DNA of 64,000 nucleotides from Utricularia gibba. Taxonomy: Eukaryota > Streptophyta > Magnoliopsida > Lamiales > Lentibulariaceae. The translations under genes were made by a program, and so were the position numbers. Under the pieces are notes generated by a model. It worked only from the letters and a program-made list of their open reading frames with translations. It did no database searches and was not told where the DNA came from. How positions within the stretch are numbered: the first letter of the stretch is position 1; each line of letters opens with the position of its first letter. Shown here in pieces: positions 1 to 64,000 of the stretch. Location of the stretch: assembly GCA_002189035.1 (NCBI GenBank), contig NEEC01000019.1, forward strand, positions 2,046,001-2,110,000, read 5' to 3'.

Positions 1-629
1 ACGGTTGCCGCCGGCACAATGGGCTATTTGGCCCCGAATACCTAATCAACGGCCGCGCCACCGAGAAAACGGATGTATTCAGCTTTGGCGCGGTGGTTCT
101 TGAGGTAGCGAGTGGGCGGAGGCCGATCGAGAAGGAAGTGGTGGGCGATGGAAAAGTTGGTGCAACCGCCAATTTAGTGGATTGGGTTTGGAGTTTACAC
201 AGTGAAGGCCGGGTGATCGCAGCGGCGGATCCACTGCTGGAGAATCAATTCGAGGAAGGAGATATGAGAAGAACATTATCCGTTGGGCTTGCCTGCTCCC
301 ACCCGGATCCCACTTGTCGGCCGGCGATGAGAACGGTGGTGCAGATCCTGATCGGAGAGGCCGATATTCCTGTTATCCCGAGAACGAAGCCGAGTTTCAG
401 CTTCACGACATCGGAGCTTCTAGTAAACCTGGAAGACACCATCTCCGACTTGAACGGAATGGTGGCCATGTCGTCGACATCGTCATCGGAGAACAGCTTC
501 CCTATCCTATCCCTGGGAGGGGGAGGGGAGGGGGTTAAACGCTCATTAAATACAGTAGATTTTGTGTTAATTATTAGTAGGTGTGGTAATTATTGGCTCA
601 TAACTATTTATTTCATTTGGTATAATTAA
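1..629 (+). CDS. L-type lectin receptor kinase, 3' end only, frameshifted near its start
   Basis: This is the C-terminal part of a receptor-like Ser/Thr kinase; the lectin, membrane and N-lobe parts lie outside the window. Bases 1-36 read as the activation-segment end (T-V-A-A-G-T-M-G-Y-L-A-P). The frame then shifts by one base, and from base 39 the protein continues E-Y-L-I-N-G-R-A-T-E-K-T-D-V-F-S-F-G, followed by the LVDWVWSL segment, a CSHPDPTCRPAM motif (kinase subdomain XI) and a Ser-rich tail. One base appears lost in the C-run at 33-36, at the APEY motif. The tail motifs SFTTSELLVNLEDTISD and a Ser-rich end resemble the LecRK-VIII group from memory. The frame closes at 627-629, but the G-rich run at 516-535 may hide another lost base, which would put the true stop near 537. 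Plasma-membrane location is inferred from the family. Confidence 0.8.
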   Translation, partial: GCRRHNGLFGPEYLINGRATEKTDVFSFGAVVLEVASGRRPIEKEVVGDGKVGATANLVDWVWSLHSEGRVIAAADPLLENQFEEGDMRRTLSVGLACSHPDPTCRPAMRTVVQILIGEADIPVIPRTKPSFSFTTSELLVNLEDTISDLNGMVAMSSTSSSENSFPILSLGGGGEGVKRSLNTVDFVLIISRCGNYWLITIYFIWYN

Positions 630-3069
630 AATCCTCCCCCTCCTCCTCCTCGTAGGCAGCACATAAATACAGGCCAGCCCGCACAGCACAGGAAGTCAGG
701 AAGATGATAGATAGACGATGATGTGTTTCTTGTTTTTGGTTTAATCAACCTCATTAAATAGCCTAGGCAGTGCGATAGAGCTGTAGCTCATATGAATGAA
801 TGAATGAGCTAGTTGTCCGTCCCTCCATTGGTTGCTTCAGAATCACACTCCATGAGTTGAGTCGACTCTCACATGCCCACTCCCTACCTTTGAAAAGGAA
901 AAGAAACCGCCCCCACCCCCACCCATGTCGTAGGTGTACCGGTTTGCAACATTTTGACTCCATTAGAAAAAAAAAAAAGGGAAGGGTGATGCGATGATAA
1001 CCCCACCCCCATTCCATTCTATAAATTGTGAGAAGAAAAGTAGGTGGCGTTCCCAATCCCAATCCATTCATCACTCATTAATTCTCATGAGACGCCACGC
1101 CACGCCACGCCAGTCCAAATGTCTATCCCCCAACCAACGCACGCGACTTCATCCATTCCATTCCATTCATTGCAGCGTTTCACAAAGTCCCCGCGTTTCC
1201 TTGTCTCTCGCTATTTGTGTTCTGAATCACTACAACCAACTTCAAGAAACACAAAGTGCTATCCTGGGTGGGAAGGCAAGGCAAGGGACCGACCGCCAGT
1301 CGCCACTACTGTTGTGACAAGAATGCCCTTCACCCACCACCATTTTCCATCTTCACATGATCAACTAACCTTTCTTCTTCTGTTCAACTCAACTCATTTC
1401 TTGTCTCCAAAAGTGTTATCCTTTTTCAAGCCTCTCCTTCCTCCAACTCCAAACTTAAACTTTCTCTTGATGGTTGTGCTTCCGCTGCAGGGAACGGCCA
1501 AATAGATATAGAGAGAGCCTCCCTCATAACTGCCTTGGACAAAAAAAATGTGGAATTTTTTTGTTAATATGCGTAAGTCTAAAAAATTTATCAAAATACC
1601 TGTTATTTTTTTCATCTTTTTTCAACATAAATCCATCGTTATACCTGTAATTTTTATTTAAATTTAATTATTTTAATTAAAATACAAATTTAAAACATCA
1701 ATAATTTACTTTTATATATTAATTCATAAACATTTAACTATTATTCTATTTATGTTTTATATTACAATTTTTTTTTCTATTTTTTAATTATTATTCTTTG
1801 TATCATTAAGAGTAATCCATAAAAATAATTTTTGATTAACAATAACTTTGAAGTAAAATAACTTATCTTAATATATAATAAATACATATTTTAGAAACCG
1901 CTCTCTTTAATACCTGCACTCATAATAACTCGATAGATATCAAACAAGGACTACATGCGGATGCTCCAATTGACATACCTATCTTTTTTCAATGTAGAGA
2001 TAGTTAGTGATGGGGTGTTAGCCATAGGATTTTATAGCTATGATGGCACAATGTTGGAGTCAACTTTGGCAAAGATAAAAAAGTTAACAAACATGAAGAA
2101 AAATAGAGAAATTGTGTGTGGAAGCAAACTTTGAAATGGATAGTTGATCTTTTTCCTACTTGATTACAACATCAAATCTTGTTAACTTTCATAGCCATCT
2201 ATTCTTATCATAAGAAGTTTCTTCATCCCACTAGATTCTGCAATTGCTGCTTTCCACAGCTTCGAGACAAGTGTAAATTTATTCTTCATCACTTCTGGGT
2301 AACAATTTTTTTTTTCTGGGTTTTGGGCTCAACTGTTAACTCTTTTTGCTGAATTAATCTTTAGTATTGGGCTTATATTTGTTGCAGTCTGAGCCCAAGA
2401 GTTGGTTGCTTTACGATGGGATGTGTGAGCTCTAGTTGAATTTTCCTTTTTGATCCAGCCTCCAGGGGCGACTGATTCTTCTGCCAATAACCGGAGGTCT
2501 TGGTTATATCCCAAAAGCTTCTTTGTCCTGGTCAAATCTTGAACTCAATTGGACCCATTTGAGGAGACGATTTCAGAATGATGCCAAAGAGCATACGCCA
2601 TTCCAGCTCGGTGGAATGAGTCCGGTGAGCGCGGTGTGCAGCACTTGCATTTAAGCAGAATCTGTGCTCGAACTTTGTCGTTGATTTGAATTAATCAACC
2701 CAAGACTGAAGAAAGGTGATCGTATCCCTAAGATTCGTCTTCCAGTTTCCCAATTAAGAACTGAACTTATGTTTTTCTGATCCTGTGGTTTGACATTTTC
2801 ACTGTAATTTCTGCTCTTAGTAGTTGGCTTATGATGTTTCCGGAAATCAAGGATTGTTTTTGTGGGTTTTGATAGGATGATGAATATTGGAATTTGGAAT
2901 TTCTCTATTTCCGCATCCTTTTTTGTTTTTAGTGGAGACCGTTCAGTTGACTTCCATCATGATGCATTCTTCTGGAAAGTTGGGTTCGATCAATTTCTGA
3001 ATTGATATGCGAAAAGATCTGATCTTTGGGTATTGATTCTGTGTTAGGTGTTGAAGTATTTTTTGCCCC
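630..3069. other. Spacer and 5' leader of the PCRK-like gene
   Basis: No protein gene is supported here. The left half has simple repeats, including a (CACGC) pentamer run at about 1091-1111. Bases 1620-1900 are very AT-rich. Bases from about 2560 to 3069 are T-rich and look like promoter plus 5' untranslated leader of the downstream kinase, possibly with a leader intron. Reading frames in this stretch are short and match nothing I know. Confidence 0.5.
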
Positions 3070-4691
3070 ATGAAGAAGTGTTTTCCATTCTATCATAATT
3101 TCTGGAAGAAGGGAGAATCAAAGAGTACAAGGTCAACTTCTTCTGTTCCCACATTCAGTGGTAACGAAGGGACTAGTAATGCTTCGGAATTGAATCAGCT
3201 GGATGCATCATATACAAGCACTGAAACCAGCGGCCCAATCCAGCTACCTGAAAAATCCAGTAGCCTGAAGCCTTTCACGTTTTCTGAGCTTAAACAAGCC
3301 ACCAGAAACTTTAGCCGCACAGCTAAACTTGGGGAAGGAGGGTTCGGATGTGTATTTAGGGGCGCTATCAAGAGTGCTGAAGATCCCACAAGGAAAGTAG
3401 ATGTTGCTGTTAAGCAACTAGGTAAAGGAGGAATGCAGGTACCTCCACTTCATTCCTGTGTAGTTTCATACTCGCTCTATTAGTGTAACTATGATTAGTG
3501 ATTATTCTAGAAATTAGAGGCATTCTTTATGCTTAGGAACTACTTTATACAATTGCCAAGTCTATTGTGCTATGGCGTGTGTTAAAATGTATAGTTCTTT
3601 GTGACAGGGTCACAAAGAATGGGTTACAGAGGTAAACGTTCTTGGAGTAGTAGAGCATCCAAACCTTGTGAAACTCATTGGCTACTGTGCTGAGGATGAC
3701 GAGAGAGGAATTCAACGGTTGCTTGTATATGAGTACATGCCAAATGGAAGTGTGGAAGACCATTTGTCTTCACGGGCAATCAACCCCCTTTCCTGGGCAT
3801 GAGGCTGAAGATTGCCCTTGATGCTGCACGTGGTTTGGCTTACCTTCACGAAGAAATGGGCTTTCAGGTTTTTTTTTTTTTTTTTTTTTTTGTGTGTGTT
3901 TCTAGTTGACTATTCCGGACATTTCCCCCTCTGAATGATGCGGTTTGTGTTCTGGTTCAACCAGATTATCTTCAGGGATTTCAAGACTTCCAACATTCTG
4001 CTCGATGAACGTTGGAAAGCCAAACTCTCTGACTTCGGATTGGCTCGACTGGGGCCATCGGGGGTGTGACGCACGTAACAACTGCGGTAAGAGAAGCTTT
4101 TCTTTCCTCCCATTTGCTTGGTTCTTTAGGGTTTGCTGATAATTGATTTATTCATTCACTGTGACTGCTGGAAATGCACATAGAACATTTCTTTCTTCTC
4201 AGGTTGTTGGTACGTTAGGCTATGCAGCTCCCGAGTATCTCCAAACTGGTCGCCTCACCGTAAAGAGCGACATCTGGAGCTACGGTGTGTTCCTATATGA
4301 ACTCATTACCGGCAGACGCCCAGTGGATCGTAGCCGCCCCAAGAGTGAACAGAAACTCCTAGAGTGGGTGAAGCCATACTTATCGGATGTCAAGAAGTTT
4401 GAGCATGTCATCGATCCCAGGCTTGAAAAGCGGCAAATTCTTAGATCGGCCTACAAGCTCTCTTTAGTGGCTAACCGCTGCATGCACCGGCATCCAAAAT
4501 CTCGACCCAAGATGAGTGAAGTTCGAGAGATGGTTCACCAGGTCATAATCACGTCGATGTGTGAGCGCAGTCCACAGCATCCCTTGAGCTGTGACAGGGA
4601 GCAGGATGGAACTTTCCATAAAAGCGGAGGAGCCCATAACAAGGCTGTAGATGGCTGCCTCTTGTTTCTCCTCGGTAAGCCTCGCTCATAG
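3070..4691 (+). CDS. PCRK: Receptor-like cytoplasmic kinase, RLCK-VII, PCRK1/PCRK2/PBL19-like
   Basis: A cytoplasmic Ser/Thr kinase of the group that relays pattern-triggered immune signals from surface receptors. Four exons: 3070-3438, 3608-3867, 3965-4086 and 4203-4691, about 413 residues. Visible motifs: [10 protein letters not shown] at about residue 69, glycine loop GEGGFGCVF at about 88-96, catalytic Lys115 in VAVKQL, the [13 protein letters not shown] segment, the RD-type catalytic loop [17 protein letters not shown], and [19 protein letters not shown]. The N-terminus MKKCFPF carries a Cys that could be acylated. Exons 2 and 3 are each one base short: GCATGAGG near 3798-3801 and the G5 run at 4065-4069. 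All introns are phase 0 only if those bases are restored, so as written the gene is broken twice. The tail after MVHQVI (about 47 residues) is less typical. Similarity to Arabidopsis PCRK2 is recalled, not computed. Confidence 0.88.
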
Positions 4692-5946
4692 GCACCACGC
4701 TTGTGTGCGACTGAAGAATATTCAGAATAGCATTTCCTTTGCTCTGGTGAGTGCATGCCATGCACCTCATTCATGTAAATACCAACAGGAACAAAAGTTC
4801 AATTTCTCCTTTTGTTTGTTTAGTTGTCGGAGGGGAGTTAATGCAATTAAATGAAAAATGCGTAGGCGCTGACACCGGGAGGGAGTCTATGGGATTGCAA
4901 ACAACCAACGGTGATTTCCAGAACATGATAAAACATTTTTAAACCGAAAATAAATATACTTTTTTTTTGTTTTTTTTTTTGAGGACGTGGCGTACGGGAA
5001 GGGGTCTGTTATTCGGGAAACGACCGGCAGGCGCCAACCAGCGGTATCTGTTTCCTGCTTCTGAGAAGCCAAACGCAACAAGATCTCAAAGTCTTCATTT
5101 TTTATTTCTCATTTTTCAAGTCGTCGAATTTCGCCGCCATTGCGGATCGGATTCTTCCACTCTGTTATCCTCATTCTGACTCTTCACCACAAGTTTGTCG
5201 TCCTCCTTCCTCGTCATTGGTTGATGTAATTCCCATGTACGTATACAATTCAGGGGCACCTTGAGATTTGCTTTGGAATACCATTGTGCGCTTTGGTGTA
5301 TTTCTGGGATCGGATTGGAATTGAAACTGACTTCCTTAGGAGTTGGTTTGTTTGTTTGTTTGTTTGATTTTTGATACTCTGGCGATTCATGAGCTTTGTT
5401 TTTATGAAATGGGCTAGCCTCAGTGTCCCGGTTATGTTCTCCGATTCTGTGAAGTCGTCATGCTGATTTTCTTTTTTAATGGTAACCGAGTAGTTATTTA
5501 TGACGGTATCAGATGCAAGATGAGCTGTTTCGTGTGAAGAAGCTGCTCTTTCTGGCATCTTCTGATCGTAAACAATTGCCCTAGGAAACTGTTCACTTTT
5601 TGGGGTCTCGGATTTTGGAGATCGAATTTTGATATTGTTTCATCTGATAGAGAGGTGGGGGTTTTGGGTAAGGATGAGTGCTCAATATATGACATACTGG
5701 TTCTACACGATGCTTTTCTATGCTTCATTTCTTTGAACAACAGCATGTGTTGTTTGAGCTCAGGGACATCTGCTGAAGGTTCCAGTGTCCTGATCGATCA
5801 CCACTCCGGACACTTTTGAATGTTTTCAATTTCGGATGTTTTTTTCTTCATATGCTTTGTTGGATTGGAGATCTCATATGTGGTTTTAAACTAGGTCCTT
5901 GATTGTTCCATTTGGACAAGTATATAAGTACGCGGGTGAAGAACAG
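4692..5946. other. Spacer and 5' leader of the OTU gene
   Basis: No coding gene is seen. The stretch holds the 3' flank of the kinase and, from about 5000, the promoter and leader of the OTU gene. A T-rich tract ending in TTTTAAACTAG just before 5895 looks like a leader-intron acceptor, so the OTU 5' UTR is probably spliced. The (GTTT) run at 5345-5367 is a short simple repeat. Confidence 0.45.
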
Positions 5947-7662
5947 ATGCATGAACCTGAACCAGACGCCAGTCAATTGAGCTTCTTCAACATTGACAAC
6001 TTTTTTAGTACCAATTACTATGGAGACAACTCCCAATATGAAGTGGAAAGTGTTCATGACCAATATCTCAAAGATTATGGTTTCCCTTCCATGAACACTG
6101 ATGGTGATGAAGTTCTTGCACACTTACTTCAACAAGAAGAACTTCGCCGGGTATCGATAGAACAGTCACCTGATTTACCCCATTCAGGGGAAGAATACTT
6201 GCGGAGTTCCTACGCGGTACCCAAGTGGCTCAATTCTTCAAATGAGTATTGCCTTGGTATATTCTCATCCTAAAGACTCTTGCTTTTCCTGTTGCCTGAG
6301 GTGGTCCTCCATTTCATTAATTACCTGTCTACTGTTCAGCGCCAGAGCGTGGCTTTCATGAGCCTGATGATGATGCTCGGAGCTTTTTCTGCAGTCCTCA
6401 TAAAAAATCAGACGATGGGGGTGATGGCTTCTTGGACATAACAGACGAAACTGAATTGGATGGAGAAGTTGGAAATAGGCTTCATCAAATGAATCCTGTT
6501 CCTGTAAGTACCAGCCCCTCGTTATATTGAAGGGAAATCTTGAGTCAGGAGCTAGTGCTTGTGTAAGATAAAGATGTTGAATCGGAATCTGGCTAAGAGT
6601 TTACCTTATACTATGTAGCATGTTCCCAGAATCAATGGAGACATGCCTTCAGCTGATGAAGCCACGTCCGACCATCAAAGACTGCTGAGCAGGTGCTTCT
6701 CATTTTTCTGAACTGGGGTCTCAAATAAGACGGATTAGGACTTCTTGTAGCTAGTTTTTCGTCTTCATCAACAGTTAGATTGTTTCAAATGTTCATGTTG
6801 CAGATTGCAGCTCTATGACTTAATTGAGCACAAAGTTGAGGGAGACGGGAACTGCCAGTTTCGTGCGTTGTCAGACCAATTGTATCGAACACCTGACCAC
6901 CATGAGTTTGTAAGAGAGCAAGTTGTCCAGCAGGTGCATTGAGTTACTCGCATTTTCTTGATCATCGTGGGTATGTCCAGTGGCTATTGCTGATGAATCA
7001 CATGTATGTGCAGCTGAAAACACATCCCAAAATGTACGATATGTACGTCCCCATGGATTACGCCGAGTATCTGGAAAAGATGTCCAAGTAAGGCCTTCCA
7101 TCTTGAGTGTCGCTCTCATCTGCATCATCACTGACCTTCGCCTTATACCTGTTAATTAGGAACGGTGAGTGGGGTGATCATGTAACACTGAAAGCTGCTG
7201 CTGACTGGGTATCATGTCCATATCTGGCGAATCCATTCATACCTTTGTCTAAGCTGTTGCCTTGAATTCATTTCCTCCCCTTTTTCAACAGTATGGTGTG
7301 CGAATCACTATCGTGACTTCATTTAAAGACACCTGCTACATCGAGATTCTTCCCATACAACAGAAGTCAAAGAGAGGTGACATTTGTTTCTCTTTTGCTC
7401 TGATCTGATCATATTTATCATATTCTCTCCCGTGAGTGACAAAGTCTTCATGTTGTACACACGCAGTCATATGCTTGAGCTTCTGGGCTGAAGTGCATTA
7501 CAACTCAATTTACCCTCAAGGAGGTAAACTCGATCCCCCTCCCTCCCCTTTATGACTTAGTACCTTTGTCTCCGGACTTTCTTTCAACTGAATTCTTGCT
7601 TTTCGCCAGAGATTCCTCCAAGTGACTTTAAGAGGAAAAAGAGGTGGTGGGACTTCTCATAA
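5947..7662 (+). CDS. OTU-domain cysteine protease (deubiquitinase), OTU9/10/12-like
   Basis: A deubiquitinating enzyme that cleaves ubiquitin linkages in cytosol or nucleus. Nine exons: 5947-6256, 6340-6503, 6619-6692, 6804-6933, 7014-7087, 7160-7208, 7292-7376, 7467-7523 and 7610-7662. They sum to 996 bases, 331 residues, in perfect phase. The catalytic Cys sits in EGDGNCQFRALSDQLY in exon 4, and the catalytic His in WAEVHYNSIYP in exon 8. The segment NGEWGDHVTLKAAADWYGVRI is the conserved OTU core of the plant group. The N-terminal third is acidic and poorly conserved, and the C-terminus is basic (FKRKKRWWDFS). The start is the first ATG after the leader; a longer frame upstream begins with TTG, not ATG. 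The gene follows the PCRK-like kinase on the same strand, as I recall for At5g03320-At5g03330. Confidence 0.92.
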
Positions 7663-8407
7663 CAGGCAGTAGAAGTCATGGGCTGCCGGATTGATTCTCA
7701 ACTGCCCCGGCCAAAGTACTTTGTTTTGTGCAACACGTACTTCACAAAAATACCACATTTTCAGTTAAAATATATGGCTCCCATGCCATGGTATACACAT
7801 GACTGTAGCAACACACACAAGAAAATTGTTAAATCAACATTTTTGTAGGAATGGTTTTAGTACCTCACTGTAGCGGATGACTGATGAGAGTTTAAAGTAC
7901 TCAATTCCATAGAAGACAGATGGGTTTTACGGATGAATGAATTTAAACTTCAAATCCATATGTGCGAATTTAAATCTTTGTGATTTTTTTATGTCGAAAA
8001 ATATAGGGATTACACTAAACTTATAGTAAATGAAAATATCTTATCCTACATATTTAAAAGTGTATGTACTTTTATTTACAAAATATTATATCTAGAGAGT
8101 ATTTATGTATCTTTTTTTGTAAATTAAATTAAATAACTTGTACAAGTGCATTATAACTGACTCTTTTTTAAATAGTACTGTCCACTTACCATATCCAAGT
8201 ATATCTTTGTAAATTAATCTCACCAACAGGTCGCCTATTTCTCCAACAGAGCGGGTCATAATCCTATATGGGCCCGTTCATTCTAAATTAGCCCGATAGG
8301 TTGAGCTATGTACAGAGGCCCCAATAATGGGCCCAGTAGGTAGTTTCTCGCTGAGGAGATAAGGGGCTCTACGCCTGCGGAGCGGAGAACGGAGCGGCGA
8401 GACAGAA
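7663..8407. other. Spacer between the OTU gene and the complex I subunit gene
   Basis: No gene is seen. Bases 7930-8220 are AT-rich. Bases 8260-8407 form the promoter and leader of the downstream complex I gene and carry site II elements, listed separately. Confidence 0.5.
8269..8334 (+). promoter_or_regulatory. Two TGGGCCC site II elements upstream of the complex I subunit gene
   Basis: TGGGCCC occurs at 8269-8275 and 8328-8334, 74-139 bases before the ATG. A related TAGCCCG lies between them. TGGGCC/T elements bound by TCP factors are known to be common in promoters of plant nuclear genes for oxidative phosphorylation, which matches the product. Function here is inferred from sequence and place only. 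Confidence 0.55.
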
Positions 8408-9184
8408 ATGGAGAAGTACTTCGGAAATGCGTATCGTGGTGACCCGGGGGTTCCTCACGCTGACCCCGACAATTTTGTCAACATATGGATTGGGTCGGCG
8501 CTTTTCTCTGCCCTCACTTGGAGCAATCCCTACTTGTGGCAGCTTTCTAGCCAGTTCAAGTAATGTTCCACTTCTCTGTTCTCGATGTGCTGTTTCGTGG
8601 AGTTTCCGATTTTTTTCATTTTTTGATGAGTTTTGGCTGAGTTGTGTAGTGGAAAAGGGCTACACTGTGATTGAACGCGATTTATCTGTTAGATTATGTC
8701 TGAAATCTTCCATAGCATCTCCAGGATACTGCCTGTTCGACTATTTTCCCTTGTTGATTTGATTTCTGCAGTTGGCATGACCACGCCATGATGTTTGAAC
8801 ATTACCACTGGAAGAAAGCGCGTGCAAAGAACAAACCCTATGAATTTCAGGTACGTGACTGGACTCCGATTTTCAAATTCAGAATACCCAACTCCTGCGC
8901 CCCTTTCGTGTGCAAGCTTATTGTGCCAACCCTATTTTGCAACTCTGTTAGACCAGACAAATTGCGTACTAGCTTCTTGAGATTTCGATGTCCGATTAAT
9001 GTATCCGTTGGATGCATCATCTCATAAAGCAGTGAGAAATATTTAGAGGCTACACCCAATATGAGGTTTTGCTGACTTGCCCGAAATGTTTCACACCAAT
9101 GCTGCATTTTTTTGGCAGTGGAACAAGATGCCCCATGAAATAAGGGAATCCTACTACTTCAACTGGCCTGTGTATTTCCCCTGA
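8408..9184 (+). CDS. Small mitochondrial complex I subunit, ESSS/NDUFB11-like
   Basis: Three exons: 8408-8559, 8772-8850 and 9119-9184, 98 residues. The protein begins MEKYFGNAYRGDPGVPHADP, has a mildly hydrophobic segment VNIWIGSALFSALTW (about residues 24-38) that can span a membrane, continues NWHDHAMMFEHYHWKKA and ends YYFNWPVYFP. From memory this matches the short plant protein annotated as the ESSS subunit of NADH:ubiquinone oxidoreductase, an accessory subunit of the membrane arm. No cleavable targeting peptide is obvious, which is common for accessory subunits. Exon phases close exactly. Identity as a mitochondrial subunit is by recalled similarity; the assignment to NDUFB11 specifically is less certain. 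Confidence 0.8.
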
Positions 9185-9440
9185 GCGGGACTTCTGAACA
9201 AAGTTAGAGGTGCCTATGGATGTCTCTAGGTAATATGGATGCTTTCTATGGATTGACGTACTTGTGTTACCAAGAGTCTGTTCGCCTACTCTTCCTAAAT
9301 GTGGTTTAAATTCTACCATCTACGCATCGAATGCACAGATGTTGAACGAATTTATGGATTGAATGCTTATTCATAAAATGTCTGCAAGGACATGTTTTTA
9401 TATCTGTTGTTTGTTCCACAAAGTTGAGCACCAGGAACAA

Positions 9441-11252
9441 TTACCATGTTGGTGCATAGGAGGCACATACAAATCTCTCGGTATCATTTTGGATGGAGCC
9501 ACGCGACACGACAATGCGTCGCGAGTAGCACCCCAACTTATCCCTTGTGTCATAGTTTTGCACAGTAGTTGCCGCTCCAGACAGCACATCATGGTCCTGC
9601 ACAAACATCCAACCATCGGCTTTTTGTACGTTCACTAGACTGCTCTTCTTCTTCGTGCTGCCTGCTTCACGCTTCTCCTGATTCACTGAATGCTCCAGTT
9701 TCGTGGAGACGAGGTAAGTGTCATCGCGCGATCCTGGGAAGGTAGAAGTTTTCATTTTGAGAGGGTACTTGTATTTGTTCTCCACAGTCAACTTTCTGCC
9801 TGTCCAGTTCTCCACAACCCTCACATTTGTCTTCCCACGGATCTCGTGTTTCACCGACTTGTCAGCTCCCTTGTTGCTGAAGTTTATGGTGTTGTAGAAG
9901 CTCAATTTCGTGGAGACGTGGACGGTGATATTTCCGGCGCTGGAATATACCCATCCTGAGAACTCGCTCTCCCGCGTTGCTTCGATGTCGAATTCCCCGT
10001 CCAGCAGTTGAAAATGGGACGATCGCCGGACACAAGTATTTGGATGGCGATACTTTATGGCTCCGGCTTGTACTTCATCAGCCCCACCATCCAGCCACAG
10101 GTGGAGATTCGCATCCAGAAGCCAAAATGGAATGGCATCGGCGACACTGAGCCCCAGAAAATGTTCTTCTCCGTCGAGGAGAATGCCTAAGAAGGGTGTC
10201 AAATCTATTTCGTGTGAAGGTAAATTGAAAGCTCCGATTGAAACCATGGGTTCCCAGAACAAGGGATTGATCCCGCCTGTGAAGATAACTGGAAATGGGA
10301 TCACCGATGCAACTATATCATCGTCGATTTTCATCAGGATTTCGCGAAATGCGCCATGGCCTCTCTTTGTGGGCAGATTGTTTGCAGTTATGTAGGCATC
10401 CGGTGGATTAGAGTACCAAAATTCATCGTTCCCGTGAGAGGAAACGTAGAGCTCGATCACTGCTCGGTATGTATTCGAAGGAATTCTTATTGCCTGGTAA
10501 ATTGTGTCTAATTCCTTCTCAATTCGAAACCAGAATCCACCTTCTCCAGTTGCAGATACGGGAATAATCAAATCCGCCGGATTCTCGTCCAAATCGAGAG
10601 ATTCTCCTCTGGTTTTCCGATCTGATGGCGGAAGTAAACTCAACGGGAGGCCATCAGCGTTAAAATCCTCAACATCGTAATAGAGGAAAGTAAGAGTGAT
10701 CCGGTAAAGGCCGGTGTAGACGTCATTAACGACGTTCTCGAGCATAACGGCGAGAGTGAGATTGCGGTGGCGGAGGAGGGAAGCATACCTGGTGACATCT
10801 TTCTCAACATTCCAGAAGATCCCTTCTGGGGTGGGCTCAGGAGTGCTGGTGCGGAGAATCTCGGCCCCCGAGAGCCAAACTGCGGCTATGCGGTCGTACT
10901 GGGAGCCATTAGAGGAGCCTGAGAAGCGCAGTAGAGCGCGTGACCATTCGCAGTTCCTCGGAGCAGAGTAATTGGCGGTGGTGGGAGGGAAATTGATGGT
11001 GTTGGCGAAGACATGTGTAAGAACACGGAGAGTGCAGGAGGGTTCGAGCGAGTCGAACGGAAGAGGGCGGGTGACCTCAAAAAACTCCTTTTCCTGTGGG
11101 GCGTCGCGGCGGTGAAAAGACGGCTTGAGAAAACGGGATTGGTGGCGGAGTGACAATGGGGTGTCGATCACGGCGTCAATGCTGGGAACCGCAAGGAAGA
11201 GAAGAAGAAGAAGAAGAAGAAGAAGAAGAAGAAGAGGAGGAGGAGAACGCAT
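9441..11252 (-). CDS. Peptide-N4-(N-acetyl-beta-glucosaminyl)asparagine amidase A (PNGase A)
   Basis: A single-exon gene of 603 residues. The enzyme removes N-linked glycans, including core alpha-1,3-fucosylated ones, from glycoproteins in the secretory route, vacuole or wall. The N-terminus is a signal peptide with 12 consecutive leucines after MRSPPP. The body has the PNGase A segments EVTRPLPFDSLEPSCTLRVL, FANTINFPPTTANYSAP and WSRALLRFSG, then LSGAEILRTSTPEPTPEGIFW, DVTRYASLLR and a Cys-containing C-terminal domain. Length and architecture fit the intact family. Many N-x-S/T sites are present. The leucine run is coded by a CTT repeat (GAA on the plus strand), so it may vary in length. The 3' end converges on the complex I gene with 256 bases between stops. 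Confidence 0.93.
   Translation of the reverse strand: MRSPPPLLLLLLLLLLLLFLAVPSIDAVIDTPLSLRHQSRFLKPSFHRRDAPQEKEFFEVTRPLPFDSLEPSCTLRVLTHVFANTINFPPTTANYSAPRNCEWSRALLRFSGSSNGSQYDRIAAVWLSGAEILRTSTPEPTPEGIFWNVEKDVTRYASLLRHRNLTLAVMLENVVNDVYTGLYRITLTFLYYDVEDFNADGLPLSLLPPSDRKTRGESLDLDENPADLIIPVSATGEGGFWFRIEKELDTIYQAIRIPSNTYRAVIELYVSSHGNDEFWYSNPPDAYITANNLPTKRGHGAFREILMKIDDDIVASVIPFPVIFTGGINPLFWEPMVSIGAFNLPSHEIDLTPFLGILLDGEEHFLGLSVADAIPFWLLDANLHLWLDGGADEVQAGAIKYRHPNTCVRRSSHFQLLDGEFDIEATRESEFSGWVYSSAGNITVHVSTKLSFYNTINFSNKGADKSVKHEIRGKTNVRVVENWTGRKLTVENKYKYPLKMKTSTFPGSRDDTYLVSTKLEHSVNQEKREAGSTKKKSSLVNVQKADGWMFVQDHDVLSGAATTVQNYDTRDKLGCYSRRIVVSRGSIQNDTERFVCASYAPTW
11201..11235. repeat. (GAA)n microsatellite inside the PNGase A signal peptide
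   Basis: About 11-12 GAA units on the plus strand, read as CTT leucine codons on the minus strand. It lies wholly within the signal-peptide hydrophobic core of the PNGase A gene, so unit changes keep the frame and only alter the leucine count. Confidence 0.9.
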
Positions 11253-13837
11253 GAGGATGGGATCTGAGCAGGAGGCTGTAGCTACTCCAGGAATGGGAAT
11301 GGGAGCCCCGGTTCCCTTCCGCAGCCCATATGCGTGTGTGTGTATTAATTTTAGGGATAAGGCTAATCAGCTGGGCTGACGCATCAGCATCATCACAGCG
11401 GGAAAACCTTACAAGAAACGCTCCATGCTTCTTCTTCTTCTCCACCATAGTCAAGTCAATGCTCTTGGTCTCATCCCCATCTATTAACTGGCTCATAGAC
11501 CATCACATGTTGGAGTTAATTTGCATCTAGCAGAGCAGGGCAGAGCTGGTTGGAGAGATCATAAAGATCCTTTTTTTAATTGTTTGATTGTTGAGGAGTG
11601 ATGACAGTTATCATTATCGTCCATGGTCCTCATATTTACAGATACTATATATTGTGTATTAGATGAAATAAAAAGTAAATTTAATGAAAAGATAGTTAAA
11701 TTGCTCAAACTATGTTTAGATTTGTGCTCCAAAGATGTTTATGAATGATGTGATTTCTTCAAAATTTATCGATTAATTAAAAAGTTATATCCAAATTAAT
11801 AAAAAATACATTTTAAATACATACTATGATGTATTCAGTGTACCCAAAGATTTTTTTCTGTTATATTAAACAAAGTTTATGAATGAATCCGATGAAAGAT
11901 GGAGAAGACCAAGTGAGGATTCCTCCGACTCGTGTTGTTGGCGTTGCAGATGGAATCCGGTGATGAGGAGAGTGTTGCGTTGTGGGGGTCATTTATCTCA
12001 AAGCCCAACCGCAGGCCCATCTGAAAGAGGCCCTTTTTAAAATAATACACAAATATCTCAGCCTCTTTCAAGAGAAATAAATACTCCACCCTCCACCTTT
12101 CATATCCACTAGTACAAAAAGGCACAATAAAATAACAAAATGTGTCCACAGACAGCAAAGGTGCAACCGAATCAATCCTGTGTGTGTGTGGTATATTCTT
12201 TCGAGTGAGCAAATTGGAAATGTTTCATCCTTCCTATGCAACATAAAAGAAAATGAATACACTATGCTAATGATGATGCTTTTTTACAAGGATGATGATA
12301 ATTTGAAGTTATATAAGTTTTGAGGTTGAAATAAAAATGATGCTTCTCGTTTTTGTCCTCCTGGTCCATTCACAAAAATTGCCCCTCAAATGTACTAAAT
12401 GTCAATCTTGCTAACCAGGCAGGCAGGCTACTTCGGTCTCTTGAAGGGCGGCGGGATTTTACTTTATAAAATCATCATCGATTATCTACTGCAGCCCAAA
12501 AATAAATAAACAATGGAATTATTAATCCACATGTGCGAAGGCACGAGGGAATTATTTATTGTCAGCCATCGCATCGCATCCATGATTGGGTGGAGGGAGG
12601 GTTTATCTTGAAGTTTCTTCTGGTTCGTTCCGGACGTTAAATCATGGGCAAGTGCGACCCTGGCGATAGATAACCTTTCGCAAATCAGGGATTGGCGTGA
12701 GATCAGGTATAAAATTTACTGGGCTGGGAATCTGTTGAGAATCCATCCGATCCGATCCGATCCGATCCAATCCAATCCTTGAGATTTGACGGACGCTCTC
12801 GATTCACCAAACCCACTCTTTTTTTGTTAGACACATGAGCCACAAATGTGTGTCCGTCCTCCCACGAGTCTTTCCTAGACTTTTCAACGTGTCCCCTCCC
12901 CTTGGCTAGGCTTGGCTAGCGTGAGTGGAGATGGAGAATGGGAAAACTCACTTTTTTTATTTTACCAGGAGTTGGTAGTTTTCAGCATCAATTTTGGTTG
13001 GCTGCAGTAAATGGAGTAGGTTCCTCGCCAAACCTTTTCAGCATCCGATACATGGGGATGGGATGGGATCAAATGGATTCCCCCTTGGTGTGGAAGTGGA
13101 TGCTTTCTTTCTTACACAGGACAGGACAGGACAGAACAGGGTAACTCAATTTAGACACCCACAAGTCAAGTGTATTTGGAGTAGCTTCACCAATTGGTAT
13201 AGGGAATTGCCAGTGGACTCCGAGTAGGAAAAAAGGATCGTTGAACAGCAATCAGGAGGGCGATTAGACAGCGGATCCGACTGCGAAAAAGAAATCACGC
13301 TTGCTTTTTTCACGGGGGCGACACGACATTAGAAATCAAGGATCCACAAACCCAACACCGTAAATAGTAATAACCTGAGCGCAAGTTGGAGGGAGAGCTG
13401 GAAGTAAAAAAAAAAAAAAAAAAAAGCGATGGATGGGATGGGTTGACGCACCTGGGTAAATAAATAAATAAATAATTAGCTGGAGGGAGGGAGAAAGTTA
13501 CGGCAGGGATTTGGTTGCTAGTCCAGTCCAGTAAATACATCCATCAACAGCGACTAGCAGCTACCCCAAAATTATTGTTGCTCCTCCGATCCGGCCAACA
13601 CATCTATCTATTTTCCGAATCACTGTGATTTTGCAAATACTTGCAAGTAAAGGGAGCACAAAACAAAATAACATTTAATTGGGTAGTTTCGCATGACACC
13701 TCCGACGAGTGACAACCAGCCGGGCCATGCCATGCCATGCCATTATAGCAAGAATAAAAACATATGTAGGTTTGGTTCTGTGTGTGTCTCTCTCTCTCAC
13801 TCACTGTTGCTGCTGTACATTTGCCATTTGGGGACGA
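11253..13837. other. Spacer between PNGase A and the HIPP gene, rich in simple repeats
   Basis: No gene can be supported in 2.6 kb. It holds the PNGase A promoter (11253-11600), an AT-rich stretch at 11640-11880, and several short tandem repeats: (GATCC) at 12745-12778, (GGACA) near 13117-13140, a poly-A run near 13407-13424, (AAAT) near 13457-13473 and (CATGC) near 13725-13742. The right end is the HIPP 3' UTR. Confidence 0.5.
12745..12778. repeat. (GATCC)n pentanucleotide repeat
   Basis: Five-base units ATCCG/ATCCA repeat about seven times, with the last copies changed from GATCC to AATCC. One of several pentamer arrays in the window. Confidence 0.85.
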
Positions 13838-15338
13838 TCACATGACGGAGCATCCACTCGCGGTTTCCTCGCTCAACATCCCATCGTTGACATGGCCGGC
13901 TATGCCCGGCATCCCACGTACCGGATACGGATACCCCTGGTTTGGATACCCATGAGCTGGATGTTGATTGTGGCTGTAGTAACCCTGCTCCGGGTGGACG
14001 TACGTCACTGGCGGGGCCGGCGGCGGCGGAGCGTACTGCGTTGCCTGGATGGAGGTATTAAACCTCGGGTTGTACGGCATCGCGTAGTACGTGAAGGGGC
14101 TGCTGTAACCAGAATACGCCATTTTACTCATCTCCGCCTTTCTTCCTTTCTTGTCTCCTCCTCCTTCCTCCTCCTCATCTTCGTCTTCTTCTTCTTCTTC
14201 TTCTTCCTCCTCCTCCTCCTCGCCATCCCCTCCTCCTCTTCTGCGCCGCCTCTCTTATCCTCCGCCTTCTCTCCACCGCCCTCGTCTTTCTTCGGCGGAG
14301 GAACAATCTCAACGGGCCTTTTAAGCTTCTCCTCTAAGAACGAGGCCACTTCGTTCGGGTCCATTGTCCCCGTCACTGTGACCGAATTGTTCTCCAGATC
14401 AGGTGTTACCTTACTAACACCTGTTTTCAGAAACGAAGTCAGCCGGCAACCTTGTCATAGAGTCTTTACACCACGAAATCCACTCGTTAGCGCGAGGTAT
14501 ATACAGTTTCGTTACCGTAAAAGTTCTTGTAAATGGTGCGCTTGATCTTGCGAGCGCATCCTTGGCAGTGGAGTCTTATCATGTAGACTACGGTAGTGCT
14601 CACCGGCGGCTGAGCAAAAAATAATAAACAAACGGGAGTCACTGAAATGTTGTTTGAATAAGTGCGAAAATAAAGTACCTCTTTGGGTTTCTCCGCCGGC
14701 TTCTCCTCTGTTTTCTTCTCGGCGGCTTTCTTCTCTCCGCCGCCCAGCGGCGAGATGAGCACCACCGGCTTCCGGGTTTTGGCCTCGAGCTTCTCCCTGA
14801 CAGACTCTGGATCGACATTTCCGGTCACAATCAGCACGTTTTCCGCCGCGTTAGCCTTGGCATAATTGACACCTAACAAGAATCGGTCCAAAAGCAGCTG
14901 TCTCAAACAACTTGATTTCAAGTGTAATCAGAAGTGAGAACAACCCGTAACTAATAGCCTTCTCTGATTTAGACTAATCCTGCTACAGAATTTCGAATCA
15001 CCTTCAAAATTGGAAACGGCTCTTTGGACTTTCCGGGCGCATCCTTCACAGTGTAAATCAAGCTTCAAGACAACGACGATGGGCGCATCTTCCTTGTTCT
15101 TCTTCTTCTCCTCTTCACCTTCTTCGGCCTTGTCTTCAGCTTCCTTCGCCGACGCTACCCCCTCGTCGTCGTCTTCTTCTTCTTCTTCTTCTTCTTCTTC
15201 TTCCTCCCCTGATTCCTCTTCTACGCCTTGAGCGGCGACCTTCTTCTCTTCTTCAACTTTCTGAAAAAACAGAGCAACTGGAATCAAGCGGATGGAGTTA
15301 AATTGGCTTACAGAAGCTGAATCAGGTACCTCCCCCAT
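13838..15338 (-). CDS. HIPP: Heavy-metal-associated isoprenylated plant protein with two HMA domains (HIPP05/06/07 type)
   Basis: A metal-binding protein, probably membrane-tethered by a lipid. Five exons on the minus strand: 15330-15338, 15002-15260, 14679-14872, 14516-14609 and 13838-14420, about 379 residues. An acidic Glu/Asp-rich N-terminus coded by TCT/TCC repeats precedes the first HMA domain (LDLHCEGCARKV, continuing into GVNYAKANAAENVLIVTGNVD). A Lys/Glu linker leads to the second HMA domain (IRLHCQGCARKI, then the GTMDPNEV segment) and a Tyr/Pro-rich tail ending GCSVM, a CaaX farnesylation signal. Frame closure from the second HMA domain to the tail needs one base restored in the C4 run at 14227-14230; unrestored, the acidic linker becomes a run of Arg and Lys and stops before CSVM. 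The first exon codes only three residues. Similarity to Arabidopsis HIPP06 (At5g03380) is recalled. Confidence 0.88.
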
Positions 15339-16788
15339 GGTGGTACAACTTCAGCCTGCGGAAGGGCGAGAGATAGCAGCGCAGCAGCCGGGGGGCGGGG
15401 GCTTGCGAACACGTGTCGAGGGGGATAAGCAAGCCGTGGCATCAATTATATACACAAATACCCGGAATTTCTCGCAGGTGAAAACAAACCGGCATCGTGA
15501 TCGTCGGTGATGTCAGTAGGGGCCCACCACGAAGGGAAGGGAAGGGAAGAATAAGCCACAAGTTAAAAAAATGTGTATAAATCCCTTCCCTTGGTAGAGA
15601 AGAGCAGAGCAGAGCGCGATGTTTATTTGATCTACGCTAAATCGTGTTGCGTTTTTATAATCCGTGAGAGTTGGTTCATTTATTGGATCGGAATTTTGTA
15701 GTCCAAAGTGCCGATGAATTGAATATGCATGATTGCATCTCCATCCAAAACGGCTTTAAAAATCATTATCTCGGATACAGTTTTTTTAAAATTAATGGCA
15801 TAATCATAGGGCATGTTGGTTCATCCGGGTATAGGTTATATTTTGTGTTGTTTGATGCAAAAGACTTCTGTATAAAGAAAATATTTACTTTCAACTAAAC
15901 CTTTTTTCTTTTCTTTTCTTTTGTTTTCCAGAATTATTTGAAGGGTGGGTAAGGTCTTGTGTGCACCTCATATTCCAAAAGGCTTGGCCTTGGAGATATG
16001 CCATCCCACATGAAAATGTAATGTAATTATTTGGTGAGTCGGTTTCGATGGATGGAGAAATGGGCACATGGCTTCCTTTGTCTCCGTGCACTCCATGTGG
16101 ACCACCGGTGAGGTGAGGAAAGGAGGTGGAGGAGCCGGGGCTGGACTCTGGTCGGGGTCCCCTTCACGTTCCATCGCCATTTCACCTATTCACCGGACCG
16201 GGCCGGCCCGGACACTCAGCAATATATTTATTTACCCAACCCCCCCTCTATTCTATCCTCGTTTTATGTTCTTGTGTGTTTCGGATTTGAGGATGAGGGA
16301 AGGGAATGAATTATTGCAGTTGAGGTGGTGACTGGGGCCGGCCATGTCGCCCGCCTCAATTATTTGGATGCCCCCAACGCAAAAACAATGTTATCACGAC
16401 AGCCATCATCATAATTTCTGGGTTGCCAATAATCACCCTTGTAATGATGCCGCCTGACAGCGAAAGGCAAACGCCGGGCCGGGCCGGGCCGGGCCACACC
16501 CCTCCCTTGTTCGATCAATAGTCGCGTGCGTGTTAACGACTTGACTTCGGGGACCAGCCCGCTTTCGAAAAGAAGGCCCATTTCCAAGCTGTGAAGCCCA
16601 ATGAGCGGGAATTTCCTTCTGGTCACACCACCACCAAAAACATATGGACGCCACCCACATCCGTCCGTATCCACCCACCGTAGACCTCTCATAATCCTAA
16701 TTCTTATCTCAATTTTCAAGAAATTCTTCCCCCTTGAAAACCCCGTCGTTGAACAACAAGCACCTTCGGTTGAGGATTTGCTGGGATA
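15339..16788. other. Divergent spacer between the HIPP gene and the small unknown gene
   Basis: A shared upstream region of 1.45 kb for two genes pointing away from each other. No gene is supported. A (GGGCC) pentamer array lies at about 16471-16493. Bases 16560-16790 probably hold the promoter and leader of the plus-strand gene, with a GAAGGCCCAT/AAGCCCAAT pair (site II-like) near 16574-16602. Confidence 0.45.
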
Positions 16789-17569
16789 ATGTCCAAGAAA
16801 GGGGTTGCTGCCCTGCAACAAGATGTTCCATGGAGGGCTTCCTCCGGTCCCAAGCCTATACCCAAGATTCATCACTCTCCGATACTCCGCGTCCCTCAGA
16901 ACCCCCACTCCAACTACGCCATATCCGTTATGAAGGTATGTCGTTTCTCAACCGCTCATTTGAATTTTGGGGGTTTGTGTTAGGCGTCGACCCTCATTTC
17001 GGAGTCATGCTTCTTCTTGCGCAAAGATACCTGCTTTATCATCTTCATATGTTGGATTGCTGTGCATGTAGAATTTTGCGCCAAGGGTGAATTTTATGTT
17101 TCGGAATTTTGATGGTTATTGACTAGCTCTTTTCTTGTTGAACTTCCAGCATGCGGATCCTATTGGAAGTGGCCTGGGGAAAGAAGCGGTTATTGAAGCA
17201 GCAGGGCCAGATTGCATTGTGCCAGGGCAAGCTGCTCCTATCAAGTTACTTGGTCTTAAGGTGACCTTTCAGTTTCCTTTTTATGGCACGTCTGGTTCGC
17301 AAATTTCGAATTTGAATGTGCTCTGTGTTAATTAATACGTCCTCAAGGTATGGCCTATTGAAATGAACTTGAAGTTTATGGAACCTGTTGGTCGGGAGCT
17401 CAAATCCATTGGAAGGGTATACCCTCTGTCTTCAAACGTCGGGTATTCTGAGATTCCAAACCCTCAAAAAGTAGTAGTAGTTTCATCTTCTGTTTTTTTT
17501 TTCTTTTGCGGATGACAGATCATGGATTCAGCTGTGGAGCTTATGAACAAATCATTTATTGATCCCTGA
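16789..17569 (+). CDS. Small conserved plant protein of unknown function, about 125 aa
   Basis: Four exons: 16789-16935, 17150-17260, 17348-17416 and 17519-17569, with clean GT-AG sites and all introns in phase 0. The protein begins MSKKGVAALQQDVPWRASSG, has IPKIHHSPILRVPQNPHSNY, then H-A-D-P-I-G-S-G-L, IEAAGPDCIVPGQAAPIKLL, GLKVWPIEMNLKFMEPVGRE and ends MNKSFIDP. There is no signal peptide and no membrane segment; it is moderately basic with many Pro and Gly. I believe similar single-copy proteins occur across land plants, but I cannot name a function. The four-exon structure with perfect phase argues it is real. Confidence 0.75.
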
Positions 17570-18034
17570 CATGGTTGTCTGGACACCCTGCTTGCCATTT
17601 CGTTGGTAAGTTTCTCGGAGTTGTAATGAAACGAGGTTAGTTAGAATACAAAAGGATGCCATGGTGTTCTTGTAAGGAGTGGAGTAACGACCTATTCTGT
17701 GAGGAGATACCTGTTGTTTGAATAATGAAATTCCTTCTCGCTTTTCCTGCAGTAGTTTTTCTTTGACTGTAATGAGCAGTTTGCTATGGAAACTGCTCAT
17801 CTGTAACATGGGAATTGCTTGAAAGAATTCGGAGAATTACGAAATATCAAGGAAATCAGTATTGAATGAAATTTACATTTATTACAAGGTATCAGCTTCT
17901 CGCGCTGGACTTGATAATTTATCTGAGTTACAAACTTTCTTATTCATGTACAACTGTATAGGAATTGATTTCAAGTCTTCGCGCAAGAGAAGCAACACGT
18001 TCATTCAACCATGTATAATGATTTCAAGCACTTC
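17570..18034. other. Convergent spacer
   Basis: The 3' flanks of the small unknown gene (plus) and the RABC2 gene (minus) meet here. I see nothing else. Confidence 0.5.
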
Positions 18035-19126
18035 TTACTCGCAGCAACCACGGCTCTGAGTTGGGTTCTGTTCTTGGTTGGGTCTGAGTATGTTCCTCTT
18101 AACACTTAATCCTTCTTCAACAAGACTTGGCACCTCCAGTATCTGCAAAGAGCAGCATATGGATGATAGCATGTGAGGCGTCTCTATGTGAAGCTAGTCG
18201 GTTTTCCATCACAGATTTCCTAGTTTTTCTTTTCTTCGTACTACGAGGCAAGCATGTGTGTACCTTGAGGGCAAGCTGTTCGAAGCAGTGGTCGACGTTC
18301 ATGCGTGTTCTTGCGCTGCTTTCGAAGAACAGACATCCGAGCTCCTCGGCCAGGGACTGCCCCGCCTCTCGAGGCACAACTCGTTCAGATTCCTGAAACA
18401 CAACGACTCCCATGGTCGACAATTTTGCGGGTGAACATCAAAGAACAGGTACGCAAACCAACCATGTCAACTTTGTTTCCAACAAGCATCCTGACGCATT
18501 CCTTTTCTGTGGAGTACAGTTCCACTTCTCTTGCCCAAATTTCAGATACGTTTACAAATGTGTCTCTCCTAGTAACATCATAAACTGCCACACAACAAGT
18601 CGAACATCACCAGATATTTCCAAGGAGATGGAGTAAAAGGAATTTCTCTTCTTACCCAGGATGATCCCGTGTGCTCCTCTGTAGTATGAGCTTGTTAATG
18701 TTCTAAACCGCTCTTGCCCAGCTGCCATATGATTTGAAGTAAAAGCCGTTAGCCTTTGTTCATAAACAAAAAACCTCTAAAGTTCATCACTTATCCAGAT
18801 GACAAAACCCACCAGTATCCCAAATTGCGAGCTTCAAACGTTTCTCTCCTACTGTAAGAAACTTGATCTTAAAGTCCACACCTTCAGTAAAAAAAGAAAC
18901 ACAATTGGTCAGATGGAATACAGATCCCACTCACATTGGTGATATCGTACTCCCACAAATCAAGAAAAGGCGGATGATGTATATTACCAATGGTTGGAGC
19001 AGGTTCTTCAGCCCCGTTGGAATCGAAAGTGACGAGAAGGGTACTCTTTCCGACGCCAGAATCACCAATCAGCAAGATTTTGAACGACAAATCGTACTCG
19101 CTGGGTTCCACGCCGGAACTACCCAT
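18035..19126 (-). CDS. RABC2: Rab-family small GTPase, RABC2 (Rab18-like)
   Basis: A membrane-trafficking GTPase. Six exons on the minus strand: 18988-19126, 18813-18881, 18656-18721, 18463-18584, 18264-18392 and 18035-18142. They total 633 bases, 210 residues, the same length as I recall for Arabidopsis RABC2a. Motifs: P-loop GDSGVGKS (residues 21-28), effector [36 protein letters not shown] (guanine-binding NKxD) and SAR in FESSART. The last exon codes [19 protein letters not shown] and ends GCCE, a double-Cys geranylgeranylation signal. This last exon is easily missed because the preceding frame reads on through the intron to a false stop. RABC2a in Arabidopsis is reported to act with myosin XI on peroxisomes; the same role here is inference. 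Confidence 0.93.
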
Positions 19127-20061
19127 TCGTCCACTTTATTCAAAACGAGACTTGTAAATCGCGATTGGAAGACGAGCAAATCAAGAAGGTCCTGTTGGAC
19201 GTAGAGGCACATTGCTTGTATTGTACGAGAAGAATGGTGGTTGTATGACATGCAAACGTGATTCCTTCCTTCGCCTTCAGTGCGGAAATTCTCATTGCAC
19301 ACACCACTTTTATGATGCCAAGTGCCGGAGCACAAATTTGAAAATACACCGATGCAAACTTCATTCCTTCCTTCGCCCTCAAATTATAGACTAGAATCGG
19401 ATTGCAATCCGATTTTATAGAAATTTGATTATCATTATCTTAACTCAATTATTAAATAATATTTTTATAAAATTATTAAATTATACTAGAAAATATTAAA
19501 ATAATTTCAATAAATTAAAATTATTATATAACTTTTATCAGCTCTAATGATTTATAAAAAAATAACATAATGTGTAAAATGAATTTAAATCAAATAACAA
19601 TACAGAAATCAATAAACTCATTTTTTTTTTACAAAAGAAACCTTAAATTAATTTAAGTGGTATGTTATACAAATCCCAAATATTGACCTAATGATGAATT
19701 GAAAATTTGAAAATATAGTATAAATAAAATTTTTTCTATCAAATAAATTTATAAATTAAATTATATTTTATCATAAAATAAGTACGAACATAATTGACTA
19801 TAGTCGAATATAAGAAACTTGATTTGTAAAATAATAACTTTAAATAAAATATAATCTCGAAATTGCTATGGAGCTTTTGTTATTTTAATTGCAATATGGC
19901 GATCGTTTCCATGGTGAGGGGGATTAGGCCAACCTTAGAAACAATTTTATATTATAAATAATATGCAACTTGTGTGAAAGCTGAAACTCAACCGATAGAT
20001 GAGGGCGGGACGTTTCTGGAGGGGAGCGGGAGCCGTAGTTTCTTCTGGGCCCTCCCGGCCC
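19127..20061. other. AT-rich spacer between RABC2 and the minus-strand UGT
   Basis: Bases 19390-19870 are extremely AT-rich with no open frame. The left end is the RABC2 promoter and leader. Two similar short stretches (CTTCATTCCTTCCTTCGCCCTCA near 19358 and ATTCCTTCCTTCGCCTTCAG near 19261) form an imperfect direct repeat. Confidence 0.45.
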
Positions 20062-21555
20062 TCACTCATTGTTGTTCTTCATCGGGTGCTCCTCATACCG
20101 GAAATCTGTAACGTCTTCAATCAACGCCGTCATGTTGTTGTACGATGAGCCTCCTCTCTGCGTTGCCATTCTCGCCAATTTTCCAAGCTTTCGAGCTCGT
20201 TCTCTTCTCTCCCTCGCTTCTCCCCTTCTTCGTCCATAATATCTTCAATCACCTTCCTGATCTCATCGCTTCTTACTTGCAGTGGGACTCCAGTTTCCTC
20301 CCTCCGAAACCTAGCGGAACTTCAATCCCGCCTCTTATTCCTGTCTTGATCACATTCACAATCAGTTTTTCATTGCAGAACTGCTCCGCCAGCACCGGCC
20401 ACGTTATCATCGGCAATCCGGCGCTGATTCCTTCAATCGACGAATTCCATCCGCAGTGAGTGAGGAAGCACCCCACTGAAGGATGAGAAAGGATTAAGAC
20501 TTGGGTGCCCATCCTTTGACCAGGACACCTCTATCTTTGACTCTCTCCTCGTAGTTTTCGTCCAAGAGCCACTTTTTGAATTGCTCTGTTGGATCTCGTA
20601 TGACCCAGATGAAAGGGCGGTTTGATGATTCTAACCCTAGCCCTAGTTCCACCATCTGCGTTGTTGGAAGCTTCGCTAAGCTTCCGAGACAAACATATAT
20701 AACAGAGGATGGATTTCGAGAATCAAGCCATGTAAAGATTTGTCTTTTGCTTACGGAAGCTTTATTGCCCCTTAATTCCTTATCGGATTCATCTTTGTTG
20801 CAAAGAGATACTGGTCCAATACTCCAGATTTTCTTGCCTTTCAGCTTCCGGTACAACTTGATGTATTCCGGTTCAAGCTCTTCGAAAGTGTTCACAATTG
20901 TTCCAAATGAATCCTCATCATCCCGTCTCATTTCTTCTCTAACTTTAAGCCATCCGGGAGCCTCAACCTCCTCAGCAGTACCTCTAATCTGAGCTTTTGT
21001 CATTTCTATTCTGTCAGGGAAATTTGGAATGGCGAAGTACTCCATGTCTGAAGCAAAATCTTTGTATTCCCTTGAAGCCGTCACCACGAAATAGCAGAGA
21101 AGAGAAAAGCAGCAGAAACCATGAAATAGGATTCTGGGAATTTGCAAATTACGAGCAACTGTGGACCCCCAAGTGAACACCATATCAGCTATCAAGCAGC
21201 TAGGGCGTGGATCAAGTTGATACAGCAAATCTTGAACCTGATCTTTGAGCATGTGAATGGCTTTGAAGAACTTCAAAGCGTCTTCAGTTGAGGAAACCAT
21301 ATCGAAATTCTCACACCCTTCTTGCAACCCGGCTTCCACTGCTGGAAAATTCAAGTACACGACGCGAATGGTTGAACCAGAAGAAAGAACAGCACGATCA
21401 ATAAAAGGTTTCACTCTGTCTGCGTTTTTGGGTGTGAGCAAAATGGTGACCATGGAGTTGAAGTTCGCTAGTAGTCTAGAGATATCAACCATGGGAATCA
21501 TGTGGCCATGCGCCATGAAAGGAAGAAGCACAAAGTGAGGAGAATGATTCTCCAT
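20062..21555 (-). CDS. UDP-glycosyltransferase, UGT73-like (group D), three frameshifts as written
   Basis: A small-molecule glycosyltransferase using a UDP-sugar, single exon, about 498 residues once frames are joined. The start is ATG at 21555 ([20 protein letters not shown]); the longer upstream frame begins with TTG. The acceptor-side His lies in [10 protein letters not shown]. The C-terminal PSPG box is split: GVLVKGWAP ends one frame and [20 protein letters not shown] opens the next, with WPVLAEQF at its end; the final Gln suggests UDP-glucose preference. The three one-base losses are at about 20503-20505 (G3), 20284-20286 (G3) and 20205-20215. After joining, the frame runs to a stop at 20062-20064 through an [16 protein letters not shown]-like end. 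It forms a divergent pair with the UGT at 22212. It may be a pseudogene, but error is likelier because the ends are conserved. Confidence 0.87.
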
Positions 21556-22211
21556 TGACTGCAATGAAGTTCAGTTTGTATTTCTTTTTGGTGGCTGGCC
21601 GTCTATTTATTTGTGCAAATAGTTCTAGAAAGCATTGCATAGCATACTGTGATGTCACGGCATATGGCAGCCGATTTGGAACCATATAATTTCGGGCATG
21701 AAATAGGGACCACTAGACAGGCACTTGGATTTGGCTGATTAAAAGATCACGAGTGTTGGCATTGTGAGGGATAGCTGAAAAATTGTGCAAGGAAGTGAAG
21801 GCGAGATCATTGGAAGTTTCTTCTGTGATCGCTCGAGGCATTCAAAAGCTCATTGCTTCCTGTATGGAGGAAGTGCTCTCAACGTAGAAGAATCAAAATT
21901 GACATCTTTTTGACAGAAAGCGTGTGTTACCTTATCTTTGTGATGCTGAATTCATGCAACAAGGCACGCAAAAAGGTGTGGGGGCCAGGGGAGGCCGAAG
22001 ACTTGCTGTTCTTCTGGACTAAAAAAAATAGAAAATCTTCTACGTGCCACAAAGACAACCAGATGGGGAAATTTCTTCTTTGGAACCTCTTGTTACTTGC
22101 ACAGGAACTTGGGTGACACGCAACTTGGGAGCCACACTTTCTCCGGTTTCTACCCATCTATAAACAAGCTCTCCATAACTTCATCGTCTCAAGCTCACAC
22201 ACTGCCCTCCA
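21556..22211. promoter_or_regulatory. Shared divergent promoter region of two UGT genes
   Basis: 656 bases separate the two start codons, so the promoters must overlap or abut. The minus-strand gene has its leader directly upstream of 21555. On the plus strand, TATAAAC at about 22159-22165 lies 47 bases before the ATG at 22212 and could be a TATA box. Co-regulation is an inference. Confidence 0.45.
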
Positions 22212-23647
22212 ATGGCTCCATTTGAATGCCGCCAGAGGCCGAGCTTCGTCCTTTTCCCCCTGATGGCACAAGGACACACAATTCCGATGATAGACATGGC
22301 CATGGTACTGGCCAGCCACGGCGTCGACGTAACAATCATCGTCACTCCACTCCAGACAACAAGATTTGCCGATACAATCCGCCGGGCAGTGGCTGCAGGG
22401 CACTCTATCCACCTCCACTCGATTCGGTTTCCGGCGGAGGATGTTGGCCTGCCGCCCGGATGCGAAAGTGCGGAGTGTTTACCAACATTTGATGACTTCG
22501 ACAAGTTCTTTGCCGCCATGTGGATGCTAAAGGGGCCCGTTGAAGAAGCTCTCCAGGCGATGAAGCCTAGCTGCATCATCTCAGACAAGAACATTATATT
22601 TATGGCTGAAATATGCGCCAAGCTCAATATCCCGAGAGTGGTCTTCGATGGAATGAGCTGTTTCGCTGAGTTAATCATGCAAAGACTGCATTTTTCAATG
22701 GATCATGAAACCGTTCCGATGATAGAACCGTTTGTGGTGCCTGGTTTGCCTGAAAAAATTGAGCTCACCAGGCCTCAGTTGCCAGGGATGCTAAATCCAG
22801 GACCGGAGGGCGCTGAAGCACACAAAATAGTGGCTGAAACAGAGCTGCAGGCTTATGGGATTGTAGTGAACACGTCCGAAGAGCTAGAGACGATATATGT
22901 TGATGAGCTTCGCCGAGCAAGAGGTGGGAAGCTTTGGACATTAGGGCCACTGTCGCTTTACAGCAAGAGCTTCGAAGACATGGCAGAAAGAGGAAACAAG
23001 TCTAACATTGAAGTTCAAAAGTGCTTGAAATGGCTTGATGCCAAGGATCCAGGATCCGTTGTCTACGCTTGTCTCGGAAGCCTCTCCCGTATCCCGCTAT
23101 GTCAATTAATTGAGCTTACTTCTGCCCTGGAATCATGCAGCTATCCCTTCATACTAGTCGGGAGAGAGGGTCTTCTTCTCGATGATGGATTCGAAGAAAG
23201 GGCCAGAGAAAAAGGACTTGTCATAAGGGGATGGGCTCCTCAGATGCTGATTCTTTCACACCCTTCAGTGGGGGATTCCTTACACACTGCGGCTGGAACT
23301 CAACGCTCGAGGGAATCAGTGCAGGTGTTCCGATGATCACATGGCCTTTGTTTGCAGAACAGTTCTTGAATGAGAAGTTAGTGAAAATTCTAAGGATCGG
23401 AGTGGGAGTTGGAGCTAAGAGGGTTGCTCATCTTGGAAAGGAACAGGACCCAGATAACTTAGTTACAAGAGATGCTATCAGGATTGCTATTCAGAGCGTA
23501 CTCGACAAAGGAGAAGAAGGAGAAGAGAGAAGGAAAAGGGCACAAAAATTTGCAGCAACGGCGAGGAGATCAACAGAAGAAGGTGGTTCTTCATATCTCA
23601 ATATTACTAGTCTGATCCAAGAATTTGCTCCTTATGCGACCGAGTAA
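22212..23647 (+). CDS. UDP-glycosyltransferase, UGT73-like (group D), one frameshift as written
   Basis: Single exon, about 478 residues. Begins MAPFECRQRPSFVLFPLMAQ with GHTIPMID (the acceptor-side His). Middle segments include IVVNTSEELE and KCLKWLDAKDPGSVVYACLG, typical of plant UGTs. The PSPG box begins [15 protein letters not shown], then the frame shifts at the G5 run 23270-23274 and resumes [20 protein letters not shown] with TWPLFAEQF. The final Gln of the box suggests a UDP-glucose donor. The C-terminus RRSTEEGGSSYLNITSLIQE is well formed, so the second part is under the same constraint as the first. It is clearly diverged from its neighbour at 20062-21555, so this is not a recent duplicate. 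Substrate cannot be predicted. Confidence 0.9.
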
Positions 23648-23776
23648 AGACGACGCGGAATTGGCCCATTGAAATTTATCTACTCCTGATGTACTTGGTA
23701 GAATCTACAAGGATGATAATGAAACTGCGATATATCAGTTGTTGAAAACCAATAAAACGATGGCTTTCCCTAAGAG

Positions 23777-26700
23777 TCATTTGCTAGCTCGCGCTTGTTT
23801 GAGCTTCATCACAAGATCCTCACGCTGGGCCTCAACTTCAGCATACTTGAGACTCATTTCCATATACCTTTCCCTGAGATCTTTGAGCTCTGCCTCAAGA
23901 GATGACTTTGTTCTGTCGAACTTATTTCTCACAACAACAGTATTAAACTTCCCGCGTAAGACACTTTGGCTGTTCTTCCGGTTTCCTCTTCCACTGCAGA
24001 CATGAAGGAAGCTCAAAACATGTTCAAATTTCATTGGAATATTATCGGCATCCTTACTTTTCCCGCAATGAATCCATTTCACTCTCCAGGAACCTTTGTC
24101 TGCTCAGGTGATCTACATTTGAAGCAGCGGGACTTCTGTTATTGAAATCATGATTCTGTACACCCTGATCACCGCAAAAGCAATAAGATCACATATTTCT
24201 TTTGAGCATGAATATATGATGTAGAATAATAGAATGAAGGGGTGCATACCCTTTTGTCTTCGGTTAGCTGAAGTTTTGACTCGAGTTCATTGATGCAATT
24301 TCTCAATTTTTCATCACTCTTCTTGTAATTTGTCAACAGTTTTAAACTTTTTTCATTGTCAATCATCAGTCTCTCATGACTCTTCATGGATGCAGCCACC
24401 TGAATCATCAACCCTTCAACTTTCAACTCAGATTCTTGGAGCTTCTGGTTTAGATTCTTCTCAATGATTTTAGCTCTTGCCACAGATTCTTCAAGTGCAG
24501 CTTGCAGAAGTGCCTTATCAGCTAACAAAAGTGAAACTTCACTGCAAGCTTCAAAAGAGATTCTCTCCTTTTCAGCATGAGAATCAATTAATTGGGTGTT
24601 AAGATATTCCACTTCTTTTTCTAGCTCTCCTACCTTGAGCAAAAGTGCTTGATGCGTGGTATCCAACAGGGCCACTTTCTGAATCCATTGACAATTTTCC
24701 TGAATAGCATCAGCGACAGTTGAATTGACAACATGCTCTCTTTGTGAAAAGTATTCTACCACCGACGACAGATAGTCATCCAATGACATCACCTTCCGAA
24801 CACAATCCGACAAACATTCTCTTGATTCATAGAGTTGTTCTGCTAGTGACGAACACTTCTCATGCAATTCCGAGTTTCGCCTCTGAATATTTGTTGCTTC
24901 CTTCCTAGAACACGCTGCATGCAATTTTAATGCCTTGATCTCTTCTATGAGGATTTGATTTTCTTCCTGAGCCACTAACCAGTCTCTGTGGACATCTTCA
25001 GAAACTTGCTTGAGCGTCAATATTTGCACTTCTGTTTCAATTTGCAGTTCCATAATCCTGTCATGCAAAAGATGCTGCCCGTCTAGGCAGAAGTCTTGAA
25101 TGTCAGCATCTAGCATTCCTTCACTGGAAAGCAAATCGATTGGATAATTCTCCCGAGTCGTGGTTTTCGATCTTTGCTGCTCTTGCAGTTCTAGAGTTCT
25201 TGTATCCAACTTCGTCTGAGCATTGGATATAGCCCTGTTTTTGTCATCAGACTCAGCACTCCTCATTTCCAAGAGCTCGTTCATCTCCTGGAGGAGGCTG
25301 AGGACATAATCAGCTGGAACTTTGGAGGATGAGTTTTCCCCAAGACAGCCGGAATTAACACTTCCTAAGTCAATTTCATCACAGGACTGGATCCTAGGCT
25401 TCCCCAAGAATCGAAAAGCCATATGAATTTGCTTCAGAATCAGCGGAAAGCATTTTGCGCATTCGGGGCTTGAGGTCTTCTCCTCGTTGCTTTTCCTCTC
25501 CGTAACCCCTTGAGTAGGAAATGTAGGATCACTGGCATCAAAATCATCATTTGGATTAGAATCAGTTGATGCACGTTGCCTGTCTCCTCTTTTAGTCAAC
25601 TCATTAATCTTGATTACGAGCTCAAGATTTTCACTAGTAAGCTCTTCACAATCATTCTCCAGCTCCTGCACCTTACCCCTCAACGATTCTAATTCCTGCG
25701 TGAGAGCCTCACTATCCACTACTGTGGAAGATTCACATTCAACGAAGCCTCCACCTTGGGATTCCGCCCTGTCGTTTCCATTTTTATGACTCAAGGTTTC
25801 CTCAAGCAATCTAATATCAGCTCTCAGCCTCTTCTCAGAATCCTTTAGTTTCTGCAGTTGCAACAGTAGAGTTTCGCTATCATCTGAACTTGCATCTGTG
25901 GACAACTTCTGCTGATTTTCTATTGCATTCTCCAAGGCCATTCCATCAAGATCACTCATCATCCTGGTTGTATTTTTCTTGGACAGCTGAGCTTCTGTTG
26001 TGAGGTGGTCGATACCATTTTCAGTACAATTCGTCAAAAGGCACATTCCAGAGCTTACAGCTTTCTTGTTTGATGGAGAATCATTTTCAACTGAAGAGAG
26101 GCACTCTTCAGCTTCCAAAATACTCATCATGGACAGATCTTCGCTACGTATGGAGCCATCAAGCGAATCAAAGGCTTGAATTGAAGCATACTGCGACTGA
26201 GTCTCTTCCTGCAAATAAACAAAAAGTTGACAGCATTTTCTAGGAACAACGTAACGCAAAGATCCCATGGCTGTAAACAACACCTCACTGTCTGATTTCA
26301 GGGGTGAGGCATAATCCGAAACACTCGACTTTCTCTCCGTGCTTTCACAACCCAAATCTAGATTTGGTTCTCGAAAACTTGAGTATTCCGATTCTTCATA
26401 GCTTATTTTCAGCAGAGGTGTTAAGCATTCTACCTTCATCTGCAGTGCATACAAACATAATCAACGAAAAACGAGATACTCCATAGCGGACAAGCATCAA
26501 GCTTCGTACCTCCAGAACTGTCCCATGGCTACATCTCTTCAAGGGCAAAGAAATTTCAGAGGCAACACTAGAACCAGTCCACTCTGCCAAATTAATGGTT
26601 ACTTCTCCAAGTGTGCTGTTTCTCGTCTTTCCCTAACATAACAAAAGAAACAAGCTTGATGACTTTGTCAAACAATCAGTTGACAGATATCAGAGGATAA

Positions 26701-27118
26701 AAAGAGAAGAAACAGTGAACAATCATACAGAGGAAACCAGAAGCTTAACAAGGCCTTGGTCGCAATCCTTGGAAATGGAACAATCATCTCTAGCAATGTA
26801 GATAGAATGAGAAAATGTCTGTCCCCATTGGCAAATCCCATTTTTAACAAGCGCGGAGTTCAGTTTAGCAACTGATTTACCCGTCTCCACCGATACCAGA
26901 GATAGAAAGAGCTTTTCCCATCCCTTGGGCACCTGAAGCAGAGGAAATTATTATAGCATTAGAGCACGCCTCGAAGCCCACAAGAAAAAAAAAACCCCAA
27001 ATGAAAATCAGAGATAGAAAGAGCTTTACACCTGAAGAAGCTTGAAGTCGGAGAATGCGAAATCCAGCTTATCCCTCGATTTCGAAGATTTTCTGAACGA
27101 CCTCTGGAGCATGAACAT
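23777..27118 (-). CDS. NT-C2 domain plus long coiled-coil protein (myosin-heavy-chain-related/EEIG1-like)
   Basis: Seven exons on the minus strand: 27032-27118, 26729-26932, 26510-26632, 26284-26439, 24250-26208, 24058-24164 and 23777-23993, totalling 2853 bases, 950 residues in exact phase. The N-terminal 140 residues read as an N-terminal C2 (NT-C2) domain: KLDFAFSDFKLLQ, GWEKLFLSLVSVETGKSVAK, then GKTRNSTLGEVTINLAEW and SLPLKR. The rest is a long heptad-rich coiled coil and ends in the motif LRERYMEMSLKYAEVEAQRE followed by MKLKQARASK. Such proteins are thought to link membranes to cytoskeleton or organelle positioning; role here is inferred. The intron 26209-26283 is 75 bases and free of stops, so retention would add 25 residues. 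The ATG chosen is the first of two close ones (MFMLQRSFRK). Confidence 0.87.
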
Positions 27119-27598
27119 TCTATCGTCTCTTCTCTGGGCTGATGCACTAAAAAGATTCCTTCTTTTCCGTGTTATCACGATCCCACTTCGCAGTCGTTAA
27201 AAAAAAGTGAGCGTATGCGTATGCGTTTGGCTGTTAGCACGCCCTTCGCTGTACTCATTCATCACTCATTGTATTGCTGATAACGATGACCAACAATCCA
27301 CCGGACATTCCCATTATTGTCCGGCCCCGAGACTGCAATGTTAGAACCACGTTCCAAACAATCCATTTGTTTTCTGGTCAAATGCCTTGATTACGTGAGT
27401 CTTCAACCTGACACGTGAGCAAACCCACCTCATAACCATCCTGCTCTGTGTATCACAAAATCAATCCGAGTGTCTAATATTCTATTCCACGCAAAACGCG
27501 CAAGCCTGATGATGATCTGGGCGTATGATTTGTCACAAGAGTCATTAACTCCGTTGAATGTGGGACTGGGAGTGGCAGTGGCAGGCTGGCAGCACCCG

Positions 27599-27624
27599 GA
27601 TGGGATGGGATGGGATGGGAGGGA
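27599..27624. repeat. (GGATG)n pentamer array, left arm of an inverted pair
   Basis: About five GGATG units. The reverse complement array (CCCAT units) lies at about 27894-27918, 270 bases away, so the two could pair as a stem. Confidence 0.85.
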
Positions 27625-27893
27625 GGCTGGCCAGGAGCCATCATTGGGCGAATTTGTAAATGGGCCACTGCGTATGAAGCCCGGGACGATTGTTGGACTG
27701 CAAAGGCAGATTTTTCCCATGTCTGTGATTTAAAAGAAAAAATATGATGAGAAATGAGACGTTGGCAGGCCAGTAGGTAGGCAATTGGAAGATTTTAGAA
27801 GGAACAAAAGCATGTTGGGATATGCAAGCACTGCTGCAAAGCAACTTGGGAGGATCTTCCCCAACTCTTTAATTAGTACACTGTACAAGGCTA

Positions 27894-27918
27894 CCCATCC
27901 CATCCCATCCCATCCCAT
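27894..27918. repeat. (CCCAT)n pentamer array, right arm of an inverted pair
   Basis: Five CCCAT units on the plus strand, complementary to the array at 27599-27624. Confidence 0.85.
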
Positions 27919-28097
27919 GATGAGTAGTAGCAGGCAGGCAGGCAGGCAGGCTTCATTCATTCATGCACACCTAAATCCCTAACCTACGGGTGTGCTCTCT
28001 GTGTTCCCCGCACATTTGCTCGTAGGAAACAGCTTATAGTTGCAGAAATTCAAAGTAATATTGCCACCGGGTGATTCATTGTAATGGAGATAGGTCC

Positions 28098-29736
28098 TCA
28101 AGCCAATATTCTCCGAGACTCCAAGAAGTTCTTCCTCTTGGAATCGCAAGAAGAGAGGTAACGGAGGAAGGTCGCGAAGTCGGTGTCCTTGTAGCGCCGT
28201 GGATTGGCATCGGTCACCAATGCGGCCGCCGGCCTGACCGTCGTCGTGAATGGGAAGGTGTGGAGCGAGGCCACTGAAATCCGGTTTTTGTTGGAGTTCA
28301 CCAGGACTCGGTGCAGCACGCTTTTGTATCGCCCGTTGGAAAATATCTGAAAATACCATATTTTTCATGAAGTGAAATCTGCTCTGCCTCCTGCGCTTTC
28401 TTTCTAAAAAAACGAAAGGGAACGAAACGAATGCTGGCTGGTTCGTTGGTTGATTTGACTGGCGATGCAGCGGCAACACGACAGCATGGGGCCCGCTCAG
28501 GGACACCCATGAATTTTGAATAGATAAATCAATTCAGTAGTCCTACGTGTCAAATAAGATCTGGGGGGTAGAAATGTAATTACCTCGAGGTGGTCGCCCA
28601 CGTTGACGACGAAGGATCCGGGTACGGGTAGAACCGTAACCCAGTTCTCCTGATGAAGAATCTGCAAGCCCTTGACTTCATCCTGGAGGAGGAGGGTGAG
28701 GAGGCCGTAGTCGGAATGCGGCGGCATTCCCAGAGTCAGCTCCGGCTCCGGGCACGGTGGGTAACAATTCACCACCATTAATTGGCTTCCGTTTTCGAAA
28801 TCTTGAGTGTCCACGTCGTCGTTTTCAAGACCTAGACTCTCCAGGACTGCCTCCACCAGCTTCAGAAACAGCCTTCTTGTTTCCGTTGCGTAGGTAACAC
28901 CTGATCGCCTGAATTCGATGATTAATGGGTATTAAATAATGAGATTATATTTATGTGCACTGACGTGCCTGATTGGAGGGAGTGATAATGATTTTCCAGG
29001 GTCCAGCGAAGAAACTCATATTTTTGTTTTTCACATTTTTTGTATGATTGTGGATTGTTGAGTGTGAGTTTCTGGAAATCGATGTGGAACTGATGGAAAT
29101 GGATGAATGATAAAAGGACCTGAAATCTTGAGGGGAAGAAGGCCAATGGTGGAGAACTTCAGGGAGAGGATGAGACACCAGTTTGAGAAAGTCTCTCCAG
29201 CAGAAAACGCCGTCGTTCGTCTGGTTGAAGCTGGTGCCGTATCTCACCGGCGCCTTGGTGTCAGCGGACATGTACTTCTCCCTCTCAGCTAGAGGCATCT
29301 CGAAGAATCGGCGACTCACATCCACCATTTGGGCGATGATTTTATCATCAATCCCGTGATTGACCAGCTGCAAACCGAAGAACAACATTCAAATTCCAAC
29401 ACTAGTATGACACTAGGCTCAATCAGGTCTCTGTTTTCAATGACTCACCTGAAAGAAGCCGAATTTCTCGCAAGCATGAGCCAGTGAGTGAAGAACCTTA
29501 GCTCGGTTGGGACCCTGAAGCTGTGCGAAGTCTATGACTGGTATTTGAATTTGATTGTCCGAAGGTGCCTTGTTCGTAGAAGAAGAAAAGGGGCGTTCGT
29601 TGGTGGGAAGTATGTACTTGTTTGGAACATGCTGAATCCCGGCATCATACAGATTTTTGACTCCCTTCTCGTACATAAAGGAGGGCTCGGTATCACGCTT
29701 GGTTTGTTCAGGTGGGACGACTATCGCAGGCGACAT
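28098..29736 (-). CDS. 2-oxoglutarate/Fe(II)-dependent dioxygenase, DMR6/flavanone-hydroxylase-like
   Basis: A soluble oxidase using 2-oxoglutarate and oxygen. Four exons on the minus strand: 29449-29736, 29120-29367, 28584-28908 and 28098-28346, totalling 1110 bases, 369 residues in exact phase. The N-terminal DIOX_N domain has [28 protein letters not shown] and [13 protein letters not shown]. The iron site is His and Asp in [15 protein letters not shown] and the distal His in VLHRVLVN; the 2-oxoglutarate Arg is in NRISVAS (RxS). The C-terminus is [14 protein letters not shown] followed by a basic end. The start is ATG at 29736; the upstream extension begins with TTG. Substrate is unknown; relatives act on flavonoids, salicylate or hormones. 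Confidence 0.92.
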
Positions 29737-32700
29737 CTGGGAGCTGAGTATGAAGAGCGAGCGGGAAGGAGGCAATGGGTATGTGTAGCAGAAGGATGCA
29801 ATGGAAGTGGATGCGATGTTGCTGGAGCAACCAGTTCAATGATGGGGGTCGCTATTTATAGAAGATTTTGCCTTGGGAAACAGTAGGCAGTTTTGCGTAC
29901 AGTTATTCTCTAGTTTTTGTTTTTACTTTTTTTTTTTGGCTTGGCAAAAGCGTTGACGGTTTTGTGGTCTGAACTGTTACATCCATGGCAATTCAACACC
30001 CACGAGCTGTCTCTCGCAATCATAATGTCCATGTGTGCCCTTTACATCCAAATTCAGAGCACCAATGATCTAGCACACGATCTATGTTTGTGGCTAAGAT
30101 TCCTCCCATCTGGATCTGTCTGCTGTTCCGGTGTCAGATATTTCGTATGCATCTTCCATGTCTTGGCTACAACACATTTGAGTTCTTCTTTTTTGTTAGT
30201 TTGCCGGCCGAAGACAAGTGTCACCTATGCACTTTGGGGGTCAAAGCAAGGCCAAATCCATCTCGGGGGTATTGTGATTGATGGGCTCTGAGGCACCAAA
30301 AACAAAAAAGGGGGAGGGGAGGGGCGTAGTTTATCCGATAAATTTGCTGCTTTGTTGCTGGCGTATAAGTATTCATAAATGCTATCGTGAAACAGAGGTC
30401 CACTAGGATGATTGCAATCTTTCATCTTTCATACCAAACAAAAAGAAATAGACCTAATTTTTGAAAATAAATGCTCCTCTCACCTATGCATGCATCTATC
30501 ATAATTGAGTTAAATGCACTACAGACGCTGCATTCGCATTCGCATTCGCATTCACCCCCTGGTTGCGCCCTCCGCCGGCCTTACTTGCAAAATCGTCCAT
30601 CAACACGGACCACCGGGTGCTTTCCTTTGTGGAGCGAGTGCCTGATTGCCATCGTTTCTTATTCACATAAACCAAACTGGTTTCAAGTCCTCCATGTGCT
30701 GCAATAATTGGGGATTGATTATTTTAACACTTTGCTACTAACTTGGGAATGAATGAATATATACGCAAGTGTCATGTAAGTAATTAAAGACTAGGAAGAG
30801 AGAAAGGCAAAGGGAATCGAAGGGGGATGGATGGATGGCTTCCCTCATGGCTCATCATCCTCCTCGACTCCCGTACCCGGGATCTCAACTGGCCGCGGCC
30901 GTTGAAGTTCCTGACTTTTGGGCATTCAATTAATGAGGAGGGCTCCAGATTCAATGCTTCTGTAGTTAATCAAGGGCGTCATTAAGTGCATACATCACAC
31001 AATTTCAGTATCTCACCTCCTCCGGGACAATTTTCCACGTCTATGAACTACTTACTACTTTTCAGATGAAAACGATATGCAGACAAAAACAAAACAAAAG
31101 AAGAAACAAGGATGCTATAAAAGATACTAAGAGCGCAGCCGCCAGAAACACACACAAGTTGCGATGGCGTTTCGTCAACGCCATGGCCGGCACTTCACCA
31201 ATGCAGAGCTACTTCAACCACCGTATCCTCCACAGTCAATACCCTAGACGAGGGCGCAAGATACTCCAGCAATCACCAACAACCTCCCCACTTGAATCCC
31301 AGGACAAGGAATATATATAGATATATTCGTTTTCTGGTTGATATATAACTCATCTTCAAGGATCCCATTAGGACCACCCAGCCATGTTGATGTTGCTTCC
31401 TTCTCAAAGTTCCTCTCTGGTTGATGGATGGCAGACAACCACGAAGAAGTGAAATGCCATCGATGTCGGCCTGGTGAAACCTCACTAGACTTTTCGATGA
31501 TTCGCCTAATGACTGACGTGTCAACCCAACAAACGCCTTGGATAAGAAAGTAGTAGTAGTGATAGGATCCAAGAAGATACTCCCCCCGCCAATCACTCCG
31601 AAGCTATGGACGAAAATGATTACACAGAGCAGTAGCAATCGGAATTAATTTTGTTACATGACAATAAAATGAAGGTCGGTCGCCACTTGCTGCAGCCGAA
31701 CATGTACCATGCATGTTCCTGGAAACCCACGATGTATTTAATTTATGGAATCAGACCACCAAATAAAATATTTGAGAGATGTGTGTTTCAAAACATAAAA
31801 ACCAAAAGGCATTGCATGATGCCAGGGTATATATGCATGCATACACTACCAATGCCTTGTGAGATTAAGCCAATAAGTCAAATAATAAAATACTTGAGAT
31901 GCATTGCATTCAGCAACTCAAGTGGTCAGACCAGAGAAAAAGTCTTTTTTCTTAGGTTAATAAAGTATTTTCCATCATGAGCATGCTCTTGGTAAACTTA
32001 AAATAAGCGAAATCACATAATGAAAAGAAGAAGAAGAAGAAAGAAAGCAGTACAGGCAATCATGTCATAAATATCTTTTTGTTGTTGATATGCATATTTT
32101 ATTGGTGTGTCTGTAGGGTAGCCTTTAATGGCCCCATATTTTATAGCATTATTTTGTAGAGTAGGCTTTTGCTGTTGCTGTCGCGCCATTTGAATTTATT
32201 TAGTTTAGTCCAGGGCTCTGACAAAAAGGGCCGCAAGAGAGAAAATAGATTGCCTTTAATTGATTACAAATGGAATATATATAGCTGCTGTGTGCGTGTT
32301 CAATCCAGAAACACATACACACACACACTAATTGTAACTAAGAAACTCTTTTGTAGTCCGATTATTTTAACTCACATAAGATAGCATCCGAGAAGCACAC
32401 AGGGGCTTCTCTTCTCTGGGTGTCGAGCTGTCCCCTTGACGAGCTTATTTGATGCAACGGAGATGGCTGATGGGCCTTGGGGTCTGCGAGCTCAGCCTCA
32501 GCGGGTATGGTATGGTATGGTATGGTATACAGGGACCCGGTGGGTCGGACCTTCCTCCAAATCCAGATATATCTTTCTTCTTCCTCATAAACAACACAGG
32601 GGAGCAGCAAGCGATCTCCATAAAATAACCCAAGACACGCAGTTCATTTGGGAAAATGAATAATAAATAGATGAGTCGGTTTCCATGCCCTGTGCTGCTG

Positions 32701-34499
32701 CGGGACTATTTCAACAAACACACATGCAATGCCATTATTGAAAACATCGTGGGCTCTACGACAATTAAAACTATAAATAAAAACAGGCGCCGAGTTCTCT
32801 GTATCCGAAGACTGTGTCAAAAGCAACACAATGTGTGAGTATATAATCCTGCTCATACCAATAATATAAGCGGTGGCTGAGGCTGAGCCTGAGGCTGAGG
32901 CTGAGGCTGAGGCATCAGTGCAGTTGGGCACCACGCACGTTTTCTGCACTGCTTGAATGGGCCTCAATCACTTAAATCATTCCCCGACGTCCACGTGTTC
33001 TTCTCTGGTCAGACCGACGCCGACGGTATTCAAAGGCAAAGAAAGGGCTCACAAGAAACGCTTTTGATCTCGTTTGTTTCTCCATCTGCGCCATCGGGAG
33101 CGGATTCGGTTCTCTAATGAAATCATTAGTGATTGATTAGCTGGTGGAAAAGATGATCAGCCAGCACAGCGTCACCCGAAGAAGAACATAGTGGCCCCTG
33201 CTTTGTTTTTTTTGTGTGCTTTTCAAATTATGCATAATAAACTCATTTTAAAATTATATAAATATAATTAAGTTTGATGTTATTATATTAATGATTTATT
33301 ATGGAAATATAAATATATTTTCATAATATACCCTAAATGCTAAAAACTAAATCTTAAATCCTAAATCATTTACTTCTAAATTTATGAAATTATATATTTA
33401 ACTTTTCATATTATCAAAATTAATCAATTTTTCAGATGAATTATGTAAAAAATAAATATTATATCTTTTCAATTAATTTTTATTTAATAACTAAAATAGA
33501 AATTCAATAAAATTTCCAATTTTTTTAAATTAGTCTTAAAATTTATTATACAACTGATAAAAATTAAATATAATCACCTGCGACAGCCCAAAATATCGTA
33601 ATCCTTGTTTTCTTGAGAAATGGGTGGGCCGAAGAACAAAAGCCCCAGGGCCCACTGGTTAGTAATGAATGTGTCGAGTAACGGCATTGGGTCACTAGGA
33701 AAGTAAATGCTTGTTTTTTCACAAGAGAAACCACTCATTTAATAAAATACCATATCACATTATATTAATATTTTATAATTTATTTTATTAAAAAATTTTA
33801 TTAGTAATTTATCCAAATTCTTTCTTCATCTTCTTGATAATTTATCTTTGTTGATATGTTCATTAACAAGTTACCTTAAATTATTCATTTTATTAGCAAG
33901 TTAGGGACAAGGAAAATTAGCTCTTGGAGGAGGCAATGAATGACCTGCTCGACAGCGTAAACTAAGTTGAGGGTCTGCTTGATAAGAGTCAATAGAGGTT
34001 GACATAATGGGTATTCATCATCACTTCACACCCTAATAGCTTGAGATTGCATCGTGTTATCACTTTCCATGTGGTTTGATGGAAGGTTTGTGATATTATA
34101 CTAGAATAAGAGAAAATCACATTTTGTAATCTACTTTTTTGCAGGTATATAAGAAAAGAGAAAGAAAGGAATAAGGATACATATTTTGGCAAAAAAATGA
34201 ACCTCAATAAGGCCAAAAACGTCTTTGGAGTTCTTGTAACTTCATATGAACTTTGTTCATCTTTCAAACTATTTTTTGTGAAACCCTCCTTGGTATGGGA
34301 AAACCTCTAGTTTTTCTTATTTTTTTGGGTTATGATTTGCTGCCTTCTTATTGCTTTTCACAAATATATCTTTTATCCATTTAATACTTTATAACATTTG
34401 ATGTTGTTTGTGGGACATGACATGTCCTCCATTCAAAATCTTTTTAGTGAGCTAATGTTACAAGTTTTACTAGATTTCTTGAAGTTACTATTGCTATTG
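29737..34499. other. Long gene-poor spacer
   Basis: 4.8 kb without a gene I can support. It holds the dioxygenase promoter, short arrays such as (CATTCG) near 30533-30553, (GGTAT) near 32503-32528 and (GAGGCT) near 32878-32912, and AT-rich stretches at 33220-33580 and 33740-33900. CTAAA-type telomere-like repeats occur at 33328-33370. The frame at 31273-31638 (minus) starts with a signal-like hydrophobic stretch but has no recognisable domain, so I do not call it a gene. Confidence 0.45.
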
Positions 34500-36200
34500 A
34501 AGTACTAAGAGACATGAACTACTCGAGTGTTGGGTCACAAAAAGAATGGATAAGGCAGAGCAATCTCCATTTACAGAGGAAGAAGATGCAAAGCAACAAT
34601 CATGGGATAGGTTGAAGAACTGAATTCCTGTCATTCACGTTTCATAGGTTAGAGCAAGGAGGCCGCCAGCTTCTTCCAACAAATTAACACTATGATGGAG
34701 GTGGGTGCAACCTTATGGAGGAGTGCCTAGGACTTGATGCAACTTGTTTGGAAGAAGCCCAAGTCAAACAAGAGTCGGAGAGGGAGTTGACACTTCAAAG
34801 TGAGACCTAAATCTCCAAGGACCTCACCCTTATGAAACTAGAGGAGAGTTGGGATCCCATTTACTAACTTGAAGATGATGGGATGAGCACAGAGGTTAAC
34901 TCTCATGAATAGAGACCTATTCTTCGTTCCTTGTGCTTACACATGAATTAAGAAGGCGAGTAGTAAACAATATCTCAACTTGCTTATTTTGAACTACCTT
35001 ATCAATCAAGATGTTCACTAGAGATTCTTTCTTTTGTTCGCACACCTTCTCAACATGGCCCAACTGATTCCATTTGGAACATTGCCCATCTTGTCTTATT
35101 TAGGCTAAACCTTGAGTAAGCGATCTTCTCTTGCAGTGTTTGCAAGGGGAACATGTTCTTTTCTTCTTCCTATTATGTTTCCCCTTTCCTTCTTTTCCAC
35201 CTTTTGCATTCTTTGTGTCCTACTTCACTAGATTATGTATAGCTAGAGCTCACTCCATGACCCATTCTTGTGTTGCAACCTTGCATTGTAATGCTTATAA
35301 TGCACTATACAACTTAGCAACAATCAAATTCTGATACTTTGCACTACAATTTAAAGATGAATTTTTTGGTTCAAAACTAGGTAATACAGTATGCACTGAT
35401 CTTCTTTGAAAAAAATCACATTTCCAATTATCAAGCATCTACAACTCAATAATCATCTTCATAGACTGATTAACATACATTTTGATGATTTTAGATGATA
35501 GCATGTACATACTCTCATACTGCATCTTCAAATTTGCATTATGCACTTAGAATGTGCATCCCCTTCAAACATTCATGTGATTACAAATTTATCGATACTA
35601 GAATAAAATAACACTTTTGATTGGGTTTCTCTGGCTTGTACTTCTTCAACAAGCTTCATTCTTTCTAGTGAGGCTTTGGCAACAAGCTGTTATATTTGAA
35701 TTGGTGAATTGCCTTGGAGCTATGCCTTCATTTGGATGGCTCAAATTGTGTAATTCTCACCACTAAATTTCCTTGCTCCATATCAAACCAATGCTCTAAT
35801 ACCACTTGTTAGCCGAAAAACTAGATAAAATCTCATGATTGATTGGGGGATAGGAATAGCAAAATGAAGACAAGGGACGTGTAAGAAAAAGTCTTGATCA
35901 AAGGAAGGGATTTTATCGTAAAACTAATCAGCATTCCTCGAATACACTCATTAACTCGTTAATAAGCAAGAAACTAGGCAACTAATGCACTACGCCGCAG
36001 TGCTTAACTTAAATAGCTGACTTCCACAAAACCAGGTGTGATGGGTGAACGAGTTGCCCTCTTCTTGCGGTTGTGGAGATTTGATTTGACAATATTCTGA
36101 TTTTCCAATATAGGCAAGTATGAGTTCTTCGAGTTCATGCCCTTTTCTACTTCATCCGCGTAGCTGAAATCCTTGAGATGAGTCTCAAACAGTTACACTC
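34500..36200 (-). mobile_element. Decayed Ty1/copia LTR retrotransposon, minus strand
   Basis: Reading the minus strand: an LTR-like segment (about 36200 down to 35807) with a TATTTAAG box near 36008-36015 and a terminus that reads CTAACA. It is followed at 35804-35793 by TGGTATTAGAGC, a one-base variant of the initiator-Met tRNA primer-binding site. Then comes a broken gag start with F-S-G-E-N-Y-T-I and A-I-Q-M-K-A (about 35770-35725), interrupted by stops. A zinc-knuckle remnant with C-S-P-C-K-H-C and C-S-K-W-N-Q-L-G-H-V lies at about 35155-35045. Stops and gaps are everywhere, and no protease, integrase or polymerase is visible. Outer boundaries are approximate and I could not find the second LTR. 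Confidence 0.72.
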
Positions 36201-36556
36201 AATCAGCTTCAGTTGAGGGAATGTTCTCAGCCTTTGTTGACAAGAAGAACTGGCGCCACCACAATACGAAGACGTTTATGTTCAACGCCACGGGGAGGAA
36301 AGCAGCTTACAGGCAGCCGAGTTTGGAGACACTCAGCAGTGACGCGGGCTTTTGCAATGAATTGCTCTTAATTTATCAAAAGCAAATGCAAATGCAAAAG
36401 CCTTATGGGAATTGTAAAACGTGGCTCGCCATGTGTATGTCCAGGAAACTGTATCATCCACTCAACATTGCTTTCTTCTCTTAATTGCATCAACACTCGC
36501 AACTGCCATTAACAAGAACTCAATTATTGCGCTTTCGAGCATTTTACTTTGTGTAT
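36201..36556. other. Short spacer between the copia remnant and the solo LTR
   Basis: A frame of 87 codons (36221-36484) has no recognisable motif. I see no gene. Confidence 0.4.
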
Positions 36557-36561
36557 TATAC
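36557..36561 (+). repeat. Target-site duplication TATAC, left copy
   Basis: Five bases TATAC directly before the LTR start, matched exactly by 38246-38250 after the LTR end. Confidence 0.9.
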
Positions 36562-38245
36562 TGTTGGAAGTATGCTCAAAATCCATGCAATCTAGCATCC
36601 CATAATTGTTGTTCTCTCTTTTACGGCAATGTCCAGAATTATATGTTTGGAGAATGTATTTTTAAGTTGTTAAAAATATTCGACATATTCTCTTGTAACA
36701 TGTATATTCGAATGGTTCACAGTTTGAATACTTTAATTGTGCATCATAGTTGGATTAACTGTCACCTTTGTTTATTTACTGTGTTGATAAAGTGTTTATC
36801 AAGATGTCAGAATAAACATGTGGGGGCTCATGAGATGAGCTGACCGAACATGTGACGCTGAATAACATATGCATGGTATTTTACATATATCAATAAATGT
36901 TATTCAGATTGCTTTATGGAAATCCTTCGACTTGAGGTTTCATTGTGTCTTATATATTATTGTCTTAGATTTGTTACTATTTATGCTTGTTGAAATATAC
37001 AAGTCAGCGATATTGATGGTCTAAGTTGATAGTATATGAAGATCTCTGAATAACTAAGATACGATTCATTACTCCGGGTAAACGGAGATGAGACTTCAGA
37101 TTTCCTGATTGTTTCGTCGAGTAAATTCCTGGCCAGGTTGTCGAGATATTGGAATGAGATTCCAAGTTCTCATTTTGCCGTCGAAACATGAGTTCAGGAT
37201 AATCTTAATGATCTAGATGAAATGGAATTTGACTATCCATGATTCCATTCTAGATCGAAGTCTCCAATGAAGGTATATTCATAAGGATATCAATCAAAGT
37301 TCATTATTGAATATCGGATTCAATTTTAATCGGTTGAATACAATATGCAATGTTAGGCATCTCTTGTATTTTACGAGAGACACGATATGTTGGGACAATA
37401 TCGTTGTTAGAGAAATGAAATTTCTCGCCTCTCATTACTGATTAAAAATGAACCTAGTCAATCATACACACACAAAGAATTAGAAGTTGTCCGAAACGCT
37501 TGTGATTCAGGTTTTGGTAAACTCTAGCATGTCTTTATACTTGGATCATAGGTTGGTTAAATATTGATTATATGGGCTCAGGCCCATATAGGTAACCAAG
37601 GCCCAAAATAATATGGGCCACGAGGCCTAGGCCCATATTCCTAAAGGTTCAAGCCCATATTTATTAGCCCGTTTTGGAAAGCATGCCGCATTAAAATGAT
37701 TGTCATTGCTTGGCTATGAATAGGAGGCCACTTTCCTATGGTTTTTGGAGTTCTTCTTGTGGGAAGAGGTGTACAAGCTCCGAAAGAGGAAAAGCGTTCT
37801 AGGAAGAAACGAGACCGGTGAATAGCTAGAACGAGACCGGTGAATAGCGATATGAAGAAGAGAACTCGACTCTGGTTTCGAGTTTGGTAATTTTCTTCGC
37901 TTATTCCATGTGTTTCTTCTGCGTAGATAGTCGGTGTTAATATGAGATATTAGCATTGACTTTACTGTGTTTTTCCCAATATATTGATTCAATAGTTGAA
38001 TCAAATCCTGATGTTAATATGAGATATTAACAAATAGATGTTTATTTCATGAGATGGTTTAAACATATTTTAGGCAAAATGTATGTGATACATTTGTTGG
38101 TTTTAATCTAGTCGGATTAATTTGTAGTTCGTGTGGACGAGCTAGACACATCGTTGTTTCGATATTATAAACGATATAAGATATCGCTGGTTACGAAAAG
38201 GGAAAATTTTTGTTTTTCCCACCTTCCGCTGCGCGTAACCCAACA
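36562..38245 (+). mobile_element. Complete solo LTR of a copia-type retrotransposon, 1684 bp
   Basis: Starts TGTTGG at 36562 and ends CCAACA at 38245, a perfect six-base inverted terminal repeat of the TG...CA class. It is flanked on both sides by the identical five-base duplication TATAC, so both ends are exact. The beginning TGTTGGAAGTATGC resembles starts of known plant copia LTRs. There is no internal coding region, primer site or second LTR, which is the product of recombination between two LTRs. Inside are a site II cluster (37573-37657), a TATA-like CTATGAATAGG at about 37713-37723 indicating plus-strand transcription, a tandem duplication around 37809-37850 (unit with GAGACCGGTGAATAGC), and a repeated TGTTAATATGAGATATTA at about 37935 and 38012. 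Confidence 0.93.
37573..37657 (+). promoter_or_regulatory. Cluster of six TGGGCY (site II) elements plus TATA-like box in the solo LTR
   Basis: TGGGCT at 37573, GGCCCA at 37581, 37600 and 37630, TGGGCC at 37614 and AGCCCA at 37652: six elements on both strands in 85 bases. A TATA-like CTATGAATAGG follows 56 bases later. This is the layout of an LTR promoter with a TCP-responsive U3; activity is inferred. Confidence 0.6.
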
Positions 38246-38250
38246 TATAC
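38246..38250 (+). repeat. Target-site duplication TATAC, right copy
   Basis: Exact match of the left copy at 36557-36561. Confidence 0.9.
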
Positions 38251-38371
38251 TTGTGATGCTGTTTCCACAAACAAAAGCAACATAATCACACACCTTACAT
38301 TTGACATACAATTGCATCTCTCGCCACTCGTATAGGTACGTGCCACTACATTATTAGGAGACTGGCAACCC

Positions 38372-39326
38372 CTATGCTTTAAAGGGTGCTCGGCGTGGAA
38401 CCCCTTTTCTTCTTCTTGCAACGCTCGTCGGAGTTGCCGGGCGCGCCCTCGATGAGCTTTCGGGCAGCTCCTCCTCCTCTTCCTTGGGTGATGACGTGGA
38501 CAGGGATACTCCTTCTCCATCCCTTTGCATAGATTGCGGAATGAACGTTACATTCATATTCCTCTTTACCCCTGAGAGCTGAGCAGCATGTGTTCAACCA
38601 TGAGTTGAAAATATTACTAACACATTGTAGCAGATGGTAGAGGTGACAATGAAGGAAAACACAAAAAAAAAAAAAACACACATAAAAAGAAGACAATGAT
38701 GGGTATTGAATTGGGGCGTTACGGGTATGAAAACTTGAAAAGGATCCGGATCGCGATGGATGGTTGGAGTTGGGATCTTTTCTCCCTATTTCGGGATACA
38801 ATTCGCGTAGTATGCAGTGTGGTGTTGTACCTTACATCCAAGGGAGCAGAAGCGGAATGTATCCAAGAGACTTCTACCGCAGATTTCGCAAACGTGGGAT
38901 ACGGCTTTGCTTACTTTAGGCTGAGGCCTTTCGTTCAGGAACAAAACCCTGGCGCTGTTTATTACATATGTCTGTACTTCATCTATGTCCAAAACCTTCT
39001 GGATCTCCGACACCCGGACCACGTCGTGGTACGAGGATCTTCTTATCTGACAAGACAAGACAAAACAAAACAGAAAAAAAAACAACCGTTTTAATTCCTT
39101 GTTTTTTTTTACCTTGGGAGGGGTTGCAGAAGAAATGAAGCACCCGTACCTGAATGACTCGATGGTCCTCGTGCCTTGAGCTGCGGCAGTAGAAGCAGAA
39201 GGAGTCGCAGTTACAATCCAAACAGAACATGTTGCATTCGCTGCGGGATGCGTCGCCGTGAATCCGGCAGACATGGAAGAAGGAGGTTGTCAGCAACCGC
39301 TCTAGCCACGGCGGCACCGCGGCCAT
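38372..39326 (-). CDS. PLATZ-family zinc-binding transcription factor
   Basis: A plant-specific nuclear zinc protein that binds AT-rich DNA. Three exons on the minus strand: 39150-39326, 38831-39046 and 38372-38578, totalling 600 bases, 199 residues in exact phase. It begins [20 protein letters not shown], then [20 protein letters not shown] and [17 protein letters not shown] (the Cys/His cluster). Exon 2 has [20 protein letters not shown] and [20 protein letters not shown], then [20 protein letters not shown], the second zinc signature. Exon 3 is low-complexity: acidic [12 protein letters not shown], then basic [15 protein letters not shown]. Some PLATZ proteins are reported to act with RNA polymerase III; that is family knowledge only. 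A solo LTR ends 126 bases past the stop codon. Confidence 0.92.
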
Positions 39327-40911
39327 GCCGAAAGGGGGTTCCGGATATCTACCTACAGCATTACGAAAAATGGGGAAGAAGAGGAGGCTTTAAAAGAACA
39401 TTGGAAGATGGGGAGGGGAGGGGGGGTGGGGGTGCGGGGCTGAGGATGAAAGGGAAGATTGGGTGTCAAGACTCAAGAGGGAGAGGGACGGAAGGCAGAA
39501 GGGGTGGGTTGGTGCAACTTGGGAGTGTCTGCTGTATGTATACATGATGGTGTGGTATGTACGCTCGCGTCTCTTACCGTAGGCAGGCATTCATTTCATT
39601 TCGTAGCACAAGTCGCCGGCTGGCCCGGCCCGATACGCCGCCGTTTCGTGTCCTTGGCCGGCCTCCTCCCTCTGACGAAAATACCCTGGCCTCTTCCCCT
39701 TTAGCGAAGGGGAGGGAGGGGAGTTATTAGGAACTAATTGGATGGCTTAAGTATCATTAAGTGCAGATTAGCGTGCAGTGTAGGGTTAGGCGTTAGCTGT
39801 AGAAAAACAAAGCAAGCTAGTAGGGATAGAGTGGCCACTGGGCAGGGCTGGGCAGACACCCTCATGTGTGCGCAAATTTCGACCCGGAAAGGGAAAGCAA
39901 GGGGTGAAATTATAATCCATCCATCCATCCATCATAATCAATATTCAATTAGTCCACCGCTCCGACCTAAAAGTAACCAACACAAATTCCAGATTTCTTC
40001 TTAAAAATTTTTGCTCCCCAATTTTCATTTAATGCGACACCTATCCTACGTAGGGAGGGGAAATTATAAAGAAGGGAAAAAGACGGCTTGTTTTTCTTTC
40101 TCCCCGGGTCTCGCTATCGAGGCAACAATACTAACCGAACTACCACAAGAAAGAAAGAATGTCAACTCTACTGCACTCGAGTCTCGTCTCTCCTCTGCCG
40201 ACACACATCAACACCACAACTACCATTAAAAACACCCACCATTGGAGTAGTGAAGGAGGAAGCGGAACCCTGGCGCAGTCCTCAATACTACTGCCTTTTA
40301 AGTTCCACAGTCCATGAGAGAGGAAGAAATTATTTGTTGTCACGATCATGGGCGCGAGCATATGGCATGTACCCGGCAGGTTCAACAAGCGGGCAATTTC
40401 CAATGATGCTCATGCTACTCAAGGTATACAACACATGCTGCGCAGCCAGCCAATAGAGATAGCAACACACCGAAGCAACAAAAACTTAGCACATGTACAG
40501 ATCATAAAGCTGATTGCTTGACAAACCACAATCTTCCTGATCTCTTTCCTTGGTTGTTCGAGCCTTTCCTGCTACCTATGCAATGAGACTCGCTCTCGTG
40601 ATTCATAGGCAGTTCAATAACACAGAAGGGATACATATATTGGGGGGGGGGGGCAGGGGGGCAGGTTAACCCATAAACCACTCAACGAAAAAAAAAAAAG
40701 AAAAAATCTCCAATGTGTTTGGATTTTTACTACAAACAAAACAGTCAATGAACCTTGTGAACATCATTTACAAAAGGAACGAAATTGTAAATACCATGGC
40801 AGACCAAATTACGCACAGCTTAGTTCCAGGAAAATCTGACACTCACTTTCTGGAAACAAGACACGGCTGAAAATATGGGGGCTAGTTTTTTTCTGCAAAA
40901 ACCAACAGCAA
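39327..40911. other. PLATZ promoter and LOS4 3' flank
   Basis: No gene is supported. The PLATZ promoter has a strongly G-rich stretch at 39409-39440 on the plus strand. A G12 run at 40642-40653 followed by G6 at 40656-40661 lies in the LOS4 3' flank. A (CCAT) array lies at about 39917-39933. Confidence 0.5.
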
Positions 40912-43266
40912 TCACAGAAGGCCTGCATTCCCAAGGGCAGCTTTAAACTCCTTCTCATTATTCCATGGACCAACCTGAAAAAGAAGGAGAAGAGACCTAA
41001 GCAATGTGATAGGGAAACTCCCAGTACCCTGATTATACAAAATGTTACCTCATCAATGTGTATATTAAAGTGTCTCTCAATTTTGGCCAAGATGGAATCA
41101 TCTCTATCATCAGAAATCAAATTAAAGACAGCGCCTAAGAAAAAAAGATCGTTCAGTGATGGATGACATATGTGCTCACACCCACTACGACCTCAAGATT
41201 CTCCAAAAAAAAAAAAAAAAGCATTTGCGTGTGTTTCATTCATTAAAGTGTAATCATGGAGATGGTGGAGCATGATTGAAGCTGGAATTAGCATGAAAAT
41301 ATGGTACCTTTGCGGCCAAAGCGACCTGCCCTTCCAACCCGATGCAAGTAAAGTTCACAATTAGGCTCTGAAGGCCTATCATGTATCACAGGGAGATCAA
41401 AATTGATCACCAGATTAACCTATGATGTGACACTACCAAGAGGTCACAATATAAAAAAGGAAGAGGTAATAACTTATATACAGGGAAAAAAAACAGTAGC
41501 ACGATTTAGAACCTGCTGCTGGTCAAAGCCTCGAGCAAGCAGGTCTGTTGAAATCAGCACTTGAGTCAAACCTTTCCTGAACTCATCTATAATTTTGTCC
41601 CTTTTCTCTTGAGTCAAGGCACCTTGAATGGTGGTAACCTCATAACCTAGGTTGACAAGAGATTTATGCAAACTGATAGCACTGTTCCTGGTCTTCACAA
41701 ATATAATTGTTTGTCCCACTTCTGCAAGGTCAAGTATCTGGTCTTTGATCACCATGATCTTCGTAAGTTCATCAGGGCAACGAACCTTATACTGCTTCAC
41801 AGAATCTAGTGACAGTTCTTCCTTTTTAACAAACATTTGATTATAATCACGTACAAATATCTCCTCGACTATCTTTGAGACAAAAGATTTCACAGCATCA
41901 CTGAAAGTGGCTGAGAACAAAAGGACCTAAAACACGATATTCCATATCAGGATTAACATCATGCATGTTTCTTTTTGTCATGATCGACCAAGCATGCCTA
42001 TGAGAGGTACCTGGCAATTTAAGTTCCCTCTAGAAATGGCCCTCATGATGCTCACAGAACTGTCTCGAAAACCAGTCTACAGCATAGGTAAAAACAGGCA
42101 ACATATTCATTTATATTGTGATAATATTAACTGAACATGATAACGTTTTAGGAAACGTTATCAACATAAAGATAAGCCCATGTAACATAATCAGGACCAG
42201 ATGACCAGATAAGAAAATCATTACCTCTTCTAGCATGTGGTCAGCCTCATCGAACACTAGAATCTTCATATAACTCATGCCTAACTTCCTTGCGTCGATC
42301 CACTTCAGAATTGTCCCAGGAGTGCCGATAATTACCTGTTCTGTCACCGCAGGCATCTTTTTTGGTGGTATATAGTTTGTTGGATCTGATGGTATTGCTA
42401 ATTTCGAAGTTATGCCAGTAAACTTTCCCATCCTCAACAGAACCTCAAGATTCTGTAAAATTTATCACATTACACAAATAAAACCTAGTTAGGCGGCAAG
42501 AAATACATCAACAATCAGTAGAAGACTTCGGCATACATGGAAATATTGGTCCAGAACAGTCAAACAAATATCATCCCATAATTTTACATCTGTGAATTTT
42601 ATGAATTCAGGATATAAGACGAGCTTAAAAAATAACCTGAATAGCTAACTCTCTGGTGGGGCAGATGCACAAAGCTTGGGGAGCCATCAATTTTGGATCA
42701 ACCCGACTCAGCATTCCAAGAGTGAAACATGTTGTCTTGCCAGAACCATTGTGAGCTTGAGCAATCAAATTCTTGAAAGGGGGAGTTAGTATCATCGGCA
42801 GACTAATTGCTTGTATCTTGCTAGGTTTCTGGAACTTCATCTCCACGTACAAACCTTTCAGCAATTCTGGTGACAAGTTCAATTCCTCAAATGTCCTGGC
42901 TGATGTGTATGGAGTGTCCCCAGAAGTAATCTGAAATGCAAACGTTGAAAACCTAAATACATCAACATGCAACGACACGACGGAGGCAAGGTAAGTCAAA
43001 CCAGAACAAATGACAGTTCAAAAAAACCCAAACCCTAAGCATAACTATTCGTAAACTAGCTGTAAGAATAAAGAATAGAAGATTACTGCTTGGATTCTGG
43101 AATCATCAGGTTCCAAGATCTCGCTCTTTTGAGATTTAGACTCGTCCACAACTAGGTCGTCGAACTCGTCGGCAGCCTCATCACTGACGTCCGCCCAACT
43201 CTTAGATTTGGATGGCTCCGGCGGGCGTGTTGCCGTGTCGACGTGCGTGGTCGTCGAGTCGGCCAT
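40912..43266 (-). CDS. LOS4: DEAD-box RNA helicase LOS4/DBP5-like (mRNA export)
   Basis: An ATP-dependent RNA helicase that remodels mRNPs at the nuclear pore for mRNA export. Eight exons on the minus strand: 43087-43266, 42637-42930, 42452-42225, 42011-42076, 41513-41926, 41308-41419, 41049-41134 and 40912-40974, totalling 1443 bases, 480 residues in exact phase. Motifs in order: Q motif region [15 protein letters not shown]; motif I AHNGSGKT; Ia PTRELA; Ib GTPG; II DEAD in [18 protein letters not shown] in [44 protein letters not shown]. The acidic N-terminus ([17 protein letters not shown]) and the end AALGNAGLL fit the LOS4 group. Start ATG at 43266; a longer frame upstream starts with a non-ATG codon. 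A telo-box AAACCCTAA lies at 43030-43038 in intron 1. Confidence 0.95.
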
Positions 43267-44319
43267 CGTAGAAAGCACTAGAACAGGAGAGTGAGACGGT
43301 GCGCGAGAATAATAGGAACGAGAGGGCGGAGAGAAGGAAGGAAGGAAGGAAAAGCAGTCGTTAATCTTCTCCTCTCTGGGTCAAATACACAGCACTGAAG
43401 CCCAATAAGCAAAACAAGTGCTTCGGTTGAAGGAACAACAATTCTATGGGTCCGCCCAAAGGTTTCCTCGCAGCGCAGTCTTGTCGTGGGAGCAGCTCTA
43501 CAGCAATTTCCATGGGCCCAAAGGTTTCATATCAACACAATTCATGGGCCCAAAGGGAACGTCTATCCAACGCAATCTATCTATACATATAAGTGATTTT
43601 ATTTTATTCTAAAATATGTTTTTTAACACATATTAAAATTTTTTATATCTAATTTATACTCCATTTTCTCATTAATCTATATTATTTTTTATTTTTTATA
43701 CTAATTTGTTTTTTGGAAAACAATTGTTTTTTTTGTAAATAATTAAGGTATTTTTGAATAAATTTTTCCAATAGTTTATAGGTTTGAGAGTGCACAAAAT
43801 TGGACATAAAAATAGATCCATCATGAAGATATGATCTAAAATTAGAATCTCAGATAAAGATTTAAAGATAAACTTAAAAATTTACATCATATATAGATAG
43901 AATATCTTATATAATCCTATCACAAACTAAATATAAAATTCAAATTTGCTCTTTTATAAATTTCTTACTCTTTTAGTCATTATAGATGTATTTCGAACGC
44001 TAATCTGTTAGAGTAATATGATATAATCAAGTTTATAATAATTTATTGATTAAATGTGATTTACGTTTCTTGTATAGTTGAACTTTACGAATCACGTGCG
44101 CTCACTTGATTAATCAGATCCTTAATTTTAACATGATAACAGAGTGATTGTCTGGTAATCTAAAATGAACTTGACATGATATTGTGTATGCAATTAGCTG
44201 CACCCGTCGGTTTTTGTCATGTCTTAAATTAATACATTGGGAGGCAGCAAAGTGGTTACTGTGATATCTAAAAGAAACAACTTATCGCCCATTGAACTAT
44301 GATTGAAAACACTAAAGCA
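43267..44319. other. LOS4 promoter region and AT-rich spacer
   Basis: The LOS4 leader and promoter carry two copies of CATGGGCCCAAAGG at 43511-43524 and 43543-43556 (site II elements), plus a related GCCCAAAGGTTTC at 43454. With the intronic telo-box this is the usual promoter grammar of growth-related plant genes. Bases 43570-44100 are AT-rich with no gene. Confidence 0.5.
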
Positions 44320-45230
44320 AGTCTTGTGTTTATGTGGATTCTGATTCAGCTAGGGATATTGATTCTTGAAGATCCATGACATGTCTGATCAATGTCTTGG
44401 ATGGAGGTGACGTCACCTGGATGCCGTCTCTTCGTATCTTCAACAATGTGTGGAACTCTCTTCTACTAACGCAAAGTACATGACCCTTATCAAGGTAGGG
44501 AAGGAGGTAATTTGGCTAGATCGATTTCCAAAAGAACTTAATTGATCAACATAGGATTACAAACTAAAACTTTTGTGTAATAACTAGAGTGTCATAAATA
44601 TGAGCAAGCATGCAATTGACATACGCCGCCACTGGATTCATGAAGTATTGAAGGAGCATCTAATTGAGCTCGTGAAGGTCAGCGCAGTTGATAATGTTGC
44701 TGATATGATGACAAAACATTAATGTTCTCTCGACATCAGATGTTGGTTCGAGAGGTAGGCCTGGTTCTACAATGATGAATCAGATGGCACCACTTGCGCT
44801 GGGAAGTGATTGTGAGCTAAACTGTCAGCACGTTTAGTAGGCAGGCAGACGGTGTGAAGCAATGCTGGGTAGTTTGCCTGGTGGGTGGGTTTTCTCCCAT
44901 TACGCACAGGAAGGTTCGTGGAATGAGTGTCTTCTGATCTACAACGGTGTGTAGTGAGGTAGAGATGTAGGTGTGTGCAAATTCTGCCTGTTTTGAGACT
45001 GATCACAACTTGGGTGATCTGAGCTGGGTTCACTTCCTGTATCGTGTATTCTTTACAAAGCATAGTGAATTCGCAAGTTGAGTGATTGGGTTAGCATCAG
45101 GAGGTTTCCCCACTTGGGGTTTTACCTGGCTAAACATTGTATCTTGTTATTTCATTTATGCACATCCGATCACGAGTACACACACTTACAAAACCACACC
45201 ATCCATCCGTAAAAGCCTCCACCAGGTTGG
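44320..45230 (+). mobile_element. Ty1/copia RNase H remnant with probable 3' LTR
   Basis: Bases about 44328-44715 on the plus strand translate, across several frameshifts, into the C-terminal RNase H region of a copia polyprotein: Y-V-D-S-D-S-A-G-D, then V-T-W-M-P, L-Q-Q-C-V-E-L-S-S-T with K-Y-M-T, G-K-E-V-I-W-L-D-R-F, K-H-A-I-D-I-R-R-H-W-I-H-E-V-L and N-V-A-D-M-M-T-K. This order matches the conserved end of copia elements. The following sequence (about 44750-45230) has an LTR-like character, with TTTCCCCACTTGGGGTTTTACC near 45103, but I could not fix its ends or a duplication. The rest of the element is missing. Confidence 0.75.
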
Positions 45231-46961
45231 GTATAAGAGGTATTATTAACTAAATGATGAATAACAATAGTTGCTACTGATTTATTTGATTGTGGTATTT
45301 AAATATAATAACAAATGTTTTAATATGAGGAAATGAAATATTTTTGGATGGTAAAAAAAGGAATGTAATACATAAATTCTCTTTCATCTAATAAAAAAAG
45401 CCAAAAGGGTAAGGTATCCCCGGTGGGTAAGTTGCCAGAGCTAGCGGGTGTGACAGTCGACGACGTCACAATCCATTGACTAGAAGTGAAACGGGCATTT
45501 ATTTATTCTTTCTTTCTTTTCTCCACCCATTCCATTTTTTGTATGTTGCAGTGTACGTGAGGTGTGGTGGTTATGGGGCGTGTGAGATGAAAGAGGATAG
45601 AAACAGAACACGGTGATGATGGTTTCCAGTCTCCATCTCCAGCGCCTATTTCTGGAATACCACCAAACCCAGCCGAGCCCAGCCGAGCCTCCGTCTGGAC
45701 TGGGAGTCCGTCTCCACGCGAGGAATAGGCTGGCTGGCTGGCTGGCTGTTACCCCTATTTCATTCGACTGCGAGGCCAGGCCAGGCCAGGGGAGGAGAGG
45801 AGAGTCACTCAATGATCTAGATGGATGCCTCTAGTCTATAGGGTGACTCGCCCTCGGGGAAAGGAGCGCAACCCTGCTAATTACAATTACATTTAATGAC
45901 CATATTCATTGCCTCAACGCCAATCAAATCAATGGCTGATTTTGTAAACACATACCTTAATTACTCATTTACTCCACCCTCTTTAACCTCTTTCTTATTC
46001 TTTTTCTTTGGACTTCACCCTTGTTTACATTCTCTTTAATAATTTACTTTAATTATTCATTTAAATTATAAATTCACCTTTATTTTAATCTCTAAACTTT
46101 AAAACTAAAATTCCAACCCTAAAAATTAAACCACAAACATTAAAGTTTAAACCCTAAATTACTAAACCATAAAATTTAATCATGAATCCCCAAAGCCTAA
46201 ATTATAAATACTAAACCCTAAATTGAACCCTTAAATTTTGGAGATAAAATATATTATAACACTAATGTATTAAAAAAATACGTCTATCAAATTTATGAAA
46301 AATAAAATACAACACCAAAAAAAATATAAAAGTAAGTCTACTTTTTTTAATTTACAATTTTTTTTTAAAAAAATTACTAAAATAAAAAGTTGAGCTATTT
46401 ACTCCTTTAATTAAGGTAATATAAAAATAATGACAAAAGATAAGATAAATTATCAATTATATTCAACAATTAAAGTAAAATAATAACAAATTTGAAGATT
46501 AGGGTAATATAAAAATGTTTGGGCATTTCACCTTTTTGGAATGCAAAACAGAGTGCGCCTCCGATCCACTGCGGATTTCTCAAGAAAAGAAAAGAGAGGG
46601 CGAGCGAGAGAGGAGGGGGGCAGAAGCGGAATTTGAACGAATATCAAAGAGAGTTTTGCATGCAGGATGGACTCGAAAGTAGAGAGCTGAGGCCAGGGGA
46701 CGCTTGGCGAGTTTTGTTCAGACAGACGCCATCCGCTGATTGGTTGGCGGCATACTCATCTTCTTCACCGTTATCACTGTTCTGGAACCTCCTACTTCCC
46801 CTTGATGGTCAGCTCAGATGAAACCACAACGCTTCTCTCTCAAGTACTTTTATTGGCCTACGAGTTAAGGATACATGGGGAACTCTAACAATCTCGGAGG
46901 ATGATCAACATCAAAGAAACCTGAGAATCATTCGCCGTTTTGTTAGTTGTAATTGGTTTCG
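45231..46961. other. Spacer upstream of the GT47 gene
   Basis: No gene is supported. Bases 45715-45790 have (GGCT) and (GCCAG) arrays. Bases 46060-46500 are AT-rich, with many degenerate CCCTAAA-like units at 46090-46235. From about 46520 the sequence is the leader and promoter of the exostosin gene. Confidence 0.5.
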
Positions 46962-48734
46962 ATGGGGCTTTGTTTTGTGTGGAAAACACCCTCGTATTAC
47001 GTCAGGATAGTGCTGTTGATCGTTCCGCTGGTGTTTGTCTCCTTGCTGGTGCTATTGGGAACCTCCAATTCGTTGCCGCGGTGGTTTTTTCCGGTTTCTG
47101 CTGGTTTCCTGCAGGCGAATTATTCCACAGATGACGGTGAGATGGACGTTAGAGAGAGATTAGCCGTTGATTTGGAACTGCAAAACGCGGCGGCCATGGA
47201 TATCGCACCCGCCCCTGACATCATACTGAATACCTTCGCCTTGGCCCCGTCGCCGGCGCCCGTGGAAGTCAGAGTTACAGCTGCTGAACCGCCGGTAAGT
47301 AGATGTTTATTTCAAAATTTGGATCTACTGTTGAACTATTTTTCACTGTTTTACGATTCCTCAAAATACAGGTTGAACCGAAGATCTCGACGGAGGAAAA
47401 CGGGGAAGATCCTGGAGTAACTAGAAGATTTCGCAGTTTAAAGATTCTGGAGGCCAAGCTTCAACAATCTCGAGTTTCCATCAGAGACTCCGGAAAAGGG
47501 AGTCTCGTCAACGACCCCGATTACATCCCTTATGGTCCGGTCTACCGGAACCCCCGTGCTTTTCATAGGTTTGCGATAAAGTTTCTAACTTTCGTGAATG
47601 GAAACAGAACGGAGCTTGCTATTTCCGATTTTTGGTTGCAGGAGCTACAGAGAGATGGAAAAGAATTTCAAGGTGTTTGTTTACAACGAAGGGGAGCGCC
47701 CAATATTTCACCATGGACCTTGTGGAAGCATATATTCGGTTGAGGGAAACTTCATAAACAGATTAGAAACCTCGAGGTTTCGTACAAGGGATCCTGGAGA
47801 GGCTAGTGTCTTCTTCCTTCCGTTCAGCATCACCGCGATGGTCCATTTCATATTCGAGAGAAATTCCCGGAATCACTGGCTTCCGATGAAGAGAACGGTG
47901 AAGGATTACATTGATCTTGTTTCCCAGAGATACCCCTTTTGGAACAGAAGCCTGGGGGCTGATCATTTCATGCTCTCTTGCCACGACTGGGTGCGTGATT
48001 GAAGTTTTAGAAAAAATTGCACCCTTGTATTTTTTTGTCTGATCCAATTATTGAAACAGGGGCCGGAGCTATCCAAGTCTCTGCCGGAGCTTTTCAACAA
48101 TTCGATTCGTGCGCTGTGCAATGCCAACACAACGGAAGGATTCCGGCCTTGGAAAGACGTTTCAATCCCCGAAATCAATCTCCCCGGAGGCCGGACGAAT
48201 GGTCTAATCGGTGGCCCGTCGGCCTCGAAACGGCCGATTTTGGCGTTCTTCGCGGGAGGCGTGCACGGCCCGGTCAGGCCGATTCTTCTTGAGCACTGGG
48301 AGAACAAGGATCATGAGATCAGGGTCTACAGATACCTCCCCAAGAACCTGTCCTACGCGTCGATGATGAGAAAGAGCAAGTTCTGCATATGCCCAAGCGG
48401 TTACGAAGTGGCGAGCCCGAGAATCGCGGAGGCGCTCTACACGGGGTGCGTTCCGGTGCTGGTCAACGATCACTACGTCCCTCCGTTCAGCGACGTCCTT
48501 AACTGGAAATCGTTTGCGGTTGAGATCCGGGTGTCGGATATTCCGAATTTGAAGGATATTTTGAAGGGTATCTCGGCGCGGCAGTATATCAGGATGCAGA
48601 GGCGAGGAGTGGCGGCCCGTCGCCATTTTGAAGTCCATTCTCCGGCAAAAAGATACGACGTGTTCCACATGATAATGCATTCGGTATGGCTGCGGCGGTT
48701 GAACCTCCGACTTCGCGGCGTTCAGGATTCCTGA
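46962..48734 (+). CDS. Exostosin-family glycosyltransferase, GT47
   Basis: A type II Golgi membrane enzyme that probably builds cell-wall glycans. Four exons: 46962-47294, 47372-47568, 47642-47990 and 48060-48734, totalling 1554 bases, 517 residues in exact phase. The N-terminus MGLCFVWKTPSYYVRIVLLI and following hydrophobic stretch is a signal anchor (about residues 14-33), followed by a stem region. Catalytic-domain segments: FKVFVYNEGERPIFHHGPCG, EGNFINRLE, DPGEASVFFLPFSI, GADHFMLSCHDWGPE, LAFFAGGVHGPVRPILLEHW, KSKFCICPSGYEVASPRIAE, GCVPVLVNDHYVPPFSDVLN and the C-terminal FHMIMHSVWLRRL. All are standard for the plant exostosin group. The start is ATG at 46962; the frame upstream begins with TTG. 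Sugar specificity is unknown. It converges on the LMI1-like gene. Confidence 0.94.
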
Positions 48735-50727
48735 GATCGGAAAGATGAAATGGGAGTTGAGCATTTTCAGGAAAAGACCCTCCGTCCAACAAATTTGCGC
48801 AATCTTGTGTGATCTCTTGTATGGCAGCAGAAGTGGTTTGTTGAAAATTTAGCGGGTGTGTGTTGCGTCTGAATGAAGTGATTGGATTGGAGTTGTTCCA
48901 GAAGGGTCGGGATCCGATCTCGCCGCCTGCAACGGACACGAAGATTGTGCGTAGTGTAGCTGTAGCATCCCATCGGGGAGGCATTATTGAGCCGTGATAA
49001 TGAATGAATATTAGCATCAGTTATGCAGCCTTGAATTGATGAGCATTTCATGTTGCCTCCTGGATCTCAGGAATTGAAGAAGATCCTGATCCGATCCTTC
49101 CTTCTCCAGAAACTACCCCCATTCTACCTACTGCGATCCTTAAATATTTGAATGAAAAAAAAGACCCTATCAAGCCCTCACCCACTACCGGTCCGGGCTC
49201 CCCGCCTGCTTGCTTGATTTTCATGTGAAAATGTCAAGGATTCTACAGACTTGAAGAAGAGCGTCAGTATTGTGGAAAATGCATCCAATCGAATTAAATC
49301 TAAAACTAATTTAAAAACGATAAGTGGATTTGACGTTAATGCAGATGAATAAAAAATATCAAAATAATAAATAAATATTGTATTCATAAATACTTGATTA
49401 TTTCATTTTTTTTAAAAAAAACAATTCATAACAAATACAAATGCGTTTTATAAAAATATAAAAATTGACTCGGATCAAGGTTCCATTTTACTAAAACTCT
49501 TTTGTAAGTACATGTTCAAACCTTAATTACTTACTACCTTACACAAATTATGAAGATGTTATTTTAAAATAATGTTAATCATTAATTGTTACAGTACTAT
49601 TCTTTATTTTGTGGAATTATAAAATCAAATATGTCACCAAAATTATTTAACCTCTTTATAATTCATATTCTTCACTTCCGGTGTAGACATTGTGGCCTTG
49701 ACATTTGGGTTCTTCGGGAAAACTACGGCTATCGAATGAGCAGCCTACAGCACCACTGACGTTGTTCTGGTTTTGCTCTTCACGGTTGATCTTGCTGTGG
49801 TCTGTTTTATTTTCGCCATCTTCTTCTTCCACATGGTTTTTCGTCTACAGGTTAATTCCCAATTAGAGGAAGATAATGGACGCACTACCCTCATATTCCT
49901 ATCGCACTATTCTAGGGTTTATGCCATTTCAACTTCGTTTGTTAGCATTGTGGGTGAGAACTTTTCTTCTACGATAAATAAACCCACATCTTAATTTACA
50001 CTTCTCTCATGTTTGACAAAAATTTTGGAGAATGCACAAAGAAAAAAAGAAAACATAATAAATACAGAAAATAAAACTAATATTTTCTGTTTAAGAACAT
50101 CATCTTAGTTTATACATTACGTTTATGTTTAAGTTCTTAGACTATTAGATTTTAAATTAAATATGACAATTGTTCTAACACCTTTTTCCCAAACTCTTTG
50201 GATGTGATAGAATTAGGTCTAAACCTAATGACTCTTTTGAATGACATGAAAGCCAAATCCTGGTATAACCCCCAAACACAGCACCCCTTTTCTAATAATT
50301 AAATTAATTTTGTGTATTTTATTATGTTAATAAAACAGATGAGATTAGGGTTATTTTTATTAATGTTGTGTACCCCTATTGATATTCATGTCCACGGGGG
50401 ACACGTGCCATGCAGCAACCCTGATCAGGCTTAACTAATGGACGCCGATCGTCAGTTGTCCGCAAAGCTGCTACTTGAATTTGTTGGGAGATTTAGTTGC
50501 AATATCGTAGTATAACTCCGGGGCGGTCCACGTGCCACACCTCACACCCACTACTTGAGTTTATAAATTAATCTATTCCATTATTCACCCTGCCAGTGCC
50601 ATCTACGCCTAGCCTACCGCTGCTGGTGTGACCGAGGACAAAATTGGGAAATTAATCACTTGATTAATATTGATGGACTGGTCTGTCAAACGCTACCCTC
50701 CCTCTCCATCCAGTTACTGAGAAAACC
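48735..50727. other. Spacer between two convergent genes
   Basis: 3' flanks of the exostosin (plus) and HD-Zip (minus) genes. Bases 49260-49660 are AT-rich. Bases 49685-49850 read, with one in-frame stop, as a hydrophobic segment ending VCFIFAIFFFHMVFRLQ before a possible GT donor; I cannot assign it to a family. Nothing else is seen. Confidence 0.4.
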
Positions 50728-51779
50728 CTACTTACCTGGGCGTTGTATTGGGAGTGGGAGAGCACCCCAAGTGTTGTTGTATGTTCTCATCATCACCGGG
50801 TCGGCATACTCCTCGCCCACATTCATCACGTAATTGCATTGGTACGCCACGTCCGAGCTCGGAATCGACGTGCTCTCCACCGTCTCTTCGCCGGACACGT
50901 CGGTGTACCCTGGCGATATTTGCTTCCTCCCTACGTGATCCCTCAGTATAGCCCTCAATGCCATCACCTGCAACGCAACGGTTCTTCCTAACTGACGACT
51001 TCTCCAAAATACCTTATTTTATACTGTCTGCCTTTTTTTACCTCCTGTTGAAGCTTCTGCTTCTCCCTAGACACGACGTCCAATTCCTGCTTAAGTGCAT
51101 CGTACAGATTCTCTAGCTGCTTGGCCTTCCAACGGGCGCGACGGTTCTGAAACCAGACGGCGATTTGACGGGGTTGAAGGCCGAGATCTTTAGCGAGCTT
51201 CATTTTGCGGTCAGGGTCGAGTTTGATCTCTTCTTGAAAGCTGTTTTCAAGTGACTCCAACTGGTCACTGCTCAGACGCTTCTTCTTCATATCCTGGCCG
51301 TAAATGTTGATGCAATTCTTTCCCATTAGTGTTGGTGGCATTTGCCCTGCTGAGATCGCTGGTTCCTTCATTTCCAAACCTGGAAATCAAGATACAAAAG
51401 GGAGCGCCATTTGATTCTTTGTGTGAAATGGAAATCAAATCTTTTGGAAAAAATGGTAGCCATCAATTTCTTGTTTTTTTAATGGATGGAAAGAGAATTA
51501 GACGGCGAAGGGGAATACGGAATGAGCTGCCTCTGTGCACTTATCTGACAAGACACCTCCTAATCAATACAAGAAACTTGTGTTGCTGTCAATTCAAAAT
51601 TAAACCCTAGTTTGTGAAACTACAAGACAAGAAAAAGCAACAAGCAGCATTTGTGTCTGCCATCGCATTTGCTTACCAGGGAACTGATCATAAGTGTAAT
51701 TGTAGAGGAAGCTGAACGAACCCTCGGGCCGAGAGGCGAAGCTACTCGGCAACCTCAAACTCTCATTGTTCCAATCCAT
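50728..51779 (-). CDS. LMI1: HD-Zip class I homeodomain factor, LMI1/ATHB51-like
   Basis: A nuclear transcription factor that in Arabidopsis controls meristem identity and leaf margin shape. Three exons on the minus strand: 51677-51779, 51042-51379 and 50728-50967, totalling 681 bases, 226 residues in exact phase. The start is ATG at 51779 ([11 protein letters not shown]), since the longer frame starts with TTG. The homeodomain has [40 protein letters not shown] and the recognition helix [15 protein letters not shown]. The adjoining leucine zipper is [20 protein letters not shown], with leucines seven apart, continuing [15 protein letters not shown]. The intron inside the zipper (after QQE) is typical of class I genes. 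Assignment to LMI1 rests on [15 protein letters not shown] and [13 protein letters not shown], recalled not computed. Confidence 0.88.
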
Positions 51780-53509
51780 ACTCGTCCAAGATGGAGAAGG
51801 TAATCTCAAGCAATTCTCTGTTCTACACCGCCATACGCTATATAAGTATATATATCAGTAATGAGAAGAGAAGACAGAGGACCACCAGCAAGCAGAAGCT
51901 GGAGAAGAGATAGAGAGAGACGTGATAAAAATCTTGTTTGGGGGCAGTAACTGCTTTTTTTTAATGAAAATTGAAAATGAGAGCGTCGAAGACAATCCAG
52001 TCAGCTCTGGTGAAACATTGGGTGCAAGTAATAATAAAAACAAAGTATTGAACTTAACCATAACAGACCGAGTATACAGTAGCAATAGTGAAACTGGAAA
52101 TGGAGGATTGAAGGTTTGTGTTGGTTGGGGGAAGATTGAGGTGGCAAGCAGTAGTCGCATTCTGGTCCCCTTTCTCCATCTGACAATATGTGCCTCACGC
52201 CATCCAGTATTCAATCCATTTTTTGTTTCCCCTCCCAAGATTACTATCACATTTCGAAAGATCACCTCACCCCACACGGTAAAATGTATGGAAAGTTAAA
52301 CAAAGCTGCTGCAAGTTTTCACATTTGGAAGAGGTAAAGACAACACCAGTAGGGTTTTTTGGGGTGGGGGGTTAACTAAATGACAAGTTCGAAGATGCAG
52401 GAAGAGGAAACTGTGGTGCCAGTTGTTTGTTAAATGAATGCTTTGCAACAGAGATCTCAGTCCTATTTTCCCTTCCCCTTTTTACTCTGTTAACCTCCTC
52501 AAATCATTTGCATACAAAAGAATAAGCAGTAAAAGAGACACACATACGAGCAGAATTTTACCCAAGTTTACACATTTGGTAGTTTCTGCCTCAGCAAGCA
52601 AAAGAATGAGGAATCAAAACAAGAAGAGAAAAACATGTCGAAAAAAGTAACACGTCAATTTCCTTGCACTTTTTCAGGTTATGATTTTTCACCGCATGAA
52701 ACATAAATAGCAGGTATTATTTATTTACTTGGAAAAGTTCTCACCATCATGTATTTTTTTTCATCTCCTTCTCGAGTGCATTGAAGACATTAATAGGTGG
52801 TTGATGGGCGTAATGAATGATCTTGTGAAACATTAAGTTGCACTATCTTTCTCAGGCCGAAAATGGGAACCGAAATAAACTCCTGGCACTAAATTTTTGC
52901 AGCCCATCCATCAAATGACAGTAGCATACTTGGAAAAGATGGTAATAAATCCCCGTGTCGGCCATGAAGCTACGACCAGCACCCATGTATGGTTATATGT
53001 AGTTCATGGTCATATCCATATCGCAGGCCACGCATCACAGCTCTTTTGATGCGTTAGTTGCCACACCAAAAATTCATTTCAGACTATTGGAGGAAATCAT
53101 CATAGTTGGTCGGGGGTGTGTTCGAGGTAAGATCGTAGTCGTTACCCACAATAATTTCCGTTTGTGTTTTGAAATATGTCCAAAAGCAGGGCTTCCTGAA
53201 AATCTCGGGGCAGCTTACCGGGTGGGGCGACTGGATTGGAGGAGCCCCCAGTGTTGGAATCAATCTGTGGATGGCGCTACTTTTATGAATGAATCGGCTT
53301 GTTGACCGTGGCATGAGCACTCTGACAGGACACCCAAGTGCCGCTTCGCTTCGCTTCATACTACTCGATGAAGAAATCATACTTTATTTGTACCCGAAGT
53401 GGTGTATTTTAAATGGCATCCTCGGACTGACATTGATTTTTATGGAAAATGACCCGTATATGATGGGCCTGATCTGGGAAGCCCATCGGGTTGGTTTCTA
53501 AAAAAAGAA

Positions 53510-53557
<48 letters not shown>

Positions 53558-53876
53558 CAGGCCCACAGGAATAGTAAGTAGGTTACCACTCTCCGCACAG
53601 ACAAGTGGAAATTGGAATTGAAGGCGGGCAGATGGCGGTACAAATTACAATCCTGTGGGTCTCCCTTCCTTTCTTTCTTGTTCTATGGGCTAAACCGCTG
53701 CACTGCGCTCCCTAAACCAGCTGCTCCTCCGGTTGTTTTCTCCAGACCACCAAATGGGACACAAAAGTGGTTTTGGTTTTTTTCCTATTCTGAGCGCAGC
53801 CTTTAAGCAGTCAGTCCATCCATCCTTGTCGTCCATAAGTTTTCTTGTTGTTCTAGTTTCGGAAGTTTGGTTGCAC
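51780..53876. other. Divergent spacer between the LMI1-like and trihelix genes
   Basis: No gene is supported in 2.1 kb. The left part is the LMI1-like promoter, with a TATA-like ATATATA at 51848-51854 on either strand. A long (TAA) repeat lies at 53510-53557. The trihelix leader includes an in-frame extension from 53733 with no ATG until 53754. Confidence 0.5.
53510..53557. repeat. (ATA)n microsatellite, about 16 units
   Basis: An uninterrupted ATA/TAA array of about 48 bases about 320 bases upstream of the trihelix start codon. Likely length-variable. Confidence 0.95.
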
Positions 53877-55265
53877 ATGGAATCGGATGCTGCGATCGCA
53901 ATTGCAATGGCTGCTGATATGTATCACCATCCTCCTCCTCCTGACGTTCAGCCCAACACCAGCTGCAGCAACATGTTACCCCTCGAAATGTCCCTCAACC
54001 GGAACCCAAACCAGCTCGATTACCACCACCAGCTTCTCCCCCAGCAAAAGATCCAGCATGTTTTGACTCCGCACAGCGACGACGATGATCCGGCAACTCA
54101 AATCCCAATGGGTGGCCCTGAGAATGATGATGATCCCGATGGCAGGAGAAAGATCTCGCCTTGGCATCGAATGAAATGGACGGACAACATGGTCAGACTT
54201 CTCATCATGGTCGTTTACTACGTCGGCGATGAGGTTCCCGCCTCTGATCATGGAAGCAACAACAACGACACCAAGAAGAAGGGCGGTTCGGGTTCGGCTT
54301 CCGGTGCGTTGCAGAAGAAAGGGAAAGGGAAGTGGAAGTCGGTCTCCAAGGCGATGATGGAGAAAGGGTTCTTTGTTTCTCCGCAGCAGTGCGAAGACAA
54401 GTTCAATGACCTGAACAAGAGGTATAAGAGAGTCAACGACATTCTCGGCAAAGGCACTTCATGCCGAGTCGTGGAGAATCCGGCGTTGCTGGATAAGATG
54501 GATCATTTGTCACCCAAGATGAAGGATGAAGTCAAGAAGTTGCTCAGTTCCAAGCACTTGTTCTTCAAAGAGATGTGCGCTTATCATAATACTTGCGGCC
54601 ATGCTGTTGCCAATGGAGTCGCATCTCATCAAGAACTCGACCACCACCTACCGGAAAAGCCATGTTTGCATTCGAATGATGTTGTATTAGTCCCGAATCT
54701 AAACAAGCCTGAGAATGAAGCATCCAAGTTGGCAGAAGCAGCAGCAGCAGCAGCGGTGGAAGATGAGAATGAGCACGAAGCAGATAACGAAGACGATGAA
54801 GAGGAAGAATATGAGATTGATGCCGAAGAAGATGAGGAGATCAGGAGATCGAGGAAGAGATCCAAAAAGGGGGAGCATTCTTCTTCAGGTGTGGTGCAGC
54901 AGTTAGAAGCTGATATAATAAACATTTTGCAAGATGCGTCGAAGAGCCACACGGAGAAGAGGGAGTGGATGAAGGGGAGGATGGCGGGATTGGAAGAGCA
55001 ACGAATGAGCATCGCTGCGCAGTCGTTTGAGCTTGAGAAACAGAGATTCAAGTGGCTCAAGTTCAGTAGCAAGAAGGAGAGGGAGATGGAGAGGGAGAAA
55101 GTGATGAACGAGAGATTGAATCTGGAAAATGAGAGAATGATGCTGATTCTCAGGCACAAGGAACTGGATTTGATTCATCATCAGCTTCAAGTTCAACAGC
55201 AGATGCGTCATCATCATCACTACCACCACCATCACAACAGTAATAGTCACACATCCGAGCAGTAA
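53877..55265 (+). CDS. Trihelix transcription factor, GT-gamma type (HRA1-like group)
   Basis: A nuclear DNA-binding factor, single exon, 462 residues from ATG 53877 (MESDAAIAIAMAAD). An in-frame ATG at 53754 would add 41 residues; I prefer the later start because the extension is Phe/Ser-rich and not family-like. The trihelix domain covers KISPWHRMKWTDNMVRLLIM, VVYYVGDEV, then GKGKWKSVSKAMMEKGFFVS and PQQCEDKFNDLNKRYKRVND; ILGKGTSCRVVENPALLDKM and FKEMCAYHNTCGHA complete the group signature. An acidic stretch (DNEDDEEEEYEIDAEEDEE) precedes a basic RKRSKKGE and a long C-terminal coiled coil, and a His-rich tail closes the protein. From memory this matches the Arabidopsis group of At1g21200, At1g76870 and At3g10040 (HRA1, a hypoxia regulator); the exact member is uncertain. 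Confidence 0.88.
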   Translation: MESDAAIAIAMAADMYHHPPPPDVQPNTSCSNMLPLEMSLNRNPNQLDYHHQLLPQQKIQHVLTPHSDDDDPATQIPMGGPENDDDPDGRRKISPWHRMKWTDNMVRLLIMVVYYVGDEVPASDHGSNNNDTKKKGGSGSASGALQKKGKGKWKSVSKAMMEKGFFVSPQQCEDKFNDLNKRYKRVNDILGKGTSCRVVENPALLDKMDHLSPKMKDEVKKLLSSKHLFFKEMCAYHNTCGHAVANGVASHQELDHHLPEKPCLHSNDVVLVPNLNKPENEASKLAEAAAAAAVEDENEHEADNEDDEEEEYEIDAEEDEEIRRSRKRSKKGEHSSSGVVQQLEADIINILQDASKSHTEKREWMKGRMAGLEEQRMSIAAQSFELEKQRFKWLKFSSKKEREMEREKVMNERLNLENERMMLILRHKELDLIHHQLQVQQQMRHHHHYHHHHNSNSHTSEQ

Positions 55266-55638
55266 GCTTCCATTCCCAGTGAAAAAAAAAGTAGTCGTCG
55301 CTCACCTGGGTAACTACAGCTGCCTTTCAAGAGGTGTGATGTTATGCTTTCCTCTCTGATCTGTGTTAGGATTGAAAAGCCGGTGCTTGGCTTGTCACCA
55401 ATTTTCTCTAATTAATCCAAGTGCTAGTAAAAGAACACGCGGAATACTGCAAGCATCTCAGAAGTGCATGCCGTACTCTCTCCCTCGGAATGCCAAACGT
55501 CTCATGCTTAAGATGCTTCCGCTACATTTTCGTATCTTCAAATGGGGAACCCAGGAGGTTGTGGGATGACGCTAGAAGACGCGATGCACGTATCATGAGT
55601 GTGTGCAGCTCCGTTCGGAAAAACGAGAAAAAAGTGAG
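55266..55638. other. Trihelix 3' flank up to the tRNA gene
   Basis: 373 bases of presumed 3' UTR and spacer. Nothing further is seen apart from the tRNA terminator listed separately. Confidence 0.5.
55628..55633 (-). terminator. RNA polymerase III terminator of the tRNA gene
   Basis: A run of six T on the minus strand (A6 on plus) starting six bases past the tRNA 3' end. Confidence 0.75.
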
Positions 55639-55711
55639 CACGCCCAGTGGGATTCGAACCCACAATCGCCTGATTAGAAGTCAGACGCCTTATCCATTAG
55701 GCCATGGGCGC
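55639..55711 (-). tRNA. tRNA-Arg (anticodon UCU)
   Basis: 73 bases on the minus strand fold as a full cloverleaf. The acceptor GCGCCCA pairs with TGGGCGT, and the discriminator base is G. The D arm is GCCT...AGGC-like, and the anticodon stem TCTGA/TCAGG holds the loop CTTCTAA with TCT at positions 34-36. The T arm GTGGG-TTCGAAT-CCCAC is perfect. No intron. Upstream on the minus strand is CAATATATCAA, the TATA-like and CAA context usual for plant tRNA genes. Confidence 0.95.
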
Positions 55712-56731
55712 TTGATATATTGGGTTGACATGTTTTAATTTTAAAATATTAACCATAAATGATCATTCAAACCTCAATCTCCAAAAAGAAATAACCATAT
55801 ATCACTATATATCATCTCAAATTAAAGATATATAAAAAAATCTATATTTATTTCAAAAAAATTGATATTTTTAGCATAAGAATGAAGAGAGTTACCGAAG
55901 AAGCGTACCGCATCCATGGGTATGAGCAGAGGGCAATGAGCTTGTGGGAGATCACTAACTCATATGGCGGAAAAGAGATGGAATCTTGGGTAGCAAGAAC
56001 TCAACATAGTGGATGAGGATGGTTGTGCGTCACATCGAAACAATATGCAAGGAGAGTGAGAGGTATGTGAAAAAATGCAATCGACAATGCTAACTACAAG
56101 GTGTGAAAAGAATAAAGGGGGAACAATTCTTAGGATTATATCAAGAAATAAACTTACAAAATGCAAGATGATTCAAGGGAGGCACAACGATGTGCCAAGT
56201 GTAATCTATGAACCTACCATATGCATTTGGAAATCTGGAGAAAGTGCTGGGGAGAGCTTTCTAGCACATTGAGATGACTGTACATATCTTTGTTTTGAGA
56301 AAATGGAATTCAATGGGGTTTAATTTGATAAGACTATGGTACACATGCATTTGCATTCTATTTTTTTTTAAAAATTAAGTAAATGTCGAACATTTAAAAA
56401 AAAAAAAGAGAGTAGAGGCTTTTTGAAAACTGTTTAATAAAATCAATAGGTATAATCATATGTTTGTATGTAATTGATATTATCAAAATTTTAAAAAATT
56501 AGAAAAGTCATATTTAAAATAATAAAAATATATCATTAATCCTCGTGAATATTCTGAAATTATATAAGGTAAATATCTTTCAAATTTTATAATCAAAACA
56601 ATACACATCTAATCTTTATTGATAAAAAATATATATTTCAAAAAGAACATTAAAGTAAAGTATTCATCGCGTATATTGTTGGGGAAAACCAAATCCATTA
56701 GAGTTGTGGGATTAGGAATGGTGCAGACCGC
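55712..56731. other. AT-rich spacer upstream of the tRNA and 3' of pyruvate kinase
   Basis: 1 kb, AT-rich at 55740-55860 and 56340-56650. I see no gene or element. Confidence 0.5.
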
Positions 56732-59700
56732 TCATTCTTCTAGTTCAATAATCTTGACAACAGAAGCATCTCCCACCTTCTGGCACACCACAACGCGATC
56801 GTGTGACTTGATCACACCGAAGGCTTTTCCGTGGTCAAGCGCCACCTTCAGCACCGTCTCGTTGCTCACGTTATTAGAGTCCGCCTGCAGTGTGCATCGA
56901 GTGACTCTTCAAGAAAACAAGGAATTCAAAACAGCCAGCTACATTGGAGGAGCCTGCTTACAGGATGCTGAGGATCAGCCAGTACCGGAAAAAGACCCCG
57001 TACTATAAGTGATTGTCTTGCCTGAAACTCAGGAATCACCAAAAAATAATGAGACGGCGATATCAAAGAGATCCCGTGTGGATGGATGATCAGAATGTTA
57101 ATAGAAAAAAAAACCTAGAGCACAAAGAAATAAATAACATGTTTATGTTCCTAAAACAAGTTCAGTTGCCTTCTTTCCCTGAGCCAGACTGGTCAACATG
57201 ATCGTTCACAGGTGTCCATTATGTTGCATTCTAAAAATATGTCAACCAACTCATTTTAGGCGCGAGGAAATGCATGGAAAATGTGGTACCTCAAATGCTC
57301 CAGTGAAGCTCCATCTCAACTGATTTGTCTTGAGGCGAGGAATAACCACAGATAACACAGGCATTGTAGGCCTATACTTTGCAATCAACCTGAATTTTAA
57401 CGAAAACTACATCAATTCATATCGCAACTCAAAAGTTTTGATGGCCTTCAGCTTGAGCCAACCGTACCTAGCAGCCCTACCGGATGAGGTAAAACATATT
57501 ATAATAGAAGCTTTTACTTTGATGGCAGCCCGGACCTAGAAGACGTATAAATAATCAAGAAAAATACATAAATAGAAAGCAAGTAATTTTTTATTCCTGG
57601 AACGTTGTGACTCACCGCAGAGGATGCAATGGCCTCCATATGGGTCATGGGTTCACCAACATAGTTGATGGTCATCTTGAAAAATTGATCTTGATTGAAA
57701 ACCTTCTCAGCCTAAGGAAGGTGGCACAAAAATGTAAAAACACCAGCAAGGAAATTCATTATGCGAACAAGCTCATGGGAAACTGCAAGATGAGATTCAA
57801 CGCCGAAGAGTGTAAACAGATGGGCGCAACCTTGAACTACAACAATCTTGTCTTATACCTCAGCACATATTTTCCCCACAGTAGAAATAGTTTCAACTGG
57901 GTATTGTCCCCGTAATGTTTCTGCTCCTAGAAGTATCGCATCACATCCTGAAACACACAATTTCAGTGCATCAGCAACCAATCCATTAAAAAAGTGTAGT
58001 AGATTGTTAGGGTTCAATATCAAACCTAACATTACTTACATAGAGTCGATATGAATTTTTTTTTTTAAAAAAAATCAAAATTTATGTGTGGAAGTTCTGG
58101 TAACTGACAATCATGGAAGCCAACCCTTTTAGCCAAGAATTTAGGATGCCAGCTCACCATCTAATACAGCATTCGCAACATCAGTTGCTTCTGCCCTTGT
58201 GGGCCTTAGATTGTCAGTCATGCCATCAACAACACGAGTTATCACTGCTGGCTTCCCAGCCATATTACATTTGTATATAGCAGACTTCTGAAACAGAAAC
58301 ACCTACAAGGACACAAAAATGATCTTCAACTATGAATTGGAAGTTCATGAATGACTAAGAAATCAAGATGACATCATTCATTGACCATAGCAATAAAAGG
58401 GACGGGGATATGATATGGCTACAACATAACTGGGGGAAGGCGGGATGTATCACCTTCTCCGGTGGGAGATCTATGCCAAGGTTTCCACGAGAGAGGATGA
58501 TGCCATCCGCCTCTTTGAGGATCTCATCAAAATGTGTGAGGCCCTAACAAGGAAATTGATCAAACATAGAAATTTAGGTAAGTCCACCGAACATTTGACT
58601 TTTGAAATGATTAGAAAATTGAAATTAAATTTTTTTTAAAAAAAACAGCATCTCACACTCACCTCGACAGTTTCAATTTTAGCAAAGATTCGGGTTTGGC
58701 TTAGATCACCAAGCTTGGACAGAAGCTCCCTGGCCTAAAGAGCCAAGGAAGCATCAACTATAATGGCTCAGAAAGAAGTTCTATCCGAAGAATGCTATAA
58801 AATGTTTTCAATGTACCGCACGAATATCCTCCACATGGCGTGTATAAGACAGCGATAGAAAGTCTATTCTGTTCTGGACACCCCATGAACTAATAACCTG
58901 TCAAACTATTTTATTAGGAAAAAGACTGCGTGACAAAGAATGAAGGGAAAAAAACAGCTTTTTTTTTTCCAATATTCACCTGCTTATCTTTATCAGATAG
59001 AGTTGGCAGATCAATTCGAACTTCAGAAGCATGGAGGGTGAACAAGGATCCAGCTAATGTCGCTGAGTTCTTGATCACACAAACTACATCCTCCCCTTTT
59101 ACTTCACTTACCTGGAGAAACAAACAAAAGGTTCAGTTTAACAAGAGAAGAATATAACAGACCAGCCTGCCCAGCCAAGAAAAAGCTTGAGAAGCATGCC
59201 CGTACTTTATAAAGTAAATATATTTCTTAAAAAACAATCGGAACTTAGAAGTCAACCTCCAGCCAGACGGAAGTAGTCTCACTTCCTGTAAATAGATATT
59301 GCCCGAGAAAAATAGTATCTCCATGCTTGACAGCCTGAGCGGCACCCGAGGAAGAAAAAACTGATTATTATATGATGAAGTGAGCATTCAACACTGAATC
59401 CTGCAGAGAAAGGAACGATTCTAAAAGAAAGCATCATCACCTTCCCAAATCCAGAAAAGTTGATTGGCAATAATTCAGATGAAGCTTCTTGACCTTGATC
59501 CCGTGTCAAAATAACTTTTTCATCTAACTTAAGCGTTATAGGCTTCTCATTTTTATTAATGACTTGCAACTCAGGACCCACAGTATCCAACATGATCTGA
59601 AAATGTTTTTAAGTGTCAAAGTCTTGAAGGCTTTGCAGGTCAAATGATAGAACATGTAGATGATTGAGCCACTGATCGTTAAACCAATAAAAAAGCACTC

Positions 59701-60275
59701 CAAAAAAGGGGACTACACTCGCAAAGACTAAACGTAGCACCTTTCCAATTTTTTTATTTTATTTTCTCTAACAAGATGAACTAGTGTAACAAGAGAAAAG
59801 GTAAGAAAAACGTTGAGAGAGAGAAGAGATGAATACAGCACAGAGTTTCCCAGAGCTCTTCACAGCAGCCCTTAAATTTTCCAGAGTTCCGTGGTGATAT
59901 TCCGCATCACCCCAAGAAAAGTCAAATCTTGCCACTGCAAAGGAAGGCTTATTAACAACTTTGCAAAGCAAACCAAAGACAGGAAATAAAAAGGGAGGAC
60001 TTTGCTTCGGTTACCAGACATCCCGGCCTTAAGACAACCAGAAATGACCTCAACCGATCGGGAGCGCGGACCCAGAGTCCCAACGATTTTCGTCATTGCC
60101 GGGAAAAACCCCTAGAGTTCAAAATTATCAGAAGAGTGCCGAACAGCCATTACGATCCCTACCTGCATCCAACGATACAAACAAAGAAGGAAGAGTAACT
60201 GCCAACCTCCTTGGCTGGCTCCAGAATAGAAGCCATCCGTATAGGCTCCTCGAGTAAAAGATTAGTGGAAGGCAT
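56732..60275 (-). CDS. Cytosolic pyruvate kinase
   Basis: Catalyses phosphoenolpyruvate plus ADP to pyruvate plus ATP, the last step of glycolysis. I read 16 exons on the minus strand from ATG 60275 ([20 protein letters not shown]) to the stop at 56732-56734 ([10 protein letters not shown]). Visible blocks: [129 protein letters not shown], the active-site loop [55 protein letters not shown] and [10 protein letters not shown]. All conserved residues I checked are present, including the catalytic Lys in IFAKIE and the Mg-binding Glu that follows. It resembles the At3g52990/At2g36580 pair, which lack a transit peptide. The gene is intact with no frameshift found. Confidence 0.95.
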
Positions 60276-61140
60276 TTTCAAGATGAAATCGAGCGACAGC
60301 AGGCACAAGGATATGCCGTCTGAAGCCTCAGCGTTTCTAGACCAACTCACACAGAGGGAGGCGGCGTCTCAACACACAGGGTGTGAGAACGCAGGGTAAT
60401 AACCATTAATAAATAAAAAGCCTTGATTTCGCTCTGCTCTGGTGGCACCGGTTTTTGACATCCAACGGCGGAAAAACGGTTTTTTTAGTTATTGAAGACG
60501 AAACTACACAAGAAAACGAAACCCTGCCTTGTTCGATAATTCGACGCGGAACTAAACGGTGCAGTGATGTGTTCCCTGAGACGGTAGCGTATGAAGTGAG
60601 AAGAAGGGCCTTTGACAATCTGTTGGGTAGAACATCAACTGGTGTAGTTTTGTCTTTTCTTTTTCGTAAGCAAATCCATCTGGGGTGGGTTGTTACAACA
60701 CACGAGGGAAGGTTGGCCAAGTGCTGAGTGACGCCAGCCCCAGCCCCAGCCCCGTTGAATTTGCTTGGAATTGGATCGATTTATTTTCTGTTTGTCGGCT
60801 GCGGTTGGTCTTGAAGGTTTTATTATCATTTACTCTCGGTCCAACGCATACCATGGAGGTTCGAATCAACGCATGAATTGAATCTTATTTTCACATTTCA
60901 TCAATTCGGGACACCTTCCTTGGGATTCAGAAAAATCAGAGAAAACCACGACCCACAAGGCGAAGTTGATGAAGGGAAGGCTAACCTGTTCCGGCATGTC
61001 TGTGTTGCACAGTTCCAGACGGGCACCTGAACATCCTGCAGCATCCCGTCTGCGCAATCACTACCATGGAGGTGGCGCGCTGATGCTCCGGGCACCCTAT
61101 GCGTCGCACATGTTGTCATCGGGAAAAAAATACCACAAAT
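60276..61140. other. Pyruvate kinase promoter and 3' flank of the DUF668 gene
   Basis: 865 bases with no gene I can support. A (CCAGCC) repeat lies at about 60735-60753. Confidence 0.5.
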
Positions 61141-62745
61141 TCACGATGGTACAATGGCACGCTGCTCATTAACGTCCTTGCCGAATCGAGAGAGGTAGTT
61201 GAGGCCCATTAGGAGCTCGACTATGGCAGCTTCAGTTTGCTCTTTGTCGGCATAATAAATAGTCTGGACAAGAAGAACGATTGACCCACTCTTCATTCTC
61301 TGTCGGTCAAAATTTCTCTCAGCTTGCCACTTCACCATGTTGTGTGCAAGTGGAGCTAGCCAGTCCAGTATCATTGTCACTGCCATGCTCCACTCAGAAG
61401 CAAGGACCGCATCGTAGGCCGTAGAGAAAGAAGTTCTCGAAAATCTCACTAGCTTTGCCCTCAGATGGCTTCTGATAGATGCAGGGAACATGTTGTATAA
61501 GTCATCCCTCGCATCTGCACTGATCAAGTGAGGAGCTGAAGCTAGCTTCTCAATCGCTATGATGATATTGGCATAGTGAAATGCCAAAGCTGCATGGCCA
61601 AGAGTAGAAGGAAAAGCCATCAATAGACTTCGGTTGCGACTCATACAAGATAATTTCGTGGGAACTGTTCCATCAGGGCTCGAACACAAAAAGTCTACCA
61701 CATCCCTCTGGAACCCTCCATCTGATCTGAAAGAACTGCCACAGACTGGTGGATAACTCTCCAACGCTGGACACTCGCTTGTAGGAGTCATGCATCCTGT
61801 CAATGCCACGGACATGAACCTTCTGCTTTTCATCAGATAAGGTTTCCGTGATAGAATAGACGATGGTGAACGATCAAAGGATTTCCTGTTCTTGGATCTA
61901 CTCTTGTTCCATCCCAATCCAAGGTCTGAAAATGTTCTCCCTGGGCGCGGGCGCCCACCTGTTGCATTATCATCTGATGTATTCATGAAAGATGAGCCAG
62001 AATTATCAGCATTAATTGGGATATCATCGTTAAATATGTTTCCCATCTTGGTGACCCCATAAATGTAATTCACTCTTTCAACAACAGTAAGCAGACATCT
62101 GAGGATAAGTTGAACGATGTAGTCATATGTCCTCACCCATGGTGACATCTCCTGAAGATTCTTAACTTCCTGCCGTTGCCATTCAACCTTCTGCTGAAAT
62201 TCAAGTAACTTTATTGTACCTACAGTACCACCTATCTTCATTTGCCTCAAACTCTGCTCAAGCTCTGCCAAAACCTCAAGTTCTGAATGCAGCTGATCAG
62301 TCGCTACCACAAACTTCTCCATTTTTTTTATTTTTTTCTCCATCTTTTTCAACTTATAATGCCAGCCAGACCACTTGGGATCCACCTCAATATGATCATC
62401 ATAAGCAAACTCAATATTGTGGTACCTTATGTCCACACATTTATTCCCAAGCACAGCCACGGATTTCCCAACACTGATTAGATTCTCAAGTATCTCAGAG
62501 AGAGCAAGATCCATAAGATGGTCCACATCCTCAGAGACAAGTTTATGGATACCAGCAGAGTTCATAAACTCCTCCCTCAGTCTAAGAATTTGCTTATCGC
62601 TGAGGCATTCCCATATACGCACAAGTTTAGACATCAACTTTGAAACCTCAAATGACAGAACTCCAAGAATCTGTCTTCCAGGCTCCTTGCGTGAACTCTT
62701 CCATATGCTCCCAAACCAAGTCTCCGGCAAGATCTCCCCACCCAT
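61141..62745 (-). CDS. DUF3475/DUF668 protein, PSI (PSK simulator)-like
   Basis: A plant-specific protein with two paired domains; relatives (PSI proteins) affect growth downstream of phytosulfokine signalling, and several localise to nucleus or membrane. Single coding exon, 534 residues, ATG at 62745 (MGGEILPETWFGSIWKSSRK). The N-terminal DUF3475 has ILGVLSFEVSKLMSKLVRIW, LSDKQILRLREEFMNSAGIH and LMDLALSEILENL. A central coiled coil carries YKLKKMEKKIKKMEKFVVAT and WQRQEVKNLQEMSPWVRTYD. The C-terminal DUF668 has TLGHAALAFHYANIIIAIEK, LYNMFPASIRSHLRAKL, EWSMAVTMILDWLAPLAHNM and VQTIYYADKEQTEAAIVELL. It resembles the shorter subgroup that includes At5g04550 and At3g23160. No signal peptide is present. 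Confidence 0.9.
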   Translation of the reverse strand: MGGEILPETWFGSIWKSSRKEPGRQILGVLSFEVSKLMSKLVRIWECLSDKQILRLREEFMNSAGIHKLVSEDVDHLMDLALSEILENLISVGKSVAVLGNKCVDIRYHNIEFAYDDHIEVDPKWSGWHYKLKKMEKKIKKMEKFVVATDQLHSELEVLAELEQSLRQMKIGGTVGTIKLLEFQQKVEWQRQEVKNLQEMSPWVRTYDYIVQLILRCLLTVVERVNYIYGVTKMGNIFNDDIPINADNSGSSFMNTSDDNATGGRPRPGRTFSDLGLGWNKSRSKNRKSFDRSPSSILSRKPYLMKSRRFMSVALTGCMTPTSECPALESYPPVCGSSFRSDGGFQRDVVDFLCSSPDGTVPTKLSCMSRNRSLLMAFPSTLGHAALAFHYANIIIAIEKLASAPHLISADARDDLYNMFPASIRSHLRAKLVRFSRTSFSTAYDAVLASEWSMAVTMILDWLAPLAHNMVKWQAERNFDRQRMKSGSIVLLVQTIYYADKEQTEAAIVELLMGLNYLSRFGKDVNEQRAIVPS

Positions 62746-64000
62746 TCGCTAAACGTACAGAAACGTTCTTAGTCAAGGACGGGGCACTGAGGGATGCCTG
62801 AGGATTAGGAAAGAGCAACATTAGAAAGCAGCACCAAGAAACGGAGACTACAGAACTTCATAGTTTTCACAAAGGAGCGAACTTTGAAAAAGCATTCCGA
62901 CGACGTGAATTTGTTGACGGCGAAGGATTTTGACAGCAACTGAATCAGCGTACAAATGAACAGAAAAGTTTTAATTTTTACATACATATTGCATGATCAA
63001 AGCGATCTAATGCACACACGTGATCACCCACAAATGCTCAAGAACAGAAGAGATGGGATAAACTTCAATCACGAAAATACTAAATTGGAGCCCAAACTTT
63101 TCAAGAGATCAACTTCGGTAGCCAAAACCAAAAAGATCACCTAGCCACTGAAAACTAGCTCCAACCTCGAATTCCTGCCAGCACGCATAAGTTGTTTATT
63201 CTCAGATCGCGAACAAAATTGGCTGAATGCATAACTGAAATTCCATTTCCGCATTGGATTTCGAAACAAGAGTTCAAAAAACAGGTACGGATACAATAAA
63301 AGGAACCCACCGTCTCATGCCCAATTGATTTGAGACTGGAATTCCCACAGTTGAGATCCGAGTGAGAATGGAAGCCCCCGAGAGCAGATACCGAGGAGGG
63401 GGAGAGATGCAAGGAGGGGAGGGGAGGGGAGGGGACCGTATGTATGCCCGGGCTGCTTGCTATCGTGCGCGTCAAATAGCATGGTTTTCGTAATAAATAA
63501 TTTCCAGAGCGAGCGGGAATTCCACGTGGTTTTAGATCATTCAATGAGCTGGGTGGGTGATTCCCTTTGTTTCATCCATCTCTCTCGTCTTCTCAACAAA
63601 GGAGGAGTTTTGTTGCTAGTGCCCGCTACGCTACGATCGACATTCCTCCTTAATAACTACTTTACGCTCCATTTCTGAACCAAATGTAACCAGCCGCTGA
63701 TAAGGAACAAAAGGACTCCGACGAGTCGTGACCTGTTGTTTGTAGCTTTACTCTTGTTTGTTTTGTCTAGCCAGATAGGCAAGGGTGTGGGTGTCGACGC
63801 ATCATCCATTGGCAATTGGCATTGGGCACGAGGAGGGAACCAGGAATGGATCCTGTGAGTCACTACGTATCCATAACTTGGAACGCTCCCAATCCAACGG
63901 CAGTATCGACGCATAAAAGAAGGAAAACAAAGTTAGTCGATCCGGCTCCAGTCTGCTACGGGGAGACATCACTTCCTGTTTCTGTTCCTACGGCTGCCGC
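62746..64000. other. Promoter and probable spliced leader of the DUF668 gene
   Basis: 1.25 kb to the window end with no coding gene. Bases 62760-63330 look intron-like and 63330-63440 leader-like for the minus-strand gene. A run of four GGGGA units at 63413-63435 could form a G-quadruplex on the plus strand. The frame at 63657-63914 has no known motif. Confidence 0.45.
63413..63435 (+). repeat. (GGGGA)n array with G-quadruplex potential
   Basis: Four GGGG runs separated by single A, in the presumed upstream region of the DUF668 gene. Confidence 0.8.

Follow-up and report, generated by a model that had tools for sequence, protein, structure and literature searches.

A solo LTR of a Ty1/copia retrotransposon directly behind a PLATZ gene in Utricularia gibba

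What kind of element ends in TGTTGG and CCAACA, sits between two copies of TATAC, and has nothing of a retrotransposon inside? This question is raised by positions 36562 to 38245 of the window, the whole 64-kb stretch of DNA analyzed here. Both ends were read directly from the sequence, and the TATAC at 36557-36561 is identical to that at 38246-38250, a perfect 5-bp duplication. The segment is, with a probability of about 0.96, the solo LTR of a copia retrotransposon, left by LTR-LTR recombination. The features of the locus are as follows:

36557..36561, plus strand: left copy of the target-site duplication, TATAC, from the sequence
36562..38245, plus strand: solo LTR of 1684 bp (TGTTGG...CCAACA); its Ty1/copia family occupies about 30 places in the assembly
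38246..38250, plus strand: right-hand TATAC of the target-site duplication; the PBS that would follow a 5' LTR here is absent
38372..39327, minus strand: PLATZ gene, approximate extent from the likely N-terminal ATG to the stop, from PF04640 and the C-terminal frame

The inverted termini and TATAC flanks, first pointed out in an earlier note on this DNA, are exactly as described there. A chance pair of ends was rejected: the whole window contains 65 TGTTGG...CCAACA pairs at a spacing of 100-6000 bp, and equal 5-bp flanks occur at none but this one, where chance would give 0.06. A search of the 64-kb window with the 1684-bp LTR found neither a second LTR nor any further match. The edges of the window copy (L001) carry neither PBS nor PPT (8 mismatches to the PBS, 6 to the PPT). 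The internal region said by the same note to be missing is thus indeed missing, together with PBS, PPT and second LTR. Since both junctions are absent while the 5-bp duplication is perfect, the structure is that of a solo LTR produced by LTR-LTR recombination.

In the plant's own genome (100 Mb, 516 contigs), a search with the 1684 bases gave 67 matched pieces at about 30 places, both counts being lower bounds. The longest matches are nearly full length at 76-87% BLAST identity, and a diverged family member used as query recovered largely the same set of places. Positions 1-1684 of the window copy align with other copies' complete LTRs, which are 1661-1720 bp long. In the copies elsewhere the two ends, TGTTGGAAGTAT at the start and CGCGTAACCC(A/G)ACA at the finish, fall on the same positions of the alignment, with differing flanking DNA; because copies at unrelated sites share these terminal bases, the boundaries are those of the replicating unit. 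The earlier note had proposed this genome search, and its caveat that there might be no other copies with such ends did not hold. Two of the places, C451:4543861-4545535 on a large contig and C88:11661-13337 on a 30-kb contig, contain the same degenerate LTR copy with near-identical piece boundaries and scores, which suggests that the assembly contains redundant contigs or a haplotype that was not purged.

That the repeated unit is an LTR can be seen from what adjoins it in other copies. At C409, C414:45k and C413:2590k, a tRNA-Met PBS follows straight after the LTR 3' end, as (C)CGACA-(G/A)-TGGTATCAGAG, the gap between LTR and PBS in the PBS-bearing relatives being 1 bp. The PBS TGGTATCAGAGC, complementary to the tRNA-Met 3' end, is present at C409, C414 and C244. 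At the LTR 5' end of C4:2811k and C414:394k, the polypurine tract reads AAGTGGGAGAT-TGTTGG with zero mismatches. The copies fall into four classes:

(a) PBS only, beside the 3' end: C409:789627, C414:45688, C413:2590455; degenerate at C4:1327734; weak at C451:3935k
(b) PPT only, beside the 5' end: C4:2811610, C414:394816, C451:4948k, C2:3532k
(c) both, PPT-LTR-PBS: C244:541k, C304:984k, C402:2112k
(d) neither, perfect 5-bp duplications: window copy TATAC, C505 TTTTG, C451:5248k TTGAT, C98 AATAC, C3 (interrupted) TTTGG
(d) neither, decayed duplications: C451:4702k TAGTA/TGGTA; C413:2143k CTAAA/TCAAA

The solo structure with a perfect duplication is therefore found at four other copies as well (C505, C451:5248k, C98 and C3). 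Unequal LTR recombination reportedly gives rise to solo LTRs as well as to LTRs with PBS and PPT at their edges (PMC7251063), and classes (c) and (d) are thus expected side by side. Coding fragments of a copia element accompany the family: the C409 LTR is followed on its 3' side by copia gag (PF14223, 3e-21) and integrase (PF00665, 2e-17); the genomic piece L031 has both domains; piece L032 has PF14223, with PF00665 just below the cut-off; and family gag lies near LTRs on C244, C507, C304, C402 and C414. No partner LTR was found in seven 9.9-kb pieces beside PBS- or PPT-bearing LTRs, nor an intact element with a 5'/3' LTR pair (seven candidates, within 9.9 kb; counts are lower bounds), so the structure of the parent element is pieced together from separate partial copies. 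An unusual layout is shared by C304:981622-984123 and C402:2112376-2114862: an LTR of which roughly the first 298 and the last 67 bases remain is followed by PBS and gag and, after these, by a piece of LTR in inverted orientation (~730-1645 on C304, 789-1645 on C402). It is perhaps a defective derivative that was duplicated or mobilized.

Could the single LTR be a product of the assembly, a full-length element whose near-identical LTRs were collapsed into one? The outcome would look exactly alike, duplication included, but four other family copies are solo with perfect duplications at independent sites, and 46 private substitutions in 1199 sites make it probable that the insertion is old and that its LTRs had diverged enough to stay apart. 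On these two grounds a collapsed element was rejected as very improbable. Still harder to credit is that the 1.7-kb unit is not an LTR but a non-autonomous element, mobile by itself. In favor of this, several 1.7-kb copies occur singly between perfect 5-bp duplications, and the search yielded no intact element of the family with two LTRs; against it, the TG...CA ends and 5-bp duplications are hallmarks of LTRs, and the PBS, PPT, gag and integrase adjoining the unit in other copies led to rejection of a mobile unit that is not an LTR.

The solo LTR can thus be given a history. A full-length Ty1/copia element with ~1.7-kb LTRs, and a PBS and PPT shared with the EARE-1 group (BARE/Angela type), would have inserted at TATAC just downstream of the PLATZ gene, duplicating 5 bp of the target. 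Later, the two LTRs would have undergone homologous recombination, with loss of the entire internal region and the equivalent of one LTR, and one complete LTR would have stayed between the original target duplications. When both flanks were searched in the assembly for an empty site or allele, only self-matches were found, besides short weak matches. The sequence itself shows the identity of the LTR, its complete ends, the lack of both internal junctions, the duplication and the family membership; the former full element and the recombination step are what we infer. The earlier proposal of a copia solo LTR formed by LTR-LTR recombination is supported by the family, by its PBS- and PPT-bearing relatives and by the neighboring gag and integrase.

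The earlier note also called the event fairly recent, a view that the distances do not support. The Kimura distance from the window copy to its five nearest copies is 0.075-0.104 (nearest K = 0.075), the iqtree terminal branch leading to it measures 0.046 substitutions per site, and 46 of 1199 comparable sites (~4%) are private to it, the highest number among the six closest copies. At substitution rates of 1.3e-8 (rice) and 7e-9 (Arabidopsis), which may not be those of the host, the terminal branch corresponds to ~3.6-6.6 million years, an upper bound under those rates because the branch may partly predate the insertion. The intact duplication had been taken, together with the intact ends, as the sign of recency; at 4.6% change, however, ten duplication bases stay intact ~60% of the time, and it therefore says little on age. 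The sequence gives no date for the recombination. The locus is a well-preserved, moderately old solo LTR, an ordinary and well-understood phenomenon. It is routine evidence that the Utricularia gibba genome purges copia elements through LTR recombination; only its location just past the end of a PLATZ gene has possible consequences.

The PLATZ transcription-factor gene (PF04640, E = 8e-31) is on the minus strand, and its C-terminal frame ends with the stop TAG at 38372-38374. The right-hand duplication lies 121 bp past this stop codon and the LTR is antisense to the gene, which places the insertion in, or just beyond, the PLATZ 3' UTR. Co-option of the solo LTR as part of the 3' UTR or terminator, an addition compatible with the solo LTR reading and not an alternative to it, is unlikely: the LTR starts 121 bp after the stop codon and has AATAAA-like motifs on its antisense strand, but such motifs are expected in AT-rich DNA and nothing indicates conservation. 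That the antisense LTR might now provide the PLATZ transcript end or antisense regulation is slightly less likely again. If true, a retrotransposon scar would control a transcription factor.

Other features are present in the window. In the minus-strand stretch 35797-36241, a possible LTR end, ...CTAACA, at ~35808 is followed by TGGTATTAGAGC, which is a PBS of tRNA-Met type apart from one change, and 35971-36241 matches other genomic places at ~70%; probably a different copia element left this remnant next to the solo LTR. Two neighboring, divergent UDP-glycosyltransferase-like genes (20494-21564, minus strand; 22212-23336, plus strand) each have a frameshift at or close to the PSPG box and are either pseudogenes or carry base-level assembly errors. 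Rfam gave a single match in the window, a tRNA gene at 55639-55711 (minus strand).

Most copia lineages have LTRs shorter than 1684 bp, and to that extent the earlier remark that this one is long for a copia LTR stands; it does not stand against the group that shares its PBS and PPT, to which EARE-1 belongs. The assignment as EARE-1-like (BARE/Angela-type) is a likely one by resemblance to EARE-1 in LTR length, PBS and PPT. A literature search with the first 13 bases of the LTR gave no match. The BARE-1/Angela copia elements of grasses have LTRs of ~1.7-1.8 kb that start with TGTTGGAA, and their solo LTRs are abundant in barley. By general description, the window family resembles them in LTR length and in the start. 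EARE-1 of Excoecaria agallocha, a Ty1/copia element close to RIRE1, carries LTRs 1900 and 1916 bp long (PMC5258746). In their features the two families are alike: LTRs of 1.7-1.9 kb, TG...CA ends, a gag-integrase coding region, the PBS TGGTATCAGAGC 1 bp past the LTR, and a PPT, (T/A)AGTGGGAGAT, just ahead of the 3' LTR. The tRNA-Met PBS is common to most copia lineages and hence not Angela-specific (PMC6317226). EARE-1 copies are reportedly mostly intact with few solo LTRs (PMC5258746), whereas the family of the window LTR consists of solo LTRs and fragments. Plant solo LTRs in general are single LTRs with a 4-6 bp target-site duplication and no internal sequence (PMC7251063, PMC10373317); the window copy and its family, including the PPT-LTR-PBS recombinants, do not differ from them.
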